From an uncultured Clostridia bacterium (lineage in GTDB: Bacteria; Bacillota; Clostridia; Oscillospirales; Acutalibacteraceae), in the NCBI GenBank assembly GCA_946184295.1, contig CAMHEZ010000014.1, positions 1 to 57,621 of the forward strand: a stretch of 57,621 nucleotides of DNA, in the 5' to 3' direction. A program made the translations under genes and the position numbers. The notes under the pieces were generated by a model, which was not told the origin of the DNA, did not search any database, and saw only the letters and a program-made list of their open reading frames with translations. Shown piece after piece: positions 1-57,621 of this stretch (position 1 is its first letter; each line of letters begins with the position of its first letter).

Positions 1-12
1 CGATTATTGCCC

Positions 13-33
13 CATAAAAGCCATGCTTTTATG
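13..33. other. Short perfect hairpin at left edge
   Basis: CATAAAAGC and GCTTTTATG form a 9-bp stem around a 3-nt loop. No T-run follows, so it is not a clear terminator. It may belong to the 3' end of a gene left of the window. Between here and position 60 nothing else is recognisable. Confidence 0.4.
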
Positions 34-60
34 ACCCGTGTGCAAGTCGGGATTTAAAAA

Positions 61-240
61 TAATTAAGCGAAGCGCGGGAGTGCAGGGGGCGAAGCGCCT
101 CCTGCCAGGTCAAGGGCAGCGCCCTTGCAGGGGCCAAGCTTTCGCTCGCGAAAGCTAAGGCAGTCGCCCCGGGAGCAGGCGCGGCCTGCAAGCGTTACGT
201 GCTGAGATGACCGGTGCAGTCAGGCGAATACAGAAAAGCT
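61..240 (+). repeat. Structured intergenic repeat, copy 1
   Basis: First of six related elements in the window. It opens with AAGCGAAGCGCGGGAGTGCA and closes with GTCAGGCGAATACA. Four successive hairpins can be drawn: I CAGGGGGC/GCGCCTCCTG, II AAGGGC-agc-GCCCTT, III a palindrome AGCTTTCGC-tc-GCGAAAGCT set inside a larger stem, and IV GCAGGC-gcg-GCCTGC. It lies just upstream of the pyk promoter, so it belongs to the untranslated tail of whatever precedes the window. No reading frame is conserved among the copies. Confidence 0.85.
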
Positions 241-269
241 GGCGGCTTATTTTTTTTACACAAAAAACC

Positions 270-298
270 TTTACTTTTGTGACCAAATGGTATATGAT
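270..298 (+). promoter_or_regulatory. Candidate sigma-A promoter of pyk
   Basis: TTTACT (270-275), 17-nt spacer, TATGAT (293-298). The -35 box is weak. It is the only good candidate between repeat copy 1 and pyk, and implies a leader of about 85 nt. Confidence 0.5.
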
Positions 299-392
299 AT
301 TAATGTATAGGGAAATTCCCTAAAATTCATCGGGCGCATATGGCAAAATTCATCGGAAATTCATATAAGCTCTGAAAGGGTTGGTTTTACTC

Positions 393-2147
393 ATGAGAAG
401 AACAAAGATTATCTGCACGCTCGGCCCCGCCACCGACAACGGCGACGTCCTCCGTCAGCTCATGCTGGGCGGCATGAATGTGTGCCGTTTCAATTTCAGC
501 CACGGCGACCACGAGGGGCATAAAAAGCGTCTGGACGCGGTCAAGGCGCTGCGTGAGGAGCTGGGACTGCCCATTGCGGCTCTGCTCGACACCAAGGGTC
601 CGGAAATCCGCACCGGTTTGTTCGAGCCGTCCAAGGTGGAGCTGACACAGGGACAGAAATTCACCCTGACAACCCGTGATATCGTGGGCAGCAACACCAT
701 TTCGTCCATTTCGTTTGCCGGACTGCCCAAGGACGTCAAGCCCGGTCAGCGCATTCTCATTGACGACGGCCTGATTGAACTGACGGTGGATTCCGTCACC
801 GATACCGAAATTTTCTGCACCGTGGTCAACGGCGGCACGGTTTCCAATAACAAGGGCATCAACGTGCCGGGCGTGCGCCTTTCCATGCCCTACCTGAGTG
901 AGCGCGACATCGGGGACATCATGTTCGGCGTGCAGAACGATTACGATTTTATCGCGGCCTCCTTCGTGCGCTGCGCCGAGGACGTGATGCAGATTCGCGC
1001 CCTGCTTGACAAGCTGCACTGCAACACCATCAAGATCATTTCCAAGATCGAAAATTCCGACGGCGTGCAGAACATCGACGAAATCCTTCGTGTGTCCGAC
1101 GGCATTATGATTGCCCGCGGCGACCTCGGCGTGGAGATTCCGCTTCAGGAGATCCCGATCATTCAGAAGCAGCTCATCGACAAGGCTTACAAGGCAGGCA
1201 AAATTGCCGTGACCGCTACGCAGATGCTCGACAGCATGATGAAGAATCCCCGCCCGACCCGTGCGGAATCCACCGACGTGGCCAACGCCATTTATGACGG
1301 CACCAGTGCCATCATGCTCTCCGGCGAGACCGCCGCAGGCAAATATCCCGTTGAAGCGCTGCTCACCATGGCGAAGATTGCCGAACGCGCCGAGTCGGAT
1401 ATCAATTACGCCGGCGGCTTTAAGAGCAATATTGAAAAACTGGGCAACAACGATGTGACCGGCGCGATTTCCCACGCGACCGTCACCACCGCCATCGACC
1501 TGAACGCCAAGGCCATTATCACCGTTACCAAGGCCGGCGGTACGGCGCGTCAGATCAGCAAGCACCGCCCGCCCTGCCCGATCATCGGCTGCACGCCGGA
1601 CCCCAAGGTCGTGCGTCAGATGAATCTCTCCTGGGGCGTGACGCCGCTGCTCATTCCCGAAAAGACCAGCACCGACGAGCTGTTTGAGTGTTCCGCCAAG
1701 GCCGCCGAGGACGCTGGCCTGATCGGTTCCGGCGACCTGACCGTCATCACTGCCGGTGTGCCGATCGGCATTTCCGGCACCACCAACCTGCTGAAAGTAC
1801 ATCTGGCGGGCAACATTCTGGTTTCCGGCAGCGGTATCGGCGAGGGCAAGGTCTGCTCCAAGATCTGTGTCGGCAAGACCGAGGAACAGATTGCGGCGGC
1901 TTTCCAGCCGGGTGATATCATCGTCATTCCCCAGACCAGCAACCGTCTGCTTTCGGCCATGCGCAAGGCAAAGGCCATTGTCACCGAAACGACCGGTATG
2001 AACAGCCACGCGGCCATTGTCGGCATGACGCTCGGTATTCCGGTATTGACCGGCTGCAAGAATGCCACCGATATTCTGCGCAACGGCACCACCGTTGTGG
2101 TGGACGCCGACAAGGGTATTGTCTACGGCGGCGACAAGATCAATTAA
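393..2147 (+). CDS. pyk: Pyruvate kinase with C-terminal PEP-utiliser domain
   Basis: Catalyses phosphoenolpyruvate + ADP to pyruvate + ATP, the last step of glycolysis (cytosolic). The 584-residue protein starts with the family signature RRTKIICTLGPATDNG, has DTKGPEIRTG, the active-site stretch IARGDLGVEIP and the segment MLDSMMKNPRPTRAE. After the usual ~475 residues it carries the extra ~100-residue swivelling PEP-utiliser domain (TETTGMNSHAAIVGMTLGIP) typical of many Firmicutes pyruvate kinases. The ATG at 393 is chosen because AAAGGG ends at 380; the in-frame TTG at 381 abuts that site and has no spacing. The gene is flanked by repeat copies 1 and 2, and no cotranscribed partner such as pfkA is present. 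Confidence 0.97.
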   Translation: MRRTKIICTLGPATDNGDVLRQLMLGGMNVCRFNFSHGDHEGHKKRLDAVKALREELGLPIAALLDTKGPEIRTGLFEPSKVELTQGQKFTLTTRDIVGSNTISSISFAGLPKDVKPGQRILIDDGLIELTVDSVTDTEIFCTVVNGGTVSNNKGINVPGVRLSMPYLSERDIGDIMFGVQNDYDFIAASFVRCAEDVMQIRALLDKLHCNTIKIISKIENSDGVQNIDEILRVSDGIMIARGDLGVEIPLQEIPIIQKQLIDKAYKAGKIAVTATQMLDSMMKNPRPTRAESTDVANAIYDGTSAIMLSGETAAGKYPVEALLTMAKIAERAESDINYAGGFKSNIEKLGNNDVTGAISHATVTTAIDLNAKAIITVTKAGGTARQISKHRPPCPIIGCTPDPKVVRQMNLSWGVTPLLIPEKTSTDELFECSAKAAEDAGLIGSGDLTVITAGVPIGISGTTNLLKVHLAGNILVSGSGIGEGKVCSKICVGKTEEQIAAAFQPGDIIVIPQTSNRLLSAMRKAKAIVTETTGMNSHAAIVGMTLGIPVLTGCKNATDILRNGTTVVVDADKGIVYGGDKIN

Positions 2148-2164
2148 GCCGCGTCTTTTACCCA

Positions 2165-2345
2165 GGCGGCGCGGGAGTCCAAGGGGACTGGTCCTCCTGG
2201 CGGGTCAAGGGCAGCGCCCTTGCAGGGAGTAAGCTTTCGCTAGCGAAAGCTAGGACACTCGTCCCACAAGCGAAGCCTTCGGCTGAGCGAGCGAAACGCG
2301 CTTGGATTTTCGATACGGTCGGGCGAATACAAATACAGCCCTATA
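2165..2345 (+). repeat. Structured intergenic repeat, copy 2
   Basis: Starts about 17 nt after the pyk stop. Hairpins: I CCAAGGGGAC/GTCCTCCTGG, II AAGGGC-agc-GCCCTT, III perfect 20-bp palindrome AGCTTTCGCTAGCGAAAGCT within the outer stem, IV AGCC-ttc-GGCT flanked by GA/GA. It ends GTCGGGCGAATACA. Only copies 1 and 2 carry the AGCTTTCGC palindrome, so the pair that brackets pyk are the closest relatives. Confidence 0.85.
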
Positions 2346-2435
2346 CTGCGATTTGCTTTGTTCCGACCGGAGAAAAAGCTTCACGCTTCCGAGCGCTTGG
2401 CTAATTTGCAGATAAACAAAGGAGAAAAGATACCC

Positions 2436-2774
2436 ATGCCTTTTATCAATACCAAAACCAACGTTTCTGTCCCCAAGGAGAAAGAAATCGCCGTCAAGAC
2501 CCGTCTGGGGCAGGCTATCTCGCTGCTGCCCGGCAAGAGTGAGCAGTGGTTGATGGTGGGCTTTGAGCCGGAAACCCCTCTTTATTTCAGAGGAAACGGC
2601 GATCAGAAAATCGCTTTTGTCGATGTGAGCATTTACGGCAGCGCCTCCAAGGCTGCCTGCGACAAGCTCACGGCGGCGATCACCGCTATTCTCCGCGAGG
2701 AACTTGACATCGAGCAGGTTTATATCAAGTACGGGGAGGTGGAAATATGGGGGTTCAACGGGAGCAACTTCTGA
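2436..2774 (+). CDS. MIF-like tautomerase (phenylpyruvate tautomerase family)
   Basis: A 112-residue protein of the macrophage migration inhibitory factor/tautomerase superfamily. The catalytic Pro immediately follows the initiator Met (MPFINTKTNV), a Lys lies in LLPGKSEQW at the place of MIF Lys32, and the end GFNGSNF resembles the GWNNSTF end of MIF with its conserved Asn. The length fits one trimer-forming subunit. In the family the N-terminal Pro acts as general base in keto-enol tautomerisation; the physiological substrate in bacteria is usually unknown. The ATG at 2436 follows AAAGGAG (2418-2424); the upstream in-frame ATG at 2358 would bury Pro1 and is rejected. It precedes the alarmone synthetase gene by 59 nt. 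Confidence 0.85.
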   Translation: MPFINTKTNVSVPKEKEIAVKTRLGQAISLLPGKSEQWLMVGFEPETPLYFRGNGDQKIAFVDVSIYGSASKAACDKLTAAITAILREELDIEQVYIKYGEVEIWGFNGSNF

Positions 2775-2833
2775 CAGGTCTGACGATGCTGCGGCTGCTC
2801 CGTTGAACGCGGCAGAAACCCATTTGACGTACT

Positions 2834-3562
2834 ATGTCTGATAAATACCGCGTTGTACTATCCAAGGAAGATTTTTCTCCCGACGAGTGTGAACTGATAA
2901 AAAAGCTGGCCGGTTATGATCCCTACTGCGGCGACCCAAAAACGGAACTGAACAGGTGTCTGGAAGAATATCTCACGTTTCAGGGTGTGTATGTGTGCGC
3001 CTGCAAAAAGCTGCGCACCAACCTGGAGAATCTGGAGCTGGATTACCGGATACAGCACGATCACCGCGTGCTGCGCAGCATTGACAGCCGTATTAAATCG
3101 GTCAAGAGCATCTGTGCCAAACTGACGCGCAAGCATTTGTCGCTCACCTTGAACAATGTCAAAAACAAGCTTACCGATATTGCCGGTATCCGGGTAATTT
3201 GCCCCTATATCCGCGATATCTATGAAATCCGTGACCGGCTGCTGGCGCAGGGCAATATCGAGCTGCTGCGCTGCTCTGACTATATCAAAAAGCCAAAGCA
3301 GAGCGGGTACCGCAGTCTGCACCTGATTGTGTCGGTATCGCTGCACCTGCCGGGCGAAACGGTTTCCGTTCCGGTAGAAATTCAGCTGCGCACGGTAGCG
3401 ATGGATTCGTGGGCAGGTCTCGAGCATAAGTTGAAATACAAAAATCCCCGTGGCGTTTCCAATGAGATTGCCGAGCAGCTCCGCAACTGCGCCGATGTTA
3501 TCGCGCAGACCGATGAGCAGATGCAGCGTATTTATGAATCGCTTTTTATTGAGGGGCAGTAA
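2834..3562 (+). CDS. Small alarmone (p)ppGpp synthetase
   Basis: A 242-residue protein with only the RelA/SpoT synthetase domain, like the RelQ/RelP small alarmone synthetases that transfer pyrophosphate from ATP to GDP/GTP. Visible motifs are DIAGIRVICPYIRDIY (about residues 116-131), KKPKQSGYRSLHL and VEIQLRTVAMDSWAGLEHKL. There is no HD hydrolase, TGS or ACT domain, as expected of the short class. A weak helical extension flanks each side. No clear Shine-Dalgarno precedes the ATG at 2834, but the N-terminus matches the usual family length. A terminator follows. Confidence 0.9.
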   Translation: MSDKYRVVLSKEDFSPDECELIKKLAGYDPYCGDPKTELNRCLEEYLTFQGVYVCACKKLRTNLENLELDYRIQHDHRVLRSIDSRIKSVKSICAKLTRKHLSLTLNNVKNKLTDIAGIRVICPYIRDIYEIRDRLLAQGNIELLRCSDYIKKPKQSGYRSLHLIVSVSLHLPGETVSVPVEIQLRTVAMDSWAGLEHKLKYKNPRGVSNEIAEQLRNCADVIAQTDEQMQRIYESLFIEGQ

Positions 3563-3637
3563 AAAAAGACAGACGGGGGTTGATGTGGCTGAATAAGATT
3601 CATTCAGGCGCATCAACCCATGATGCCCGTTAAAAGT

Positions 3638-3680
3638 GCGATGTGCAGCGATAAGAATCGCCGTGCATGGCGCTTTTTTT
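3638..3680 (+). terminator. Rho-independent terminator after alarmone synthetase
   Basis: GCGAT-aaga-ATCGC topped stem, extended by GCG.TGCA/TGCA.CGC with wobble pairs, followed by T7 at 3674-3680. Just upstream (3577-3585 and 3611-3619) GGGTTGATG and CATCAACCC form a second long imperfect hairpin without a T-run. Confidence 0.75.
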
Positions 3681-3730
3681 GTCATGATGCACCGGGTAGG
3701 ATTTGTTCCAAAATATTTACAATTCTGTTG

Positions 3731-3759
3731 TTGACTTTGGGTAATCCGCATATTATGAT
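3731..3759 (+). promoter_or_regulatory. Sigma-A promoter of coaE-slt
   Basis: TTGACT (3731-3736), 17-nt spacer, TATGAT (3754-3759). The predicted start of transcription is about 40 nt before the coaE ATG. Confidence 0.7.
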
Positions 3760-3806
3760 GAGAGCAAATCCGATAGCAAAGCAAAAAAAGCGGGGGAAAT
3801 CAAAAA

Positions 3807-4403
3807 ATGCTGATTGGTATTACAGGCCCCAGCGGCGCGGGAAAAGGCTTGGTTGTGCGGCAATTTCAAGAGCGGGGCTTCCGGGTGATTGATGCGGATC
3901 AGGTGGCGCGTGAGGTAGTGCTGCCCGGCGAAACCGCTTTGACGAAGCTGGCGGAAGCATTCGGAGAAGATATCATTCAGCCCGACGGCACACTCGACCG
4001 CAGATTGCTTGCCCAGCGTGCCTTTTCCTCGCGCGAAAGCACCGACCGCATGAACGATATCATGCTGACGGAAATCTGCAAGCGCATGATGGCGCGTGCA
4101 GAAGAATGCCGGGGCAGGGGAGAGGCGTGTCTGTTTGACGCTCCTCTGCTGATTGAAGCGGGGCTGGAGCGGGACTGTGACTGCTGCGTTGCCGTGATTG
4201 CACCGCTCAGCGTGAGAATGGCGCGTCTGGCGGAGCGTGACGGTCTGACGGAGGAGGAAATCCGCAGCCGCGTCAGCATGCAGCACGAGGACGCATATTA
4301 TACCTCACGCTGCCAATATATTATTATGAATGACAGCGATATTCCGTCGCTGAACCGTCAGACACAGTGGGTGATTCAATTGATAACAGGTGTGGTGAAG
4401 TAA
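3807..4403 (+). CDS. coaE: Dephospho-CoA kinase
   Basis: Phosphorylates the 3'-OH of dephospho-CoA with ATP, the last step of CoA synthesis (cytosolic P-loop kinase, 198 residues, normal length). Seen: MLIGITGPSGAGKG at the N-terminus, VIDADQVAREV, DAPLLIEAG and the lid region RLAERDGLTEEEIRSRV. The last Walker A position, normally Ser/Thr after GK, is Gly here (AGKGL), an unusual change in a magnesium-coordinating position. Gene order coaE followed immediately by a lytic transglycosylase is, from memory, common in clostridia. The ATG follows a GGGGG run at 3792-3796. Confidence 0.93.
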   Translation: MLIGITGPSGAGKGLVVRQFQERGFRVIDADQVAREVVLPGETALTKLAEAFGEDIIQPDGTLDRRLLAQRAFSSRESTDRMNDIMLTEICKRMMARAEECRGRGEACLFDAPLLIEAGLERDCDCCVAVIAPLSVRMARLAERDGLTEEEIRSRVSMQHEDAYYTSRCQYIIMNDSDIPSLNRQTQWVIQLITGVVK

Positions 4404-4961
4404 ATGGTATGGAACCTTCATCGAAGGAGGGGACTGCTGGCCTTTTTCCTGACGGCAGTCATACTTGCGGGAGCAGCCTGCGGGAGTCTTCACTTGGTTA
4501 AGCGGTATTTGTATCCCAGAGGCTATTGCAATCATGTGGAAAAATACTGTGCCGAATACGGGATTGATGAAAATCTGGTGTATGCGGTGATTCATACCGA
4601 AAGCGGCTTTGACAGCGACGCGGTGTCTCATATGGGGGCCTGCGGTCTGATGCAGCTCATGCCGGAGACCTTTGAATGGCTTGGCACCAAGCTGGGAGCG
4701 GGCAGCGATGAGAATATCTTCGATCCTGAGACCAATATCCGCTATGGCATTTATTTTTTGTCGCTGCTTCACGCGGAATTTGGCGATGAAAGACTGGCCG
4801 TGGCCGCCTATCACGCGGGAATGGGGCGAGTGAATCAATGGCTGTCGGACGAACTGCTCTCGCCGGACGGGAGAACTTTGGAGAATATCCCTTTCAGTGA
4901 CACGGAGTATTATGTCAAGAAGGTTGAGCGTGCCAAGCGGGTATATGAAAATTTGTATTGA
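4404..4961 (+). CDS. Membrane-anchored lytic transglycosylase (SLT fold)
   Basis: A 185-residue protein with an N-terminal Arg/Lys-flanked hydrophobic segment (about residues 9-31) that probably anchors it, and one SLT domain. The catalytic Glu is in AVIHTESGFDS and the second family motif is GACGLMQLMPETF, followed by the AAYHAGMG motif. Such enzymes cleave the MurNAc-GlcNAc bond of peptidoglycan with 1,6-anhydro ring formation. Its ATG directly abuts the coaE stop codon, implying translational coupling. Confidence 0.9.
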   Translation: MVWNLHRRRGLLAFFLTAVILAGAACGSLHLVKRYLYPRGYCNHVEKYCAEYGIDENLVYAVIHTESGFDSDAVSHMGACGLMQLMPETFEWLGTKLGAGSDENIFDPETNIRYGIYFLSLLHAEFGDERLAVAAYHAGMGRVNQWLSDELLSPDGRTLENIPFSDTEYYVKKVERAKRVYENLY

Positions 4962-4989
4962 AATTTCTTACAAAACAACAGAATAACGA

Positions 4990-5018
4990 TTGACAATCAG
5001 AGAGATAAACGATATAAT
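4990..5018 (+). promoter_or_regulatory. Perfect consensus sigma-A promoter
   Basis: TTGACA (4990-4995), 17-nt spacer, TATAAT (5013-5018), all twelve consensus bases. It drives the DUF1836 gene and overlaps the long inverted repeat at 5005-5049. Such a strong promoter covered by a palindrome suggests repression. Confidence 0.85.
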
Positions 5019-5049
5019 CTAATTATTAAAACCAGATTGTATCGTTTAT
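5005..5049. promoter_or_regulatory. 16-bp-arm inverted repeat over -10/start site (candidate operator)
   Basis: Left arm ATAAACGATATAATCT (5005-5020), right arm AGATTGTATCGTTTAT (5034-5049). The arms are exact reverse complements except at one position, with a 13-nt gap. The left arm contains the -10 box and the gap contains the expected transcription start, so a dimeric repressor bound here would block RNA polymerase. It could also form an mRNA hairpin only if transcription began upstream, which the promoter position argues against. Confidence 0.7.
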
Positions 5050-5067
5050 TTTGATGTTGCGGTGATA

Positions 5068-5634
5068 ATGATGGAAAATGTCAATTTTGAAAAAGACGAC
5101 AGAATGCTCGCATTCGTGCGGGTTGTGTCGGAGTTTCGCCTGCCCCGCTGGGAGCAGATTCCCGCGCTGGGGCTGTATATGGATCAGGTGGTTACGGTGA
5201 TTGAAAAGGTGCTGTCTCCGGTTCTGTGCTTCAACGGCGAGGCGTTTATTACCTCTTCCATGGTCAATAATTATGTTAAGCTGGGCATGGTGCAGAAGCC
5301 CGAAAAAAAGAAATACGGCCGGGAGCACATTGCGGGATTGATTGTCATTACCGTGCTCAAGCAGTCGCTGGCGATCGGAGATATCCGGCTGGGCATGGAC
5401 ACGGTGCTGACAGGTGGGCCTAAAGCACAGTCTTATGACAGCTTCTGTGATTATGTGGAGCGCGCGTTGCAGATTGTGGCCGACAGTGTGAGTTCTCCGG
5501 AAAACACGGCGGAAATCAGTCTGGAAGGCGATCCGCTGATTCTGATGGCGGCCTGTTCTTTTGCAACCAAAATCTTTGCCGCAAAGATGCTCTCGGTGGT
5601 GCGGGAAAACGAAAAAGGAAAATTGTCCGAGTAG
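5068..5634 (+). CDS. DUF1836 family protein, possible DNA-binding regulator
   Basis: About 188 residues with the features I associate with DUF1836: LPRWEQIPALGLYMDQVVTV near residue 29 and a central SSMVNNYVKLGMV...KKKYGREHIAGL segment that reads like a MerR-type winged helix (helix-turn-helix followed by a basic wing). The function of the family is not established. The very strong promoter with an overlapping palindrome makes autoregulation a reasonable inference. Start: ATG at 5068 or 5071; only GGTGAT lies upstream, so the exact start is uncertain. The gene is followed by degV after 82 nt. Confidence 0.75.
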   Translation: MMENVNFEKDDRMLAFVRVVSEFRLPRWEQIPALGLYMDQVVTVIEKVLSPVLCFNGEAFITSSMVNNYVKLGMVQKPEKKKYGREHIAGLIVITVLKQSLAIGDIRLGMDTVLTGGPKAQSYDSFCDYVERALQIVADSVSSPENTAEISLEGDPLILMAACSFATKIFAAKMLSVVRENEKGKLSE

Positions 5635-5716
5635 TTCCCAATGAAAATGATGAGATTGTGACAAGTGATAAACCGGCTTTGGAAGCCAAAATCTGAAGAT
5701 GTGTGAGGTTATGTGT

Positions 5717-6574
5717 ATGAACAAACAAAAGATTGCGCTGATGGTGGATTCCGGCACCGACGTGCCGCCGCAGTTCCGGGAAAAGTACCATATGTACTGG
5801 CTGCCGCTGCTGATTAATTACGCCGACCGGCAGTGCCGCGATGGCGTTGACATTCAGCCGCAGGAGATGTATGACCTGCTGCCCGTGGAGATTCCCAAGA
5901 CCTCGCTGCCCGAAGGCGGCATGGTGGAGGCGATGTTCAATCAGATCAGGGCTGACGGCTTTGAACGTGTGTTTGTGGTGACCATTTCATCGGGACTCAG
6001 TGGCACTTATAATATGGTGCGCCTGATTGCCGAGGAGTACAAGGATCTGGACATTTTTGTACTGGACACCAAAAACATCTCCATCGGCTCGGGTCTGCTG
6101 GCGATTCGCGCCGCGCAGATGGTGTACGATGAGGGCATGAGCTGGGAAGAGCTGATTCTGCGGATGCCGCGCGAAGTGCCGAAATCGAAGGTGTTTTTCT
6201 GTCTCGATACGTTAAAATATCTGCAAAAGGGCGGACGCATCGGTCTGGTGACGGCCATGCTCGGCGCGTCGCTGAGTCTCAAGCCCATCATTTCCTGCAA
6301 CGAGAACGGTGTTTATTACACGGCAGGCAAGGCCATTGGCCGTACCCGCTCGATTCAAAAGGTGATTGATCTGGCTCACGCGTTTGCGCAGAGCGCCCAA
6401 CAGGTCGATCTTGCTGTGATGAACGGCTGCGCGCCGGAGGACGGTCATCATGCCCGCAATGTCGTGGAAGGTACGATTGTCAACGGCACGGTGACAGTTA
6501 CGGGACAGATCGGCGCCGCGTTGGGCGTGCATACCGGTCCGGGGCTGATCGGTGTGGGCGTGCTGCAAAGGTAG
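5717..6574 (+). CDS. DegV family fatty-acid-binding protein
   Basis: A 285-residue DegV-fold protein. Seen: IALMVDSGTDVPPQF at the N-terminus, TSLPEGG, the VTISSGLSGTYNM motif with the Ser that contacts the fatty acid carboxylate, and SLKPIISCNENGVY in the second domain. In Firmicutes, DegV/FakB-like proteins present fatty acids to the FakA kinase; no fakA homologue is in the window, so that role is only inferred. The ATG at 5717 lies 8 nt after GTGAGG (5703-5708); upstream ATGs at 5699 and 5711 lack a spaced ribosome site. A terminator follows. Confidence 0.9.
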   Translation: MNKQKIALMVDSGTDVPPQFREKYHMYWLPLLINYADRQCRDGVDIQPQEMYDLLPVEIPKTSLPEGGMVEAMFNQIRADGFERVFVVTISSGLSGTYNMVRLIAEEYKDLDIFVLDTKNISIGSGLLAIRAAQMVYDEGMSWEELILRMPREVPKSKVFFCLDTLKYLQKGGRIGLVTAMLGASLSLKPIISCNENGVYYTAGKAIGRTRSIQKVIDLAHAFAQSAQQVDLAVMNGCAPEDGHHARNVVEGTIVNGTVTVTGQIGAALGVHTGPGLIGVGVLQR

Positions 6575-6633
6575 CCATATGGCAATGAAGCGTCTGCGCG
6601 CGCACTGAGAGGTTGACAACATTTGCCACATAC

Positions 6634-6666
6634 AAAAGTCCGAATCACATCTGTTCGGGCTTTTTT
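6634..6666 (+). terminator. Rho-independent terminator after degV
   Basis: AAGTCCGAA/TTCGGGCTT stem (one G-T pair) with a 9-nt loop and T6 tail. Confidence 0.8.
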
Positions 6667-6699
6667 GTCGTAAAAGATGTGGTTTTTATGGAATAGTGC

Positions 6700-6728
6700 T
6701 TGCCAATGGCGGATTTTTATTGTATCAT
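6700..6728 (+). promoter_or_regulatory. Sigma-A promoter of GH13 gene
   Basis: TTGCCA (6700-6705), 17-nt spacer, TATCAT (6723-6728), 36 nt before the ATG. No cre-like operator was recognised. Confidence 0.7.
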
Positions 6729-6763
6729 TATCATAAAAAAACGTCATAGGAGTGGTGACTTTG

Positions 6764-8044
6764 ATGAAAAAACGGGATATCTCTCTGCGCGGCAAGATCA
6801 TTTATTCGGTCTATCTGCGCAACCATACGCCGGAAGGAACCTTCGCGGCGCTGGAGAATGATCTGGACAGGATCAAGGCATTGGGCGCCGATATCATCTG
6901 GCTGCTGCCGATTTACCCCATTGGGCAACTGAATAAGAAAGGCGAACTCGGATGTCCGTATTCCATTCAGGACTATCGGGGGATCAATCCGGCATACGGC
7001 ACGCTGGACGATCTGAAGCACCTTGTCGCCGAGATCCACCGGCGTGGCATGCTGTGTATCATTGATGTGGTTTATAACCATACGTCGCATGATTCCGTAC
7101 TGCGGGCTGAGCACCCCGAATATTTCTACAAGACGCCCGACGGCAGCTTTGGCAACCGCTACGGCGATTGGACGGACGTGATTGATCTGGATTACAGCAG
7201 CAAGGCGTTGTGGCGTTATCAGATCGACACGCTGAAATACTGGGCGGGGATTGTGGATGGCTTCCGCTGCGACGTTGCCTCGTGTGTGTCGGCTGAATTT
7301 TGGGAGCAGGCGGTTGACGAAGTGGCGGGGGTGAATCCCAAGGCTGTCTGGCTGGCGGAATCGGTTTACATCGGCCATGTGCAGTATGCCCGTGAATGCG
7401 GTTATCCCGTGGCAACCGATGCGGATTTGTACCGTGCGTTTGATATGCTGTACCCGTATGATGTGCAGGATTATTTTGACCGTTATCTGAACGGGACGGG
7501 CAAGCTCAGTGATTACATGAATATGCTGACTTTTCAGGAACACATTCTGCCGTCGGATTATATCAAGGTGCGCTTCATCGAGAACCACGACACACCCCGT
7601 GCCGCCAAGCGGTTCCCCGATAGTATGGTTTTGCGCAACTGGCTGGCGTTTACCTATTTCCAAAAGGGCACCACGCTGCTCTATGGTGGGCAGGAATGGC
7701 AGAATACCGCGTATTGCACGCTGTTTGACAAGGCGGTATTTGCGCGCGACCCGAAGAAGAATCTCACCGATTATATGATCAAACTGGGGCAGATCAAGAA
7801 GCACCAGCTGCCTGTCAGTGCGGACTTCTCGGCGTCAGCGGACGATGAGAACGAGGTGGTGACGGCGTATCTGACGCAGCCCGACGTGAAATTTGTGGGT
7901 GTGTTCAGTATGCGGGGCAAGGCAGCGTTGGCCGAAGTCAAGGCGCCGGACGGCGAATATACCAACGAGATTGACGACGTCAAGATTACCGTCAAGGGCG
8001 GCAAGCTGCATTGCGACGGTACGCCGGTCATTTTCCGTGTATAA
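6764..8044 (+). CDS. Intracellular GH13 alpha-amylase family enzyme
   Basis: A 426-residue (beta/alpha)8-barrel glycosidase without signal peptide, so it acts on imported or stored alpha-glucans. The four GH13 regions are present: IIDVVYNHTS (I), GFRCDVASC with the nucleophile Asp (II), VWLAESVY with the acid/base Glu (III) and FIENHDTPR with the third Asp (IV). A short beta-rich C-domain closes the protein. The sub-specificity (alpha-amylase, oligo-alpha-glucosidase or transferase) cannot be read from this. ATG 6764 is chosen with AGGAG at 6748-6752; GTG codons at 6752/6755 are too close. The gene is monocistronic between its own promoter and terminator. Confidence 0.9.
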   Translation: MKKRDISLRGKIIYSVYLRNHTPEGTFAALENDLDRIKALGADIIWLLPIYPIGQLNKKGELGCPYSIQDYRGINPAYGTLDDLKHLVAEIHRRGMLCIIDVVYNHTSHDSVLRAEHPEYFYKTPDGSFGNRYGDWTDVIDLDYSSKALWRYQIDTLKYWAGIVDGFRCDVASCVSAEFWEQAVDEVAGVNPKAVWLAESVYIGHVQYARECGYPVATDADLYRAFDMLYPYDVQDYFDRYLNGTGKLSDYMNMLTFQEHILPSDYIKVRFIENHDTPRAAKRFPDSMVLRNWLAFTYFQKGTTLLYGGQEWQNTAYCTLFDKAVFARDPKKNLTDYMIKLGQIKKHQLPVSADFSASADDENEVVTAYLTQPDVKFVGVFSMRGKAALAEVKAPDGEYTNEIDDVKITVKGGKLHCDGTPVIFRV

Positions 8045-8075
8045 CGGTATCACATAACAACCATCATTCCCAATC

Positions 8076-8131
8076 AAAAAGCACCAAGTCCAATTCCGCC
8101 GAAAAAGGGCAGAATGTCTTGGTGCTTTTTT
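8076..8131 (+). terminator. Rho-independent terminator after GH13 gene
   Basis: AAAAAGCACCAAG and CTTGGTGCTTTTTT pair around a 29-nt loop; T6 tail at 8126-8131. Confidence 0.8.
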
Positions 8132-8180
8132 CACGTCAATCTTTCAAAATTGATTTCCATGTTTTTTGTCTGAAAAAAAC

Positions 8181-8209
8181 TTGCCATATACCGGAAACAG
8201 TGTTATAAT
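8181..8209 (+). promoter_or_regulatory. Sigma-A promoter of envelope operon
   Basis: TTGCCA (8181-8186), 17-nt spacer, TATAAT (8204-8209). It probably drives the four genes 8261-13887, which have gaps of 41, 15 and 30 nt and no internal terminator. Confidence 0.75.
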
Positions 8210-8260
8210 ACTAACAATTGGCCTTGTGCCGAACCGTACAGGAAACGGGGAGGATAGACA

Positions 8261-9880
8261 ATGGAGAAAACAGAGAAATCCGAGAGGCTGGCTTGCGTTT
8301 TCATTACACTGTCACTGACGGTTGCCTTTTTGGGCATGGCGGCGTTGGCAGTACTTTATTATAACAGATTGAGCGCGGGTGAGATGTCCGCGGCTGTGTT
8401 CTCCAGGGATAACGCAAATAACGGCAATGTTTCCGGGCATAGCTTGGTGGTGAATATGGAAATGTCGGATATTTCCGACGGTGTCTCTGATGAGGAACTG
8501 GCGGCGTTGAATACCTACGGATTCCCGCAAGGAAAATCTCCCTACTTTGTGTATGTGGAGAAAGGAGCGCACACCCTCTCCGTTTTTGGCAAGGACAGTT
8601 ACGGCCTTTATACCAACCGCATTGCCACATGGTATACCGGTACCGGCAAGAGCGATATGCTCACGCCGGAGGGCACGTTTGAGGTAAGTAGCAAGGAGGA
8701 GTGGCACCAATGGCCGTCGGGTTCCTTTTCGCCCTATGCCACTACCTACAGCAAGGCGTACAATCACTATGGCGGTCTGTTTATTCACGGCCCCATTTAT
8801 TACACGCAGAATTTCTACATGGTGGCGGGCAGCAGTGTCATGAATATCGGCACGAACTGTTCCTCCGGCTGTCTGCGCACCGAGACGGAAGCGGCTTATT
8901 TTATCTACAGCCAGTGTCCCGCAGGCACGCAGGTCAGGATTGTAGACGGCTCGCCGCTGGGCTTTATGCCGTATCGCAATGTATATATATCCAATCAGCA
9001 GGTTGCGCCCAATATTGAAAAATTTCAGCTTGTCGGCATTACGCCGGATAAGATTGCCTTTGCGGAGCAATCGCACACGATTACAGTGGGAGAAGTTTAC
9101 TGTCCCGAAATCGTGACCACACCGTCCTATGCCCGGCATATTGAGGGTACATGGACTTCCAACAATCCGGCGGTTGTCAAGGTGTCGGGCAGCGCCATCA
9201 TCGGGGAGAACGCCGGTTCGGCGATGGTGACTCTGAACGCGGACGACGGCAGGCTTTCGGCCTCCATGCTGATTCATGTGGTCACGGGAGATGTGGATAC
9301 CTCTGCCGCGCCTCCCGATGTGGGCGGCGCGAATACCGATCTGAGCAGCGAGGATATTCTGGCGCATTATCAGCCAATCAGCCTTGATCTGCTCAAGCTC
9401 AAAATCAATGGCTCGGTCTACGGTCTGGACGAAAATGTGCAGCCGCTTCTGAAAGCGTTGGGCGGCGGCAATTATCATCTGGAACGGTATCAGAGCTGTG
9501 CCTATGTCGGGGAGGACAAGTCTTTTACCTACACATGGCTTAAGAACGGCAAGGTGGGCAAATGCGTGATTTCTACCGTTCCGATGGTGGAGGGGGAGGA
9601 CAATATCTGTGAAATCAGCGTTCGCAACGCTGCGGAAGCTGACATCGAAACCCCAAAAGGTATCCGGCTGGGTTCTGCGAGAGCCGATGTGGAAAGCGCC
9701 TACGGGAAATATTATACCGAAGTGCTGGTGGTCAGCGGCGATGATGACTCCTATCTCAAGATGACCTATTGGGCGGGGATTCCCAATCAGTCGGGGCAGC
9801 CGTCGCTGTACTTCTGCCTGAATCCCGACAGTGGCGAAGTGATCGGCATGGGCATTTACAGCGGAAGGAACTTTGTCTGA
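8261..9880 (+). CDS. L,D-transpeptidase-like (YkuD) protein with Ig-like domain
   Basis: A 539-residue exported or membrane-anchored protein: hydrophobic segment at about 10-33, YkuD domain at about 95-230, bacterial Ig-like (Big_2 type) domain at about 255-345, then a ~170-residue C-terminal part I do not recognise. YkuD enzymes form 3-3 cross-links in peptidoglycan. The catalytic Cys (C204) and upstream His (FIHGP, H176) are present, and LRT follows the Cys, but the SHGC signature reads SSGC (residues 201-204), so the usual His beside the catalytic Cys is Ser. RBS GGGGAGG precedes ATG 8261. It heads an operon with an MBOAT acyltransferase and an AlgX-like protein, suggesting a shared role in wall or exopolymer modification. 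Confidence 0.85.
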   Translation: MEKTEKSERLACVFITLSLTVAFLGMAALAVLYYNRLSAGEMSAAVFSRDNANNGNVSGHSLVVNMEMSDISDGVSDEELAALNTYGFPQGKSPYFVYVEKGAHTLSVFGKDSYGLYTNRIATWYTGTGKSDMLTPEGTFEVSSKEEWHQWPSGSFSPYATTYSKAYNHYGGLFIHGPIYYTQNFYMVAGSSVMNIGTNCSSGCLRTETEAAYFIYSQCPAGTQVRIVDGSPLGFMPYRNVYISNQQVAPNIEKFQLVGITPDKIAFAEQSHTITVGEVYCPEIVTTPSYARHIEGTWTSNNPAVVKVSGSAIIGENAGSAMVTLNADDGRLSASMLIHVVTGDVDTSAAPPDVGGANTDLSSEDILAHYQPISLDLLKLKINGSVYGLDENVQPLLKALGGGNYHLERYQSCAYVGEDKSFTYTWLKNGKVGKCVISTVPMVEGEDNICEISVRNAAEADIETPKGIRLGSARADVESAYGKYYTEVLVVSGDDDSYLKMTYWAGIPNQSGQPSLYFCLNPDSGEVIGMGIYSGRNFV

Positions 9881-9921
9881 TGCGTCAGACATTGAGTTAA
9901 TATAAGGACGGTTTTGTAATC

Positions 9922-11343
9922 ATGGTATTCAGTTCGGCAATCTTTCTCTTTGCCTTTTTTCCGCTTTATCTGCTGGTGGTATCCTGCGTGGGGAATGTCA
10001 GGGTGAGCAACGCCATTTTGCTTACGATGAGCCTGATTTTCTATGCGTGGGGCGAACCGGTCCATATCCTGCTCATGCTGTTCTCCATGCTGGTCAATTA
10101 CCTGATTGCCCTGTCGGCTGAGACCTGCCGGGGTGAGCACAGTATCAGGCGTCACACACTGCTGGCGCTGGACGTGATTTTCAATCTTACGCTGCTGGGC
10201 GTTTTCAAATATGCGGGCTTTGCGGTATCCAGCCTCAACGCGCTGCTTGGCACGGGAATCCCCGTGCCGGACATTCCGCTGCCCATCGGCATTTCGTTTT
10301 TCACTTTTCAGACCATGAGCTACGTCATTGATGTGTACCGCGGCGTTTGCGGCGTGCAGAAGAACCCCGCCAAATTGATGCTGTACGTTTCCTTCTTTCC
10401 CCAGCTCATTGCGGGGCCAATTGTCAAATATCACGACATCGAACAACAGCTCGGTGACCGCAGCACCGACGCCGCGCAGATTGCCGCGGGAATGCGGCGG
10501 TTCATCGTGGGATTGTCCAAAAAGATGCTGCTGGCCAATGTATTCGGCGAAATCGTGGACGGTATCTATGCGCTCGACGGCTCGGATCTCAATATTCTGG
10601 TGGCGTGGGCAGCGGCTGTGGGCTATTGTCTGCAAATCTATTTTGATTTTTCGGGCTACTCAGACATGGCCATCGGTTTGGGAAAGATGGCGGGATTTAC
10701 CTTCATGGAAAACTTCAATTATCCCTATACCGCCTGTTCCATACGCGACTTCTGGAAACGCTGGCATATTTCGCTGACCACATGGTTCCGCGAGTATGTC
10801 TATTTTCCGCTCGGCGGCAACCGCAAAGGGGAACTGCGCACGGGCGTCAACCGCATGACGGTCTTTCTGCTGACGGGTCTGTGGCACGGCGCGATGTGGA
10901 CGTTTGTACTGTGGGGATTGTTCCACGGGGTCTTTCAGTTGCTGGAGACCTACGTGATTCACCCCGAAAAATGGAAATACCGTCCGCTCAGCCATCTTTA
11001 CGCCATGGCCGTGGTGGCGGTGGGCTTCACGATTTTCCGCGCCGAAAGCCTGTTGCAGGCGGGGCAGTTTCTGGGAAATATGCTGATCGGCTTCCACTTT
11101 ACCGAGGCAGGACTGGCGCAGGCGCAGGGGCTTTGCACACTCTACAATGCCTTGCTCCTGATGGCGGCGGTTATCGCGGCCACACCGCTGGCCAAGAACG
11201 TGGCTGCAAAACTGGCTTCTCTGCCAAAGGGGTACACGGCAGTGGTTTGCGCCAAGTATGCCGCCAGCCTTGTGCTGATAGCACTTTGCGTGATGTCGCT
11301 GGCCTCGGCCACCTATAATCCCTTCATTTATTTCAGATTCTAG
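9922..11343 (+). CDS. MBOAT family membrane O-acyltransferase (AlgI/DltB-like)
   Basis: A 473-residue polytopic protein (about ten hydrophobic segments) of the membrane-bound O-acyltransferase family. N-terminus MVFSSAIFLFAFFPLYLL and the segments RDFWKRWHISLTTWFREY and TGLWHGAMWTFVLWGLFHG are classic; the His in WHGAMW is the conserved catalytic residue. In the AlgI/PatA group the protein passes acetyl groups across the membrane to an extracellular SGNH-type partner that modifies a polysaccharide. The AlgX-like gene that follows 15 nt later is the expected partner. AAGGACG (9904-9910) precedes the ATG. Confidence 0.93.
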   Translation: MVFSSAIFLFAFFPLYLLVVSCVGNVRVSNAILLTMSLIFYAWGEPVHILLMLFSMLVNYLIALSAETCRGEHSIRRHTLLALDVIFNLTLLGVFKYAGFAVSSLNALLGTGIPVPDIPLPIGISFFTFQTMSYVIDVYRGVCGVQKNPAKLMLYVSFFPQLIAGPIVKYHDIEQQLGDRSTDAAQIAAGMRRFIVGLSKKMLLANVFGEIVDGIYALDGSDLNILVAWAAAVGYCLQIYFDFSGYSDMAIGLGKMAGFTFMENFNYPYTACSIRDFWKRWHISLTTWFREYVYFPLGGNRKGELRTGVNRMTVFLLTGLWHGAMWTFVLWGLFHGVFQLLETYVIHPEKWKYRPLSHLYAMAVVAVGFTIFRAESLLQAGQFLGNMLIGFHFTEAGLAQAQGLCTLYNALLLMAAVIAATPLAKNVAAKLASLPKGYTAVVCAKYAASLVLIALCVMSLASATYNPFIYFRF

Positions 11344-11358
11344 CGGGAGGCGGGGGAT

Positions 11359-12813
11359 ATGCAGACAAATATCAAAACAATCGGGCGTATTGCGTACATC
11401 GCGGCGGTGGCGGCCATTTGTACCGTGCCGCTGGTGGGCGGGATTTTCCATTGGGGCAGCCAGTCTACCGAAAACCGTACCATGCTGTCGCTGCCCAAGC
11501 TGCTGGAGACGACGGAAGACGCCACGCGGTTTAACCCGGCATTCACGGCAAAACTGGGGAATTACTACGCGGAACATTTTGGCTTCCGTCAGGAATTGGT
11601 AACCGCCAACGCGGCGCTCAATGAAACCCTGTTTGGGCGTTCCGCCAACAGCAAAACCACCGTCGGCAAGGACGGCTGGTATTACTTCAACGAAACGCTG
11701 GACGATTACACCGGTGTATCGGCACTGTCAGAACGGGGCATTTACCGCCTGCAAAAGACGCTCACGCTGATGAATGGCTACGCGGAGGAGGGCAATGTGA
11801 CTATGCTCTTCTTTGCCGCGCCGAATAAGAACAGCATTTATCCGGAGTTCATGCCCGGACAGGTGCGGCATTCCACCAATCCCAGCAATCTCGACCGACT
11901 CAGCGAGGCTATGCAGGGCGAAGCCTGTTATCTCGACATGAAGTCGCTGCTGCTGGCACAAAAAGCCGGAGAGACACGCGACATTTATCTCAAGCACGAC
12001 AGTCACTGGAACAATCTCGGCGCCCTGACTGCCTACAATGCCATGCAGGACAATCTCAACAGCCGCATTGCGGCATTCGATTATCAGCCGGTTGGCGAAG
12101 CGGATACACATATCACGGAAATACAGATTCCGGGCGATTTGACAAATACGCTGTATCCTTCTGTGAAAAAGACCGACTTGCAATATGATCTCGGTCTGGA
12201 AAAGGCCTTTTCTTCCGACCGTCCGCTGACCGACCTCATGGCAGAGATCAGCACCACCTGTGAAGGGCGGTACTACAACGAAATCTGTTACCGCGATTCC
12301 TTCTTCAATGCCCTCATCGGTATCAATTCCAACGCCTTCGCGAAGGTGCGCTACACCCGCGCGTTACCCTACGATATGACAGCCGCCCGCAACGGCAATT
12401 ATCATGTGGCCGTGGTGGAGATTGCGGAACGAAACCTGCCCGTAGTGTTAAACAAAGCGCCCATCATGGACGCGGTTGCCATCGAACTGCCGCGTGACCG
12501 GGCGTATGTCAAGGCGGCGCAGCGCTGCCGTCTGGCGGATAAGGGCGACTATTTCACGTTCAACGGTTATGTGGGCGATTGGGCGGCACTCGCCGCCGAC
12601 AGCAACATCTATATCGAGCTGCGCGACGCTCAGGGTAAATCTTATTGCTATGAAGCCTTCCTCATCGCGGAAGAAGAGCCCTATCGTGATGACGGTTTCT
12701 CGGCGAGAATTGACAAGTACAGTCTGCCGAATAACAAATACGACGTTTATCTTCATGTCGGGGACGGCGACAGCAGCCGATACACCGATTTGATTCTGGA
12801 TATAATACAATAG
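11359..12813 (+). CDS. DHHW/AlgX-like extracellular acetyltransferase partner
   Basis: A 484-residue protein with an N-terminal hydrophobic segment (about residues 9-29), consistent with export with a membrane anchor. Features of the DHHW/AlgX/AlgJ group: ENRTMLSLP near the start, KDGWYYF, LKHDSHWNNLGA (the D-x-H-W catalytic pair) and YRDSFFNAL, which corresponds to the GDSF block holding the nucleophilic Ser, with Arg replacing Gly. The remaining ~150 C-terminal residues look beta-rich and may bind the polymer. It probably receives acetyl groups from the MBOAT protein encoded just upstream. GGGAGG precedes the ATG. Confidence 0.8.
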   Translation: MQTNIKTIGRIAYIAAVAAICTVPLVGGIFHWGSQSTENRTMLSLPKLLETTEDATRFNPAFTAKLGNYYAEHFGFRQELVTANAALNETLFGRSANSKTTVGKDGWYYFNETLDDYTGVSALSERGIYRLQKTLTLMNGYAEEGNVTMLFFAAPNKNSIYPEFMPGQVRHSTNPSNLDRLSEAMQGEACYLDMKSLLLAQKAGETRDIYLKHDSHWNNLGALTAYNAMQDNLNSRIAAFDYQPVGEADTHITEIQIPGDLTNTLYPSVKKTDLQYDLGLEKAFSSDRPLTDLMAEISTTCEGRYYNEICYRDSFFNALIGINSNAFAKVRYTRALPYDMTAARNGNYHVAVVEIAERNLPVVLNKAPIMDAVAIELPRDRAYVKAAQRCRLADKGDYFTFNGYVGDWAALAADSNIYIELRDAQGKSYCYEAFLIAEEEPYRDDGFSARIDKYSLPNNKYDVYLHVGDGDSSRYTDLILDIIQ

Positions 12814-12843
12814 TTCAGCTACCAAGGAAAGGTTGATTTTAAA

Positions 12844-13887
12844 ATGGAAAACATGCAAAGCACCCAGCAGCAGACAGCGGCACAGCAGGCCGCGCCCGAA
12901 AAGAAAAAGAGAATCTTCTCGGCGATTCAGCCCAGCGGTCAGATGACCCTTGGCAATTACCTCGGCGCCATCCGCAACTGGGTGACGCTTCAGGACGAGT
13001 TTGACTGCATTTATGCCACGGCCAACCTGCACGCGATTACCGTGCGGCAGGACCCCAAGAAACTCAAGGAAAACACGACCAATCTCTTTGCGCTGCTCAT
13101 CGCGTCAGGCGTCGATCCTGAGAAGTGTACCTTCTTCCATCAGAGCATGGTGCCCGCTCACGCGGAGCTGTCGTGGGTGCTCAGCACCTACACGCAGTTT
13201 GGTGAGCTGTCGCGCATGACGCAGTTCAAGGACAAATCCCAGAAGCACGCGGACAACATCAACGCCGGACTCTTCACCTATCCTGTGCTGATGGCGGCGG
13301 ATATTCTGCTCTATCAGGCGGACATGGTTCCGGTGGGCGCCGACCAGAAGCAGCATCTGGAATTGTCCCGCACGATTGCTGAGCGATTCAATGGTGTGTA
13401 CGGCAACACCTTTGTTGTGCCGGAGCCTTACATCACCAAGACCGCCGCACGGGTCATGAGCCTGCTCGACCCCTCCAAGAAGATGAGCAAGTCCGACCCC
13501 AACACCAAGAGCTTCATTCTGATGGTGGACGAACCGGCGACCATCATGAAGAAGTTCCGCTCCGCCGTGACCGACAGCGAAGCGTCTGTGCGCTACGCGG
13601 AAGGCAAGGACGGTATTAACAATCTGATCGAGATTTATTCGGCCTGCACCGGTCTGAACTTTGAGCAGATTGAAGACGAATTTCGGGGTAAGGGCTACGG
13701 CGATTTCAAGAATGCTGTCGGCGAGGCGGTCGTTGCGCAGCTGGAGCCCATTCAGACGCGTTATAAGGAGCTGCTCAAGGATAAGAAGTACCTCGACGAA
13801 CTGGCGCAGAGGGGTGCGGAGTCAGCGTCCAAGCTCGCCAAGCGCACGATTGACAAGGTTTACAAAAAGGTTGGTCTGGTGAGATAA
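12844..13887 (+). CDS. trpS: Tryptophanyl-tRNA synthetase
   Basis: Charges tRNA-Trp. A 347-residue class Ic enzyme with the HIGH-equivalent PSGQMTLGNYLGA (about residues 30-42) and KMSKS in KKMSKSDPNTKS. An unusual feature is a ~20-residue N-terminal Gln/Ala-rich extension before the first conserved strand. AAGGAAAGG (12824-12832) precedes the ATG. No T-box lies upstream; the gene follows the envelope genes by 30 nt and seems to be expressed with them, while the tryptophan operon 32 kb away has its own T-box. Confidence 0.97.
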   Translation: MENMQSTQQQTAAQQAAPEKKKRIFSAIQPSGQMTLGNYLGAIRNWVTLQDEFDCIYATANLHAITVRQDPKKLKENTTNLFALLIASGVDPEKCTFFHQSMVPAHAELSWVLSTYTQFGELSRMTQFKDKSQKHADNINAGLFTYPVLMAADILLYQADMVPVGADQKQHLELSRTIAERFNGVYGNTFVVPEPYITKTAARVMSLLDPSKKMSKSDPNTKSFILMVDEPATIMKKFRSAVTDSEASVRYAEGKDGINNLIEIYSACTGLNFEQIEDEFRGKGYGDFKNAVGEAVVAQLEPIQTRYKELLKDKKYLDELAQRGAESASKLAKRTIDKVYKKVGLVR

Positions 13888-14063
13888 TAAGCGAAGCGCG
13901 GGAGTGCAGGGGGACTGGTCCTCCTGACGGGTCCAGTTTTCACGAAAGCGGGGGCAGAGCCCTTGCGGGGGCCGGGGCGGCGCCCCGGGAGCAGGCGTAG
14001 CCTGCGGGCAAGACGCGCTAGGATATGTAACAAGGTCAGGCGAATCCAAATATAGCCCCGCAT
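13888..14063 (+). repeat. Structured intergenic repeat, copy 3
   Basis: Begins at the trpS stop. Hairpins: I CAGGGGGAC-tg-GTCCTCCTG; II is rearranged, with an insertion reading TTTTCACGAAAGC before GGGGGC-aga-GCCC; III CCGGGGC-ggc-GCCCCGG; IV GCAGGC-gta-GCCTGC. It ends GTCAGGCGAATCCA. Stems III and IV differ from those of copies 4-6 on both sides, preserving pairing. Confidence 0.85.
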
Positions 14064-14066
14064 AGA

Positions 14067-14111
14067 GAAAAAAGGAGGCTGACGCGCCTTGGCGCGAAAG
14101 TCTCCCTTTTG
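14067..14111. terminator. Bidirectional terminator between trpS and minus-strand gene
   Basis: Imperfect AAAAAGGAG.../...CTCCCTTTT stem capped by GCGCC-tt-GGCGC, with T-runs on both strands. It serves the plus-strand operon and the minus-strand gene ending at 14124. Confidence 0.7.
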
Positions 14112-14123
14112 CTATCTGTATGT

Positions 14124-14630
14124 TCAGTCCTCATCACGCACGAAAATACATGCAACGGCGAATATGATAAACAGCACGCCCATCATAATGACCGTGAAAA
14201 TCACCCCGATGCCGTTGACGAGCCAGTTGGCATAGCTGCCCAGCAGCGGAACCGAAAAGCCGGAACCCTTGCCGCTGATTTTACGATAGGATATGGACTG
14301 GGTGCCGTTTTTGCCTGATACCAGCAGGACGGCATTGGCTTTGTCGTTGGTCAGTACCTCCGCGCCGATAGGAGTATCGCCGCTGTAATAGACGGCAATG
14401 CTGCCCGTCTTGAGCTTGGCGGGTTCCGTCTTCTGCACAAAGGCGAGGCTGCCTTTTGGATAAATACTGCCCATGGCCGTTTTGTCTTTGAGAATGGGCA
14501 GCGCGTCATACTTTGCCAGTGGCATGAGGCCAAAGAACGCGATGAGCGTCACACATTGTAGCACCAGCAGCACGCCGGCAACAGCTCTCACGGCACGGGC
14601 TTTCAAGCCCTTCTTTTTTTTCTCTTTCAT
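14124..14630 (-). CDS. Signal-peptidase-I-like membrane protein lacking the catalytic dyad
   Basis: A 168-residue protein: basic start, hydrophobic segment at about 15-38, an extracellular beta domain, second segment at about 137-160. The middle reads like a SipW/archaeal-type signal peptidase (GSLAFVQKTEPAKLKTGSIA matches the usual GSLVFVKKVDPxxLKVGDII, and VPLLGSYANWL matches the IPYLGYV end). At the catalytic Ser (SMEPxIPxGS) it reads AMGSIYPKGS, so Ser is Ala52, and where THRV is expected it reads GAEV, so His is Ala90. It is therefore probably a non-proteolytic homologue, perhaps a chaperone or regulator of another peptidase; this is inference. It has its own promoter. Confidence 0.6.
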   Translation of the reverse strand: MKEKKKKGLKARAVRAVAGVLLVLQCVTLIAFFGLMPLAKYDALPILKDKTAMGSIYPKGSLAFVQKTEPAKLKTGSIAVYYSGDTPIGAEVLTNDKANAVLLVSGKNGTQSISYRKISGKGSGFSVPLLGSYANWLVNGIGVIFTVIMMGVLFIIFAVACIFVRDED

Positions 14631-14663
14631 ATGTAAAAACCCCTTTGCCCCATTGTTACATTC

Positions 14664-14692
14664 ATTATAGTACGAATCGGGTGAAATTGCAA
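14664..14692 (-). promoter_or_regulatory. Promoter of signal-peptidase-like gene
   Basis: On the minus strand TTGCAA, 17-nt spacer, TATAAT (plus-strand ATTATA 14664-14669, TTGCAA 14687-14692). Confidence 0.7.
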
Positions 14693-14793
14693 GGTGTTTC
14701 GGGATTTTTGGGTACAGAAATCACCGCAAAATTTTTTTGAATTCTTGTAACGAATCGTTGTTTTGTCCCACTTACTGAATGGGAGGTGAGAAA

Positions 14794-15306
14794 GTGGATA
14801 AGCAGGATAAGCAGCACATGGAGCAAATCTATATCGAAAATGCCAAGGCAGTCTATAAATATTTATTCTGCTTAACCCATAATGCCGACATGGCGGAGGA
14901 ATTGACGCAGGAGACCTTCTATCAGGCGACAAAAACCATCAGAAACTTCAGAGGCGACTGCAAGATCTCGGTGTGGCTGTGCCAGATTGCCAAAAGACTG
15001 TGGTACAAGGAATTGCGGAAACAGCGTGATGACCATGCAGCGATGGATGATTTGTATGAGGAGCCTGCGTCGCCCGACGATATCGAAAACGATTATCTGC
15101 TCAATTGCGAGAAGGTCGAACTGTTCCGGCTCATGCACCACTTTGACAGTGCCGTGCGCGAGGTGATGTATCTGCGGCTGGCGGGCGAGCTGAGCTTTGC
15201 CGAAATCGGCGATATTATGGGAAAATCGGAGACGTGGGCGAGAGTGACGTTTTACCGCGGAAAACAGGAACTATTGAAAGGAAGAGACAAATGGAACAAA
15301 AATTAG
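14794..15306 (+). CDS. ECF-type RNA polymerase sigma factor
   Basis: About 170 residues with sigma region 2 (ADMAEELTQETFYQATKTI, SVWLCQIAKRLWY) and region 4 (AVREVMYLRLAGELSFAEIG with the helix-turn-helix KSETWARVTFYRGKQEL). It should direct RNA polymerase to a stress or envelope regulon. Start is GTG 14794, which is 4 nt after GGGAGGTGAG; the ATG at 14779 lies inside that ribosome site. It overlaps the anti-sigma gene by 16 nt. The promoter is not clear: a TGTAAC at 14746-14751 resembles an ECF -35, but the distance to the GTCC downstream is too short. Confidence 0.92.
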   Translation: MDKQDKQHMEQIYIENAKAVYKYLFCLTHNADMAEELTQETFYQATKTIRNFRGDCKISVWLCQIAKRLWYKELRKQRDDHAAMDDLYEEPASPDDIENDYLLNCEKVELFRLMHHFDSAVREVMYLRLAGELSFAEIGDIMGKSETWARVTFYRGKQELLKGRDKWNKN

Positions 15307-16067
15307 TTTGCGATACCGTAAAGGACTTGCTTCCGCTCTATGTCGATCATCTGACGAGCGAAGCGTCGAATGAATCCATTGACGCTCATCTTGCCGAGTG
15401 CGCGGATTGCAGAACGGCGCTGACACAAATGACGGAACAAGTAGAAGTGGAGGCGGCACCCGAAGTGGAAAATTTCAAAAAATATTTATACAAATCGAAG
15501 TGGTCAATTTTTTATTGGGTCATGGGCAGTCTGGCTATCATTGCCATCATCACCTGTTTTATTGTCAATATCGCGGTAGAACAGCGGCTGTCATGGTCAC
15601 TGATTGTGTTAGGCGGCATTATTACGGCGTACTTGCCCGTATATGTGGCGATTGAAGCGGAAAATCACAAATTTATCAAGGCGGTGGCCGTGCTGAACGG
15701 CTGTGTATTTGGTCTGCTACTGCTGATACAGGCGGTGGTGTACGGCGTGATGGGCATCGGTTCGATGTGGATTTGGCGCATTGGCCTGCCGATTGCCTTG
15801 TTGTGGTCGGCCGTGGTGTGGGTGAGTATCCTTTGCCATGTGTGTTTCCAATGGAATCCGATGCTGGCGCTGTCGGTATTATGCTTTTTGGCGGTTCCCG
15901 CCAACGGCCTGACCAATTGGCTGGTGGGGGACTATCACAGCATGGCGGATTTTACCGATAATTTTGTGGTCAACGGCTTGGGCGATTTGATGATTGGCGT
16001 TGTGTTTTTGATAATCGGTTTGGTTTTTCAAATGAAAAGAGGAAAAGCGCAGAAAGAGCGCGTGTAA
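15291..16067 (+). CDS. Zinc-finger anti-sigma factor, multi-pass membrane protein
   Basis: A 258-residue protein with an N-terminal zf-HC2 domain (CDTVKDLLPLYVD and HLAECADCRTAL, giving the His-x3-Cys-x2-Cys zinc site) followed by about six hydrophobic segments. Family logic: the cytosolic zinc domain holds the sigma factor encoded just upstream until a membrane signal is sensed. ATG 15291 follows AAAGGAAG (15277-15284) and lies inside the sigma gene. In many such proteins of Firmicutes the membrane part has no described ligand. A terminator follows. Confidence 0.88.
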   Translation: MEQKLVCDTVKDLLPLYVDHLTSEASNESIDAHLAECADCRTALTQMTEQVEVEAAPEVENFKKYLYKSKWSIFYWVMGSLAIIAIITCFIVNIAVEQRLSWSLIVLGGIITAYLPVYVAIEAENHKFIKAVAVLNGCVFGLLLLIQAVVYGVMGIGSMWIWRIGLPIALLWSAVVWVSILCHVCFQWNPMLALSVLCFLAVPANGLTNWLVGDYHSMADFTDNFVVNGLGDLMIGVVFLIIGLVFQMKRGKAQKERV

Positions 16068-16085
16068 AATTAAGATTGAAAAATT

Positions 16086-16139
16086 AAAAAATCTGCCGTC
16101 GTGCGGCTATGCTGAAAAGCTGCACGGCGGCGGATTTTT
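16086..16139 (+). terminator. Rho-independent terminator after anti-sigma gene
   Basis: AAATCTGCCGTCGTGC and GCACGGCGGCGGATTTTT pair with G-T wobbles; T5 tail. Confidence 0.8.
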
Positions 16140-16154
16140 GTTATGGTGATGTAT

Positions 16155-16199
16155 CTTACGCAGAAAAAAATACCTCTTGCGCAAGGGATACTTGCGTAA
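16155..16199. promoter_or_regulatory. Candidate LytTR operator repeats
   Basis: Three related 9-10-mers: CTTACGCAG (16155-16163), CTTGCGCAAG (16176-16185) and CTTGCGTAA (16191-16199). The first two start 21 bp apart, two helical turns; the third overlaps the -35 box. LytTR proteins bind imperfect direct repeats, so autoregulation of the next gene is plausible but unproven. Confidence 0.5.
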
Positions 16200-16220
16200 T
16201 TGGAATCAATCGTGTATGAT
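16192..16220 (+). promoter_or_regulatory. Promoter of LytTR-DUF3021-ABC operon
   Basis: TTGCGT (16192-16197), 17-nt spacer, TATGAT (16215-16220). The predicted transcript begins near 16227, which excludes the upstream in-frame TTG at 16200 as start of the LytTR gene. Confidence 0.65.
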
Positions 16221-16256
16221 ACATACAGCAAGAAAAACGGCGGGGCAGGTGGGAAG

Positions 16257-16697
16257 TTGAAAATTACGTTACATCAAATCGAAAAGGGCGAGGACGAGGT
16301 CATCGTCAAATACCTCGAAATGAACGAGCTGGTGGAGGACATTGTGCGGGTGGCGAGCGGCAGTGAGGAAAAAATCCCGTGCAGCCGCGACAATACCAAG
16401 TGTTTGGTGTCGGTGCGGGATATTCTGTACGCCGAGAGCGTGGATCGCGCGACCTTTGTATATACCAAAGAAGGCGTTTACCGCACCGCGTATTCGCTGC
16501 AGCGTCTGGAGACAGCCTATATCGGACGGGGCTTCTTCCGCTGCTCCAAGTCCATGCTCATCTGCATCTACCGCATTGCCGCGCTGAAAAGCGAAGCGGG
16601 CGGCCGCATTGACGCGACGATGGAGAACGGAGAACACGTCATCATCTCCCGCAAATACGCCAAGGCGCTGCGGCGGGAATTGAAGGGGGAGGATTGA
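16257..16697 (+). CDS. LytTR-domain transcription regulator
   Basis: About 146 residues with a LytTR DNA-binding domain over the C-terminal two thirds: DILYAESVDRATFVYTKEGV, FFRCSKSMLICIYRI and MENGEHVIISRKYAKALRR match the family. There is no receiver domain, so it is of the LytTR-regulatory-system type paired with a membrane inhibitor (as in the HdrR/HdrM and BrsR/BrsM pairs of streptococci). Start is TTG 16257 (LKITLHQIEKGED), the position where homologues begin MKI; GGTGGGA lies just before it. The DUF3021 gene follows after 3 nt. Confidence 0.88.
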   Translation: MKITLHQIEKGEDEVIVKYLEMNELVEDIVRVASGSEEKIPCSRDNTKCLVSVRDILYAESVDRATFVYTKEGVYRTAYSLQRLETAYIGRGFFRCSKSMLICIYRIAALKSEAGGRIDATMENGEHVIISRKYAKALRRELKGED

Positions 16698-16700
16698 ACC

Positions 16701-17165
16701 ATGAAAAAACGGATTGCCGGTCTTTTCAAAACCTACCTGCGGCATGAAATTGACATCGACTTCAAGGCCTGTACCTATTTTTTCTGCATGACGTTCTTTT
16801 ATTGCGTGGTACAGTGGGTGCATCATGAGGACAGCGTTAAAATTCTCACGCTGGCGGAAATTCTGGGGACAAATTACCTTATCTGCTATGTGCAGACCTA
16901 TCTGTTTCACGACTTCGACGAATCCGACCGGTTCGGCAAAAGTGAATGGCTGGGCATGGCAGTCTGCACAGCGCTGTATGTGCTGGCAAGCCTGCTCTTT
17001 GGCTGGTTCGGGGGAAGCGTTATCGTGACCGCGATTTTTGCGGGATTTGTCGTGCTGTGCTATGTCTGTGTCATGCTGTGCTACATCGTGAAGCGGCGGC
17101 TTGACACACGGCGATTAAATCATATGCTGGAGCTTTACAAGCAAAACGAAGGGAGAAATGACTGA
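16701..17165 (+). CDS. DUF3021-type membrane protein, probable inhibitor of the LytTR regulator
   Basis: A 154-residue protein with four hydrophobic segments (about residues 24-42, 53-72, 83-103, 108-130) and a charged C-terminal tail, the plan of DUF3021 proteins. In streptococcal LytTR regulatory systems such proteins hold the regulator inactive at the membrane; the same is inferred here from gene order. GGGGGAGG precedes ATG 16701, and its stop overlaps the ATG of the ABC ATPase (TGATG), so the four genes 16257-18849 form one translationally coupled unit. Confidence 0.75.
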   Translation: MKKRIAGLFKTYLRHEIDIDFKACTYFFCMTFFYCVVQWVHHEDSVKILTLAEILGTNYLICYVQTYLFHDFDESDRFGKSEWLGMAVCTALYVLASLLFGWFGGSVIVTAIFAGFVVLCYVCVMLCYIVKRRLDTRRLNHMLELYKQNEGRND

Positions 17166-18043
17166 TGGAAGAAATGGAAAAAGCCATTATGATTGACGGT
17201 CTGACCAAGACCTACGGCAAAAGCCGGGGCATTGACAACCTGACATTTGATGTGGCGGCAGGGGAGATTTTCGGTTTTCTCGGTCCAAACGGCGCGGGCA
17301 AGTCCACGACGATCCGCTGCCTGCTGGGGTTGATTCAGCCGACCGGCGGCAGTGCGTCGGTTCTCGGGAAGGACATTGTACGAGAGCATAGGGATATCAT
17401 GAAAAACGTGGGGTATATGCCCTCGGAAACCATGTTCTATCCCAATATGCGTGCGGGCGAGGTGATTCAATTTGCCGCCAAGGTGAGAGGATTGGACTGC
17501 ACACAGGAGGCCGCCATGCTCTGCGAACGTCTGAAAGTAGACGTCAACAAGAAAATTCGCGAGCTGTCGCTGGGCAACCGCAAGAAGATTGCCATCGTTT
17601 GCGCCATGCAGCACAAGCCCAAGCTCTTCATTTTTGATGAGCCGACATCGGGTCTTGACCCGCTGATTCAGGCGGAGTTTTTCGCGCTGGTGCGGGAATA
17701 CAACGCGCAGGGCGCGACCTGCTTCCTGTCGTCGCATGTGCTGCCGGAGGTTCGAAAATACTGCGGCCGTGCGGCGATTATCCGGGACGGCAAGCTCATT
17801 ACAGTGGATTCGCTCGACAAGCTCACCCATACCAATGCCAAGCTGGTCAAGGTGGAGGGTGTGAGCGACATTGCTCTTGACGGAATCTCACAGGTCAGGC
17901 GCCATACCGACGGACTGGAATTTGTCTACAGCGGCGCAATCAGCGCGCTGCTGGACGCGCTGCAAGGGCTGCCGATTCGCGATCTGGCCATCGAGGAGCC
18001 GTCTCTGGAAGAAATCTTCATGCACTACTATGATGAAAATTGA
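17165..18043 (+). CDS. ABC transporter ATP-binding protein
   Basis: A 292-residue ATPase of an ABC-2 type exporter. Walker A GPNGAGKS (about residues 40-47), Walker B with catalytic Glu LFIFDEPTSGLD, a signature motif ELSLGNRKK instead of the canonical LSGGQ (normal in this subfamily), and H-loop SSHVLPEV. The ~75 C-terminal residues form the usual extra domain ending EEPSLEEIFMHYY. It partners with the permease encoded 14 nt downstream. Resistance to a peptide or lipid-active agent is a common role of LytTR-linked exporters, but no substrate can be read. Confidence 0.93.
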   Translation: MEEMEKAIMIDGLTKTYGKSRGIDNLTFDVAAGEIFGFLGPNGAGKSTTIRCLLGLIQPTGGSASVLGKDIVREHRDIMKNVGYMPSETMFYPNMRAGEVIQFAAKVRGLDCTQEAAMLCERLKVDVNKKIRELSLGNRKKIAIVCAMQHKPKLFIFDEPTSGLDPLIQAEFFALVREYNAQGATCFLSSHVLPEVRKYCGRAAIIRDGKLITVDSLDKLTHTNAKLVKVEGVSDIALDGISQVRRHTDGLEFVYSGAISALLDALQGLPIRDLAIEEPSLEEIFMHYYDEN

Positions 18044-18057
18044 CGGAGGTAACTGCC

Positions 18058-18849
18058 ATGACCCTGTATTTTCACGAATTGAAATCCAACCGCCTGAGCT
18101 TCTGGATCTGGTTGCTGAGCGTGGCGGCGTTCAGCTGCGGCACGATCTTTCTGTTCCCCATGACCAAGGAGTCCATGGGTGACCTTTCCGACGCGTTCGC
18201 GAGTATGGGCGGCTTTTCGTCGGCCTTCGGCATGGACCAGCTATCCATTGCGACGCTGGAAGGGTTCTTCGGCACTGAAATCGGCACGATCTTTGCCTTG
18301 GGAGGCGGTATGTATGCCGCGCTGCTGGGCATCGGTATGCTGGCCAAGGAGGAAGGCGGCCACACCGCCGAATTTCTGCATACCCTCACGATTGGCCGCT
18401 GTGGCATTGTCACCGGCAAGCTGCTGGCGTCTCTGACGCTGCTTACGCTGTTTGACCTGCTGAACTTCGGCGCGTTTCTCGCCTCCATCGCGCTGGTGAA
18501 TGAGAGCATGAGCATGACTTCGCTGGCGGGCTATATGCTAGCGCAGTACCTTTGCCAGATTGAAATTTTCTCAATCTGCTTTGCGATTTCCGCCTGTCTC
18601 AGGCGCAGCAGCCTTGGCGTGGGACTGGGTCTCGCGTTGGTGCTGTATGTGCTGGATATCATGGGCCGAATTGCCGATGAAACGGAGTTTCTGCGGCATG
18701 TCACGCCGTTCGGTTTTTCCAACGCGACGGATATCTTCGTCAATGAAGGCCGCATAGAGACCCTTCCCGCTGTCATCGGCGGCGCAGTGGCCGTAATGGG
18801 TATTGTGACTGCCTACTGTGTCTATGCAAAAAGAGATATCAGCGCGTAA
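18058..18849 (+). CDS. ABC-2 type transporter permease
   Basis: A 263-residue membrane protein with six hydrophobic segments, starting MTLYFHELKSNRLSFWIWLL as in ABC-2 permeases and with a KEEGGHTAEFLHTLTIGR segment (cytosolic loop that contacts the ATPase). GGAGGT (18045-18050) sets the start at ATG 18058; the upstream in-frame ATG at 18040 has no ribosome site and overlaps the ATPase stop. Forms the exporter with the preceding ATPase. Confidence 0.9.
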   Translation: MTLYFHELKSNRLSFWIWLLSVAAFSCGTIFLFPMTKESMGDLSDAFASMGGFSSAFGMDQLSIATLEGFFGTEIGTIFALGGGMYAALLGIGMLAKEEGGHTAEFLHTLTIGRCGIVTGKLLASLTLLTLFDLLNFGAFLASIALVNESMSMTSLAGYMLAQYLCQIEIFSICFAISACLRRSSLGVGLGLALVLYVLDIMGRIADETEFLRHVTPFGFSNATDIFVNEGRIETLPAVIGGAVAVMGIVTAYCVYAKRDISA

Positions 18850-18902
18850 TTCCCCATACACGAAACAAGCCGTCCTCACATAGTATGTATTGCGGGGAAT
18901 TT
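18848..18902. other. Inverted repeat downstream of ABC permease
   Basis: AATTCCCC (18848-18855) and GGGGAATT (18894-18901) are exact complements separated by 38 nt and followed by TT. It could be a weak terminator. No convincing promoter for the next gene was found in the remaining space. Confidence 0.4.
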
Positions 18903-18938
18903 TCCGTCGCAAATACAGTTTACAGGAGGACATCATCT

Positions 18939-19835
18939 ATGGGTGAAAAGAATTGTCAGTCTGTGGGTGCGGGCAATCTGGGCAGCAACAGCGGTGCCTG
19001 CCCAGAGAGACCGCGCAGAGATTGCTTTAAGGAAGCCGTGTGCATCAACGCGGGCAGAGTGTACGACGCCTGCCGCGACAGAGAGTGCTTGGAGGACATA
19101 CAGGTATTTTTCGTCGAGCGCGATCAGGACATTATCAACAATGCGCTGGGCGTGAAGCTCAAATCCGCCGAGGTTATGAACGTGCTGATTGACACCGAGC
19201 CGGTACCGTTCAACCGCGGCTACTACTCGGTAGACATCACCATCTATTTCTGCGTCAAGCTGGATGTGACGGTCTCGCCGATCAGCCCGTCCTGCGAAGT
19301 GCGCGGCCTGAGCATCTACAACAAGAAGGCCATTCTCTACGGCAGTGAGGGCAGCGTCAAGGTATTCAGCTCGGATTTCGTGTGCGGCGACGACGACGAT
19401 CAGAACATGCCGGCGGGCAACCTGCCGCGCGCCACGGTTCAGATTGCCGAGCCGATCGGCCTGGGCGCCAAGCTGGTGCCCGCGTGTGACATGAATTATT
19501 GCTGCTGCTGTGTGCCAAATCGCGTGGCAAGAATGTTTGCGGGCAGCTTCGATCACAGAATGGCCGAGAAATCTGTCAAGGTCACGCTGGGTGTATTCAT
19601 GATTATCCAGCTCGAAAGACAGGTGCAGATGCTCGTTCCCGTGTACGACTTCTGTATGCCGGATAAGATTTGCGCGGACGCGGCCAACGAAAGCCCCTGC
19701 GACCTCTTCAAGAAGATCAGCTTCCCGGCGGACGAATTTTTCCCGCCCAAGGCCGGCGATCTGCATTGCAGCGAGGCACAGATGATGCGCGGCCAGTCGG
19801 TTGGCGCGGGCAACTGCGGCTGCGGTAACGGCTAA
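18939..19835 (+). CDS. Cys-rich conserved clostridial protein of unknown function
   Basis: A 298-residue soluble protein without signal peptide or membrane segment. It has about 22 Cys, with clusters at the N-terminus (CPERPRRDCFKEAVCINAG), a CDMNYCCCCVP run near residue 190 and NCGCGNG at the end. I recall similar proteins in many clostridia (EPVPFNRGYYSVDI, LYGSEGSVKVFSS, VTLGVFMIIQLERQVQ, NPCDLF/SPCDLF and DEFFPP blocks), none with a known role; I could not check this. The motif SVGAGN occurs both at residues 7-12 and near the C-terminus, so the two ends share sequence. AGGAGGA (18924-18930) precedes the ATG. Metal binding or a spore-coat role are guesses only. Confidence 0.75.
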   Translation: MGEKNCQSVGAGNLGSNSGACPERPRRDCFKEAVCINAGRVYDACRDRECLEDIQVFFVERDQDIINNALGVKLKSAEVMNVLIDTEPVPFNRGYYSVDITIYFCVKLDVTVSPISPSCEVRGLSIYNKKAILYGSEGSVKVFSSDFVCGDDDDQNMPAGNLPRATVQIAEPIGLGAKLVPACDMNYCCCCVPNRVARMFAGSFDHRMAEKSVKVTLGVFMIIQLERQVQMLVPVYDFCMPDKICADAANESPCDLFKKISFPADEFFPPKAGDLHCSEAQMMRGQSVGAGNCGCGNG

Positions 19836-20010
19836 AGGCAAGCGGAGCTACAAGGGGAGTCCAGGGGGTGCTGGCACCTCCTGGCGAGTCAAGGGCAGCG
19901 CCCTTGCAGGGAGTGGGACAGAGTCCCACAAGCGAAGCCTTAGGCTGAGCGGGCATCACGTGCTTGGATTTTTGATGCAGTCGGGCGAATACAATCGAAG
20001 CTCTGACCAA
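19836..20010 (+). repeat. Structured intergenic repeat, copy 4
   Basis: Starts at the stop codon of the Cys-rich protein gene. Hairpins: I CCAGGGGGTG-ctgg-CACCTCCTGG, II AAGGGC-agc-GCCCTT, III GTGGGAC-aga-GTCCCAC, IV AGCC-tta-GGCT inside GCGA.../...TGAGC. It ends GTCGGGCGAATACA. A terminator follows within 20 nt, so the repeat is the 3' untranslated region of that gene. Confidence 0.85.
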
Positions 20011-20029
20011 AACGGATATCCTGTGTATA

Positions 20030-20096
20030 AGACAAAAGACAGCGCTTTTATAAGTTGTGAATAGTCACAATCTAACAAAAGCACTGTCTTTTGTCT
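20030..20096. terminator. Bidirectional terminator between convergent genes
   Basis: AGACAAAAGACAG (20030-20042) and CTGTCTTTTGTCT (20084-20096) are exact complements; inner GCTTTT/AAAAGC and TTGTGA/TCACAA also pair. It serves both the Cys-rich gene and mutY. Confidence 0.8.
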
Positions 20097-20110
20097 GTTC
20101 TTAAAAGAAA

Positions 20111-21193
20111 TCATTTGCCGGGTATGTCCTTCATGAAATATTGAAACGCCGTGGGCAGCGGGTAGGTTTCCGCCAGTTCCTGCGGCGTGACCCAGAGAAA
20201 ACGGCTGTTTTCTTGGGGGACTGTAATCAGATATCCCTTCATAAACCAGTCAATATGGGTAAAAGCGTGCTTCGCTTCTCCCAGCGGGACAATTGTTGTC
20301 GGACACAACGCCCATTCCCGCAGAACACCATTTACTTTCTCCGGCACTGTAAAATCCGTTACATTGGGCAGTTGATACAGACCGGAAAGCAGCCCCTTCT
20401 CAGGGCGTTTCTCAATAGCGATTTTTCCGGCGGGTGTGAGCATGACAAACACAGTTTTATCTTCCCGTCTGCGCTTTGTTTTTTTGATACGCACGGGAAT
20501 TTCCGCTGTCAGATTTTGATGATGAGCGACGCAGATTTCATGCAGTGGGCACTCCTTGCACAGCGGTTCGCCGCCGGGCAGGCAGACAAGCTCCCCCAGT
20601 TCCATGAGCGCTTCGTTAAAGTCGCCTGACGCTTCCGGGAGAACGGCTTGCAGCAGCGCGGTAATTTCCCGTTTGGTTTCAGGCAGCAGTACGTCCTTTC
20701 GACTGCCGATGACCCGCGAGATCACGCGGAGGACATTCCCGTCCACGGCGGTGACTTTTTCGTCAAAGCAGATAGAGGCAACCGCCCCCGCCGTATACGC
20801 GCCGACGCCGGGCAGCTCAAGCCATTCGCGATAGGTGCGCGGAAATTCACCCCCGTAATCCTGCATGATGACCTGCGCGGCCTTTTTGAGATTTCTGGCG
20901 CGACTGTAGTAGCCCAGTCCTTCCCAGAGCTTCAGAAGCGCGTCCTCAGGGACTTCGCTCAGGCTTGCGACGTCAGGTAGTGCCGTCATAAAACGGGTAT
21001 AATATTTTTTGACGGCCTCGATGCGGGTCTGCTGGAGCATGATTTCCGAAACCCAGACATGATAGGGCTGACGGTCTTCCCGCCACGGCAGCTCCCGCCG
21101 ATTGGCGGCAAACCAAGCCAGCAGCGGCTTGACGATAAAGGGCAGTATATGAGTATCATTTGGCTTGTTTGGCTTGTTTGGCTTGTTTGGCAT
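20111..21193 (-). CDS. mutY: A/G-specific adenine DNA glycosylase
   Basis: Removes adenine mispaired with 8-oxoguanine (base excision repair). 360 residues. Seen: SEIMLQQTRIEAV with the catalytic Glu, helix-hairpin-helix LPGVGAYTAGAVASI, VDGNVLRV with the catalytic Asp, the [4Fe-4S] cluster loop C-x7-C-x2-C-x5-C in CLPGGEPLCKECPLHEIC, and a C-terminal NUDIX-like domain that reads 8-oxoG (KRPEKGLLSGLYQLPN). Start at 21193, where GGGAGA lies 9 nt upstream. Codons 2-11 encode NKP repeats from a 9-bp tandem repeat, an unusual low-complexity tail for MutY. A dedicated promoter lies upstream. Confidence 0.95.
   Translation of the reverse strand: MPNKPNKPNKPNDTHILPFIVKPLLAWFAANRRELPWREDRQPYHVWVSEIMLQQTRIEAVKKYYTRFMTALPDVASLSEVPEDALLKLWEGLGYYSRARNLKKAAQVIMQDYGGEFPRTYREWLELPGVGAYTAGAVASICFDEKVTAVDGNVLRVISRVIGSRKDVLLPETKREITALLQAVLPEASGDFNEALMELGELVCLPGGEPLCKECPLHEICVAHHQNLTAEIPVRIKKTKRRREDKTVFVMLTPAGKIAIEKRPEKGLLSGLYQLPNVTDFTVPEKVNGVLREWALCPTTIVPLGEAKHAFTHIDWFMKGYLITVPQENSRFLWVTPQELAETYPLPTAFQYFMKDIPGK
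21159..21191. repeat. 9-bp tandem repeat in the start of mutY
   Basis: TTTGGCTTG occurs three times in a row plus a partial TTTGGC. On the coding strand it yields the Asn-Lys-Pro units directly after the start Met. The copy number can change by slippage without a frameshift. Confidence 0.9.
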
Positions 21194-21230
21194 AGCGTTG
21201 TATCTCCCATAAATTTGTTGTACCATGAAA

Positions 21231-21259
21231 ATGATACAATAAAACCGCACGAAAGGCAA
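21231..21259 (-). promoter_or_regulatory. Promoter of mutY
   Basis: Minus strand TTGCCT, 17-nt spacer, TATCAT (plus-strand ATGATA 21231-21236 and AGGCAA 21254-21259). Confidence 0.6.
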
Positions 21260-21292
21260 CCGAAAAAATTTGCAAATTTTTGAAAAAAGTCC

Positions 21293-21323
21293 TTGACTCT
21301 CTCCCAACGTCATGGTTTATGAT
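21293..21323 (+). promoter_or_regulatory. MerR-type promoter with 19-nt spacer
   Basis: TTGACT (21293-21298) and TATGAT (21318-21323) are 19 nt apart, the over-long spacing that MerR-family activators correct by DNA untwisting. The spacer CTCTCCC...TGGTTTA has imperfect dyad character, like TipAL/BmrR-class operators. It implies that the regulator encoded next activates itself. Confidence 0.65.
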
Positions 21324-21356
21324 ATAAAGCACACGGGAAAACAGATCAGGAGGCCG

Positions 21357-22106
21357 ATGAGATTGACAGACAAAATGACGGTGCATGAAGTCAGCGAACT
21401 GACAGGCGTAAGCATTCGCACGCTGCGGTATTATGACCAGATCGGGCTGCTGCCGCCGACCGAGGTGACGGAGGCGGGCTATCGGCTGTATGACGATACG
21501 GCACTCTACCGCCTGCAATGTATTATGCTCTTTCGGGAGCTGGAGTTTCCGCTCAAACAAATCAGGGATATCCTGGACAGTTCCGATTTTGACCGCAACC
21601 GAGCGTTGGAACAACAGATTACGCTGCTGGAAATGAAGCGCGAGCATCTGGACAATCTCATCGACCTTGCCCGTGGCATTAAAGGATTGGGGGTGAGAAA
21701 ATTGAATTTTAACGTATTTGACACCAAAAAGATCGACGAATACGCGCGGCAGGCAAAGGAATCGTGGGGACAGACGCCCGAGTACAAGGAATTTGAGCAA
21801 AAATCGGCAGGCCGAACGCAGGAGGAAGACCAAAAGCTGTCGGTCGAATTTATGGGCTTTTTTGCCGAATTTGGCGCGTTGCGTGATTTAGAACCGTCCG
21901 ATGAGAGGGTACAGGCACAGGTGAAGAACATGCAGGATTTTATTACCGAACATCTTTACACCTGCTCCGACAAAATCCTTCTGTGTCTCGGCAAGATGTA
22001 CGCAGGCGGCGGTACGATTTCCGAAAATATTGACAGCGTGGGCGGCGAAGGTACGGCGGCGTTTGCTGCCGCGGCGATAGACGCCTACGTGGCGCGTCGC
22101 CAATGA
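21357..22106 (+). CDS. MerR family regulator with TipAS drug-binding domain
   Basis: About 249 residues: N-terminal MerR winged helix (MTVHEVSELTGVSIRTLRYYDQIGLLPP, shown here as consecutive shorter blocks MTVHEVSEL and VSIRTLRYYDQIGLL), dimerisation helix around residues 80-115, then a TipAS domain (EYARQAKESWGQTPEYKEFE) ending in a globin-like helical bundle. TipAS domains bind thiopeptide and other antibiotics and switch on resistance or efflux genes. No obvious drug exporter follows, so its target may be only itself or lies elsewhere. AGGAGG (21348-21353) is only 3 nt from ATG 21357; TTG 21363 at 9 nt is an alternative start. Confidence 0.88.
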   Translation: MRLTDKMTVHEVSELTGVSIRTLRYYDQIGLLPPTEVTEAGYRLYDDTALYRLQCIMLFRELEFPLKQIRDILDSSDFDRNRALEQQITLLEMKREHLDNLIDLARGIKGLGVRKLNFNVFDTKKIDEYARQAKESWGQTPEYKEFEQKSAGRTQEEDQKLSVEFMGFFAEFGALRDLEPSDERVQAQVKNMQDFITEHLYTCSDKILLCLGKMYAGGGTISENIDSVGGEGTAAFAAAAIDAYVARRQ

Positions 22107-22108
22107 TG

Positions 22109-22151
22109 AAAAACGGCGGACAGAGGAAAATTTCCCTGCCGCCGTTTTTTT
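22109..22151 (+). terminator. Rho-independent terminator after merR gene
   Basis: AAAAACGGCGG...CCGCCGTTTTTTT stem with GGAAAATTTCC at its top and T7 tail. Confidence 0.85.
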
Positions 22152-22153
22152 GC

Positions 22154-22182
22154 GTGACAAAAGGGGAGGGGGGTGATATAAT
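22154..22182 (+). promoter_or_regulatory. Candidate promoter of GH97-DUF445-PfkB operon
   Basis: GTGACA (22154-22159), 17-nt spacer, TATAAT (22177-22182). If used, repeat copy 5 lies inside a ~235-nt 5' leader of the GH97 gene, the only copy in such a place. Confidence 0.6.
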
Positions 22183-22213
22183 GAAAAAAAAGAAACAGAA
22201 AACGCACAGCGCC

Positions 22214-22376
22214 AATTAGCCGCGAATGCGGCGCGGGGTGCAGGGGGCTAGCTCCCTGCCAGGTCAAGGGCAGCGCCCTTGCGGGGCGTGGGGCAGCGCC
22301 CCACGAGGTTGGCTTTGCCAACCGAGCGATACGCATTCAGATTTGCGATGAGGTCGGGCGAATACAGATACAGCCA
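22214..22376 (+). repeat. Structured intergenic repeat, copy 5
   Basis: Hairpins: I CAGGGGGCTAGCTCCCTG, II AAGGGC-agc-GCCCTT, III GTGGGGC-agc-GCCCCAC, IV GGTTGGC-ttt-GCCAACC. It ends GTCGGGCGAATACA. Stem III differs from copies 4 and 6 by a paired change (A-T to G-C), and stem IV is wholly different but fully paired. Confidence 0.85.
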
Positions 22377-22423
22377 ATCATTTTGAGTTGCCTTGCTTCC
22401 GCTGTAGAAAAGAGGGAATTGCC

Positions 22424-24427
22424 ATGTTTTCAAAACGCATACTCGCCGGGCTGACAGCGGTGGTTATACTGCTGTGCGCCTGCCAAGGCGGAACGACATC
22501 GGCTGAAAAGACGACAAAAACCGTATCTGACACGACGGTTACTGTGACGGGAAACGAGACAGCTGTCAAAAATGACTTTGCTGTGTCGTCCCCTTCAGGG
22601 CATCTGACCGTGACGGTTCACCGCAATGACGAGGGCACGGTATCCTATGCCGTGACGGACAAAGAACGCCTGACGATACTGGCTTGTTCTGCCGTGGGAT
22701 TGCAGACCGATGTGTGTGATTTTTCCGAGGACTTGTCCTTTGTCTCACAGAAGCCTGTGACTGAAATTGACGAAACCTATCACACCCGTTCGGGCAAGCA
22801 CAGTCAAGTGCGCAACCATTACCGTGAGACCGTGCTGACGTTTGCAAAGGAAAAATATTTCTTTGATTTGACCGTCAGAGCTTATGACGACGGTTTCGCC
22901 TATCGCTTTGGCGTGCGGGCAAAAGACGGCGCGCCCCATGAACTGCAAGTGATAAAAGAAATATCCCGCTTTGCGCTGCCGGCGCAATCGACAATCACGG
23001 CCCAGCAGGTAACGGATTTAACCGCCCCTTTTAATTATGAAAACCGGTATGTAACGGCCTCGGTAGAATCGTTTGACACCGCGAAACCGTCGTATCTGTG
23101 CTTTCCGGCGCTGGCAGACCTTGCGAACAGCGCGGGTGAGCCTGCGGGAAAATACCTGCTGCTGTCGGAGGCGGAGCTGTTCGGCGACAGTTATTTCGGG
23201 TCTCTGCTGTGTGCGCAGGGAAGCAACGCTTTTGACCTGCACGCCGCGCCGCAGGTCAATTCGGATATGCCCGCAGTGATACGTACCGATTTTACTTCGC
23301 CGTGGCGTTATGGCATTTACGGCGATCTGGGGGATATCGTGGAGAGTGACCTGACCGAAAATCTCGCGCCGGCCTTCGCGGGTGATGACTCATGGGTCGA
23401 GCCGGGGGTGAGTGCGTGGATGTGGCTGTCCGAGGGCTTCTACGGACAGCGCAATATCAGTATCATCAAGGATTACGTCGATCTGGTGGCCGAAATGGGC
23501 TGGAAGTATCTCATTCTCGATGAGGGCTGGCAGCCGGATTCCCGCCAAAAGGGCAAGGCTTATAATGGGTATTTTTCCTACTGTGACAAACTGGTGACTT
23601 ACGCTGAGCAAAAGGGCGTAGGGTTTATCGTCTGGGTGAAATACGTTGATCTCGATACGCCGGAGGAACGCGAGATTCTGCGCGAGTGGGCGGCCAAGGG
23701 CATCAAGGGCATCAAAGCGGATTTCTTTGACAATGAGGATCAGCAGACCATGGCGGATCTCAAGGCGATTTACGAGATGTGCGGGGAATGTCATTTGCTG
23801 GTCAACTGCCACGGGGCGGGCAAACCCACCGGCGAGCGCCGCACCTATCCTCATGTCATCAACCGCGAGGCGGTCAACGGCGAGGAGTTTGGAGCGTTTT
23901 TTGTGCGCGACGCGGTGATATGGCCCTACACGCGCAATGTGGTGGGGCCGATGGATATCACGCCGCGGCTGTATCCTACCGGAAAAAAGGGCACCAAAAC
24001 GACACTGGCCGCGCAGCTCGCCTGTCCTATCATTTTTGAATCGGGCATTCCCTGCATGGCGGGGGATACGACCGACTACAGGGGATTCAACAGACGTGAT
24101 TTCTTCCGGGATTTGCCGGCTTCGTGGGATGATACCAGATTTCTGGACGGTACGCCGGGGGACAGCGTGACCTTGGCCCGCCGGGCAGGTGACAATTGGT
24201 ACGCGGCCACCCTCACGCTCACGGCTAAAAAAGGACAGACGATGCCGCTTTCCTTCCTCGGCGAGGGAACCTATGAGGCCACTGTCTACAGCGATAAAAC
24301 CAAACGGGAAATTCAGATCGACACCCGTATCGTGACAAGCGACGACACGCTTACCTACGATCTGCCGCCCGAATCGGGCTATGTGGTGAAATTCACGCCG
24401 TACACTTCCACAGATGAGAGGGGATAG
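22424..24427 (+). CDS. GH97 family alpha-glycosidase, lipoprotein
   Basis: A 667-residue secreted enzyme with a lipoprotein signal (AVVILLCAC, lipid-modified Cys about residue 20) and a Thr/Ser-rich linker. The rest follows the GH97 plan: N-terminal beta-sandwich, a barrel from about residue 330 (SAWMWLSEGFYG, YLILDEGWQP), then a small C-terminal sandwich. GIKGIKADFFDNEDQ has an Asp (about D433) where retaining GH97 alpha-galactosidases keep the nucleophile and inverting SusB-type members do not, and INREAVNGEEF supplies the conserved Glu. This favours a retaining alpha-galactosidase-like activity. AGAGGGA precedes ATG 22424. DUF445 and PfkB genes follow closely. Confidence 0.88.
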   Translation: MFSKRILAGLTAVVILLCACQGGTTSAEKTTKTVSDTTVTVTGNETAVKNDFAVSSPSGHLTVTVHRNDEGTVSYAVTDKERLTILACSAVGLQTDVCDFSEDLSFVSQKPVTEIDETYHTRSGKHSQVRNHYRETVLTFAKEKYFFDLTVRAYDDGFAYRFGVRAKDGAPHELQVIKEISRFALPAQSTITAQQVTDLTAPFNYENRYVTASVESFDTAKPSYLCFPALADLANSAGEPAGKYLLLSEAELFGDSYFGSLLCAQGSNAFDLHAAPQVNSDMPAVIRTDFTSPWRYGIYGDLGDIVESDLTENLAPAFAGDDSWVEPGVSAWMWLSEGFYGQRNISIIKDYVDLVAEMGWKYLILDEGWQPDSRQKGKAYNGYFSYCDKLVTYAEQKGVGFIVWVKYVDLDTPEEREILREWAAKGIKGIKADFFDNEDQQTMADLKAIYEMCGECHLLVNCHGAGKPTGERRTYPHVINREAVNGEEFGAFFVRDAVIWPYTRNVVGPMDITPRLYPTGKKGTKTTLAAQLACPIIFESGIPCMAGDTTDYRGFNRRDFFRDLPASWDDTRFLDGTPGDSVTLARRAGDNWYAATLTLTAKKGQTMPLSFLGEGTYEATVYSDKTKREIQIDTRIVTSDDTLTYDLPPESGYVVKFTPYTSTDERG

Positions 24428-24429
24428 CT

Positions 24430-25314
24430 ATGATATTGAAACTCATTCTTGCGCCTGTGCTGGGAGGCGTAATCGGATACATTACCAACGATCTGGCCAT
24501 CAGAATGCTGTTCCGCCCCCGTAAGGCGGTGTATATCGGCAAGCTGCATGTGCCCTTTACGCCGGGGCTGATTCCACAGCAGAAGGAGCGTATTGCCGCG
24601 TCCATCGGTGCGGTGGTCAGCCGTGAACTGCTGGACTCTGCCACGCTGGAGCAGACGCTTTTATCCGATGCGGTGCTGTCGGCGGTGCGGCAAAAAATTG
24701 ACGATATTTTCCGCGATGTGAAAGCCGAGGGGCGTCCCCTGCGCGACAAGCTCACGGACTATCTGGGAAAGGAACGGGTGCAGCGTTATGAGCGGGAGGC
24801 ACGTGTCAAGGGAGCCGACTTCCTCTCGGAAAAACTCGTAACGGCTGATGCCGGCGGTACCGTCATGCGGGCGGCCATGAACGCGCTCAAAGAGAAACAG
24901 GGCCTTGGATTGCTGACTGTATTCATGGACGACGGCATGACACAGCATCTCGGCGGCAAGATCAACCGCTTAATCGAGCAGAACGGCCCGGAATTTCTGG
25001 AACAAGAGATCGGTCGGCTGGCGGATGGGGTGCTGGAGCAGCCGGTCGGCGTGCTGTATGCCAAGTACGAAGACAAGGCCAAGCAGCTCAAGGAACGGTT
25101 GGTTGAGCTGTATCGGTTCGCGGTGGAGCAAAAGCTCCAGGAAGTGCTGGCGTTGGTCAATGTGGAGCAGGTTGTGGTGGAAAAAATCAACGCTTTCAGC
25201 GCGGAGGAACTGGAAAATCTGATTTTCAGCGTGATGAAAAAGGAACTGCGCGCTATTGTCTATCTGGGAGCGCTGCTGGGGTTCCTGATGGGATTTCTCA
25301 ATCTGCTCTGGTAA
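24430..25314 (+). CDS. DUF445 membrane protein (YheB-like)
   Basis: A 294-residue protein starting with a hydrophobic segment and the signature GYITNDLAIRMLFRPRKAVY, ending with another membrane helix (LGALLGFLMGFLNLLW) and with a long charged, helical middle. This is the plan of the DUF445/YheB family, whose role is unknown; sporulation-associated members exist in Bacillus. Its ATG is 2 nt after the GH97 stop with GAGGGG upstream, so it is coupled to that gene, an association with no evident functional logic. Confidence 0.85.
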   Translation: MILKLILAPVLGGVIGYITNDLAIRMLFRPRKAVYIGKLHVPFTPGLIPQQKERIAASIGAVVSRELLDSATLEQTLLSDAVLSAVRQKIDDIFRDVKAEGRPLRDKLTDYLGKERVQRYEREARVKGADFLSEKLVTADAGGTVMRAAMNALKEKQGLGLLTVFMDDGMTQHLGGKINRLIEQNGPEFLEQEIGRLADGVLEQPVGVLYAKYEDKAKQLKERLVELYRFAVEQKLQEVLALVNVEQVVVEKINAFSAEELENLIFSVMKKELRAIVYLGALLGFLMGFLNLLW

Positions 25315-25339
25315 AAAGCATGAAAGGTGGTTTTCTGTC

Positions 25340-26245
25340 ATGATTTATACCGTAACACTCAATCCCTCCATCGACTATGTGGTGCATCTGTCACACTTTG
25401 CCGACGGTCTGACCAATCGTTCGACGAGCGAGGAATACTACCTCGGCGGCAAGGGCATCAATGTGTCTTGCGTGCTTGCGGAGCTGGGCATTATCAGCAC
25501 CGCCCTTGGCTTCACAGCGGGCTTCACGGGAAAGGAAATTGAGCGGCTGCTGATCGCTGCGGGAATCCGTGCGGAATTTATCCGTTTGGCGCAGGGCGTT
25601 TCCCGTATCAATGTCAAGATCAAGGCGGAAGTCGAAAGTGAAATCAACGGCGGCGGTCCGCCCGTGACGGAAAGCGAGTTTTCCGCGCTGCTGGATAAAA
25701 TGAACGATGTGCGTGACGGCGATACCGTCGTACTGGCGGGAAGTATCCCGCCCTCGGTTTCAGACGACGCTTACGAAAGAATGCTGGCGCGGCTGGCGGA
25801 CAAAGATATCCGCACTGTGGTGGATGCGACCGGTTCGCTGCTGTTGCGGGTGCTGCCGTACCGTCCGTTCCTCATCAAACCGAACCGTCAGGAGCTTTCA
25901 GAGATTTTTTCTGTTTCTGTGGAAAGTGATGAGGATATTGCGTATTATGCCGGACAACTGATGGATATGGGCGCGAGAAATGTGCTTGTATCGTTGGGCG
26001 GCGACGGTGCGGTGCTGTTTGCCGGAAACGGAGAAGTTTTCCGCAGCGGTGTATTGCGTGAGACTGTCCTCAATACGGTAGGTGCGGGAGATTCGATGGT
26101 AGCGGGTTTCCTTGCAGGCTTGGAGCGGACGAATGACATGACCTATGCCCTGAAGCTCGGCACTGCCTGCGGCAATGCGACCGCGTTTTCCGCAGGTTTG
26201 GCGACTAAGGAGAAGATTGCGCAGGTTTTGTGCCAATTACCGTGA
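25340..26245 (+). CDS. PfkB family sugar-phosphate kinase (1-phosphofructokinase-like)
   Basis: A 301-residue ribokinase-fold kinase. MIYTVTLNPSIDYVV and GGKGINVSCVLAELG are typical of 1-phosphofructokinase/tagatose-6-phosphate kinase, and NTVGAGDSMVAGFLAG contains the anion hole and catalytic Asp. No fructose PTS or DeoR regulator is nearby, so FruK activity is not assured; a tagatose-6-phosphate kinase role would fit the alpha-galactosidase-like GH97 gene in the same operon (inference). AAAGGTGG precedes the ATG. A terminator follows. Confidence 0.85.
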   Translation: MIYTVTLNPSIDYVVHLSHFADGLTNRSTSEEYYLGGKGINVSCVLAELGIISTALGFTAGFTGKEIERLLIAAGIRAEFIRLAQGVSRINVKIKAEVESEINGGGPPVTESEFSALLDKMNDVRDGDTVVLAGSIPPSVSDDAYERMLARLADKDIRTVVDATGSLLLRVLPYRPFLIKPNRQELSEIFSVSVESDEDIAYYAGQLMDMGARNVLVSLGGDGAVLFAGNGEVFRSGVLRETVLNTVGAGDSMVAGFLAGLERTNDMTYALKLGTACGNATAFSAGLATKEKIAQVLCQLP

Positions 26246-26260
26246 AGTATTTCATATAAT

Positions 26261-26317
26261 AATCCCCGTCCAGCAACCGGTCAAAGCCATCGGTCGCGAA
26301 ACGGGGAATGATTTTTT
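26261..26317 (+). terminator. Terminator after PfkB gene
   Basis: CCCCGT and ACGGGG (26300-26305) form the base of an extended stem with an inner ACCGGT.../ATCGGT hairpin; T6 at 26312-26317. Confidence 0.65.
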
Positions 26318-26359
26318 GAGATGTTTATCAGGCAAGCCTGCTTGCAAATGAGGAAGTTC

Positions 26360-28819
26360 TTACAGTGCCACGATCATGGCGGTCTTGGCGGGAATATGCA
26401 GTCCGCCGCCGAAATCGACGTGTCCACCGCTAATCAGATCAGTGCCGTTGCCCGCACCCGCGTCAAAATGTGCGGTATAGGGCGCATCATCCATATTCAG
26501 CGCGAAGATCACGCGCTCGCCGTCAAACTCACGGCGGAACACCAACTGTTTGGAATTAATATGCAGTTGCTTGTAGCTGCCGCGGCAGAGAGCGGCAGAG
26601 GATTTACGTACAGCATAGAGACGGCCGATATATGCGGAAAGTGCGTTGCGGCTGCTCTCGGCCAGCTCCGCGGAAAACGCGGGACGAAGCGCATCGTCAC
26701 CTTGCCCCTTGTCCGCTGTCACGCCAAATTCGCTTCCGTAATACACCGAGGGAATACCCGGCATGGCAAACAGCAGTGCATAGACCAGCGGCAGGTTGCC
26801 TTTGTCGGTGAGAATTGAGGCAATGCGTGTCACGTCGTGGTTGTCAGCAAAGCAATAGAGATTCTTGCCTTTGTAAATCGTCCACTGCTCGTCCGCGAAC
26901 TGGCGGTTGAGGGAATAACCGATTTCGTGCATATTGGCGCAGTTGAAGGAAGAATACAATCCCTTGTAGCATTCGTAGTTGGTCACGGAATCCAGCATCG
27001 CGTCGTTGCACCAGATGTTGTAATCCCCGTGCAGGCACTCGCCCAGCAGGAAGAAGTCCGGCCACTTGCCTTTGCAGAAGCTCCGCAGCTCGCGCAGGAA
27101 ATCGCGGTCAAGGCAGTAGGCCACGTCGAGGCGCAGACCGTCGATGCCGAACTCATTGACCCAGCCCTCGATACAGTTGAAAATGTGCTGCTTGACACTG
27201 GGGTTGCGGAGGTTGAGCTTGACCAGGTCATAGTGACCCTCCCAGCCCTCATACCAGAATCCGTCGTTGTAGTTGGAATTGCCGTCAAACCGGATATTGA
27301 ACCAATCCTTGTAGGGAGAATCCCAGCGGTGCTGCTTGACGTCGTTGAAGGCCCAGAAATCGCGTCCTACGTGGTTGAATACACCGTCCAGAATGACCTT
27401 CATGCCGCGGCGGTGCAGTTCCTCGCAGACCTCATAAAAATCGCGGTTGGTGCCGAGACGGCGGTCAATCACACGATAATCGGCGGTGTCGTAGCCGTGT
27501 TTGGTGGATTCAAAGACCGGACCAAAATAGACGGCGTTAGCGCCCAGTTCGCTCAGATGAGCCGCGAAGGGAATGACGCTCTTGATCTTGCCCGTCGGCT
27601 GAGAAGTGAAATCATTATAGTGGTTTTCGTCGCAAAAGCCCAGCGGATAAATGTGGTAGAAAGCCGCGTCACGGTACCAATCCGGGGCATTGAGCTTGCG
27701 CTCGGCTCGTGCAAATTCCTGTGTGACAGGCGGGGCGGAAATTGCCGCCGCGTTGTCCGGGATTACGTTGTCAGCGTTTTTGGTTGCGCCGCCGGAAACG
27801 GCCGTTTTGGCCTTCTTGGGCGGAGCGGCGGGAATGTGATTGTCACCCGGATAGACCTGCCGCCAATCCGCGCGCAGACGGTCGCAGGTGTCGAGGATAT
27901 CGTAGGACTGCCAGGTGGGATACAAGGGCGATTCGGTCAGCCCTTTATTGAGGCAGTCCACCACGTGTGCGATCTCATAGGTGTACTTTTTCTCAAGGCT
28001 GTCGGAATCGCTGTATTCGCGGATGATTCTGCCGTCCCGCATGACATATGCCGCGCTCGCGCAGTTGAAATTGGGGAGTACAATGACGCCTTCGGTGCCG
28101 ATGATTTCCGCCTGATTGGCGTTGTATTCAAAGCCGCAGGACACGGAAGCCGTGCCGCCCTTGTAAAATTTCATGACGGCGGAGGACTGCCAGTCAATGC
28201 CGTTTTCACAGTGCACCGCTGTAGAACGGATATCCCCAGGCCGGCCTCCCAGCAGCCACTGCGCCAAAAAGATGGGATACACGCCCAAATCCAGCAGCGC
28301 ACCGCCGCCGAGTGCGGGATTGATGGTGCGGTCCTTGGTGTCGTAGGCCATCTTGACAAAAAAAGACGCGTTGACCTCTTTGACTTCGCCGATAATGCCC
28401 TCGCCAATCCAGTCGTAAGCATTCGTAATGGCGGGCAGGAAACGCGTCCACATGGCTTCCATAAAAAACACGTTTTTCTTCTGCGCTGCTTCGATGACAG
28501 CAGAAGCCTGTTTGGCATTGAGCGCTACGGGTTTTTCGCAGAGTACCGCTTTGCCGGCGGCAATGGCGGCGAGTGCGGTATCGGCATGATTGGTGTGTGG
28601 GGTTCCGATGTAAACGATGTCAATCGTTTCATCTTCCAGCATGGTCTGAATGTCATCATAGGCTGCGGCAATGCTAAATTCCGCCGCGAAGCGCTGCGCG
28701 TTCTCCATGCTGCGGGAGCAGACGGCGCCGGCCTCAGCCTTTTCGGTCAGCGCCAGCGCACGGCAGAAGGTGTGGCAGATTCTGCCGGTGCCGACAATGC
28801 CAAACCGTTTTTTGTTCAT
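26360..28819 (-). CDS. Fusion: Gfo/Idh/MocA oxidoreductase + GH13 glycosidase
   Basis: A single 819-residue frame. Residues 1-330 are a Gfo/Idh/MocA NAD(P)-dependent dehydrogenase: Rossmann GIVGTGRI (8-15), EKP (95-97), FMEAMWTRFLPA and GGGALLDLGVYP (171-182) as in the dihydrodiol/xylose dehydrogenase group. Residues 331-370 are an Ala/Pro/Lys-rich linker. Residues 375-819 are a complete GH13 enzyme: DGVFNH (478-483), GLRLDVAY with nucleophile D565, LLGECLHG with acid/base E594, ADNHD with D662, plus a C-terminal beta domain. No signal peptide, so cytosolic. Start 28819 is set by GAGGTGAT 7 nt upstream. It has its own promoter. Both halves keep their key residues, so the fusion appears functional; substrate unknown. 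Confidence 0.9.
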   Translation of the reverse strand: MNKKRFGIVGTGRICHTFCRALALTEKAEAGAVCSRSMENAQRFAAEFSIAAAYDDIQTMLEDETIDIVYIGTPHTNHADTALAAIAAGKAVLCEKPVALNAKQASAVIEAAQKKNVFFMEAMWTRFLPAITNAYDWIGEGIIGEVKEVNASFFVKMAYDTKDRTINPALGGGALLDLGVYPIFLAQWLLGGRPGDIRSTAVHCENGIDWQSSAVMKFYKGGTASVSCGFEYNANQAEIIGTEGVIVLPNFNCASAAYVMRDGRIIREYSDSDSLEKKYTYEIAHVVDCLNKGLTESPLYPTWQSYDILDTCDRLRADWRQVYPGDNHIPAAPPKKAKTAVSGGATKNADNVIPDNAAAISAPPVTQEFARAERKLNAPDWYRDAAFYHIYPLGFCDENHYNDFTSQPTGKIKSVIPFAAHLSELGANAVYFGPVFESTKHGYDTADYRVIDRRLGTNRDFYEVCEELHRRGMKVILDGVFNHVGRDFWAFNDVKQHRWDSPYKDWFNIRFDGNSNYNDGFWYEGWEGHYDLVKLNLRNPSVKQHIFNCIEGWVNEFGIDGLRLDVAYCLDRDFLRELRSFCKGKWPDFFLLGECLHGDYNIWCNDAMLDSVTNYECYKGLYSSFNCANMHEIGYSLNRQFADEQWTIYKGKNLYCFADNHDVTRIASILTDKGNLPLVYALLFAMPGIPSVYYGSEFGVTADKGQGDDALRPAFSAELAESSRNALSAYIGRLYAVRKSSAALCRGSYKQLHINSKQLVFRREFDGERVIFALNMDDAPYTAHFDAGAGNGTDLISGGHVDFGGGLHIPAKTAMIVAL

Positions 28820-28886
28820 AACAATTATCACCTCAAAAATATGCACACGGAAACTGTTGCTGCTGTCTCCGAATGCGACTTCACAC

Positions 28887-28915
28887 ATTATAACAAAAGC
28901 ATATGCGCATTGCAA
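28887..28915 (-). promoter_or_regulatory. Promoter of oxidoreductase-GH13 fusion gene
   Basis: Minus strand TTGCAA, 17-nt spacer, TATAAT (plus-strand ATTATA 28887-28892, TTGCAA 28910-28915). The spacer holds the palindrome GCATATGC. The leader is about 60 nt. Confidence 0.75.
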
Positions 28916-28972
28916 GTGGGAATTAAAAATATTGCAAAAAATTAACGGTTTATTTTCACTGCACGCACGTTT

Positions 28973-29019
28973 AAAAGGTCTGCATACCTTCCCGAGTGAG
29001 GAGTTATACAGACCTTGTT
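28973..29019 (-). terminator. Terminator of the pyrE-GH2 cluster
   Basis: AAGGTCTG (28975-28982) and CAGACCTT (29009-29016) are exact complements; on the minus strand the stem is followed by TTTT. It separates the cluster from the promoter of the fusion gene. Confidence 0.65.
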
Positions 29020-29023
29020 TTGA

Positions 29024-29281
29024 TTACATTTTCACAATATCGAATTGCAGCAGATTCCTGACCGGCAGATAGCGTTTTCCTTCCGTTGCATAACGTCTGC
29101 CGCAGACCTGACATGCCTCTAACGGCAGTACCGTTTTGCAGCCGCCCGCCTCCAGAAATCGGATACCCGTTCCCGTTTTCCGCAGCGATGTCCGGCAGCA
29201 TAGCGGCAGGCGTTCCCTGCGCAGCCCTTCACGGTGCAGCGTGTAGCCGCTGGTCTGAAAATGCTCACGCAGATTGGCCAT
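29024..29281 (-). CDS. Small CxxC-containing protein, unknown
   Basis: An 85-residue basic protein with CC at about residues 28-29, a Cys in GGCKTVL and a C-x2-C in EACQVCGRRY. The arrangement could bind zinc, but I recognise no family. The start overlaps the preceding membrane-protein gene by 17 nt and GGGTGA lies upstream, consistent with coupling. Another frame over the same DNA (29004-29201, minus) is possible but has no ribosome site. Moderately likely to be real because the operon terminator follows its stop after only a few bases. Confidence 0.5.
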   Translation of the reverse strand: MANLREHFQTSGYTLHREGLRRERLPLCCRTSLRKTGTGIRFLEAGGCKTVLPLEACQVCGRRYATEGKRYLPVRNLLQFDIVKM

Positions 29282-29771
29282 TGCCGCTCACCCGATCCTT
29301 TAATTCCAGATAGACAGCATACAGCTCGGTATTTTCAAAACCGGTCATGCCTTGCGTCAGCTCCTCGGAAAAGAGGCGCAGCGTGCGATAAGGCAACTTG
29401 ATCGCGAGAATATACCCGTTGCCAATCGCGTCGTTGGTGAGCGTGTCACGCGTGTAATAGATGTTTTTCACGTCCTTACAGTCGAAAATCACCGACCGGC
29501 CGCCGAAGGTCAGCCTGACACGCCCGCTGTCGCTGAACTGTGCCACACCCTCGTTTTTGAGTCCTACGCCGCCGCGCTTGTTCATCAACACCACGCCGCA
29601 CACCAGAAACGCCACCGGAATTGCTACCGTCACAAAGAGATTGTTGCCCAGATGCCGCGCAATGGCGGACGACAGAATCCACCCCGCCAGAAACAGCAGA
29701 ATACAGACGATAATGCCCGCGATTTCGTAGTCCTTATTTTTGCATTTAAACGTGATTGTTTTCACTGTCAT
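29265..29771 (-). CDS. Two-helix membrane protein with PH-like C-terminal domain
   Basis: A 168-residue protein with hydrophobic segments at about 17-38 and 44-63, then a ~100-residue beta-rich domain (VRLTFGGRSVIFDCKDVKNI, YILAIKLPYRTLRLF) that resembles bacterial PH-like domains; no function known. It overlaps the end of the GH2 gene by 26 nt. The ribosome site AGGTGA is 1 nt from ATG 29771 but 6-7 nt from the in-frame GTG at 29765, which may be the true start. Confidence 0.65.
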   Translation of the reverse strand: MTVKTITFKCKNKDYEIAGIIVCILLFLAGWILSSAIARHLGNNLFVTVAIPVAFLVCGVVLMNKRGGVGLKNEGVAQFSDSGRVRLTFGGRSVIFDCKDVKNIYYTRDTLTNDAIGNGYILAIKLPYRTLRLFSEELTQGMTGFENTELYAVYLELKDRVSGNGQSA

Positions 29772-32199
29772 TCACCTGCGGCTCTTCGGTTTTGGAGATA
29801 TTGAGTTCCTTGGCCGACTTGCGCACCACACTGAGCGGAATGTTAAATTCGCCCATCGACTGTGTGGCAATCGTGACATTGGCCTGCTTGCGCCCGCCCT
29901 TGGTGCGCACATAAAATGCTGTCGCACCGCCTGTGAGCGGTATGGTGGCGGGACCAACCACCTCAATGGCGCCGTCTGTACTCACTGTCAGACAATCAGC
30001 GAAATAGGTCAGACGGTTATCGTTGCTGTCTACCGCTACCACTTCGATGCGTGCCGCGTCGTAGGTTTCGCCGTGAATCAGCTGACTGCCGCTGACATTG
30101 ACTTTAAATTTTGCCTTGGTCACAGGTTCTTTCACCACCGACGCGACTACCCGGCCGCCCATCAGTCCTTCAAAACGGAACACTGTCTTGACGGCACGTG
30201 TTACCGCATACTGCTCATACAGGCGCACCACCTCGTCTTCAGACAGCTTGCTGGCGTTTTTGTAGGTAAAGAGCGCCATAAATTCCTCCATCTTGCTCTG
30301 CTGCTTTTCAGACACAGGCGCATCGTCGCTCAATTCGCTGATTGCCGTGCGGATATCCTGCTCGGTTTTCTGGTCGAACCCCTCTTTGACCGCCATTTTC
30401 TTGCCAATGAGATCGTCGATCAGTATCGGCGGGTGGGGCATATAAGGATACTTGTCGCGATCGGGCGCAAATTCGGCCACCAGCTCATCGTTTTTATAGA
30501 GCCTGACGCTGTCGCAATTGGTAAAGGCGTAAACATTGCCGATTACCCCGAACTTGTGTTCGCCCGCCAGCATGGCGGACGAAATTTCCAGTACAGGCTT
30601 GACTGATGTCTGGCTGAGGTAAACAGCCGCCGCTAATTTCGGCACGCGGTTGACGTCGCAAATACCATAGGGGCAAATGCCGTCATCGCCGCCGAAGCTC
30701 GGGTGGGCATTGTAGTCGCTCAGACACCAGCCGAACGTGCCGATGATTTCGTTGCCGCCGTAGGCTGCGTCGATCATGCGCGCATGGCTGAGTGCCTGTT
30801 CCACCAGTTCTTTCTCCCCGCCAAAGCTGCGCGCGGGATAGAGCGGGCCGGTGTGCTCGGTAATCATGACTGGGGATTTTCCCAGGGAGATTTCCTCTAT
30901 GTTGTAAGCAAACTTTTCGTTCAGAGCGTGCTTTTCATAGTCGTTGAAGCCATAGACTTCTTCTAGCAGGTCGCTGCCCTTGAAATTTCTCACGCCGTAC
31001 ATCGGGCGCGAGGCGTCCAGGCTGCGCACGGTGTCGCACACACGGCGATTGACCTTTGGGTTGTCCTTGGTGTCGTCGGTACGTGTGCCCCACATGACGA
31101 TACACGGCTCGTTTCGCTGCGCCAGCACTGCTTCGCGCACATTGCCCACCAATGTATCCAGCCATTCGCCGCCCTCGGCATGCTTGCTGCCGGGCATATC
31201 GGCAATGACCATCAGTCCGATTTCATTGCAGCGCTCCAAAAAATGCTTGCTTTGTGGATAATGTGCCGTTCTCACCGCGTTGCAGCCAAGCGACTTGATA
31301 AGATCCGCATCGCCCTTCTGCACTGAGGCCGGCATGGCAAAGCCCTCACGGGCGTAATGCTGCATACGGTTCACACCCAGCAGCTTGATCCGCTTGCCGT
31401 TGAGATAAAAGCCCTGCCCGTCCACTTTGACCTGACGGAAGCCAATGGTATAATCCAGCTCATCGCCGCCCGCGAGCGTGACCTTGAAGATGTAGAGTTT
31501 TGGGGTCTCGGGGGTCCAAGGCGTCACCTCCGCGGAGACCGTCCAGGAGACATGATAATTGGGCTGTTCCGCCTTGTACTGGCAGGAGCCGAGTCGCTTG
31601 GTTCCGTCATACAGGGAGAAAATCAGCTTCCGATCACCGACATCACCGCCGATCTCGCCGGTGATGTCGAGTTTCCAGCCCTTGTCGGTCAGCATGGGGT
31701 TGATGAACGTATCCTTGATGTAAAGCTGCGGCACAGCCTCCAGCCAGACGTCCCTGTAAATGCCGCCGTAGCTCAGAAAATCCACCGGTGCGCCGTAGGG
31801 GGGCGTGTCGGCGCGTTCGGAGGTGTCCACGATCACGGTGAGCTTGTTTTCGCTGTCGGTGAGAAATTCGGTAATATCCCCGCTGAAGCCCGTAAAACCG
31901 CCCTTATGGGCGAACGCGGGCTTATCGTTGACAAAGACTGCCGCACAGCTCATGACACCGTCGAAGTGCAGGAAGACGCGCTTGCCCTCCATCTCGTCGG
32001 GCACGACAAAAAGCTTGCTGTACTGTACGATCTTGCTGTCGTCCTCGCCGCTGAAATAATGCAGCTTTCCGCTGCCGCTGTTATGGGGAATATCCACAGG
32101 GCGCACGGAAAAATCAAAGTTTTCGTTTTTGCTTTTGGCGGGTGAATAATCCGGCGTAAACCGCCACCCGAAATTCAAGCCGGTCCTGAATCTAAGCAT
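29746..32199 (-). CDS. GH2 family glycoside hydrolase with altered acid/base site
   Basis: An 817-residue cytosolic protein (no signal peptide) with the GH2 order: N-terminal jelly roll (about 1-155), Ig-like domain (about 158-255), TIM barrel (about 260-560, LLGVNRMQHYAREGF), then two C-terminal beta domains. The nucleophile Glu is E448 (VMITEHTGPLYP), and the barrel end FGWCLSDYNAHPSFG fits a known beta-galactosidase-like clade. Where that clade has the acid/base pair Asn-Glu (MWGVRINES) this protein reads MWGTRTDDT, so the expected acid/base Glu is Asp (D376) and Asn is Asp. Activity may be weak or changed. GGAGGA precedes the start at 32199. Probably cotranscribed with pyrE. Confidence 0.85.
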   Translation of the reverse strand: MLRFRTGLNFGWRFTPDYSPAKSKNENFDFSVRPVDIPHNSGSGKLHYFSGEDDSKIVQYSKLFVVPDEMEGKRVFLHFDGVMSCAAVFVNDKPAFAHKGGFTGFSGDITEFLTDSENKLTVIVDTSERADTPPYGAPVDFLSYGGIYRDVWLEAVPQLYIKDTFINPMLTDKGWKLDITGEIGGDVGDRKLIFSLYDGTKRLGSCQYKAEQPNYHVSWTVSAEVTPWTPETPKLYIFKVTLAGGDELDYTIGFRQVKVDGQGFYLNGKRIKLLGVNRMQHYAREGFAMPASVQKGDADLIKSLGCNAVRTAHYPQSKHFLERCNEIGLMVIADMPGSKHAEGGEWLDTLVGNVREAVLAQRNEPCIVMWGTRTDDTKDNPKVNRRVCDTVRSLDASRPMYGVRNFKGSDLLEEVYGFNDYEKHALNEKFAYNIEEISLGKSPVMITEHTGPLYPARSFGGEKELVEQALSHARMIDAAYGGNEIIGTFGWCLSDYNAHPSFGGDDGICPYGICDVNRVPKLAAAVYLSQTSVKPVLEISSAMLAGEHKFGVIGNVYAFTNCDSVRLYKNDELVAEFAPDRDKYPYMPHPPILIDDLIGKKMAVKEGFDQKTEQDIRTAISELSDDAPVSEKQQSKMEEFMALFTYKNASKLSEDEVVRLYEQYAVTRAVKTVFRFEGLMGGRVVASVVKEPVTKAKFKVNVSGSQLIHGETYDAARIEVVAVDSNDNRLTYFADCLTVSTDGAIEVVGPATIPLTGGATAFYVRTKGGRKQANVTIATQSMGEFNIPLSVVRKSAKELNISKTEEPQVNDSENNHV

Positions 32200-32281
32200 G
32201 TTCTTCCTCCAGAAAGTCAATCGTTGTCAGCCATCTGCCGTCAAATAGAAACGCCGGATACTGACCGTTAATGACTTACCA

Positions 32282-32953
32282 TTATTTCACACAATACTGT
32301 TCCATATAGGCTTCCATGCGGGCCTTCATGTCGTCGTCGATGTAAACCTTGCCGTCAACCGGATTGTTATGAAGAATGTCGATGATTTCGCGCACGGTGA
32401 CGATCGGATAGGTGACGATGCCAAACTCTTCATAAACCTCCTGAATGGCGGTTTTCTCTCCCTTGCCGCGCTCCATGCGGTCAACGGAAATCACCATGCC
32501 GGCTATTTCGATATTGGCAGCCGCCTTGAGAATCGGCAGAGTCTCGCGGATGGCGGTGCCCGCGGTGATGACGTCTTCGACAATCAGCACTCTGTCGCCG
32601 TCTTTGAGCTTATAGCCCACCATCGCGCCGCCTTCGCCGTGGTCCTTGACCTCCTTGCGGTTGAAACAGTAGTTGACGTCGCGGTCAAAGAGCTGGCTCA
32701 GCGAGATGCCCGCTGCGACGGCCAGCGGAATGCCCTTATAGGCAGGGCCGAACAGCGCGTCAATGTTACCCTCTACATGCTCCTGAATGTTGCGTGCGTA
32801 ATACTCGCCCAGCTTGGCGGCCTGCGCACCGGTCTTGTAGTTGCCCGTATTGACAAAATAAGGAGTCTGACGGCCGCTCTTGGTCGTAAAATCGCCGAAC
32901 AGCAGCACGCCCGAACGCACCATAAATTTCACAAAATCCTCTTTATAAGACAT
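32282..32953 (-). CDS. pyrE: Orotate phosphoribosyltransferase
   Basis: Converts orotate + PRPP to OMP in pyrimidine synthesis. 223 residues. The PRPP-binding motif VLIVEDVITAGTA is intact, preceded by LFGPAYKGIPLA and NRKEVKDHGEGG (catalytic loop Lys and flexible hood). Start 32953 (MSYKED) is 10 nt from GGAGGT; the upstream ATG at 32962 is too close to it. No other pyr genes are nearby and no PyrR-type leader was recognised. Confidence 0.95.
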   Translation of the reverse strand: MSYKEDFVKFMVRSGVLLFGDFTTKSGRQTPYFVNTGNYKTGAQAAKLGEYYARNIQEHVEGNIDALFGPAYKGIPLAVAAGISLSQLFDRDVNYCFNRKEVKDHGEGGAMVGYKLKDGDRVLIVEDVITAGTAIRETLPILKAAANIEIAGMVISVDRMERGKGEKTAIQEVYEEFGIVTYPIVTVREIIDILHNNPVDGKVYIDDDMKARMEAYMEQYCVK

Positions 32954-32993
32954 GATAATCATTACCTCCAGAAAAACATAATGGTTATCTGAT

Positions 32994-33022
32994 ATTATAC
33001 CATTATCGTGTGGTTAATGCAA
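32994..33022 (-). promoter_or_regulatory. Promoter of pyrE
   Basis: Minus strand TTGCAT, 17-nt spacer, TATAAT (plus-strand ATTATA 32994-32999, ATGCAA 33017-33022). AATGGT/ACCATT repeats flank the -10 region. Confidence 0.75.
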
Positions 33023-33054
33023 GTCATTTTTGTGAACGGCTGGGAAACCTCTTC

Positions 33055-33083
33055 TTGACCCAAAGCACCCCATGTGATATAAT
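33055..33083 (+). promoter_or_regulatory. Promoter of nadE
   Basis: TTGACC (33055-33060), 17-nt spacer, TATAAT (33078-33083). The transcript should begin near 33090. Confidence 0.75.
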
Positions 33084-33095
33084 GTCAATATCACA
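33073..33095. promoter_or_regulatory. Palindrome over nadE -10 box (candidate operator)
   Basis: TGTGATAT (33073-33080) and ATATCACA (33088-33095) are exact complements with a 7-nt gap, covering the -10 box and start site. The shape suggests a repressor dimer site. It does not match the Rex or NiaR consensus as I remember them. Confidence 0.55.
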
Positions 33096-33132
33096 TTTGC
33101 GCAATGACGGGAAAGGAATGACATTGCATCTT

Positions 33133-35031
33133 ATGAAGGACGGATTTATCAAAGTCGGGGTTGGCACACCGGAAATTGCCTTGGGCAACTGCGCCGAAAA
33201 TGCCAGCCGCATCATTGCCATGCTGCGGGATATGTCCGCGCAGGGAGTCAAAATTGCGGTCTTCACCGAACTGGGCGTGACGGGCTACACGCTGGAGGAT
33301 TTATTCTTGCAGCAAGCCTTGCTCAACGCCTCGGAGCAGGCGCTTGGCCGTATCATCGAAGCCACCGCCGACCTCGATACGCTGGTACTGGTGGGTGTGC
33401 CGGTGCCGTGGGACGGTTCGCTTTACAACTGCGCCGCTGTTATCAACCGTGGCAAGCTGCTCGGACTGGTGCCCAAAACCCATATTCCTACTTACGCGGA
33501 ATTTTATGAGGGACGGCGCTTTTCTCCCACACCCCGACAGGAAACGGTGGTCCGTTATCTGGGGCAGCCTGTTTATCTGGGACAGGGGCTTTTCCGCTGT
33601 GCCGAACTGCCGGAGCTGGTCGTCGGCGTAGAACTCTGCGAGGACGCATGGGTACCCTCTCCACCGTCAGCGGCGTTGGCACTGTCGGGGGCGAATGTCA
33701 TTTGCAATCTCTCGTGCAGCAATGAGGTGATTGGCAAGGCACAATACCGGCGGGAGCTGGTACAGCATCTCTCAGCCAGTCAGGTGTGCGCGTATGTTTA
33801 CAGCAGTGCTGGCGGCGGGGAATCCACCACCGATCTGGTCTTTTCGGGACACGGTATGATTGCCGAAAACGGCGCGATGCTCGCCGAACAGCGCTGGTCA
33901 ACCGGCACCTTCCTCACGGCTGACATTGATATCCAGAAGCTGAACACCGACCGCCGCCGCATGTCCACTTTTACCGGCGGCGCTCCGGAGGAAATGAACC
34001 TGATTTCTCCCTTCCACCTCGATGTGACCGAAACCAAACTCACCCGTACTTTTCCCCGCACGCCCTTCGTTCCCGCTTCCCGTGACAATCTGGAGGAACG
34101 CTGCCGCGAAATCATTCACATTCAAAGCGCGGGATTGCAACAGCGATTAAAGGCGGCTCACGCGAATCACGCGGTGATTGGCCTGTCGGGCGGACTGGAT
34201 TCCACGCTAGCCTACCTCGTCACGGTGGACGCGTTCCGTCATCTCGGCTATCCGCCGGAAAATATTATTGCCCTGACCATGCCCTGCTTCGGCACCACGT
34301 CCCGCACCAAGTCCAACGCGCAGAAAATGGCAGAAGCGCTCGGTACGTCCTTCCGCGAAGTGGATATTCACGCGGCGGTACAGCAGCATTTCCGCGACAT
34401 CGGGCACGATGGGGTGACCACTGATGTGACATACGAAAATTCGCAGGCGCGTATGAGAACCCTCATTCTGATGGATACGGCCAATCTCTGCGGCGGTCTG
34501 GTCATCGGCACCGGCGACCTTTCGGAGCTGGCGCTCGGCTGGGCTACTTACAACGGTGATCATATGTCGATGTACGCCGTCAATGTCGGCGTGCCCAAGA
34601 CTTTGGTGCGCTATTTGGTGGATTATTTCGCCTCGGTCTCGGAAGAACCGCTGCGCTCGGTTCTTTATGACGTGCTGGACACGCCCGTCAGCCCTGAACT
34701 GCTGCCACCGGAGGAAAACGGCGAAATCGCCCAGCGCACGGAAGATCTGGTCGGGCCGTATGAGCTGCACGACTTTTTCCTGTATTATTTCATGCGGTGT
34801 GGATTTGCGCCGGGCAAAATTTACCGAATGGCCCTGTTGACCTTTGAAGGCGCTTACACGGCGGACACCATCAAAAAATGGCTGGATACGTTTGTACGCC
34901 GCTTCTTTACCCAGCAGTTCAAGCGGAGCTGTCTCCCCGACGGTCCGAAGGTGGGCAGCGTTGCCATTTCCCCCCGCGGCGACTGGCGTATGCCCTCCGA
35001 CGCGTCGTACGCGGCGTGGCTGGATTCATAA
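33133..35031 (+). CDS. nadE: Glutamine-dependent NAD+ synthetase
   Basis: Amidates nicotinic acid adenine dinucleotide to NAD+ using glutamine. 632 residues: N-terminal nitrilase-type glutaminase with the Glu-Lys-Cys triad (FTELGVTGY, VPKTHIPTYAEFYEGRRF, VELCEDAW) and C-terminal synthetase with the ATP pyrophosphatase loop IGLSGGLDST, GTGDLSELALGW and a C-terminal helical part. ATG 33133 (MKDGFIKVG) matches the family's start; an ATG at 33118 and a TTG at 33124 in the same frame lie nearer to GGAAAGGA (33110-33117), so the start is uncertain by up to 5 codons. Monocistronic. Confidence 0.96.
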   Translation: MKDGFIKVGVGTPEIALGNCAENASRIIAMLRDMSAQGVKIAVFTELGVTGYTLEDLFLQQALLNASEQALGRIIEATADLDTLVLVGVPVPWDGSLYNCAAVINRGKLLGLVPKTHIPTYAEFYEGRRFSPTPRQETVVRYLGQPVYLGQGLFRCAELPELVVGVELCEDAWVPSPPSAALALSGANVICNLSCSNEVIGKAQYRRELVQHLSASQVCAYVYSSAGGGESTTDLVFSGHGMIAENGAMLAEQRWSTGTFLTADIDIQKLNTDRRRMSTFTGGAPEEMNLISPFHLDVTETKLTRTFPRTPFVPASRDNLEERCREIIHIQSAGLQQRLKAAHANHAVIGLSGGLDSTLAYLVTVDAFRHLGYPPENIIALTMPCFGTTSRTKSNAQKMAEALGTSFREVDIHAAVQQHFRDIGHDGVTTDVTYENSQARMRTLILMDTANLCGGLVIGTGDLSELALGWATYNGDHMSMYAVNVGVPKTLVRYLVDYFASVSEEPLRSVLYDVLDTPVSPELLPPEENGEIAQRTEDLVGPYELHDFFLYYFMRCGFAPGKIYRMALLTFEGAYTADTIKKWLDTFVRRFFTQQFKRSCLPDGPKVGSVAISPRGDWRMPSDASYAAWLDS

Positions 35032-35040
35032 TCAACACGA

Positions 35041-35098
35041 AAAGCCCCTTGCGGTGCGCCGTATCGTTTCGATACACGCGTGGCAAGGGGCTTTTTTT
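35041..35098. terminator. Bidirectional terminator between nadE and gltD
   Basis: AAAAGCCCCTTGC...GCAAGGGGCTTTTTTT with an inner GTATCG-ttt-CGATAC hairpin; T-runs on both strands. Confidence 0.88.
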
Positions 35099-35125
35099 AT
35101 TTCGTGACGCGTTTGCGGCACGTTC

Positions 35126-36610
<1,485 letters not shown>

Positions 36611-36621
36611 GATGCTTCCTC

Positions 36622-39600
36622 CTATCTCTCACTCGTCAGGCGGTAGAAGGCTTCAATCCGCGCGTCTTCCACAGAGAAGCCCTTTGCCTCAAATGCCGCA
36701 ATTTCCTCCACCATGCGCTTGTAATCGTGGGGAATGATCTTCTTGAATTTCGGCAGGTACTCGGCAAAGCGGTCGAGTACCTCCTGTCCTTTGGGCGAAC
36801 CCGTGGCGGCCACATGCTCCTGAATCAGGTTCTTCAGCGTTACCACGTCGGACTTGTCTGTTACCTCGGAAAATTCTACCAGCTCCTTGTTGAGCCGCAT
36901 ATACAGCTCTCTGTCCTCGTCCAGCACGTAGGCGATGCCGCCCGACATACCGGCGGCAAAATTCTTGCCGGTTCTGCCGAGTACCACCACGCAGCCGCCG
37001 GTCATGTATTCACAGCCGTGGTCGCCCACGCCTTCCACCACGGCCGACGCGCCGGAGTTGCGCACACAGAAGCGTTCGCCCGCGATGCCGTTGATGAAGG
37101 CCTTGCCGCTCGTTGCGCCGTAAAGGGCGACGTTGCCGATCACAATGTTTTCCTCGGGCTTGAACTTCGCTTCCCGCGGCGGATAAACAATCAGTTTGCC
37201 GCCGGACAGACCCTTGCCGAAATAATCATTGCTGTCGCCGACCAGCTCCAGCGTCAGACCTTTGGGAATAAACGCGCCGAAGCTCTGACCGCCCGCGCCG
37301 TGACAGACAATCCGGAATGTGTCGTTCGCCAGATTGTCACCGAATGCCTTGGTAATCTCCGCGCCGAAGGCGGTACCCAGCGAGCGATCCGTGTTTTTTA
37401 CGTCAATTTCAATCGTGGCAGCCTTACCCTTGCGGAAGGCCTGCGCAAAGCCGTCATGAATGACGGTTTCATCGAGCGTGGTTTCCAGCCTAAAATCATA
37501 GAGGTGCTTGTCGGTGTAACACACCGCTTCGCGCGGCATGGTATCATTCAGAATGGCGCTGAGATCGACGCTGCTCTCCCGTGCGGAAAGTCCTTCCTTC
37601 CGGCGGAGCAGATCGGTTCTGCCCACCAGCTCATCCACCGTGCGCACGCCCAGCTTTGCCATATATTCACGCAGTTCCTGTGCGACAAAGGTCATGAAAT
37701 TGACCACATATTCCGGTTTGCCATTGAAGCGCTTGCGCAGCTCGGGATTCTGTGTGGCAATGCCGAAGGGGCAGGTATCGAGATTGCACACGCGCATCAT
37801 GGCACAGCCAAGCGTCACCAGCGGCGCGGTGGCAAAGCCGAATTCCTCCGCGCCGAGCATGGCGGCAATCGCCACGTCGCGGCCCGTCATGAGCTTGCCG
37901 TCCGTCTCGATGACCACCTTGTTGCGCAGACCGTTCATGATAAGGGTCTGATGTGCTTCGGCCAGTCCCAGCTCCCACGGCAGCCCCGCGTTGTGAATGG
38001 AACTGCCGGGCGCGGCGCCGGTGCCGCCGTCATAGCCGGAAATCAAAATTACGCCCGCGCCAGCCTTGGCTACGCCTGCCGCAATTGTGCCGACTCCGCA
38101 TTCGGATACCAGCTTGACCGAAATACGCGCCGCCTTGTTGGCGTTTTTCAGATCGTAAATGAGCTGTGCCAAGTCTTCAATTGAATAAATATCGTGGTGG
38201 GGCGGGGGAGAGATGAGCGACACGCCGGGCGTGGAATGACGGGTTCTGGCGACCCACGGATACACCTTCTTGCCGGGCAGATGGCCGCCTTCGCCGGGCT
38301 TGGCGCCCTGCGCCATTTTAATCTGAATCTCGTCGGCGGATGTCAGGTACTGCGAGGTCACGCCGAATCGGCCTGATGCCACCTGCTTGATGGCCGAGCA
38401 GCGGCTTTCTGCCGCGCCCTTGGTGAGCAGACGTTCGTCGCTCTCACCGCCTTCGCCGGAATTGGATTTGCCGTGCAGCCGGTTCATGGCGATAGCCAGC
38501 GTTTCATGTGCCTCCTGCGAGATAGAGCCGTAGGACATTGCGCCGGTCTTGAAGCGCTTCACAATGGACGCGACGCTCTCCACTTCATCGAGTGAAAGAG
38601 GTTGCTCCGCGTAGTTGAAATCCATCAGGCCGCGAAGATTCGTTGCGCCCATTTCTTCGGTAATCATGCGGGAATATTCGCGGAACAGGTCGTAATCGCC
38701 GGACTGTGCCGCCATTTGCAGAGCGTGAATTGTACGGGGATTGTAGAGATGTTCTTCCTTGCCGCTGCGGAAGCGGTGGCTGCCCCGCGAGCCGAGTTCG
38801 GGGTTGGTGCCGAGACCCAGCGGGTCAAAGGCAGCGGTGTGCAGCGCGTCCACATTGGCTTCGATTTCACGAAGCGAGATGCCGCCTACGCGGCTGACCG
38901 TTCCCGTGAAATATTCATCAATGACCTCCTTGCTCAGACCGATAGCTTCAAAAATCTGCGAGCCGTGGTAGGACTGAATGGTGGAAATTCCCATCTTGGA
39001 GGCGATTTTGACAATGCCGTGGAGAATGGCGTTGTTGTAATCATCGACGGCGGCATAGTAATCCTTGTCGAGCAGGTCATCGTGAATCAGCTCGTGAATG
39101 GTCTCCTGCGCGAGATAGGGATTGATGGCGCTCGCGCCGTAGCCGAGCAGCGTGGCGAAGTGATGCACCTCGCGCGGCTCGCCGCTTTCCAGCACGACCG
39201 CCAGAGAGGTTCTGCGCTTGGTCACGACCAGATGACGGTGCAGCGCCGAAACTGCCAGCAGCGACGGAATGGCAAGGTGATTTTCGTCTACCCCACGGTC
39301 GGACAGAATGAGGATATTCGCACCTTCGTTGTAGGCCTTGTCAGCCTCGATAAACAGCCGCTTGATGGCTTTGGAAAGTCGGGTGTTTTTGTAATAGAGA
39401 ATGGGAATAACCGCGACCTTATAACCGCTGACGTGCATATTTTTTAGTTTGAGGATATCGGTGGAGGTTAGGATCGGGTTGCGGATTTTGATGACGTGGC
39501 AATTTTCCGGACGTTCTTCCAAAATGTTGCCGTCCTCACCGATGTAAACCGTGGTGGAGGTCACGATTTCCTCACGAATCGCGTCGATGGGGGGATTGGT

Positions 39601-41169
39601 CACCTGCGCGAAGAGCTGTTTGAAGTAATCGAACAGCGGCCGGGGCTGCTGCGACAGCACGGCAAGAGGCGTATCGGTACCCATCGCGGTGATCGGCTCG
39701 CTGCCGTTCTGCGCCATGGGGAGAATGGATTTCATGATCTCCTCATAAGTATAGCCAAAGGCCTTTTGCAGCTTTTTGCGCTCGTCGCGGTGATGTTCCT
39801 CCACCTTCACATTGGGGATTTTCAGATCTTTGAGCCGGACGAGGTTGCTGTCCAGCCACTCGCCGTAGGGCTGGCGGGACGCGTAGGACTCCTTCAGTTC
39901 CTCATCGTCGATCACCCGGCCCTTGACGGTATCCACCAGCAGCATTTTGCCGGGGCGGAGACGTTCCTTGGTGACAATCTTTTCCGCGGGAATCGGCAGT
40001 GCGCCGACCTCGGAGGAAAGCACCAGAAAGCCGTCGTCAGTGATGTAGTAGCGGGAGGGGCGCAGACCGTTGCGGTCGAGCACCGCGCCCATGATATCGC
40101 CGTCCGAAAAGAGAATGGAGGCCGGGCCGTCCCACGGCTCCATCATGGTGGCGTAGTATTGGTAAAAATCGCGCTTGTGGCGGCTCATGGTGTGGTTTCT
40201 GTCCCACGGCTCGGGAATGGTAATCATCACGGCCAGCGGCAAATCCATGCCGCTCATGACGAGAAATTCCAGTGTATTGTCCAGCATCGCCGAGTCGGAG
40301 CCTTCGGTGTTGACCACCGGAATAACCTTATCCAGATCGCCTTTCAGATGCTCGGAGCGCATGGTTTCTTCACGGGCGAGCATTTTGTCAGCGTTGCCCT
40401 TGATGGTATTGATTTCACCGTTGTGGACGATCATGCGGTTCGGATGCGCACGCTGCCAGCTGGGATTGGTGTTGGTGGAAAAACGGGAATGCACCATAGC
40501 GATGGCGGACTGGAAATCCTCGTCCTGCAAATCCAGGAAGAACCTTCTCAGATCGCCCACCAGAAACATGCCCTTGTATACAATGGTTCTGCTGGACAGT
40601 GAGACGACATAGGTATCCTCATTGCTCTGCTCGAAGACGCGCCGCGCCACATACAGGCGGCGGTCAAAGTCAATGCCTTTCTTCACGCCGTCGGGTCGCT
40701 TGACAAAGCACTGCTGAATGCAGGGCATACAATCCAGTGCCCGCTGGCCGATGGCGGTGGTATCACACGGCACATCGCGCCAGCCGAGAATGTCCAGCCC
40801 CTCCTTCTGCGCGATGATTTCAAACATCTTGCGGGCCTGACTGCGGGCCAGCTCCTTCTGGGGAAAGAAGAACATACCCACTGCGTAATCTCTCTCGGAA
40901 GGAAGCGCGATGCCGGTTTCCGCGGCGGCTTTTTTGAAAAAGGTGTGGGAAATCTGCACCAGAATACCCACGCCGTCACCGGTCTTGCCTTCTGCGTCCT
41001 TGCCTGCACGGTGCTCCAATGTCTCTACGATGGTGAGCGCATCGGAAACGGTCTGATGCGATTTGATGCCCTTGATATTGACAACCGCGCCGATGCCGCA
41101 GTTGTCATGTTCAAATGCCGGGTCATACAGACCGGGTCGGGACTGTCGTAATGTTTCCAACTTTTCCAT
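36622..41169 (-). CDS. gltB: Glutamate synthase (NADPH) large subunit
   Basis: Makes glutamate from glutamine and 2-oxoglutarate. 1515 residues: class II glutaminase domain beginning at Cys24 (HDNCGIGAV) after a short propeptide that is normally cleaved, central domain, FMN barrel (GAKPGEGGHLPGKKVYPWVA), the [3Fe-4S] loop C-x5-C-x4-C in CAMMRVCNLDTCPFG, and the C-terminal beta-helix domain (GAGGQSFGAFIPKG). It is divergent from the type III glutamine synthetase; together they form the GS-GOGAT route of ammonium assimilation. A perfect consensus promoter precedes it. Confidence 0.98.
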   Translation of the reverse strand: MEKLETLRQSRPGLYDPAFEHDNCGIGAVVNIKGIKSHQTVSDALTIVETLEHRAGKDAEGKTGDGVGILVQISHTFFKKAAAETGIALPSERDYAVGMFFFPQKELARSQARKMFEIIAQKEGLDILGWRDVPCDTTAIGQRALDCMPCIQQCFVKRPDGVKKGIDFDRRLYVARRVFEQSNEDTYVVSLSSRTIVYKGMFLVGDLRRFFLDLQDEDFQSAIAMVHSRFSTNTNPSWQRAHPNRMIVHNGEINTIKGNADKMLAREETMRSEHLKGDLDKVIPVVNTEGSDSAMLDNTLEFLVMSGMDLPLAVMITIPEPWDRNHTMSRHKRDFYQYYATMMEPWDGPASILFSDGDIMGAVLDRNGLRPSRYYITDDGFLVLSSEVGALPIPAEKIVTKERLRPGKMLLVDTVKGRVIDDEELKESYASRQPYGEWLDSNLVRLKDLKIPNVKVEEHHRDERKKLQKAFGYTYEEIMKSILPMAQNGSEPITAMGTDTPLAVLSQQPRPLFDYFKQLFAQVTNPPIDAIREEIVTSTTVYIGEDGNILEERPENCHVIKIRNPILTSTDILKLKNMHVSGYKVAVIPILYYKNTRLSKAIKRLFIEADKAYNEGANILILSDRGVDENHLAIPSLLAVSALHRHLVVTKRRTSLAVVLESGEPREVHHFATLLGYGASAINPYLAQETIHELIHDDLLDKDYYAAVDDYNNAILHGIVKIASKMGISTIQSYHGSQIFEAIGLSKEVIDEYFTGTVSRVGGISLREIEANVDALHTAAFDPLGLGTNPELGSRGSHRFRSGKEEHLYNPRTIHALQMAAQSGDYDLFREYSRMITEEMGATNLRGLMDFNYAEQPLSLDEVESVASIVKRFKTGAMSYGSISQEAHETLAIAMNRLHGKSNSGEGGESDERLLTKGAAESRCSAIKQVASGRFGVTSQYLTSADEIQIKMAQGAKPGEGGHLPGKKVYPWVARTRHSTPGVSLISPPPHHDIYSIEDLAQLIYDLKNANKAARISVKLVSECGVGTIAAGVAKAGAGVILISGYDGGTGAAPGSSIHNAGLPWELGLAEAHQTLIMNGLRNKVVIETDGKLMTGRDVAIAAMLGAEEFGFATAPLVTLGCAMMRVCNLDTCPFGIATQNPELRKRFNGKPEYVVNFMTFVAQELREYMAKLGVRTVDELVGRTDLLRRKEGLSARESSVDLSAILNDTMPREAVCYTDKHLYDFRLETTLDETVIHDGFAQAFRKGKAATIEIDVKNTDRSLGTAFGAEITKAFGDNLANDTFRIVCHGAGGQSFGAFIPKGLTLELVGDSNDYFGKGLSGGKLIVYPPREAKFKPEENIVIGNVALYGATSGKAFINGIAGERFCVRNSGASAVVEGVGDHGCEYMTGGCVVVLGRTGKNFAAGMSGGIAYVLDEDRELYMRLNKELVEFSEVTDKSDVVTLKNLIQEHVAATGSPKGQEVLDRFAEYLPKFKKIIPHDYKRMVEEIAAFEAKGFSVEDARIEAFYRLTSER

Positions 41170-41222
41170 ATCGATCTTCCTTTCCAGGGAGTATCCGCCC
41201 TGTGGAGAGCGGTGTGGAAGAT

Positions 41223-41251
41223 ATTATAAGACGACTTTGCAGGAATGTCAA
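41223..41251 (-). promoter_or_regulatory. Perfect consensus promoter of gltBD
   Basis: Minus strand TTGACA, 17-nt spacer, TATAAT (plus-strand ATTATA 41223-41228, TGTCAA 41246-41251). Confidence 0.85.
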
Positions 41252-41260
41252 GAAAAAATT

Positions 41261-41357
41261 GCATAATTTTATCAAAAAAATGAATTATGCCAGATTATCC
41301 CCGCGATAAATGCAGCTATATATAAGAAAATTGCAAGAAAAATAAAAAAAGTTGCAA
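41261..41357. promoter_or_regulatory. Repeats in the gltB-glnN divergent control region
   Basis: An exact inverted repeat GCATAATT (41261-41268)/AATTATGC (41283-41290) sits 10 bp upstream of the gltB -35 box. Nearer glnN, TTGCAA occurs at 41331-41336 and 41352-41357, 21 bp apart (two turns), just before the glnN -35. These are candidate binding sites for a nitrogen regulator; no regulator gene is adjacent. The stretch is otherwise AT-rich with no gene. Confidence 0.45.
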
Positions 41358-41364
41358 AAAGTAC

Positions 41365-41393
41365 TTGACAAAATCATAACAAGGGTGTATACT
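41365..41393 (+). promoter_or_regulatory. Promoter of glnN
   Basis: TTGACA (41365-41370), 17-nt spacer, TATACT (41388-41393). The transcript should start near 41400, giving a ~127-nt leader. Confidence 0.8.
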
Positions 41394-41407
41394 GGCACCA
41401 TCGATAC

Positions 41408-41494
41408 AGCAAAGGCGCTGTAAGCACGGGAAGCACCGGTTCGGTCTGGCAGACGGAACATCGGCTCTTTCCCGGCTTACGGCGCCTTTCTGCT
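41408..41494 (+). promoter_or_regulatory. Structured 5' leader of glutamine synthetase III mRNA
   Basis: AAAGGCGCTGTAAGC (41411-41425) pairs with GCTTACGGCGCCTTT (41475-41489) apart from one G-T, then CGGGAAG pairs with CTTTCCCG, and the interior CCG.TTC.GTCT/AGAC.GAA.CGG forms a further arm. The whole is an ~85-nt near-continuous stem-loop placed between the start site and the ribosome site AGGAGAG. There is no strong T-run, so it is not a plain terminator. It could be a ligand- or protein-responsive leader; it does not match the glnA or downstream-peptide riboswitches as I remember them. Confidence 0.55.
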
Positions 41495-41526
41495 TTATCA
41501 GACCAATTGTAACAGGAGAGATTCTT

Positions 41527-43629
41527 ATGGAAAAGACGACAAATGTACCCGAACTGTTTGGCAGCATGGTATTCAACGACCAGAAGATGAAGGAACGTCT
41601 GCCTCGCACGACTTATAAAGCGCTCAAAAAGACAATTCAGAACGGCGAACCGCTGGATATCAGCGTTGCCAACGCCGTGGCCAATGCCATGAAGGACTGG
41701 GCAGTCGAGATGGGCTGCACCCATTACACCCATTGGTTCCAGCCGATGACCGGCGTGACCGCCGAAAAGCATGACAGTTTCATCTGCCCCGACGGCGACG
41801 GTCAGGTTATTATGGAATTTTCCGGCAAGGAGCTCATAAAGGGAGAACCTGACGCGTCGAGCTTCCCCTCCGGCGGCATTCGCGCTACCTTCGAGGCCAG
41901 AGGCTACACAACCTGGGATCCCACCTCTCCGGCTTTCATCAGAGACAAGACACTCTATATTCCTACCGCGTTCTGCTCCTATACCGGCGAAGTACTGGAC
42001 AAGAAAACCCCTTTGCTGCGTTCGATGGAACGCCTCAGCAATGTGGCTGTTAAGGTGTTGCACCTGCTGGGCAAAGAAGACGTCACCCGCGTCACTACCA
42101 CTGTCGGCCCCGAACAGGAGTATTTCCTGATTGACAAGAAGATGTACGACGCCCGCCCCGACCTGATTTTCACCGGCCGCACACTCTTCGGCGCACCCGC
42201 CCCCAAGGGGCAGGAGCTGGAGGATCACTATTTCGGCTCCATCAAGACCCGCGTAGCCGCCTTTATGAACGACCTTGACGCGGAACTCTGGAAGCTGGGC
42301 GTGCTGGCCAAGACCAAGCACAATGAAGTTGCGCCCTCTCAGCACGAACTCGCCCCCATTTTCTCCACATCCAACATCGCGACCGACCATAATGAGCTTA
42401 CTATGGAGGTCATGAAGAAGACCGCCGAGAAGCATGGACTGGTGTGCCTGCTGCATGAGAAACCCTTTGCAGGTGTCAACGGCTCCGGCAAGCACAACAA
42501 CTGGTCGATTTCCACCAACACCGGCGAAAATCTGCTCGACCCCGGCAAAAATCCCGAGGACAATCTGCAATTCCAGCTCTTCCTCGCCGCTGTGGTCAAG
42601 GCAGTACATGAATATCAGGATCTGCTGAGAATCACCGTGGCTTCCGCAGGCAACGATCACAGACTCGGCGCGAACGAAGCACCTCCCGCCATCATCTCCA
42701 TGTACCTGGGTGACGACCTCGGCGCACTGGTGGACGCGATCATCAACGGCACCGAGTACCGCAGCAAGGGCAAAGCCGATATGCTCACCGGTGTAGACGT
42801 GCTGCCCGACTTCAAGAAAGACAATTCCGACCGCAACCGCACCTCGCCCTTTGCCTTCACCGGCAACAAGTTTGAATTTCGTGCGCTCGGTTCTTCCTTA
42901 AATATCGGTTGCCCCAACTATATGCTCAACACGATGGTTGCCCAGGAGCTTTCCGAGTTCTATGACACACTCAAGGACGCGGACGATCTGGATGCCGCAT
43001 TGAAAGCACTGGTCAAAAAGGTTCTCACCGAGCACCAGAACATCATCTTCAACGGTGACAACTACTCCGACGAGTGGGTTGCCGAAGCCGAAAAGCGCGG
43101 TCTGTGCAACTTCCGTTCGCTGCCCGAGGCAATGGAACATTATGTGGATCAGAAAAATATTGATCTTTTTGTGGGCAACGGCATCGTTTCCGAAGCGGAG
43201 ATCCGCGCTCGCTATGAAATCGAGTTGGAGCACTATGCCAAGCAGCTGCGCATTGAGGCACTCACCATGATCGACATGGCAGCCAAGAGTATCACCCCCG
43301 CCGTCAGCGCGTTTGTCGGTGAGCTTACCCAGACCGCTCTTGCCAAGAAGTCCCTCTCCGCGTCTGTCTCGGTCTATGCGGAAACATCTCTCATCGAAGA
43401 ACTGTCTGCCTCGCTGGAAGGCTTTGTCAAGAAGACGGCGGAACTGGAAGCTGCTGTGACCGCCGCCGCGCAGTACAGCGATGACAATCTCGCGCTGGCC
43501 AAGTACTACCGTGAGACGGTATTCACTTTGATGGGCGAGCTCCGCGCATTCGGTGACGCGATGGAACGCAAGACATCCAAGCAGTACTGGCCCTATCCGT
43601 CCTACGGCGAGATGCTCTTCGGCGTGTAA
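41527..43629 (+). CDS. glnN: Glutamine synthetase type III
   Basis: Makes glutamine from glutamate, ammonium and ATP. At 700 residues it belongs to the large GSIII class of Bacteroidetes, clostridia and cyanobacteria (dodecamer), not the ~450-residue GSI. GSIII hallmarks: VPELFGSMVFNDQKMKERL at the N-terminus, KHNEVAPSQHELAPIF, KPFAGVNGSGKHNNWS and NRTSPFAFTGNKFEFR. AACAGGAGAG precedes the ATG. Expression is probably controlled through the structured leader and the upstream repeats. Divergent from gltBD. Confidence 0.97.
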   Translation: MEKTTNVPELFGSMVFNDQKMKERLPRTTYKALKKTIQNGEPLDISVANAVANAMKDWAVEMGCTHYTHWFQPMTGVTAEKHDSFICPDGDGQVIMEFSGKELIKGEPDASSFPSGGIRATFEARGYTTWDPTSPAFIRDKTLYIPTAFCSYTGEVLDKKTPLLRSMERLSNVAVKVLHLLGKEDVTRVTTTVGPEQEYFLIDKKMYDARPDLIFTGRTLFGAPAPKGQELEDHYFGSIKTRVAAFMNDLDAELWKLGVLAKTKHNEVAPSQHELAPIFSTSNIATDHNELTMEVMKKTAEKHGLVCLLHEKPFAGVNGSGKHNNWSISTNTGENLLDPGKNPEDNLQFQLFLAAVVKAVHEYQDLLRITVASAGNDHRLGANEAPPAIISMYLGDDLGALVDAIINGTEYRSKGKADMLTGVDVLPDFKKDNSDRNRTSPFAFTGNKFEFRALGSSLNIGCPNYMLNTMVAQELSEFYDTLKDADDLDAALKALVKKVLTEHQNIIFNGDNYSDEWVAEAEKRGLCNFRSLPEAMEHYVDQKNIDLFVGNGIVSEAEIRARYEIELEHYAKQLRIEALTMIDMAAKSITPAVSAFVGELTQTALAKKSLSASVSVYAETSLIEELSASLEGFVKKTAELEAAVTAAAQYSDDNLALAKYYRETVFTLMGELRAFGDAMERKTSKQYWPYPSYGEMLFGV

Positions 43630-43661
43630 GCCAGTTGTTCCTTTTCATTATTAATATTATG

Positions 43662-43703
43662 AACGAACCTCTTTCGCCTGCCTCGGCAAAGGGGTTCGTT
43701 TGT
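43662..43703 (+). terminator. Terminator after glnN
   Basis: AACGAACCTCTTT and AAAGGGGTTCGTT pair (one G-T) around CGCCTGCCTCGGC; a short T-rich tail follows. Confidence 0.7.
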
Positions 43704-43727
43704 ATTTGACAGATTATCTATATTTTA

Positions 43728-43756
43728 TTGACAAATCTTCCATTTTCATGTATCAT
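43728..43756 (+). promoter_or_regulatory. Promoter of Ldh2-family gene
   Basis: TTGACA (43728-43733), 17-nt spacer, TATCAT (43751-43756). Just downstream ATAAACGAT (43769-43777) equals nine bases of the left arm of the palindrome at 5005-5014. Confidence 0.75.
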
Positions 43757-43795
43757 ATAACTATCCGATATAAACGATGAACGGGAGGTATTTTC

Positions 43796-44914
43796 ATGGA
43801 AACCAGACCTTATATTCCTTGGGAACTGCTCAGCAATTTTATGACAGACGTATTCAAGGCTTATGGCGTACCGGAGGAAGATGCCAGAATCTGCACGGAC
43901 GTTCTGCTGGAGTCCGACCGCCGAGGCATCGAAAGCCATGGCTGCAACCGGTTCAAGCCCATCTATCTCGACCGCATTAAAACCGGTACCCTGCTGCCGG
44001 TCACGCACATCAACATTGTAAAGGAAACGCCCACCACTGTTGTCATGGATGCGGGCAACGGCATGGGAATGGTGGCCAGCTATCACATGATGGAAAGGCT
44101 GATCGAAAAAGCCCGCGTTTACGGCATGGCGGGCGGCACGATTTTTAATTCCACCCATTACGGCATTGCCGGCTATTGGACGACGATGGCCGAAAAAGCC
44201 GGCATGATTGGCATCACCGGCACCAATGCCCGTCCTTCCGTGGCCCCCACCTTCGGCGTGGAACCCATGATGGGCACCAACCCCTTGACGTTTACCATGC
44301 CGACCGACGAAGCGTTTCCGTTCAACTTCGACTGTGCCACATCCATTGTGCAGAACGGCAAAATCGAGTATTACGCACGTTCCGGGAAGCCCACACCGCC
44401 GGGGCTGGTCGTTACAAAAGAGGGGGAAACCATGACGGATTCCGCCCGGATTCTGAAAGACCTGCGGGCTGGTGAATGCTCGCTGTTGCCGCTGGGCGGT
44501 CTCGGTGAGCAAACCGGCGGTCACAAGGGGTACGGATTCACAGCGATTGTCGAAATTCTTTCCGCCGCACTCGCGGGTGGCCCCTTCCTCAAAGATCTGA
44601 GCGGCAAGGACGCGGAAGGCAACCGGCAGATGTACCGTCTCGGACACTTCTTCTTTGTTATCAACCCCGATTTTTTCATGGGATTGGATATCTTCAAGCA
44701 CACCGCGGGCGAAATCTGCCGTCAGTTGCGCGATTCCGAAAAAGCCCCCGGCGCAGAGCGTATCTATACCGCAGGCGAAAAGGAATATCTGGCATGGCAG
44801 GAGCGTAAGGATAAGGGCGTTCCCGTCAGTGAAGCCATTCAACGGGAATTTATCGCACTGCGTGACGAATGCGGCCTTCCTTACCGTTTCCCGTTTGAAC
44901 AGGAAAAGAATTAA
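43796..44914 (+). CDS. Malate/L-lactate dehydrogenase family (Ldh2) oxidoreductase
   Basis: A 372-residue NAD(P)-dependent enzyme of the Ldh2/YlbC fold, unrelated to classical Rossmann lactate dehydrogenases. Seen: ESDRRGIESHGCNRF with the catalytic His, NSTHYGIAGYWT, GTNPLTFTMPT and GGHKGYGFTAIVEIL. Family members act on malate, L-sulfolactate, ureidoglycolate or delta-1-piperideine-2-carboxylate; the sequence alone does not decide, and no neighbouring gene points to a pathway. GGGAGG lies 8 nt before the ATG. Confidence 0.88.
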   Translation: METRPYIPWELLSNFMTDVFKAYGVPEEDARICTDVLLESDRRGIESHGCNRFKPIYLDRIKTGTLLPVTHINIVKETPTTVVMDAGNGMGMVASYHMMERLIEKARVYGMAGGTIFNSTHYGIAGYWTTMAEKAGMIGITGTNARPSVAPTFGVEPMMGTNPLTFTMPTDEAFPFNFDCATSIVQNGKIEYYARSGKPTPPGLVVTKEGETMTDSARILKDLRAGECSLLPLGGLGEQTGGHKGYGFTAIVEILSAALAGGPFLKDLSGKDAEGNRQMYRLGHFFFVINPDFFMGLDIFKHTAGEICRQLRDSEKAPGAERIYTAGEKEYLAWQERKDKGVPVSEAIQREFIALRDECGLPYRFPFEQEKN

Positions 44915-45009
44915 CAAGGCATATGGGAAAGGGCAGTACGTCTCAGCACGTAAGGCGGCAGAACTGTGGAGAAAATCATGAATGATTTGTAAAAAACACG
45001 TTTTTTCTC

Positions 45010-45038
45010 TTGACAATCGAACAAAAACGGAATATACT
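45010..45038 (+). promoter_or_regulatory. Promoter of trp operon
   Basis: TTGACA (45010-45015), 17-nt spacer, TATACT (45033-45038). The T-box leader begins a few bases later. Confidence 0.8.
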
Positions 45039-45059
45039 TTGTTCAAATTTTAGTGTTGT

Positions 45060-45366
45060 TCACGAGTAAAACCGTTGAAGCGGAGATAACGGCAATCATG
45101 CCTTTACAGAGAGCCCGCGGCGCTGAGAGTCGGGTGAGAAACAGGTTGTCAAATGGACCGCGGAGGGCGCAGTCAAATGGGTTTGCACAAATCCAAAGTA
45201 TTCTGCGACGTTGCAGGCAGACGTTATTTGCCGGGGATATGTCGGTATCCTGCTAAGCGCACGGCTTTTGGCTGTGAATCAAGGTGGCACCGCGGGTATT
45301 TTATCACAAAGTATTCGTCCTTGACAGAGATTTTTGAGATTTTCTGTCAAGGACTTTTGTTTTTCA
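45060..45366 (+). promoter_or_regulatory. Tryptophan T-box riboswitch leader
   Basis: Stem I contains AGAGAGCC, CTGAGAGTCGGGTGAGAA and then a specifier loop with TGG, the tryptophan codon. The T-box itself is AAGGTGGCACCGCG (45281-45294), whose GGTGGC bulge pairs with the uncharged tRNA-Trp acceptor end and forms the antiterminator. The competing terminator follows at 45317-45365. The phrase GTCAAATGG occurs twice (45148-45156 and 45172-45180), so two TGG triplets could serve as specifier. The trp operon is thus expressed when tRNA-Trp is uncharged. Confidence 0.93.
45317..45365 (+). terminator. Conditional terminator of the T-box leader
   Basis: GTCCTTGACAGA and TCTGTCAAGGAC are exact 12-bp complements followed by TTTTGTTTTT. 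Confidence 0.9.
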
Positions 45367-45427
45367 TAAGGTTCCTACGTCAGAAAATGATGCGGGAACT
45401 TTTTATGTGCCAAGGAGGAGATCAACG

Positions 45428-46894
45428 ATGACATTTTTACCCAGTCTGGACGACATCAGAGACATTGCAGCCACGGGTCAATACAAGGTGGCACCAGTGA
45501 GCTGTGAAATTTTGTCCGATTTCACTACGCCCATTGAAACCATGCGGATTCTCAAAAACGTGTCTACCCACTGCTATATGCTGGAATCCGCGCAGGCCAA
45601 CGACAAATGGGGACGCTACACCTTCATGGGGTATGATCCGAAAATGGAAATTACCTGCGTGGAAGGGCAGCTTCGGGCGGGCACGCTCAAAATACAGACC
45701 GACTGTCCTTCCGATGTGCTGCGGGATATTCTCGCTGAGTACAAGAGTCCCCGCTTCGATTATCTGCCCCCGTTCACGGGCGGTCTGGTTGGCTATTTTT
45801 CCTACGATTACCTGGGTTACAGCGAGCCGTCCGTCCGTTGCAAAGTCGAGGACACCGAGGCCTTCAAGGACGTGGACCTCATGCTGTTTGACAAGGTGAT
45901 CGCCTTCGACCATGTGCGCCAGAAAATCATTCTCATCCTGAACATTTCGCTGGACGATGTGGAAGTCGGCTACAACAAGGCGGTGCTGGAATTGCAGCAG
46001 CTTGCCGACCTGCTGCGCACCGGCGCAAAAAAGCAGGAGCCCGGCGGGAAACTGTTGGGCGAGGTCACGCCATTGTTTGACAAAGACACTTTCTGCGGCA
46101 TGGTAGAGCAGGCAAAACATCATATCCGCGAGGGTGATATTTTTCAGATCGTTCTTTCCAACCGCCTGTCCGCGCCCTTTGAGGGCAGTCTGCTCAACAC
46201 CTACCGCGTCCTGCGCACCATCAATCCGTCGCCCTATATGTTCTATTTTTCGGGCACCGATGTGGAAGTGGCTGGCGCGTCCCCCGAAACGCTGGTCAAG
46301 CTGGAAAACGGCGTGCTGCACACCTTCCCGCTGGCCGGAACGCGTCCCAGAGGCAAGACCGACGAAGAAGACCAAGCCCTCGAAGCCGAATTGCTGGCCG
46401 ACGAAAAGGAACTCGCCGAACACAATATGCTGGTGGACCTTGGCCGCAACGATCTGGGCAAGATCAGCCGGTTCGGCACCGTGCAGGTGGAAAAGCTGCA
46501 CTCCATCGAGCGCTATTCCCATGTCATGCACATCGGTTCCACCGTGCGGGGCGAGATTCGAGAGGACAAAGACGCACTCGATGCGATTGAAGCCGTACTT
46601 CCTGCGGGAACGCTCTCCGGTGCGCCCAAGATTCGCGCCTGTCAGCTTATCGGACAGCTCGAAAACAACAAGCGCGGCATTTACGGCGGCGCTATCGGCT
46701 ATGTTGACTTCACCGGCAATATGGATACCTGCATCGCCATTCGCATTGCCTACAAGAAAAACGGCAAAGTCTTTGTGCGCAGCGGCGCAGGCATTGTCGC
46801 GGATTCCGTGCCGGAGAAGGAATTTCAGGAGTGCATGAACAAGGCGCGTTCCTGCTTGAAAGCGCTGGAACTGGCGCAGGAGGTGGAAGCATGA
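45428..46894 (+). CDS. trpE: Anthranilate synthase component I
   Basis: Converts chorismate with ammonia from TrpG to anthranilate. 488 residues. Chorismate-binding signatures: GDIFQIVLSNRLSAPF, NPSPYMFYF, GASPETLVK, LAGTRPRGKT, LVDLGRNDLG and GTLSGAPKIRACQLI. The N-terminal feedback site for tryptophan, usually LLES, reads MLES, so allosteric control is likely kept. AAGGAGGAG precedes ATG 45428; an in-frame ATG at 45407 lies before that site. First gene of trpEGDCFBA. Confidence 0.97.
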   Translation: MTFLPSLDDIRDIAATGQYKVAPVSCEILSDFTTPIETMRILKNVSTHCYMLESAQANDKWGRYTFMGYDPKMEITCVEGQLRAGTLKIQTDCPSDVLRDILAEYKSPRFDYLPPFTGGLVGYFSYDYLGYSEPSVRCKVEDTEAFKDVDLMLFDKVIAFDHVRQKIILILNISLDDVEVGYNKAVLELQQLADLLRTGAKKQEPGGKLLGEVTPLFDKDTFCGMVEQAKHHIREGDIFQIVLSNRLSAPFEGSLLNTYRVLRTINPSPYMFYFSGTDVEVAGASPETLVKLENGVLHTFPLAGTRPRGKTDEEDQALEAELLADEKELAEHNMLVDLGRNDLGKISRFGTVQVEKLHSIERYSHVMHIGSTVRGEIREDKDALDAIEAVLPAGTLSGAPKIRACQLIGQLENNKRGIYGGAIGYVDFTGNMDTCIAIRIAYKKNGKVFVRSGAGIVADSVPEKEFQECMNKARSCLKALELAQEVEA

Positions 46895-47454
46895 TTTTAC
46901 TCATCGACAATTACGACAGCTTTTCCTACAATCTGTATCAGCTTGTGGGAAGCATCAACCCCGATATCAAGGTCATTCGCAACGACGAAATGACCGTCAG
47001 GCAAATCAAAAAACTCCGCCCCGACCGTATCATTCTTTCGCCCGGCCCCGGCAGACCCGAAGACGCGGGCATCATTGTGGAAGTCGCGCGAACGCTCGGC
47101 AAGGATATCCCCACACTCGGCGTGTGTCTGGGACATCAGGCCATCTGTGCGGCTTTCGGCGCGACCGTCACCTACGCCAAACAGCTTATGCACGGCAAGC
47201 AGTCCGACGTGACCTTTGACACGGATTGTCCGCTCTTCAAAGGCTGCCCCAAAGTCGCACCCGTGGCACGCTATCATTCCCTCGCCGCAGACGCGGCCAC
47301 GCTGCCCGACTGCCTGAAAGTCACCGCCCGCACCTCGGACGGCGAAGTCATGGCGGTGCAGCACACGGAATATCCCATCTACGGCGTGCAGTTCCACCCC
47401 GAATCCATCATGACCCCCGACGGCAAGACCATGCTGCAAAACTTTATTGTATAA
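46891..47454 (+). CDS. trpG: Anthranilate synthase glutaminase component
   Basis: Class I glutamine amidotransferase delivering ammonia to TrpE. 187 residues with the catalytic triad Cys (LGVCLGHQAI), His and Glu (VQFHPESI) and the oxyanion motif ILSPGPGRPEDAG. It starts MILLIDNYDSF, overlapping the trpE stop by 4 nt (ATGA). May also serve folate synthesis as PabA, as in other Firmicutes; no pabB is in the window. Confidence 0.96.
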   Translation: MILLIDNYDSFSYNLYQLVGSINPDIKVIRNDEMTVRQIKKLRPDRIILSPGPGRPEDAGIIVEVARTLGKDIPTLGVCLGHQAICAAFGATVTYAKQLMHGKQSDVTFDTDCPLFKGCPKVAPVARYHSLAADAATLPDCLKVTARTSDGEVMAVQHTEYPIYGVQFHPESIMTPDGKTMLQNFIV

Positions 47455-47478
47455 CCATTATGAAAGGAAGCATTCACC

Positions 47479-48510
47479 ATGATTAAAGAAGCCATTATTA
47501 AGATTGTCAGCAAAGGAGATCTGACCTACGACGAGGCCTATGCCGTCATGAATGAAATCATGAGCGGCGAAACCACTCCCACTCAGAACGCCGCTTTTCT
47601 CGCGGCGCTCTCCACCAAGAGCGCCCGCGCCGAAACCACCGACGAAATCGCGGGCTGTGCCGCCGCCATGCGCGACCACGCCACCAAGGTGGACACCGGC
47701 ATGGACATCTTCGAGATTGTGGGTACCGGCGGAGATAATGCCCACAGCTTCAATATTTCCACCACGTCCGCCCTTGTCGCGGCGGCAGGCGGTATGAAGG
47801 TTGCCAAGCACGGCAACCGCGCCGCCTCTTCTTTGAGCGGTACGGCGGACTGTCTGGAAGCGCTGGGCGTCAATATCCAGCAAAGCCCCGCCCGCTGCAT
47901 CGAGCTGTTGAACGAAGTGGGCATGTGCTTCTTCTTCGCCCAGAAATACCACACTTCCATGAAGTATGTCGGCGCGATTCGCAAGGAACTCGGCTTCCGC
48001 ACGGTCTTCAATATTCTCGGACCGCTGACCAATCCCGGTTCGCCCTCTATGCAGCTGCTCGGCGTGTATGACGAATACCTGGTGGAACCGCTGGCGCAGG
48101 TGCTCGTGAGCCTTGGCGTCAAGCGCGGCATGGTGGTGTACGGCATGGATAAGCTCGATGAAATCTCGCTCAGTGCGCCCACCAAGATTTGCGAAATCAA
48201 GGACGGCTGGTTTAAATCCTCCGTTATTACCCCCGAAGACTTCGGCTTTGCCCGCTGCACTAAGGAAGACCTGAAGGGCGGCACGCCTGCCGAAAATGCG
48301 GCGACTACCCGCGCGATTCTGAGCGGTGAGCAGGGTCACAAGAGAAACGCCGTCCTGATGAACGCGGGCGCGGCGCTCTACATCGGCGGCAAGGCCGACA
48401 GCATGGCAGAAGGCATCACCTTGGCGGCGCAAATCATCGATTCGGGCGCGGCACTCGCCACACTGGAAAAATTCATCGAGGTCAGCAACCGTCCGGAGGT
48501 AGAGGCATGA
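47479..48510 (+). CDS. trpD: Anthranilate phosphoribosyltransferase
   Basis: Transfers phosphoribosyl from PRPP to anthranilate. 343 residues; [14 protein letters not shown] (PRPP loop), [18 protein letters not shown] and the [13 protein letters not shown] region identify it. Preceded by AAAGGAAG. It is a separate gene and not fused to trpG. Confidence 0.97.
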
Positions 48511-49292
48511 CCATCTTAGACCAACTCGCCGATCACGCCAATGAGCGCGTGGCATTGGCGAAACAGCGTCTTTCGACCGAGGAACTCCGGACGCAGGCGT
48601 TGGCACTTCCCAAGGGGGACTTTGCCTTTGAAACCGCGCTCCGGCAGCCGGGGATTTCTTTCATCTGCGAGTGCAAGAAGGCTTCTCCCTCCAAAGGGCT
48701 GATCGCGCCGGATTTTCCATACCTGCAAATCGCCAAGGATTATGAGAAAGCGGGCGCGGCCGCCGTTTCCGTGCTGACCGAGCCGAAATGGTTTCTGGGC
48801 AGCGACGATTATCTCCGTGAGATTGCTGCGCATGTGTCCATTCCCTGTCTGCGCAAGGATTTTACCGTGGACGAATATATGATTTACGAGGCCAAGATGC
48901 TGGGTGCGTCGGCGGTACTGCTGATTGGCTCGATTCTGGACGAGGCGCAGATCAGAGAATATATCAATATTTGCGACGGGCTGGGCCTGTCGGCGTTGGT
49001 CGAGGCTCACGACGAAGACGAAGTGCAGACGGCGCTCCGAGCGGGTGCGCGTATGATTGGCGTGAACAACCGCAACCTCAAGGACTTCTCGGTCAACACC
49101 GACAACAGCCGCCGTCTGCGGGACCTGATTCCGGGTGACGTGCTGTTCGTATCGGAGAGCGGCGTGACGTGTGCCGCTGATGTTGCCAAGTTGCGGGACA
49201 TCGGTGCCGACGCGGTGCTGATCGGTGAAACGCTCATGCGCGCGCCTGACAAATCCGTGAAGCTGGCCGAGCTGCGGGGAGAAGGAATATGA
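48507..49292 (+). CDS. trpC: Indole-3-glycerol phosphate synthase
   Basis: Ring closure of CdRP to indole-glycerol phosphate. 261-residue TIM barrel: [15 protein letters not shown] with catalytic Lys, [28 protein letters not shown] and [12 protein letters not shown]. Starts in a 4-nt overlap (ATGA) with trpD and ends in a 4-nt overlap with trpF. Confidence 0.97.
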
Positions 49293-49906
49293 CCAAAATT
49301 AAATTATGCGGGCTGTCCCGTCCCTGCGATATCGAAACGGCCAACGCGTTGCAGCCCGATTACATCGGTTTCGTGTTTTATGCCAAAAGCAAACGCAGCG
49401 TTACCTCTGCACAAGCCGCGGCGCTGAAAGCCATGCTGTCCACTGACATTCGGGCCGTTGGCGTATTCGTGGACGAAGCTCCCGAAACCGTCGCTGCCTT
49501 GCTGCGGGACGGCGTGATTGATATGGCGCAGCTGCACGGACACGAAGATGACGCCTATCTCCAATCTCTGCGGCAGTTGACTGACAAGCCTTTCATACAA
49601 GCCTTTCGCATCGCGACAAAAGCCGACTGTGTGCGGGCGGAATTGAGCCGGGCGGATTTCATTCTGCTGGATTCCGGCATGGGGACGGGAAAGGCTTTCG
49701 ACTGGGAACTGATTCGCGAGATCCGGCGGCCGTATTTTCTGGCGGGCGGTCTGGATATCGGCAATGTAGCGGACGCAGTCCGCACCTTTCATCCCTATGC
49801 GGTAGACGTCAGTTCCGGCATTGAAACGGACGGTTTCAAAGATCAAGATAAAATGGCAGCCTTTGTGGCTGCCGTCAGAAAGGAAGATTCAAGTGACGAA
49901 TCCTAA
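49289..49906 (+). CDS. trpF: Phosphoribosylanthranilate isomerase
   Basis: Amadori rearrangement of PRA to CdRP. 205-residue TIM barrel: [19 protein letters not shown] with the catalytic Cys, [16 protein letters not shown] with the catalytic Asp, and [15 protein letters not shown] for phosphate. Its end overlaps the trpB start by 14 nt. Confidence 0.96.
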
Positions 49907-51083
49907 CGGACGCTTCGGCATTCACGGCGGGCAGTATATTCCCGAAACCCTGATGAACGCCGTGATCGAATTGGAAGAGGCATATAATCACTATAAAAAC
50001 GACCCGCAGTTCAACGCGGAACTGACCGAACTTTTCAACGAATACGCGGGAAGACCGTCGCGGCTGTATTATGCCGCCAAAATGACCGCCGATCTGGGCG
50101 GTGCCAAGATCTATCTCAAACGCGAAGACTTAAACCACACCGGTGCCCACAAAATCAATAACGTGTTGGGACAGGCGCTGCTGGCCAAGAAGATGGGGAA
50201 GACCCGCCTGATTGCCGAGACCGGCGCTGGTCAGCACGGCGTGGCCACCGCCACCGCCGCCGCGCTCATGGGAATGGAGTGCGTGGTCTTCATGGGCGAG
50301 GAAGACACCATTCGTCAGGCGCTCAATGTCTACCGTATGCGGCTGCTCGGCGCGGAGGTCATTCCCGTCAAGACCGGCACCGCCACGCTAAAAGACGCGG
50401 TGTCGGAAGCCATGCGCGAGTGGACGTCACGCATTGCCGACACGCATTACTGCCTCGGTTCCGTGATGGGGCCGCACCCTTTCCCGACGATTGTACGCGA
50501 TTTTCAGGCGGTCATTTCCAAAGAAATCAAAGCGCAGATGCTCGAAAAGGAAGGCAGACTGCCCGACGCGGTGCTTGCCTGCGTAGGTGGCGGTTCCAAT
50601 GCCATCGGCAGCTTCTACCACTTCATCGAGGATAAAGGTGTACGTCTGATCGGCTGTGAAGCGGCGGGACGCGGCGTGGATACCTTCGAGACGGCTGCCA
50701 CCATCGCAACCGGACGGCTGGGCATTTTCCACGGCATGAAGTCCTATTTCTGTCAGGACAAATACGGTCAGATCGCGCCGGTTTATTCCATTTCGGCGGG
50801 TCTGGACTATCCGGGCGTGGGCCCCGAACACGCCTATCTGCACGACATCGGCCGCGCGGAATATGTCCCTGTTACCGACGAGGAAGCGGTCTGCGCCTTT
50901 GAATATCTGGCCAAGACTGAGGGTATCATTCCCGCTATCGAGTCCGCCCATGCGGTCGCCCACGCGCGGAAGCTCGCGCCCACCATGGACAGGGACAACA
51001 TCATTGTCATCACGATTTCGGGACGCGGCGACAAGGACTGTGCCGCCATTGCCCGCTACAGAGGGGAGGATCTTCATGAGTAA
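49893..51083 (+). CDS. trpB: Tryptophan synthase beta subunit
   Basis: PLP enzyme joining indole and serine to tryptophan. 396 residues. PLP Lys in [16 protein letters not shown], catalytic Glu in [13 protein letters not shown], phosphate-binding GGGSNAIG and [13 protein letters not shown]. It is the TrpB1 type that pairs with TrpA. Start is GTG 49893 ([15 protein letters not shown]), 6 nt after AAAGGAAG (49879-49886). Confidence 0.97.
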
Positions 51084-51846
51084 TATTGCCAAAGCATTTG
51101 CCAACGGGAAGGCGTTCATTCCCTTCATCACCTGCGGCGACCCCGATCTGGATACGACCGCCGCCGTGGTGCGTGCCGCGGTGGAGAACGGCGCGGATTT
51201 AATCGAACTGGGCATTCCCTTTTCCGACCCCACGGCGGAAGGCCCCGTGATCCAGGGAGCCAATCTCCGCGCCCTGAACGGCGGCGTGACTACCGACAAG
51301 ATTTTCGATTTCGTCCGGGAACTGCGCCGCGACGTCACCGTGCCGATGGTCTTTATGACCTATGCCAATGTCGTGTTTTCCTACGGCGCGGAGCAGTTCA
51401 TTGCCACCTGCCGGGATATCGGCATTGACGGACTGATTTTGCCCGACCTGCCCTTTGAGGAAAAAGAAGAATTTCTGCCGCTGTGCCATCAGTACGGCGT
51501 GGATCTGATTTCACTGATAGCGCCCACCTCAGAAAACCGTATCGCTATGATTGCAAGGGAAGCCGAAGGATTCCTCTATATCGTGTCCAGCCTCGGCGTG
51601 ACCGGCATGAGAAGCGAGATCAAGACGGATTTGTCTGCTATCGTGAAGGTGGTCAGAGAAAATACCGACGTGCCGTGCGCCATCGGGTTCGGTATCTCTA
51701 AGCCCGAGCAGGCACAGAAAATGGCGGCGATTTCCGATGGCGCGATTGTCGGTTCGGCGATTATTAAGCTGTTGGAGCAATACGGAAAAGAAGCGCCGTC
51801 ACATGTCGGCGCATATGTCAGAAGTATGAAAGACGCACTGCGATAA
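51076..51846 (+). CDS. trpA: Tryptophan synthase alpha subunit
   Basis: Cleaves indole-glycerol phosphate to indole, which is channelled to TrpB. 256 residues: Glu and Asp of the active site in [19 protein letters not shown], then [23 protein letters not shown] and [11 protein letters not shown]. Start ATG 51076 after GGGGAGGA, overlapping the trpB end by 8 nt. Last gene of the operon; repeat copy 6 follows at once. Confidence 0.97.
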
Positions 51847-51852
51847 CGTACA

Positions 51853-52018
51853 ATTAGCGAAGCGTGGGGTGCAGGGGACTGGTTCCCTGCCGAGGTCAAG
51901 GGCGAGTAGCCCTTGCAGGGCGTGGGACAGCGTCCCACAAGCGAAGCCATCGGCTGAGCGGGCAAGATACACTCCGACACATAGCAAGCTTTGGCGAATC
52001 CAATCAAAAGCTCCGACC
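51853..52018 (+). repeat. Structured intergenic repeat, copy 6
   Basis: Starts 6 nt after trpA. Hairpins: I CAGGGGA-ctgg-TTCCCTG, II AAGGGC-gagta-GCCCTT (longer loop), III GTGGGAC-agc-GTCCCAC, IV AGCC-atc-GGCT inside GCGA.../...TGAGC. The end reads TTGGCGAATCCA, a degenerate form of the shared tail. It precedes the rubredoxin promoter. Confidence 0.85.
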
Positions 52019-52032
52019 AAAATTGATTTCCA

Positions 52033-52061
52033 TTGACATTTCCTCCGGCCTATGTTACAAT
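52033..52061 (+). promoter_or_regulatory. Promoter of rubredoxin gene
   Basis: TTGACA (52033-52038), 17-nt spacer, TACAAT (52056-52061). Confidence 0.8.
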
Positions 52062-52095
52062 AACATTACCGAATGAACCGGACGGAGGTGACAAC

Positions 52096-52257
52096 ATGGA
52101 CAAGTATCAGTGCGGCCCCTGCGGCTATATCTATGACCCGGAAGTCGGCGATCCCGACAGCGGCATTGCGCCGGGCACAGCGTTTGAGGACATTCCCGAC
52201 GATTGGTGCTGCCCGCTTTGCGGCGTCGGCAAGGATATGTTTGAGAAGATCGACTAA
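52096..52257 (+). CDS. Rubredoxin
   Basis: A 53-residue iron protein with two C-x2-C knuckles ([12 protein letters not shown] and [14 protein letters not shown]) that bind one Fe, and the conserved [12 protein letters not shown] loop. It is a small cytosolic electron carrier typical of anaerobes, often serving oxygen or peroxide detoxification. One extra Cys (CC) precedes the second knuckle. Strong GGAGGTGA (52084-52091) before ATG 52096. Monocistronic. Confidence 0.95.
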
Positions 52258-52267
52258 CCAAAAACAG

Positions 52268-52316
52268 AAACCGGAAGGAAACAGATGATTCATCTGAATG
52301 CACTTCCGGTTTTGTT
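52268..52316 (+). terminator. Terminator after rubredoxin
   Basis: AAACCGGAAG (52268-52277) and CTTCCGGTTT (52303-52312) with an inner CAGATGA/TCATCTG hairpin; the tail TTTTGTTT is interrupted. Confidence 0.7.
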
Positions 52317-52343
52317 TATGTCTGTTTGAAAGAAGATGTTTTT

Positions 52344-53105
52344 TTGAATCAAGCCATTGTCTATGGTGTAGGGGTAGGACCGGGCGACCCGGAGCTGATG
52401 ACATTGAAGGCCGTTCGTCTCATTCGGGACAACGACGTCATCGCTGTTCCAGGAAAAGAGCCCCGACAATCGGTAGCCTACCAGATTGCCGTGCAAAGCG
52501 TGCCGGAACTGGCACAAAAAGAACTGGTACCGCTGCCTTTGCCGATGGTCAAGGACAGGGAATGGCTGCAACAGGCGCATCGGCAATGTGCGGATATCGT
52601 GGCTTCCTACCTCGACCAAGGCCGGAATGTGATTTGCCTCACGCTGGGTGACCCCGTCATATACAGCACCTTCAGCTATCTCCAGCATTTGCTGGAAGCG
52701 GACGGCTATCCAGTGGAATTGGTGAGCGGTGTACCTTCCTTCTGCGCAGCGGCGGCAAGACTGCGTGTTCCGCTGGCCGAGTGGGACGAACCGCTTCATA
52801 TTATCCCCGCCGTACACGCGGCCGAGCGTCCTCTGTACGATGGCGGAACCCATGTATTTATGAAATCTGCCGGGCAGATGCAGAAGGTCAAGGCGGAATT
52901 AAAGGAAAGCGGGAGACGTGTTTATGCCGCTGAAAATTGCGGTATGGCAAACGAAAGGCTCTATCACTGCGTTGACGAAATTCCGGACGACGCCGGATAT
53001 TTTACGTTGATGATTGCGAAAGAACGCGTAAATTCCTGTGGGGAAAAAAGCGAGAGCCTACCCATTACTTCTGACGGGCAAGGAAACCGGACAGGAAATC
53101 CTTGA
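52344..53105 (+). CDS. cbiL: Precorrin-2/cobalt-factor II C20-methyltransferase, orphan
   Basis: SAM-dependent methyltransferase of corrin synthesis. About 253 residues: YGVGVGPGDPELMTLKAVR (SAM site), LTLGDPVIYSTFSYL and VSGVPSFCAAAARL fit CbiL/CobI. No ATG lies near the conserved start; TTG 52344 (LNQAIVYGV) or TTG 52326 must serve. The normal family end is reached at YFTLMIAKE; the last ~25 residues are a polar tail overlapping the opposite-strand esterase gene by 41 nt, which may reflect loss of the original stop. No other cobalamin gene, cobalamin riboswitch or clear own promoter is present, so it may be a remnant or depend on read-through from the rubredoxin promoter. Confidence 0.85.
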   Translation: MNQAIVYGVGVGPGDPELMTLKAVRLIRDNDVIAVPGKEPRQSVAYQIAVQSVPELAQKELVPLPLPMVKDREWLQQAHRQCADIVASYLDQGRNVICLTLGDPVIYSTFSYLQHLLEADGYPVELVSGVPSFCAAAARLRVPLAEWDEPLHIIPAVHAAERPLYDGGTHVFMKSAGQMQKVKAELKESGRRVYAAENCGMANERLYHCVDEIPDDAGYFTLMIAKERVNSCGEKSESLPITSDGQGNRTGNP

Positions 53106-53853
53106 ACTCAATTTCCCACGCGGATTCGTGGTGCCTTTGTTCCGGCTTGACGACCTCGTGGAGCATATCCGCCGGATAACACTCCTTCAAAATCGCGTAA
53201 ATCTGCTGTTCACTCTTGTAAAACGCGCGTTCCTTGGCGTCGCCGCCACCTGTATAGAGATAGAGAAACGGCATTTCCGGCTGCATTTTCGACACAATCC
53301 AGCGCCGCATTGTTTTCAGGGGAAAGATATCAAAAGCCGGGGAAAATACGCCGACGTCGCTGAATACGTCAGGGTAGGTGAGAGCCATGAAAAATGCCTC
53401 CAGTCCACCTGATGAACTGCCGCAGAAGGCGGTGTTGGCCTTGCCGGTTCTGACGGGAAACTGTGCTTCTACGGTGGGTTTGACCACATTCAAGACGAAA
53501 TCGGCGAATACTTCGCCCTCAGGAGCGGCAAACGTGAGGAGGTGCAGCAACAACTTGATTTTGCCGATGCTTTTCGGCGTCAGTTCGTTGTTGCGCTCCA
53601 TGGGAGCGCCGTCGTTGTGGATTCCCACAATGATCGCCGCCCGACCGCTCCGCTGCTGCTCGGCTTTTACCGTTTCATGTGTCAGCCAACTGCCAAATTG
53701 CGTGGTTTCTTCCTCAAACAGATTTTGGCCGTCAGTCATGTATACAACGGGGAAAGTTTCGCCTTCCTCATGCGCTGGAACAAAGACGCGCACCTTTTTG
53801 GCTTTTTTGTTGTCATAGGACAACTCCAGTTCGACTATTTTTTCATCAATCAT
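53065..53853 (-). CDS. Alpha/beta-hydrolase esterase (esterase D/enterochelin esterase fold)
   Basis: A 262-residue cytosolic hydrolase of the PF00756 type. VVYMTDGQNLFEE near the start, nucleophile Ser in FCGSSSGGLEAFF, and a His in RHHESAWEIEF near the C-terminus complete a catalytic triad. Substrates of this family include acyl esters of sugars, siderophores and S-formylglutathione; none can be chosen here. Start 53853 follows AAAGGAG by 8 nt. Last gene of the minus-strand unit with the LRR protein and the response regulator-kinase; 37 nt separate it from the former. Confidence 0.85.
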   Translation of the reverse strand: MIDEKIVELELSYDNKKAKKVRVFVPAHEEGETFPVVYMTDGQNLFEEETTQFGSWLTHETVKAEQQRSGRAAIIVGIHNDGAPMERNNELTPKSIGKIKLLLHLLTFAAPEGEVFADFVLNVVKPTVEAQFPVRTGKANTAFCGSSSGGLEAFFMALTYPDVFSDVGVFSPAFDIFPLKTMRRWIVSKMQPEMPFLYLYTGGGDAKERAFYKSEQQIYAILKECYPADMLHEVVKPEQRHHESAWEIEFKDFLSGFLARQK

Positions 53854-53890
53854 AATAATTCTCCTTTCGATATTGACTGTGATTATTTCT

Positions 53891-55102
53891 TTATGGTTTG
53901 TCATTTTGTTCCGGAACAAATGGAATGTTATACTGCTTGGCGTATGCCTCGGCGTAGGAGCCGGAATTTCCGTAAATTGTCAGCTTGGTACAGTGGTTGA
54001 AGGTATTGTCGGAAATCGACGTGACGCTGTCCGGAATATGTATTTCTTCGAGTGAGGAGCAGCCCGAAAAGGTATACGACGCGAGCTTATCCACCCGTGC
54101 GGGAATGGTGACGCTTCTGAGTGAGGAGCAGCCCGAAAAGGCGCTTGCGTCTATTTTTTCCACGCTGTCGGGGAGGTCGATGCTCTCAAGGGCGGCGCAA
54201 TCGCGGAAAGCGTCGTACCCGATATCTGTCAAGCCGTCGGGAAACGTGATTTCACGGAGAGACGTACAGGCCTGAAACGCGCCGTGGGAAATCGTGGTCA
54301 CTCGTGCGGGGACTTCCAGCTTTTTCAGCGCAAAGCACTCCAAAAAGGTTCCGTATTCTATTGCCGTGAGGTTCCGGGGCAGATGAACGCTTTCCAATGC
54401 GCTGCATTTCACAAACGCGCAGTAGCCGATTTCCTCTACGTTGTCGGGAATGGTTATCTCCCGAAGTGAAGCGCATTGTTTGAAGGCATTGTATCCGATT
54501 GTTTTGAGTGTCTCGGGCAGAATAACCGATTCCATTTTTTCACGTCCGGCAAAGGAATTGGCACTGAGGTGAACGACATCCTTGCCGCCTATTTTGTCCG
54601 GCACCGTGATATCCTTTGTATACCAGCTGTCCGCGGAGTGTACGCTGACGCCGTTCTCCACAACGCTGTAATAAAACAAGACCTTGGGTTCGCCTGTGCT
54701 GGTAGTTTTATGAATGCGGTATTCCACTCCGAACCACAGTGATATCAATATAGCGGCGCTGACAGCTATTGAACAGATTAATTTGAGTGTATCACGCTTG
54801 GATTTCTCACGCCGGCGTGCGCGTTCCTCGCTGATGGCGGCAGCGGCTTTCTGCTGCTTGAGCGCGTAATCCTCCGTTTTGCTGTGGAATGCCGCGACCG
54901 CAACTCTGGAGGATTGAAAGGTTTTTTCCTCCTCGGATTTCTCATCGGTTTCTTCCTCGTCGTCATCAGCGATCCTGAGAGGAATTGTCCAATCTGCCGA
55001 CTCCTCATCGATGATTTCTGCGTTGCTGTCAATACAGGAATCTGCAGGTATCTCTGCTGCTTCCTGTGCAGGCTGCAAAACCTTGTCAAATTCATTGTTC
55101 AT
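53891..55102 (-). CDS. Membrane protein with BspA-type leucine-rich repeats
   Basis: A 403-residue protein: acidic cytosolic N-terminus (about 1-105), one membrane helix (about 106-127, LICSIAVSAAILISLWFGV), then an extracellular array of about eight ~23-residue LRR_5 repeats of the form LPxxLxxIGxxAFxxCxxLxxI. Such repeats occur in surface proteins of gut and oral bacteria and probably bind host or bacterial ligands. There is no cell-wall sorting signal; the topology is N-in/C-out. GGAGGAACGCTC precedes the start, which overlaps the stop of the upstream kinase gene by 4 nt, so the two are coupled. Confidence 0.88.
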   Translation of the reverse strand: MNNEFDKVLQPAQEAAEIPADSCIDSNAEIIDEESADWTIPLRIADDDEEETDEKSEEEKTFQSSRVAVAAFHSKTEDYALKQQKAAAAISEERARRREKSKRDTLKLICSIAVSAAILISLWFGVEYRIHKTTSTGEPKVLFYYSVVENGVSVHSADSWYTKDITVPDKIGGKDVVHLSANSFAGREKMESVILPETLKTIGYNAFKQCASLREITIPDNVEEIGYCAFVKCSALESVHLPRNLTAIEYGTFLECFALKKLEVPARVTTISHGAFQACTSLREITFPDGLTDIGYDAFRDCAALESIDLPDSVEKIDASAFSGCSSLRSVTIPARVDKLASYTFSGCSSLEEIHIPDSVTSISDNTFNHCTKLTIYGNSGSYAEAYAKQYNIPFVPEQNDKP

Positions 55103-57138
55103 GAGCGTTCCTCCTTAGAAAAGTGAGATTGATTTATTGGACGGTTTGCGCCGTTTTTCCATACGGCACAAAACTCGACAGTAGCGGCGTCCTTCATATG
55201 CAAATTGTACCTGATACCGTGTAAATCCAGAATAGACTTCACGATGGAGAGACCCAGACCGTTTCCCTTCTGGCTGCGGCTTTTGTCTTTTCTGATGTAG
55301 GGCGGCCAGATCTGTTTCAGTTCCGTTTTGGTGAGCGGTTCGCCTTGATTGGCAATGGTGAGTGTCTTGTCTGTGATGTCAATTTGGATATCACTGCCGG
55401 GCAGCGCATATTTGACCGCGTTGTCGATAAGGTTCTGAACGGCAGTTTTCAAAAGTTCACGGTCAGCGTACACCGGGCAACTGCCGGTGTACGTCAGCAA
55501 GATGGTCTTGCTGTCAGGCAGAACAGTAAAATCCCTCTGGATTTCTTTCACCAGCTCGACCAAATCAAAATCTGTGCGGTTCAGGGTGACTTTGTAGGAA
55601 TCCAGCTTGCTGAGGTTAAGCATTTTATGAACCAGGCTGTTGATTTCATCAGTCTGCTCGATAATGCGTTCCAGGTAATGATCGCGCTCACTGACGTCAA
55701 TATTTTCTTTCAGACTATAGGCATATCCGCTGATGACAAACAGCGGCGTTTTGATATCATGGGCCAGTGCATTGGTGATGTCGGCGCGTTTTTTTTCCTG
55801 CAAAATCTGCACTTTGACAATTTTCCACGTCATCAGGCACAAAATCAACGCAATCACCAGGAAAAAGCCGAAGAGAATGGCCGCGCCGACTGCCAGATCT
55901 GTCCCGCATTGATCCAGCAGGTTGATTTTCTTAGCGTATTGCAGATAAAACAGTGTATTATTGAGTGAATAGGTTTCCTTTGTGCCGCCGTCGGTTGCCA
56001 TTTCTTCGAGGGTAAAGCATGTCAGATATAAATAATCGGTTGTATAAAAAATATATTCCAGCGGTGCCGTGGAGATGGCCTTCACAGACGATTCCCGCTG
56101 TTCGTCAGAAAGCGTGCTGATATAGTCCCGGTGATAGGCGCCGTTTAACAGGAAATCCCTGGGGATGATATTCAGGTGCCTGTCACCGCAGAAATAAATA
56201 TCCTCTTCTGGTAACGTATTGTCGGGCAGGGTGATAGTAGCAACAATTTCATCTGTCGTATCGTATGCGGCGCTTTTATCCATCAGTACAACACTTAATT
56301 CCAAGGGGATGATTTCTTCATAGCGGCGGAAGCAGAATTTTGTAAAAACCAGCTCATATGTTTTACCGTCGTTGTGCTCCGTATTCAGCCATTGCTCGAT
56401 GGTACGGTACTGCGGATTGCTCAGCATGTTGCGAATGGTGTGGTAATCGAGATAGCCGTATACATCGGGATATTTCCCTTTTTCGTTTGCCAGGCTGCAT
56501 TCCACGGCAATTTTATAGGCGGTATCGGCAACCGTCTGGCCGCTTTCCGCGTTTGTCAGAATGATCTGGCTTTCCAAATGATGGTCTAAATAATCCTGGA
56601 ACAGCAGCACATTGGTATGGATGACGGCTCCCTTGTTTTCTATCAGAACCTTCAGAATTGCATATTCTCTGGCCGTGAGCTTTATCTCTTCTCCAGAGCT
56701 GATGACCTTGCCGTTGTTGGGATTGAGCGACAGACTGCCCACAGTGAAAACTTTAGAGCGTACCAACCCTTTGGAGCGTTTAATCAGCGCGTTGACTTTT
56801 TGATATAACACAGGCAGTGGAAAGGGCTTGATCACATAATCGTCACAACCCAGTGAATACCCTTTCAGAATGTCGGTTTCATCGGCTCTGGCGGTGATAA
56901 ACATGATCGGCACATCGTTGTCTCTTCTGATTTCCCGGCAGATGGCAAAGCCGTCCATTTCCGGGAGCATCACGTCTAGAAGCAGCAAATCATAGTGATT
57001 TTCATATGCTTTATCCAAGCCGGCCTGACCGTTTGCCGCAATATCCACTTGAAAGGTGTCAGCTTCCTTCTTAGTGAAATAATTGGCAATCAGCTCCTGA
57101 ATATTTTTGTCGTCCTCCACTAGTAAAATGCGATACAT
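55099..57138 (-). CDS. Response regulator-histidine kinase chimera (truncated at the junction)
   Basis: A single 679-residue frame. Residues 1-120 are a receiver domain with all key residues (D9/D10, phospho-acceptor D55, T82, K104). Residues 130-175 are the first part of an OmpR-type winged helix (KLTAREYAILKVLIENKGAV) that stops before its recognition helix. From about residue 180 (LDHHLESQIILTNAESGQTV) it continues as the outer sensor region of a histidine kinase whose first membrane helix is missing, then a membrane helix (415-438), HisKA (H460 in LAHDIKTPL) and ATPase (N569/N573, KGNGLGLS). It looks like an in-frame deletion that fused two adjacent genes of a two-component system; assembly error or natural hybrid are the alternatives. 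The start has only a weak ribosome site (AGAGGA). Confidence 0.85.
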   Translation of the reverse strand: MYRILLVEDDKNIQELIANYFTKKEADTFQVDIAANGQAGLDKAYENHYDLLLLDVMLPEMDGFAICREIRRDNDVPIMFITARADETDILKGYSLGCDDYVIKPFPLPVLYQKVNALIKRSKGLVRSKVFTVGSLSLNPNNGKVISSGEEIKLTAREYAILKVLIENKGAVIHTNVLLFQDYLDHHLESQIILTNAESGQTVADTAYKIAVECSLANEKGKYPDVYGYLDYHTIRNMLSNPQYRTIEQWLNTEHNDGKTYELVFTKFCFRRYEEIIPLELSVVLMDKSAAYDTTDEIVATITLPDNTLPEEDIYFCGDRHLNIIPRDFLLNGAYHRDYISTLSDEQRESSVKAISTAPLEYIFYTTDYLYLTCFTLEEMATDGGTKETYSLNNTLFYLQYAKKINLLDQCGTDLAVGAAILFGFFLVIALILCLMTWKIVKVQILQEKKRADITNALAHDIKTPLFVISGYAYSLKENIDVSERDHYLERIIEQTDEINSLVHKMLNLSKLDSYKVTLNRTDFDLVELVKEIQRDFTVLPDSKTILLTYTGSCPVYADRELLKTAVQNLIDNAVKYALPGSDIQIDITDKTLTIANQGEPLTKTELKQIWPPYIRKDKSRSQKGNGLGLSIVKSILDLHGIRYNLHMKDAATVEFCAVWKNGANRPINQSHFSKEERS

Positions 57139-57189
57139 AATTCAACTGCAGAATCCTCTCTTTGGACCTGTTTTTATTTTTTTAACCAT

Positions 57190-57222
57190 CTTCAGACAAA
57201 CTTCAGATGGACATAGTACAAT
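57190..57222 (+). promoter_or_regulatory. OmpR-type direct repeat with promoter -10, facing away from the kinase gene
   Basis: CTTCAGA occurs at 57190-57196 and 57201-57207, start to start 11 bp, the spacing used by OmpR/PhoB-type regulators. TACAAT (57217-57222) lies where a plus-strand -10 box would be if the repeats replaced the -35. No gene follows on the plus strand before the tRNA, so the target may be lost or the site may act on the minus-strand gene. Confidence 0.45.
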
Positions 57223-57224
57223 AA

Positions 57225-57521
57225 GATGAGGGGGCTGTGTATGCTGCCACACACCAATTCGAGATGAATCATCACTATGGACTGTATCCATTGTAACACA
57301 GAACACAGAAAATAGCAACACTTACTATAAAAAGTAAAGTCAACTAACCTGTCATAGAATATCATAATTATTGAGAACATTTATTGGACAACAAATAGGG
57401 GACAATGAAAAGGCGATGCCGCATATAATGGCGGTATTGTACGTTGTTCATATTATATATCTAAATATTCTATAAAATATTATGAAAATTTCATAAATAT
57501 CTGTTTTTTTAATTTTTTTAC
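57225..57521. other. AT-rich intergenic DNA without recognisable gene
   Basis: No reading frame with a ribosome site longer than about ten codons is present on either strand. A TATAAT at 57424-57429 has no -35 partner. Weak inverted repeats (GCCGC/GCGGT, ACAAT/ATTGT near 57401-57441) could form a hairpin. I see no other structure. Confidence 0.6.
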
Positions 57522-57550
57522 TTGCATTTTGAAATCAATGATGATATAAT
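57522..57550 (+). promoter_or_regulatory. Promoter of tRNA-Ala gene
   Basis: TTGCAT (57522-57527), 17-nt spacer, TATAAT (57545-57550), 18 nt before the mature tRNA 5' end. Confidence 0.8.
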
Positions 57551-57568
57551 AATCCTCGCTACGGAAAC

Positions 57569-57621
57569 GGGGCATTAGCGCAGTTGGGAGCGCGCAACAT
57601 TCGCATTGTTGAGGTCAGGGG
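57569..57621 (+). tRNA. tRNA-Ala(CGC), cut by the right edge
   Basis: Acceptor GGGGCAT, D-arm GCGC-AGTTGGGA-GCGC, anticodon stem CAACA/TGTTG around the loop TTCGCAT (anticodon CGC, reading GCG alanine codons), variable loop AGGTC and the first half of the T-stem AGGGG. The T-loop and 3' acceptor strand are beyond the window. G3 is present, as required for the G3-U70 identity pair of tRNA-Ala, but position 70 cannot be seen. Confidence 0.9.

Follow-up and report, generated by a model that had tools for sequence, protein, structure and literature searches.

On the minus strand of the window (the whole stretch of 57,621 nucleotides that was analysed) a single reading frame of 819 codons runs from position 28819 down to 26363, with its stop codon at 26360-26362, and encodes a complete oxidoreductase of the Gfo/Idh/MocA superfamily joined to a complete glycoside hydrolase of family GH13 (Table 1). 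This arrangement had been proposed in the original prediction, made from the sequence of the window, and is borne out by the frame and by the Pfam matches. The motifs are also found where they had been placed (GIVGTGRI at residues 7-14, EKP at 95-97, GGGALLDLGVYP at 171-182, and the residues D565, E594 and D662), while the linker between the halves, originally put at ~40 residues, comprises about 50.

A longer version of the gene could begin with a TTG codon at 28915, in frame with the fusion. The start at 28819 is likelier, because a promoter-like site covers 28915-28887 and because GAGGTG was identified by eye directly 5' of the ATG at 28819. Four such promoter-like sites occur in the region versus 2.0 expected in shuffled sequences, which makes the site weak evidence when taken alone; a scan for terminators found one, versus 4.1 in shuffles. 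The fusion gene faces a pfkB-type gene on the opposite strand; a 168-codon frame with no Pfam match and the GH2 gene are found on its upstream side.

Table 1. Position of the fusion gene, its parts and other genes in the window
Feature	Position	Strand	Description
Whole fusion gene	26360..28819	-	819 codons and stop; ORF listing, Pfam
Oxidoreductase half (Gfo/Idh/MocA)	27836..28819	-	residues ~1-328; Rossmann domain 5-120, C-terminal domain 134-246 and onward
Linker	27686..27835	-	residues ~329-378; variable in length and sequence
GH13 half	26363..27685	-	residues ~379-819; catalytic barrel and C-terminal beta domain
Loop in GH13 half	27233..27283	-	residues 513-529, GNSNYNDGFWYEGWEGH; between helix 489-500 and strand 532-535
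Promoter-like site	28887..28915	-	TTGCAA-N17-TATAAT, TG preceding the second hexamer; pattern scan, 10/12 matches
Pyruvate kinase gene	381..2144	+	extra PEP-utilising mobile domain at the C-terminus
Another GH13 gene	6752..8041	+	430 aa; bacterial alpha-amylase C-terminal domain
MerR-type regulator gene	21312..22103	+	TipAS antibiotic-recognition domain
GH97 gene	22388..24424	+	all three GH97 domains; NCBIfam match to retaining alpha-galactosidase, below cut-off; N-terminus resembles a lipoprotein signal (by eye)
GH2 gene	29749..32220	-	824 aa; long C-terminal part outside the Pfam matches
Partial tRNA	57569..57621	+	cut by the end of the window; sole Rfam match

Relatives of the two halves

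Both domains of the N-terminal half score above the curated Pfam cut-offs of the Gfo/Idh/MocA superfamily (GFO_IDH_MocA, PF01408, residues 5-120, E-value 4.6e-28, 98.7 bits vs a cut-off of 24; C-terminal alpha/beta domain, GFO_IDH_MocA_C3, PF22725, residues 134-246, E-value 8.3e-20, 71.5 bits vs a cut-off of 27). The lysine of the EKP motif and the Tyr/His expected after GGGxLxDxG correspond to K96 and Y181, present in 19/19 fusions found in this work (see below); according to excerpts of PMC9795676, the catalytic base in the superfamily is generally a tyrosine or a histidine. The nearest characterised relative among the matches listed, in sequence as well as in predicted fold, is the dimeric dihydrodiol dehydrogenase, which is identical with NADP+-dependent D-xylose dehydrogenase (PDB 2o48). 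Going by this closest characterised solved structure among those matches, the half is predicted to be of the dihydrodiol/D-xylose dehydrogenase type. R36 (invariant in 19/19 fusions) aligns with R37 of dihydrodiol dehydrogenase, which we take to have a role in NADP binding, and the alignment suggests that the half prefers NADP. The cut-offs of the NCBIfam equivalogs for the D-xylose 1-dehydrogenase Gfo6 (111.2 vs 350 bits) and for the inositol 2-dehydrogenase IolG (105.7 vs 355 bits) were missed. Enzymes of the dihydrodiol/D-xylose type act on free aldoses, as excerpts of PMC2228372 have it; there the fungal XYD1, about 30% identical to the pig dihydrodiol dehydrogenase, is described as preferring xylose, with glucose used at 25%, and as accepting NADP+ but not NAD+.

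The uncharacterised Enterococcus protein 3e9m is a further close known relative; both it and 2o48 are single enzymes with chains of about 330 residues, to which the fusion protein adds the GH13 half. Glucose-fructose oxidoreductase, aldose-aldose oxidoreductase and the KijD10 3-ketoreductase (the latter two also among the fold rows listed) belong to the same superfamily at lower similarity, and their chains of 339-433 residues are too short for a GH13 half. So do the redox-assisted glycosidases (GH109 and the NAD-dependent sulfoquinovosidases), in which the oxidoreductase fold itself cuts the glycosidic bond. The analogy with these enzymes drawn in the original prediction is weakened, in that the nearest characterised relative among the matches listed is of the free-aldose type. 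Unlike them, the fusion has a separate GH13 half with a triad of its own, and none of them is named among 60 of the 78 PDB sequence matches or the 50 fold rows listed, where such an enzyme could go unnamed.

The C-terminal half matches the Pfam Alpha-amylase domain at residues 390-712 (E-value 3e-51, 175.5 bits vs a cut-off of 22), and D565, E594 and D662 are found in 44/44 rows of the alignment, in keeping with membership in GH13. Since it retains its own D-E-D triad, this half needs no keto-glycoside intermediate. Its predicted fold is that of neopullulanase/cyclomaltodextrinase, and it is about 31% identical to the neopullulanase/cyclomaltodextrinase/TVAII group (1jf5, 1ea9) and to cyclic maltosyl-maltose hydrolase (5zxg); the NCBIfam equivalog cut-offs for maltodextrin glucosidase (196 vs 568 bits) and cyclomaltodextrinase (192.8 vs 540 bits) were missed. 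Pfam gives no match in the fusion to the CBM34-like N-terminal domain of the neopullulanase group, the place of which is occupied by the oxidoreductase. Such a domain does not define the whole group, since cyclic maltosyl-maltose hydrolase (471 residues) matches from its own residue 22 on. Unfused GH13 relatives from Oscillospiraceae, Butyricicoccaceae, Lachnospiraceae and others belong to the same clade and have the same hydrolase length, with no oxidoreductase half (open frames of 439-537 codons at 59 loci among the best 80 of 456 matches). What sets the GH13 half apart from the neopullulanase group is a strongly conserved loop (residues 513-529), in which 14 of the 17 positions are invariant and S515 and G525 are kept at at least 90% (alignment A1, 44 rows). 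Despite this conservation within the clade it is modelled with pLDDT <50; it may be a clade-specific substrate-binding loop.

Occurrence, origin and conservation of the fusion

The fusion frame is intact in 15 of the 18 genomes of the genus, namely in that of the window and in 14 more, whose copies are 75-81% identical. In one more (G007) the gene is split by a contig end, the match stopping at base 19157 of 19159 and resuming at base 3 of another contig, and it is absent from G001 (98% complete) and G009 (78%). In a scan of species genomes 456 loci were confirmed, the best 80 of which comprise 78 distinct ones, of which 59 contain GH13 only (57-62% identity) and 19 are fused, with the same domain order (L029-L047, L044 being truncated at a contig end). 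Several of the latter coincide with records of the genus genomes, so that the counts of 15 and 19 are not additive. Four distant fusions from Oscillospiraceae (L040, L041, L042 and L047) are 45-54% identical over the whole protein and 39-44% within the oxidoreductase half; they are also the four carriers from outside the genus in a sample of the family, where 8/300 genomes (4 of the genus, 4 others) have a frame of >800 codons with the oxidoreductase half. Matches were obtained in 31/394 genomes of the order (E-value <= 1e-50), 32/391 of the class (1e-55) and 9/398 of the phylum (1e-55), three overlapping and non-exhaustive samples; the window's own frame excepted, none of those listed in them is longer than 436. 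A candidate second fusion in G241 (open frame 690) was rejected, the additional codons being open sequence ahead of a normal start.

All carriers named in the species scan come from records of uncultured bacteria or from metagenome assemblies, which could speak for an artefact of assembly or binning, but the same joint is present in 15 separate genus genomes and in four distant ones, and the linker is free-running with no stop in the matched frame. With 19 frames found, 15/18 genus genomes intact and the split in G007 explained by the contig end, we consider an assembly artefact ruled out and leave artefacts of either kind practically no chance. A stop or frameshift in homologues, named in the original prediction as the sign of such an artefact, was searched for, and no stop was found inside the matched frame of 15/15 intact genus copies. 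Of the conservation of frame and linker that was also to be examined, that of the frame held (15/18 genus genomes), whereas the linker drifts. The two halves are genuinely joined, by an old fusion that has stayed intact. We found no description of a Gfo/Idh/MocA-GH13 fusion in the literature (PubMed Central, open licences); it is a new architecture, each half of which comes from a well-known family.

All 19 fused oxidoreductases group in one clade (SH-aLRT 99) of a tree that also contains 44 unfused ones. The GH13 tree places the fused rows on one side of a branch, opposite 59 unfused and 6 outgroup sequences, with a support of just 43, and the long branches of L041 and L047 meet in it; the case for a single origin thus rests on the oxidoreductase tree, according to which the fusion appears to have arisen once. 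A long N-terminal extension is missing from the unfused GH13 genes, which have no more than 102 open codons upstream (58/59 loci, those at which a stop was found). No GH13 relative (E-value <= 1e-5) was detected near the unfused oxidoreductases at 66 loci (51 different places, 2.6-19.5 kb each), and no oxidoreductase relative (E-value <= 1e-8) in the flanking DNA of the 59 unfused GH13 loci. The unfused oxidoreductase closest by E-value in the genome searches (G345, 43%) likewise has no adjoining GH13 relative. One unfused GH13 relative (L067:6022-7314) contains a stop within the matched stretch and is either a broken gene or a misjoined match.

Across the 19 fusions, 19 of the 21 positions checked are identical, comprising G7, G10, G12, R36, E95, K96, P97, G172, G173, D177, Y181 and D209 of the oxidoreductase half and D478, H483, R563, D565, E594, H661 and D662 of the GH13 half, so both active sites look intact at the level of sequence. 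The other two, W124 and R126, are kept in 18/19; in L047, the most divergent fusion, S and P take their place, and its oxidoreductase substrate may differ. Invariant positions make up 55/328 of the oxidoreductase half vs 161/441 of the GH13 half and 0/50 of the linker. The distance between the positions of W319 and W381 varies from 32 to 65 residues, and pLDDT is <50 at residues 337-371; with a pTM of 0.58, the model does not fix the relative placing of the two domains. Eight pairs were compared by a simple count method, in which dS is saturated in some cells and the values are rough. Seven pairs within the genus gave dN/dS of 0.03-0.06 for the oxidoreductase half and 0.026-0.071 for the GH13 half (unsaturated dS), with a much higher non-synonymous difference in the linker; the distant pair L040/L042 gave 0.32, 0.17 and, for the linker, 0.82. 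In 8/8 pairs the linker exceeds both halves in its proportion of non-synonymous differences. Within the genus, strong purifying selection acts on both halves, and the linker drifts.

Gene neighbourhood and metabolic setting

Neighbouring genes were clustered in two sets, one of 19 loci (14 fused, 5 unfused oxidoreductase) plus the window, annotated from a few loci, and one of 59 unfused GH13 and 6 fused loci, for which the listing covered the 25 largest clusters and 26/65 loci; genes were called by a crude longest-frame rule that takes the wrong strand at some loci, e.g. L142/L042. A trio of mltG-, 5-FCL- and DJ-1/PfpI-like genes (names from L137) adjoins the fused gene in 9/10 genus relatives compared, often together with GNAT, lysyltransferase-like, thymidylate kinase and lysS genes; this setting is found neither in L138 nor in the window. 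Among the clustered loci no neighbours point to a sugar oxidation pathway; they are mostly housekeeping genes that differ between lineages, and a conserved operon was rejected on these grounds.

The fused copy is the sole Gfo/Idh/MocA match in 12 of the 16 genus genomes that have any (18 searched); further matches lie below the cut-off in G010 and G016 and above it in G007 and G011, while G001 and G009 are without any. A phosphorylase is present in 17/18. Searches for G6PDH, SGL-type lactonase, 6PGDH and KDPG aldolase each gave matches in 0/18 genus genomes, with controls positive in 9, 8, 9 and 8 of 14 known genomes, respectively; several of the 18 are incomplete, and 0/8 good ones match in each search. 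With these four families unmatched in all 18, a glucose-to-gluconate route would lack its usual outlet; export of the aldonate, or other enzymes, is a possible one. One member of the genus comes from goat omasum, according to its database record.

Possible function of the fusion protein

We propose, with a probability of roughly 0.55, that the protein is a cytosolic bifunctional enzyme, in which a maltodextrin hydrolase is tethered to an NADP(H)-dependent sugar dehydrogenase working on the same sugar pool. The C-terminal half would be a retaining alpha-glucan hydrolase of the neopullulanase/cyclomaltodextrinase/maltodextrin-glucosidase kind, breaking short maltodextrins down to glucose or maltose within the cell, and the N-terminal half an NADP(H)-dependent pyranose dehydrogenase that would act on this pool by means of the K96/Y181 pair. 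The flexible linker would tether the halves, providing one-to-one dosage and closeness with no channel. The cytosolic location is suggested by a by-eye reading that found no signal sequence, and the sugar handled, the redox direction and the coupling of the two reactions are likewise what we infer. Several observations count against this proposal: the gene stands in no operon that links it to sugar oxidation, a usual outlet would be lacking for gluconate formed from glucose (four families, 0/18), the oxidoreductase half is less conserved than the GH13 half (for L040/L042, dN/dS of 0.32 vs 0.17), L047 is without W124 and R126, and two genus genomes live without the gene. The low GH13-tree support for the fused clade and the unfixed placing of the domains weigh on the same side.

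Co-expression alone is usually achieved by an operon, and the fusion, of one origin, persists in proteins whose oxidoreductase halves are 39-44% identical; both facts count against the view that two active enzymes were joined for shared expression or dosage, the oxidoreductase using an unrelated small carbonyl or sugar and no intermediate being shared. We nonetheless grant this view a modest chance, given that no conserved neighbourhood hints at a joint pathway, that no pre-fusion gene pair was seen (66 loci in 51 different places, and 59 loci), and that a fungal enzyme of the same oxidoreductase type takes several aldoses (excerpts of PMC2228372). It is unlikely that the oxidoreductase half is a structural module that replaced the N-terminal domain of neopullulanases and makes the dimer, with redox chemistry secondary or lost. 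Its position is that of the N-terminal domain in enzymes of the 1jf5/1ea9 type, whose matched stretch starts at about residue 123, it is the faster-evolving half, and in one characterised Gfo/Idh/MocA enzyme the C-terminal domain joins in oligomerisation (excerpts of PMC9795676); a scaffold, however, would not need the cofactor motif, K96 and Y181, invariant in 19/19, and the unfused GH13 relatives manage with no such domain at 59/59 loci among the best 80 of 456 matches.

As the usual gluconate outlets are missing, reduction or C3 chemistry deserves consideration. The oxidoreductase might interconvert keto- and normal sugar (at C3 or C1) on a maltoside bound by the GH13 half, a redox-coupled glucan hydrolysis that we regard as quite improbable; if true, one protein would salvage or prime oxidised maltodextrins in a host with no visible oxidative pentose phosphate or KDPG route. 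Equally speculative and, in our estimate, decidedly doubtful is that it reduces keto-sugars (3-keto-maltosides, keto-glucose) for cutting by the GH13 half, or turns the substrate into a keto-glycoside.

A fusion of domains hints directly at a shared function, and this one ties NAD(P)H chemistry to the breakdown of maltodextrins in uncultured Oscillospiraceae/Clostridia. It offers one clonable protein in which both the sugar that is oxidised or reduced and the benefit of holding this activity beside a glucosidase can be studied. If the proposed coupling of dehydrogenase and hydrolase is true, GH13, the large alpha-amylase family, would gain a redox branch.
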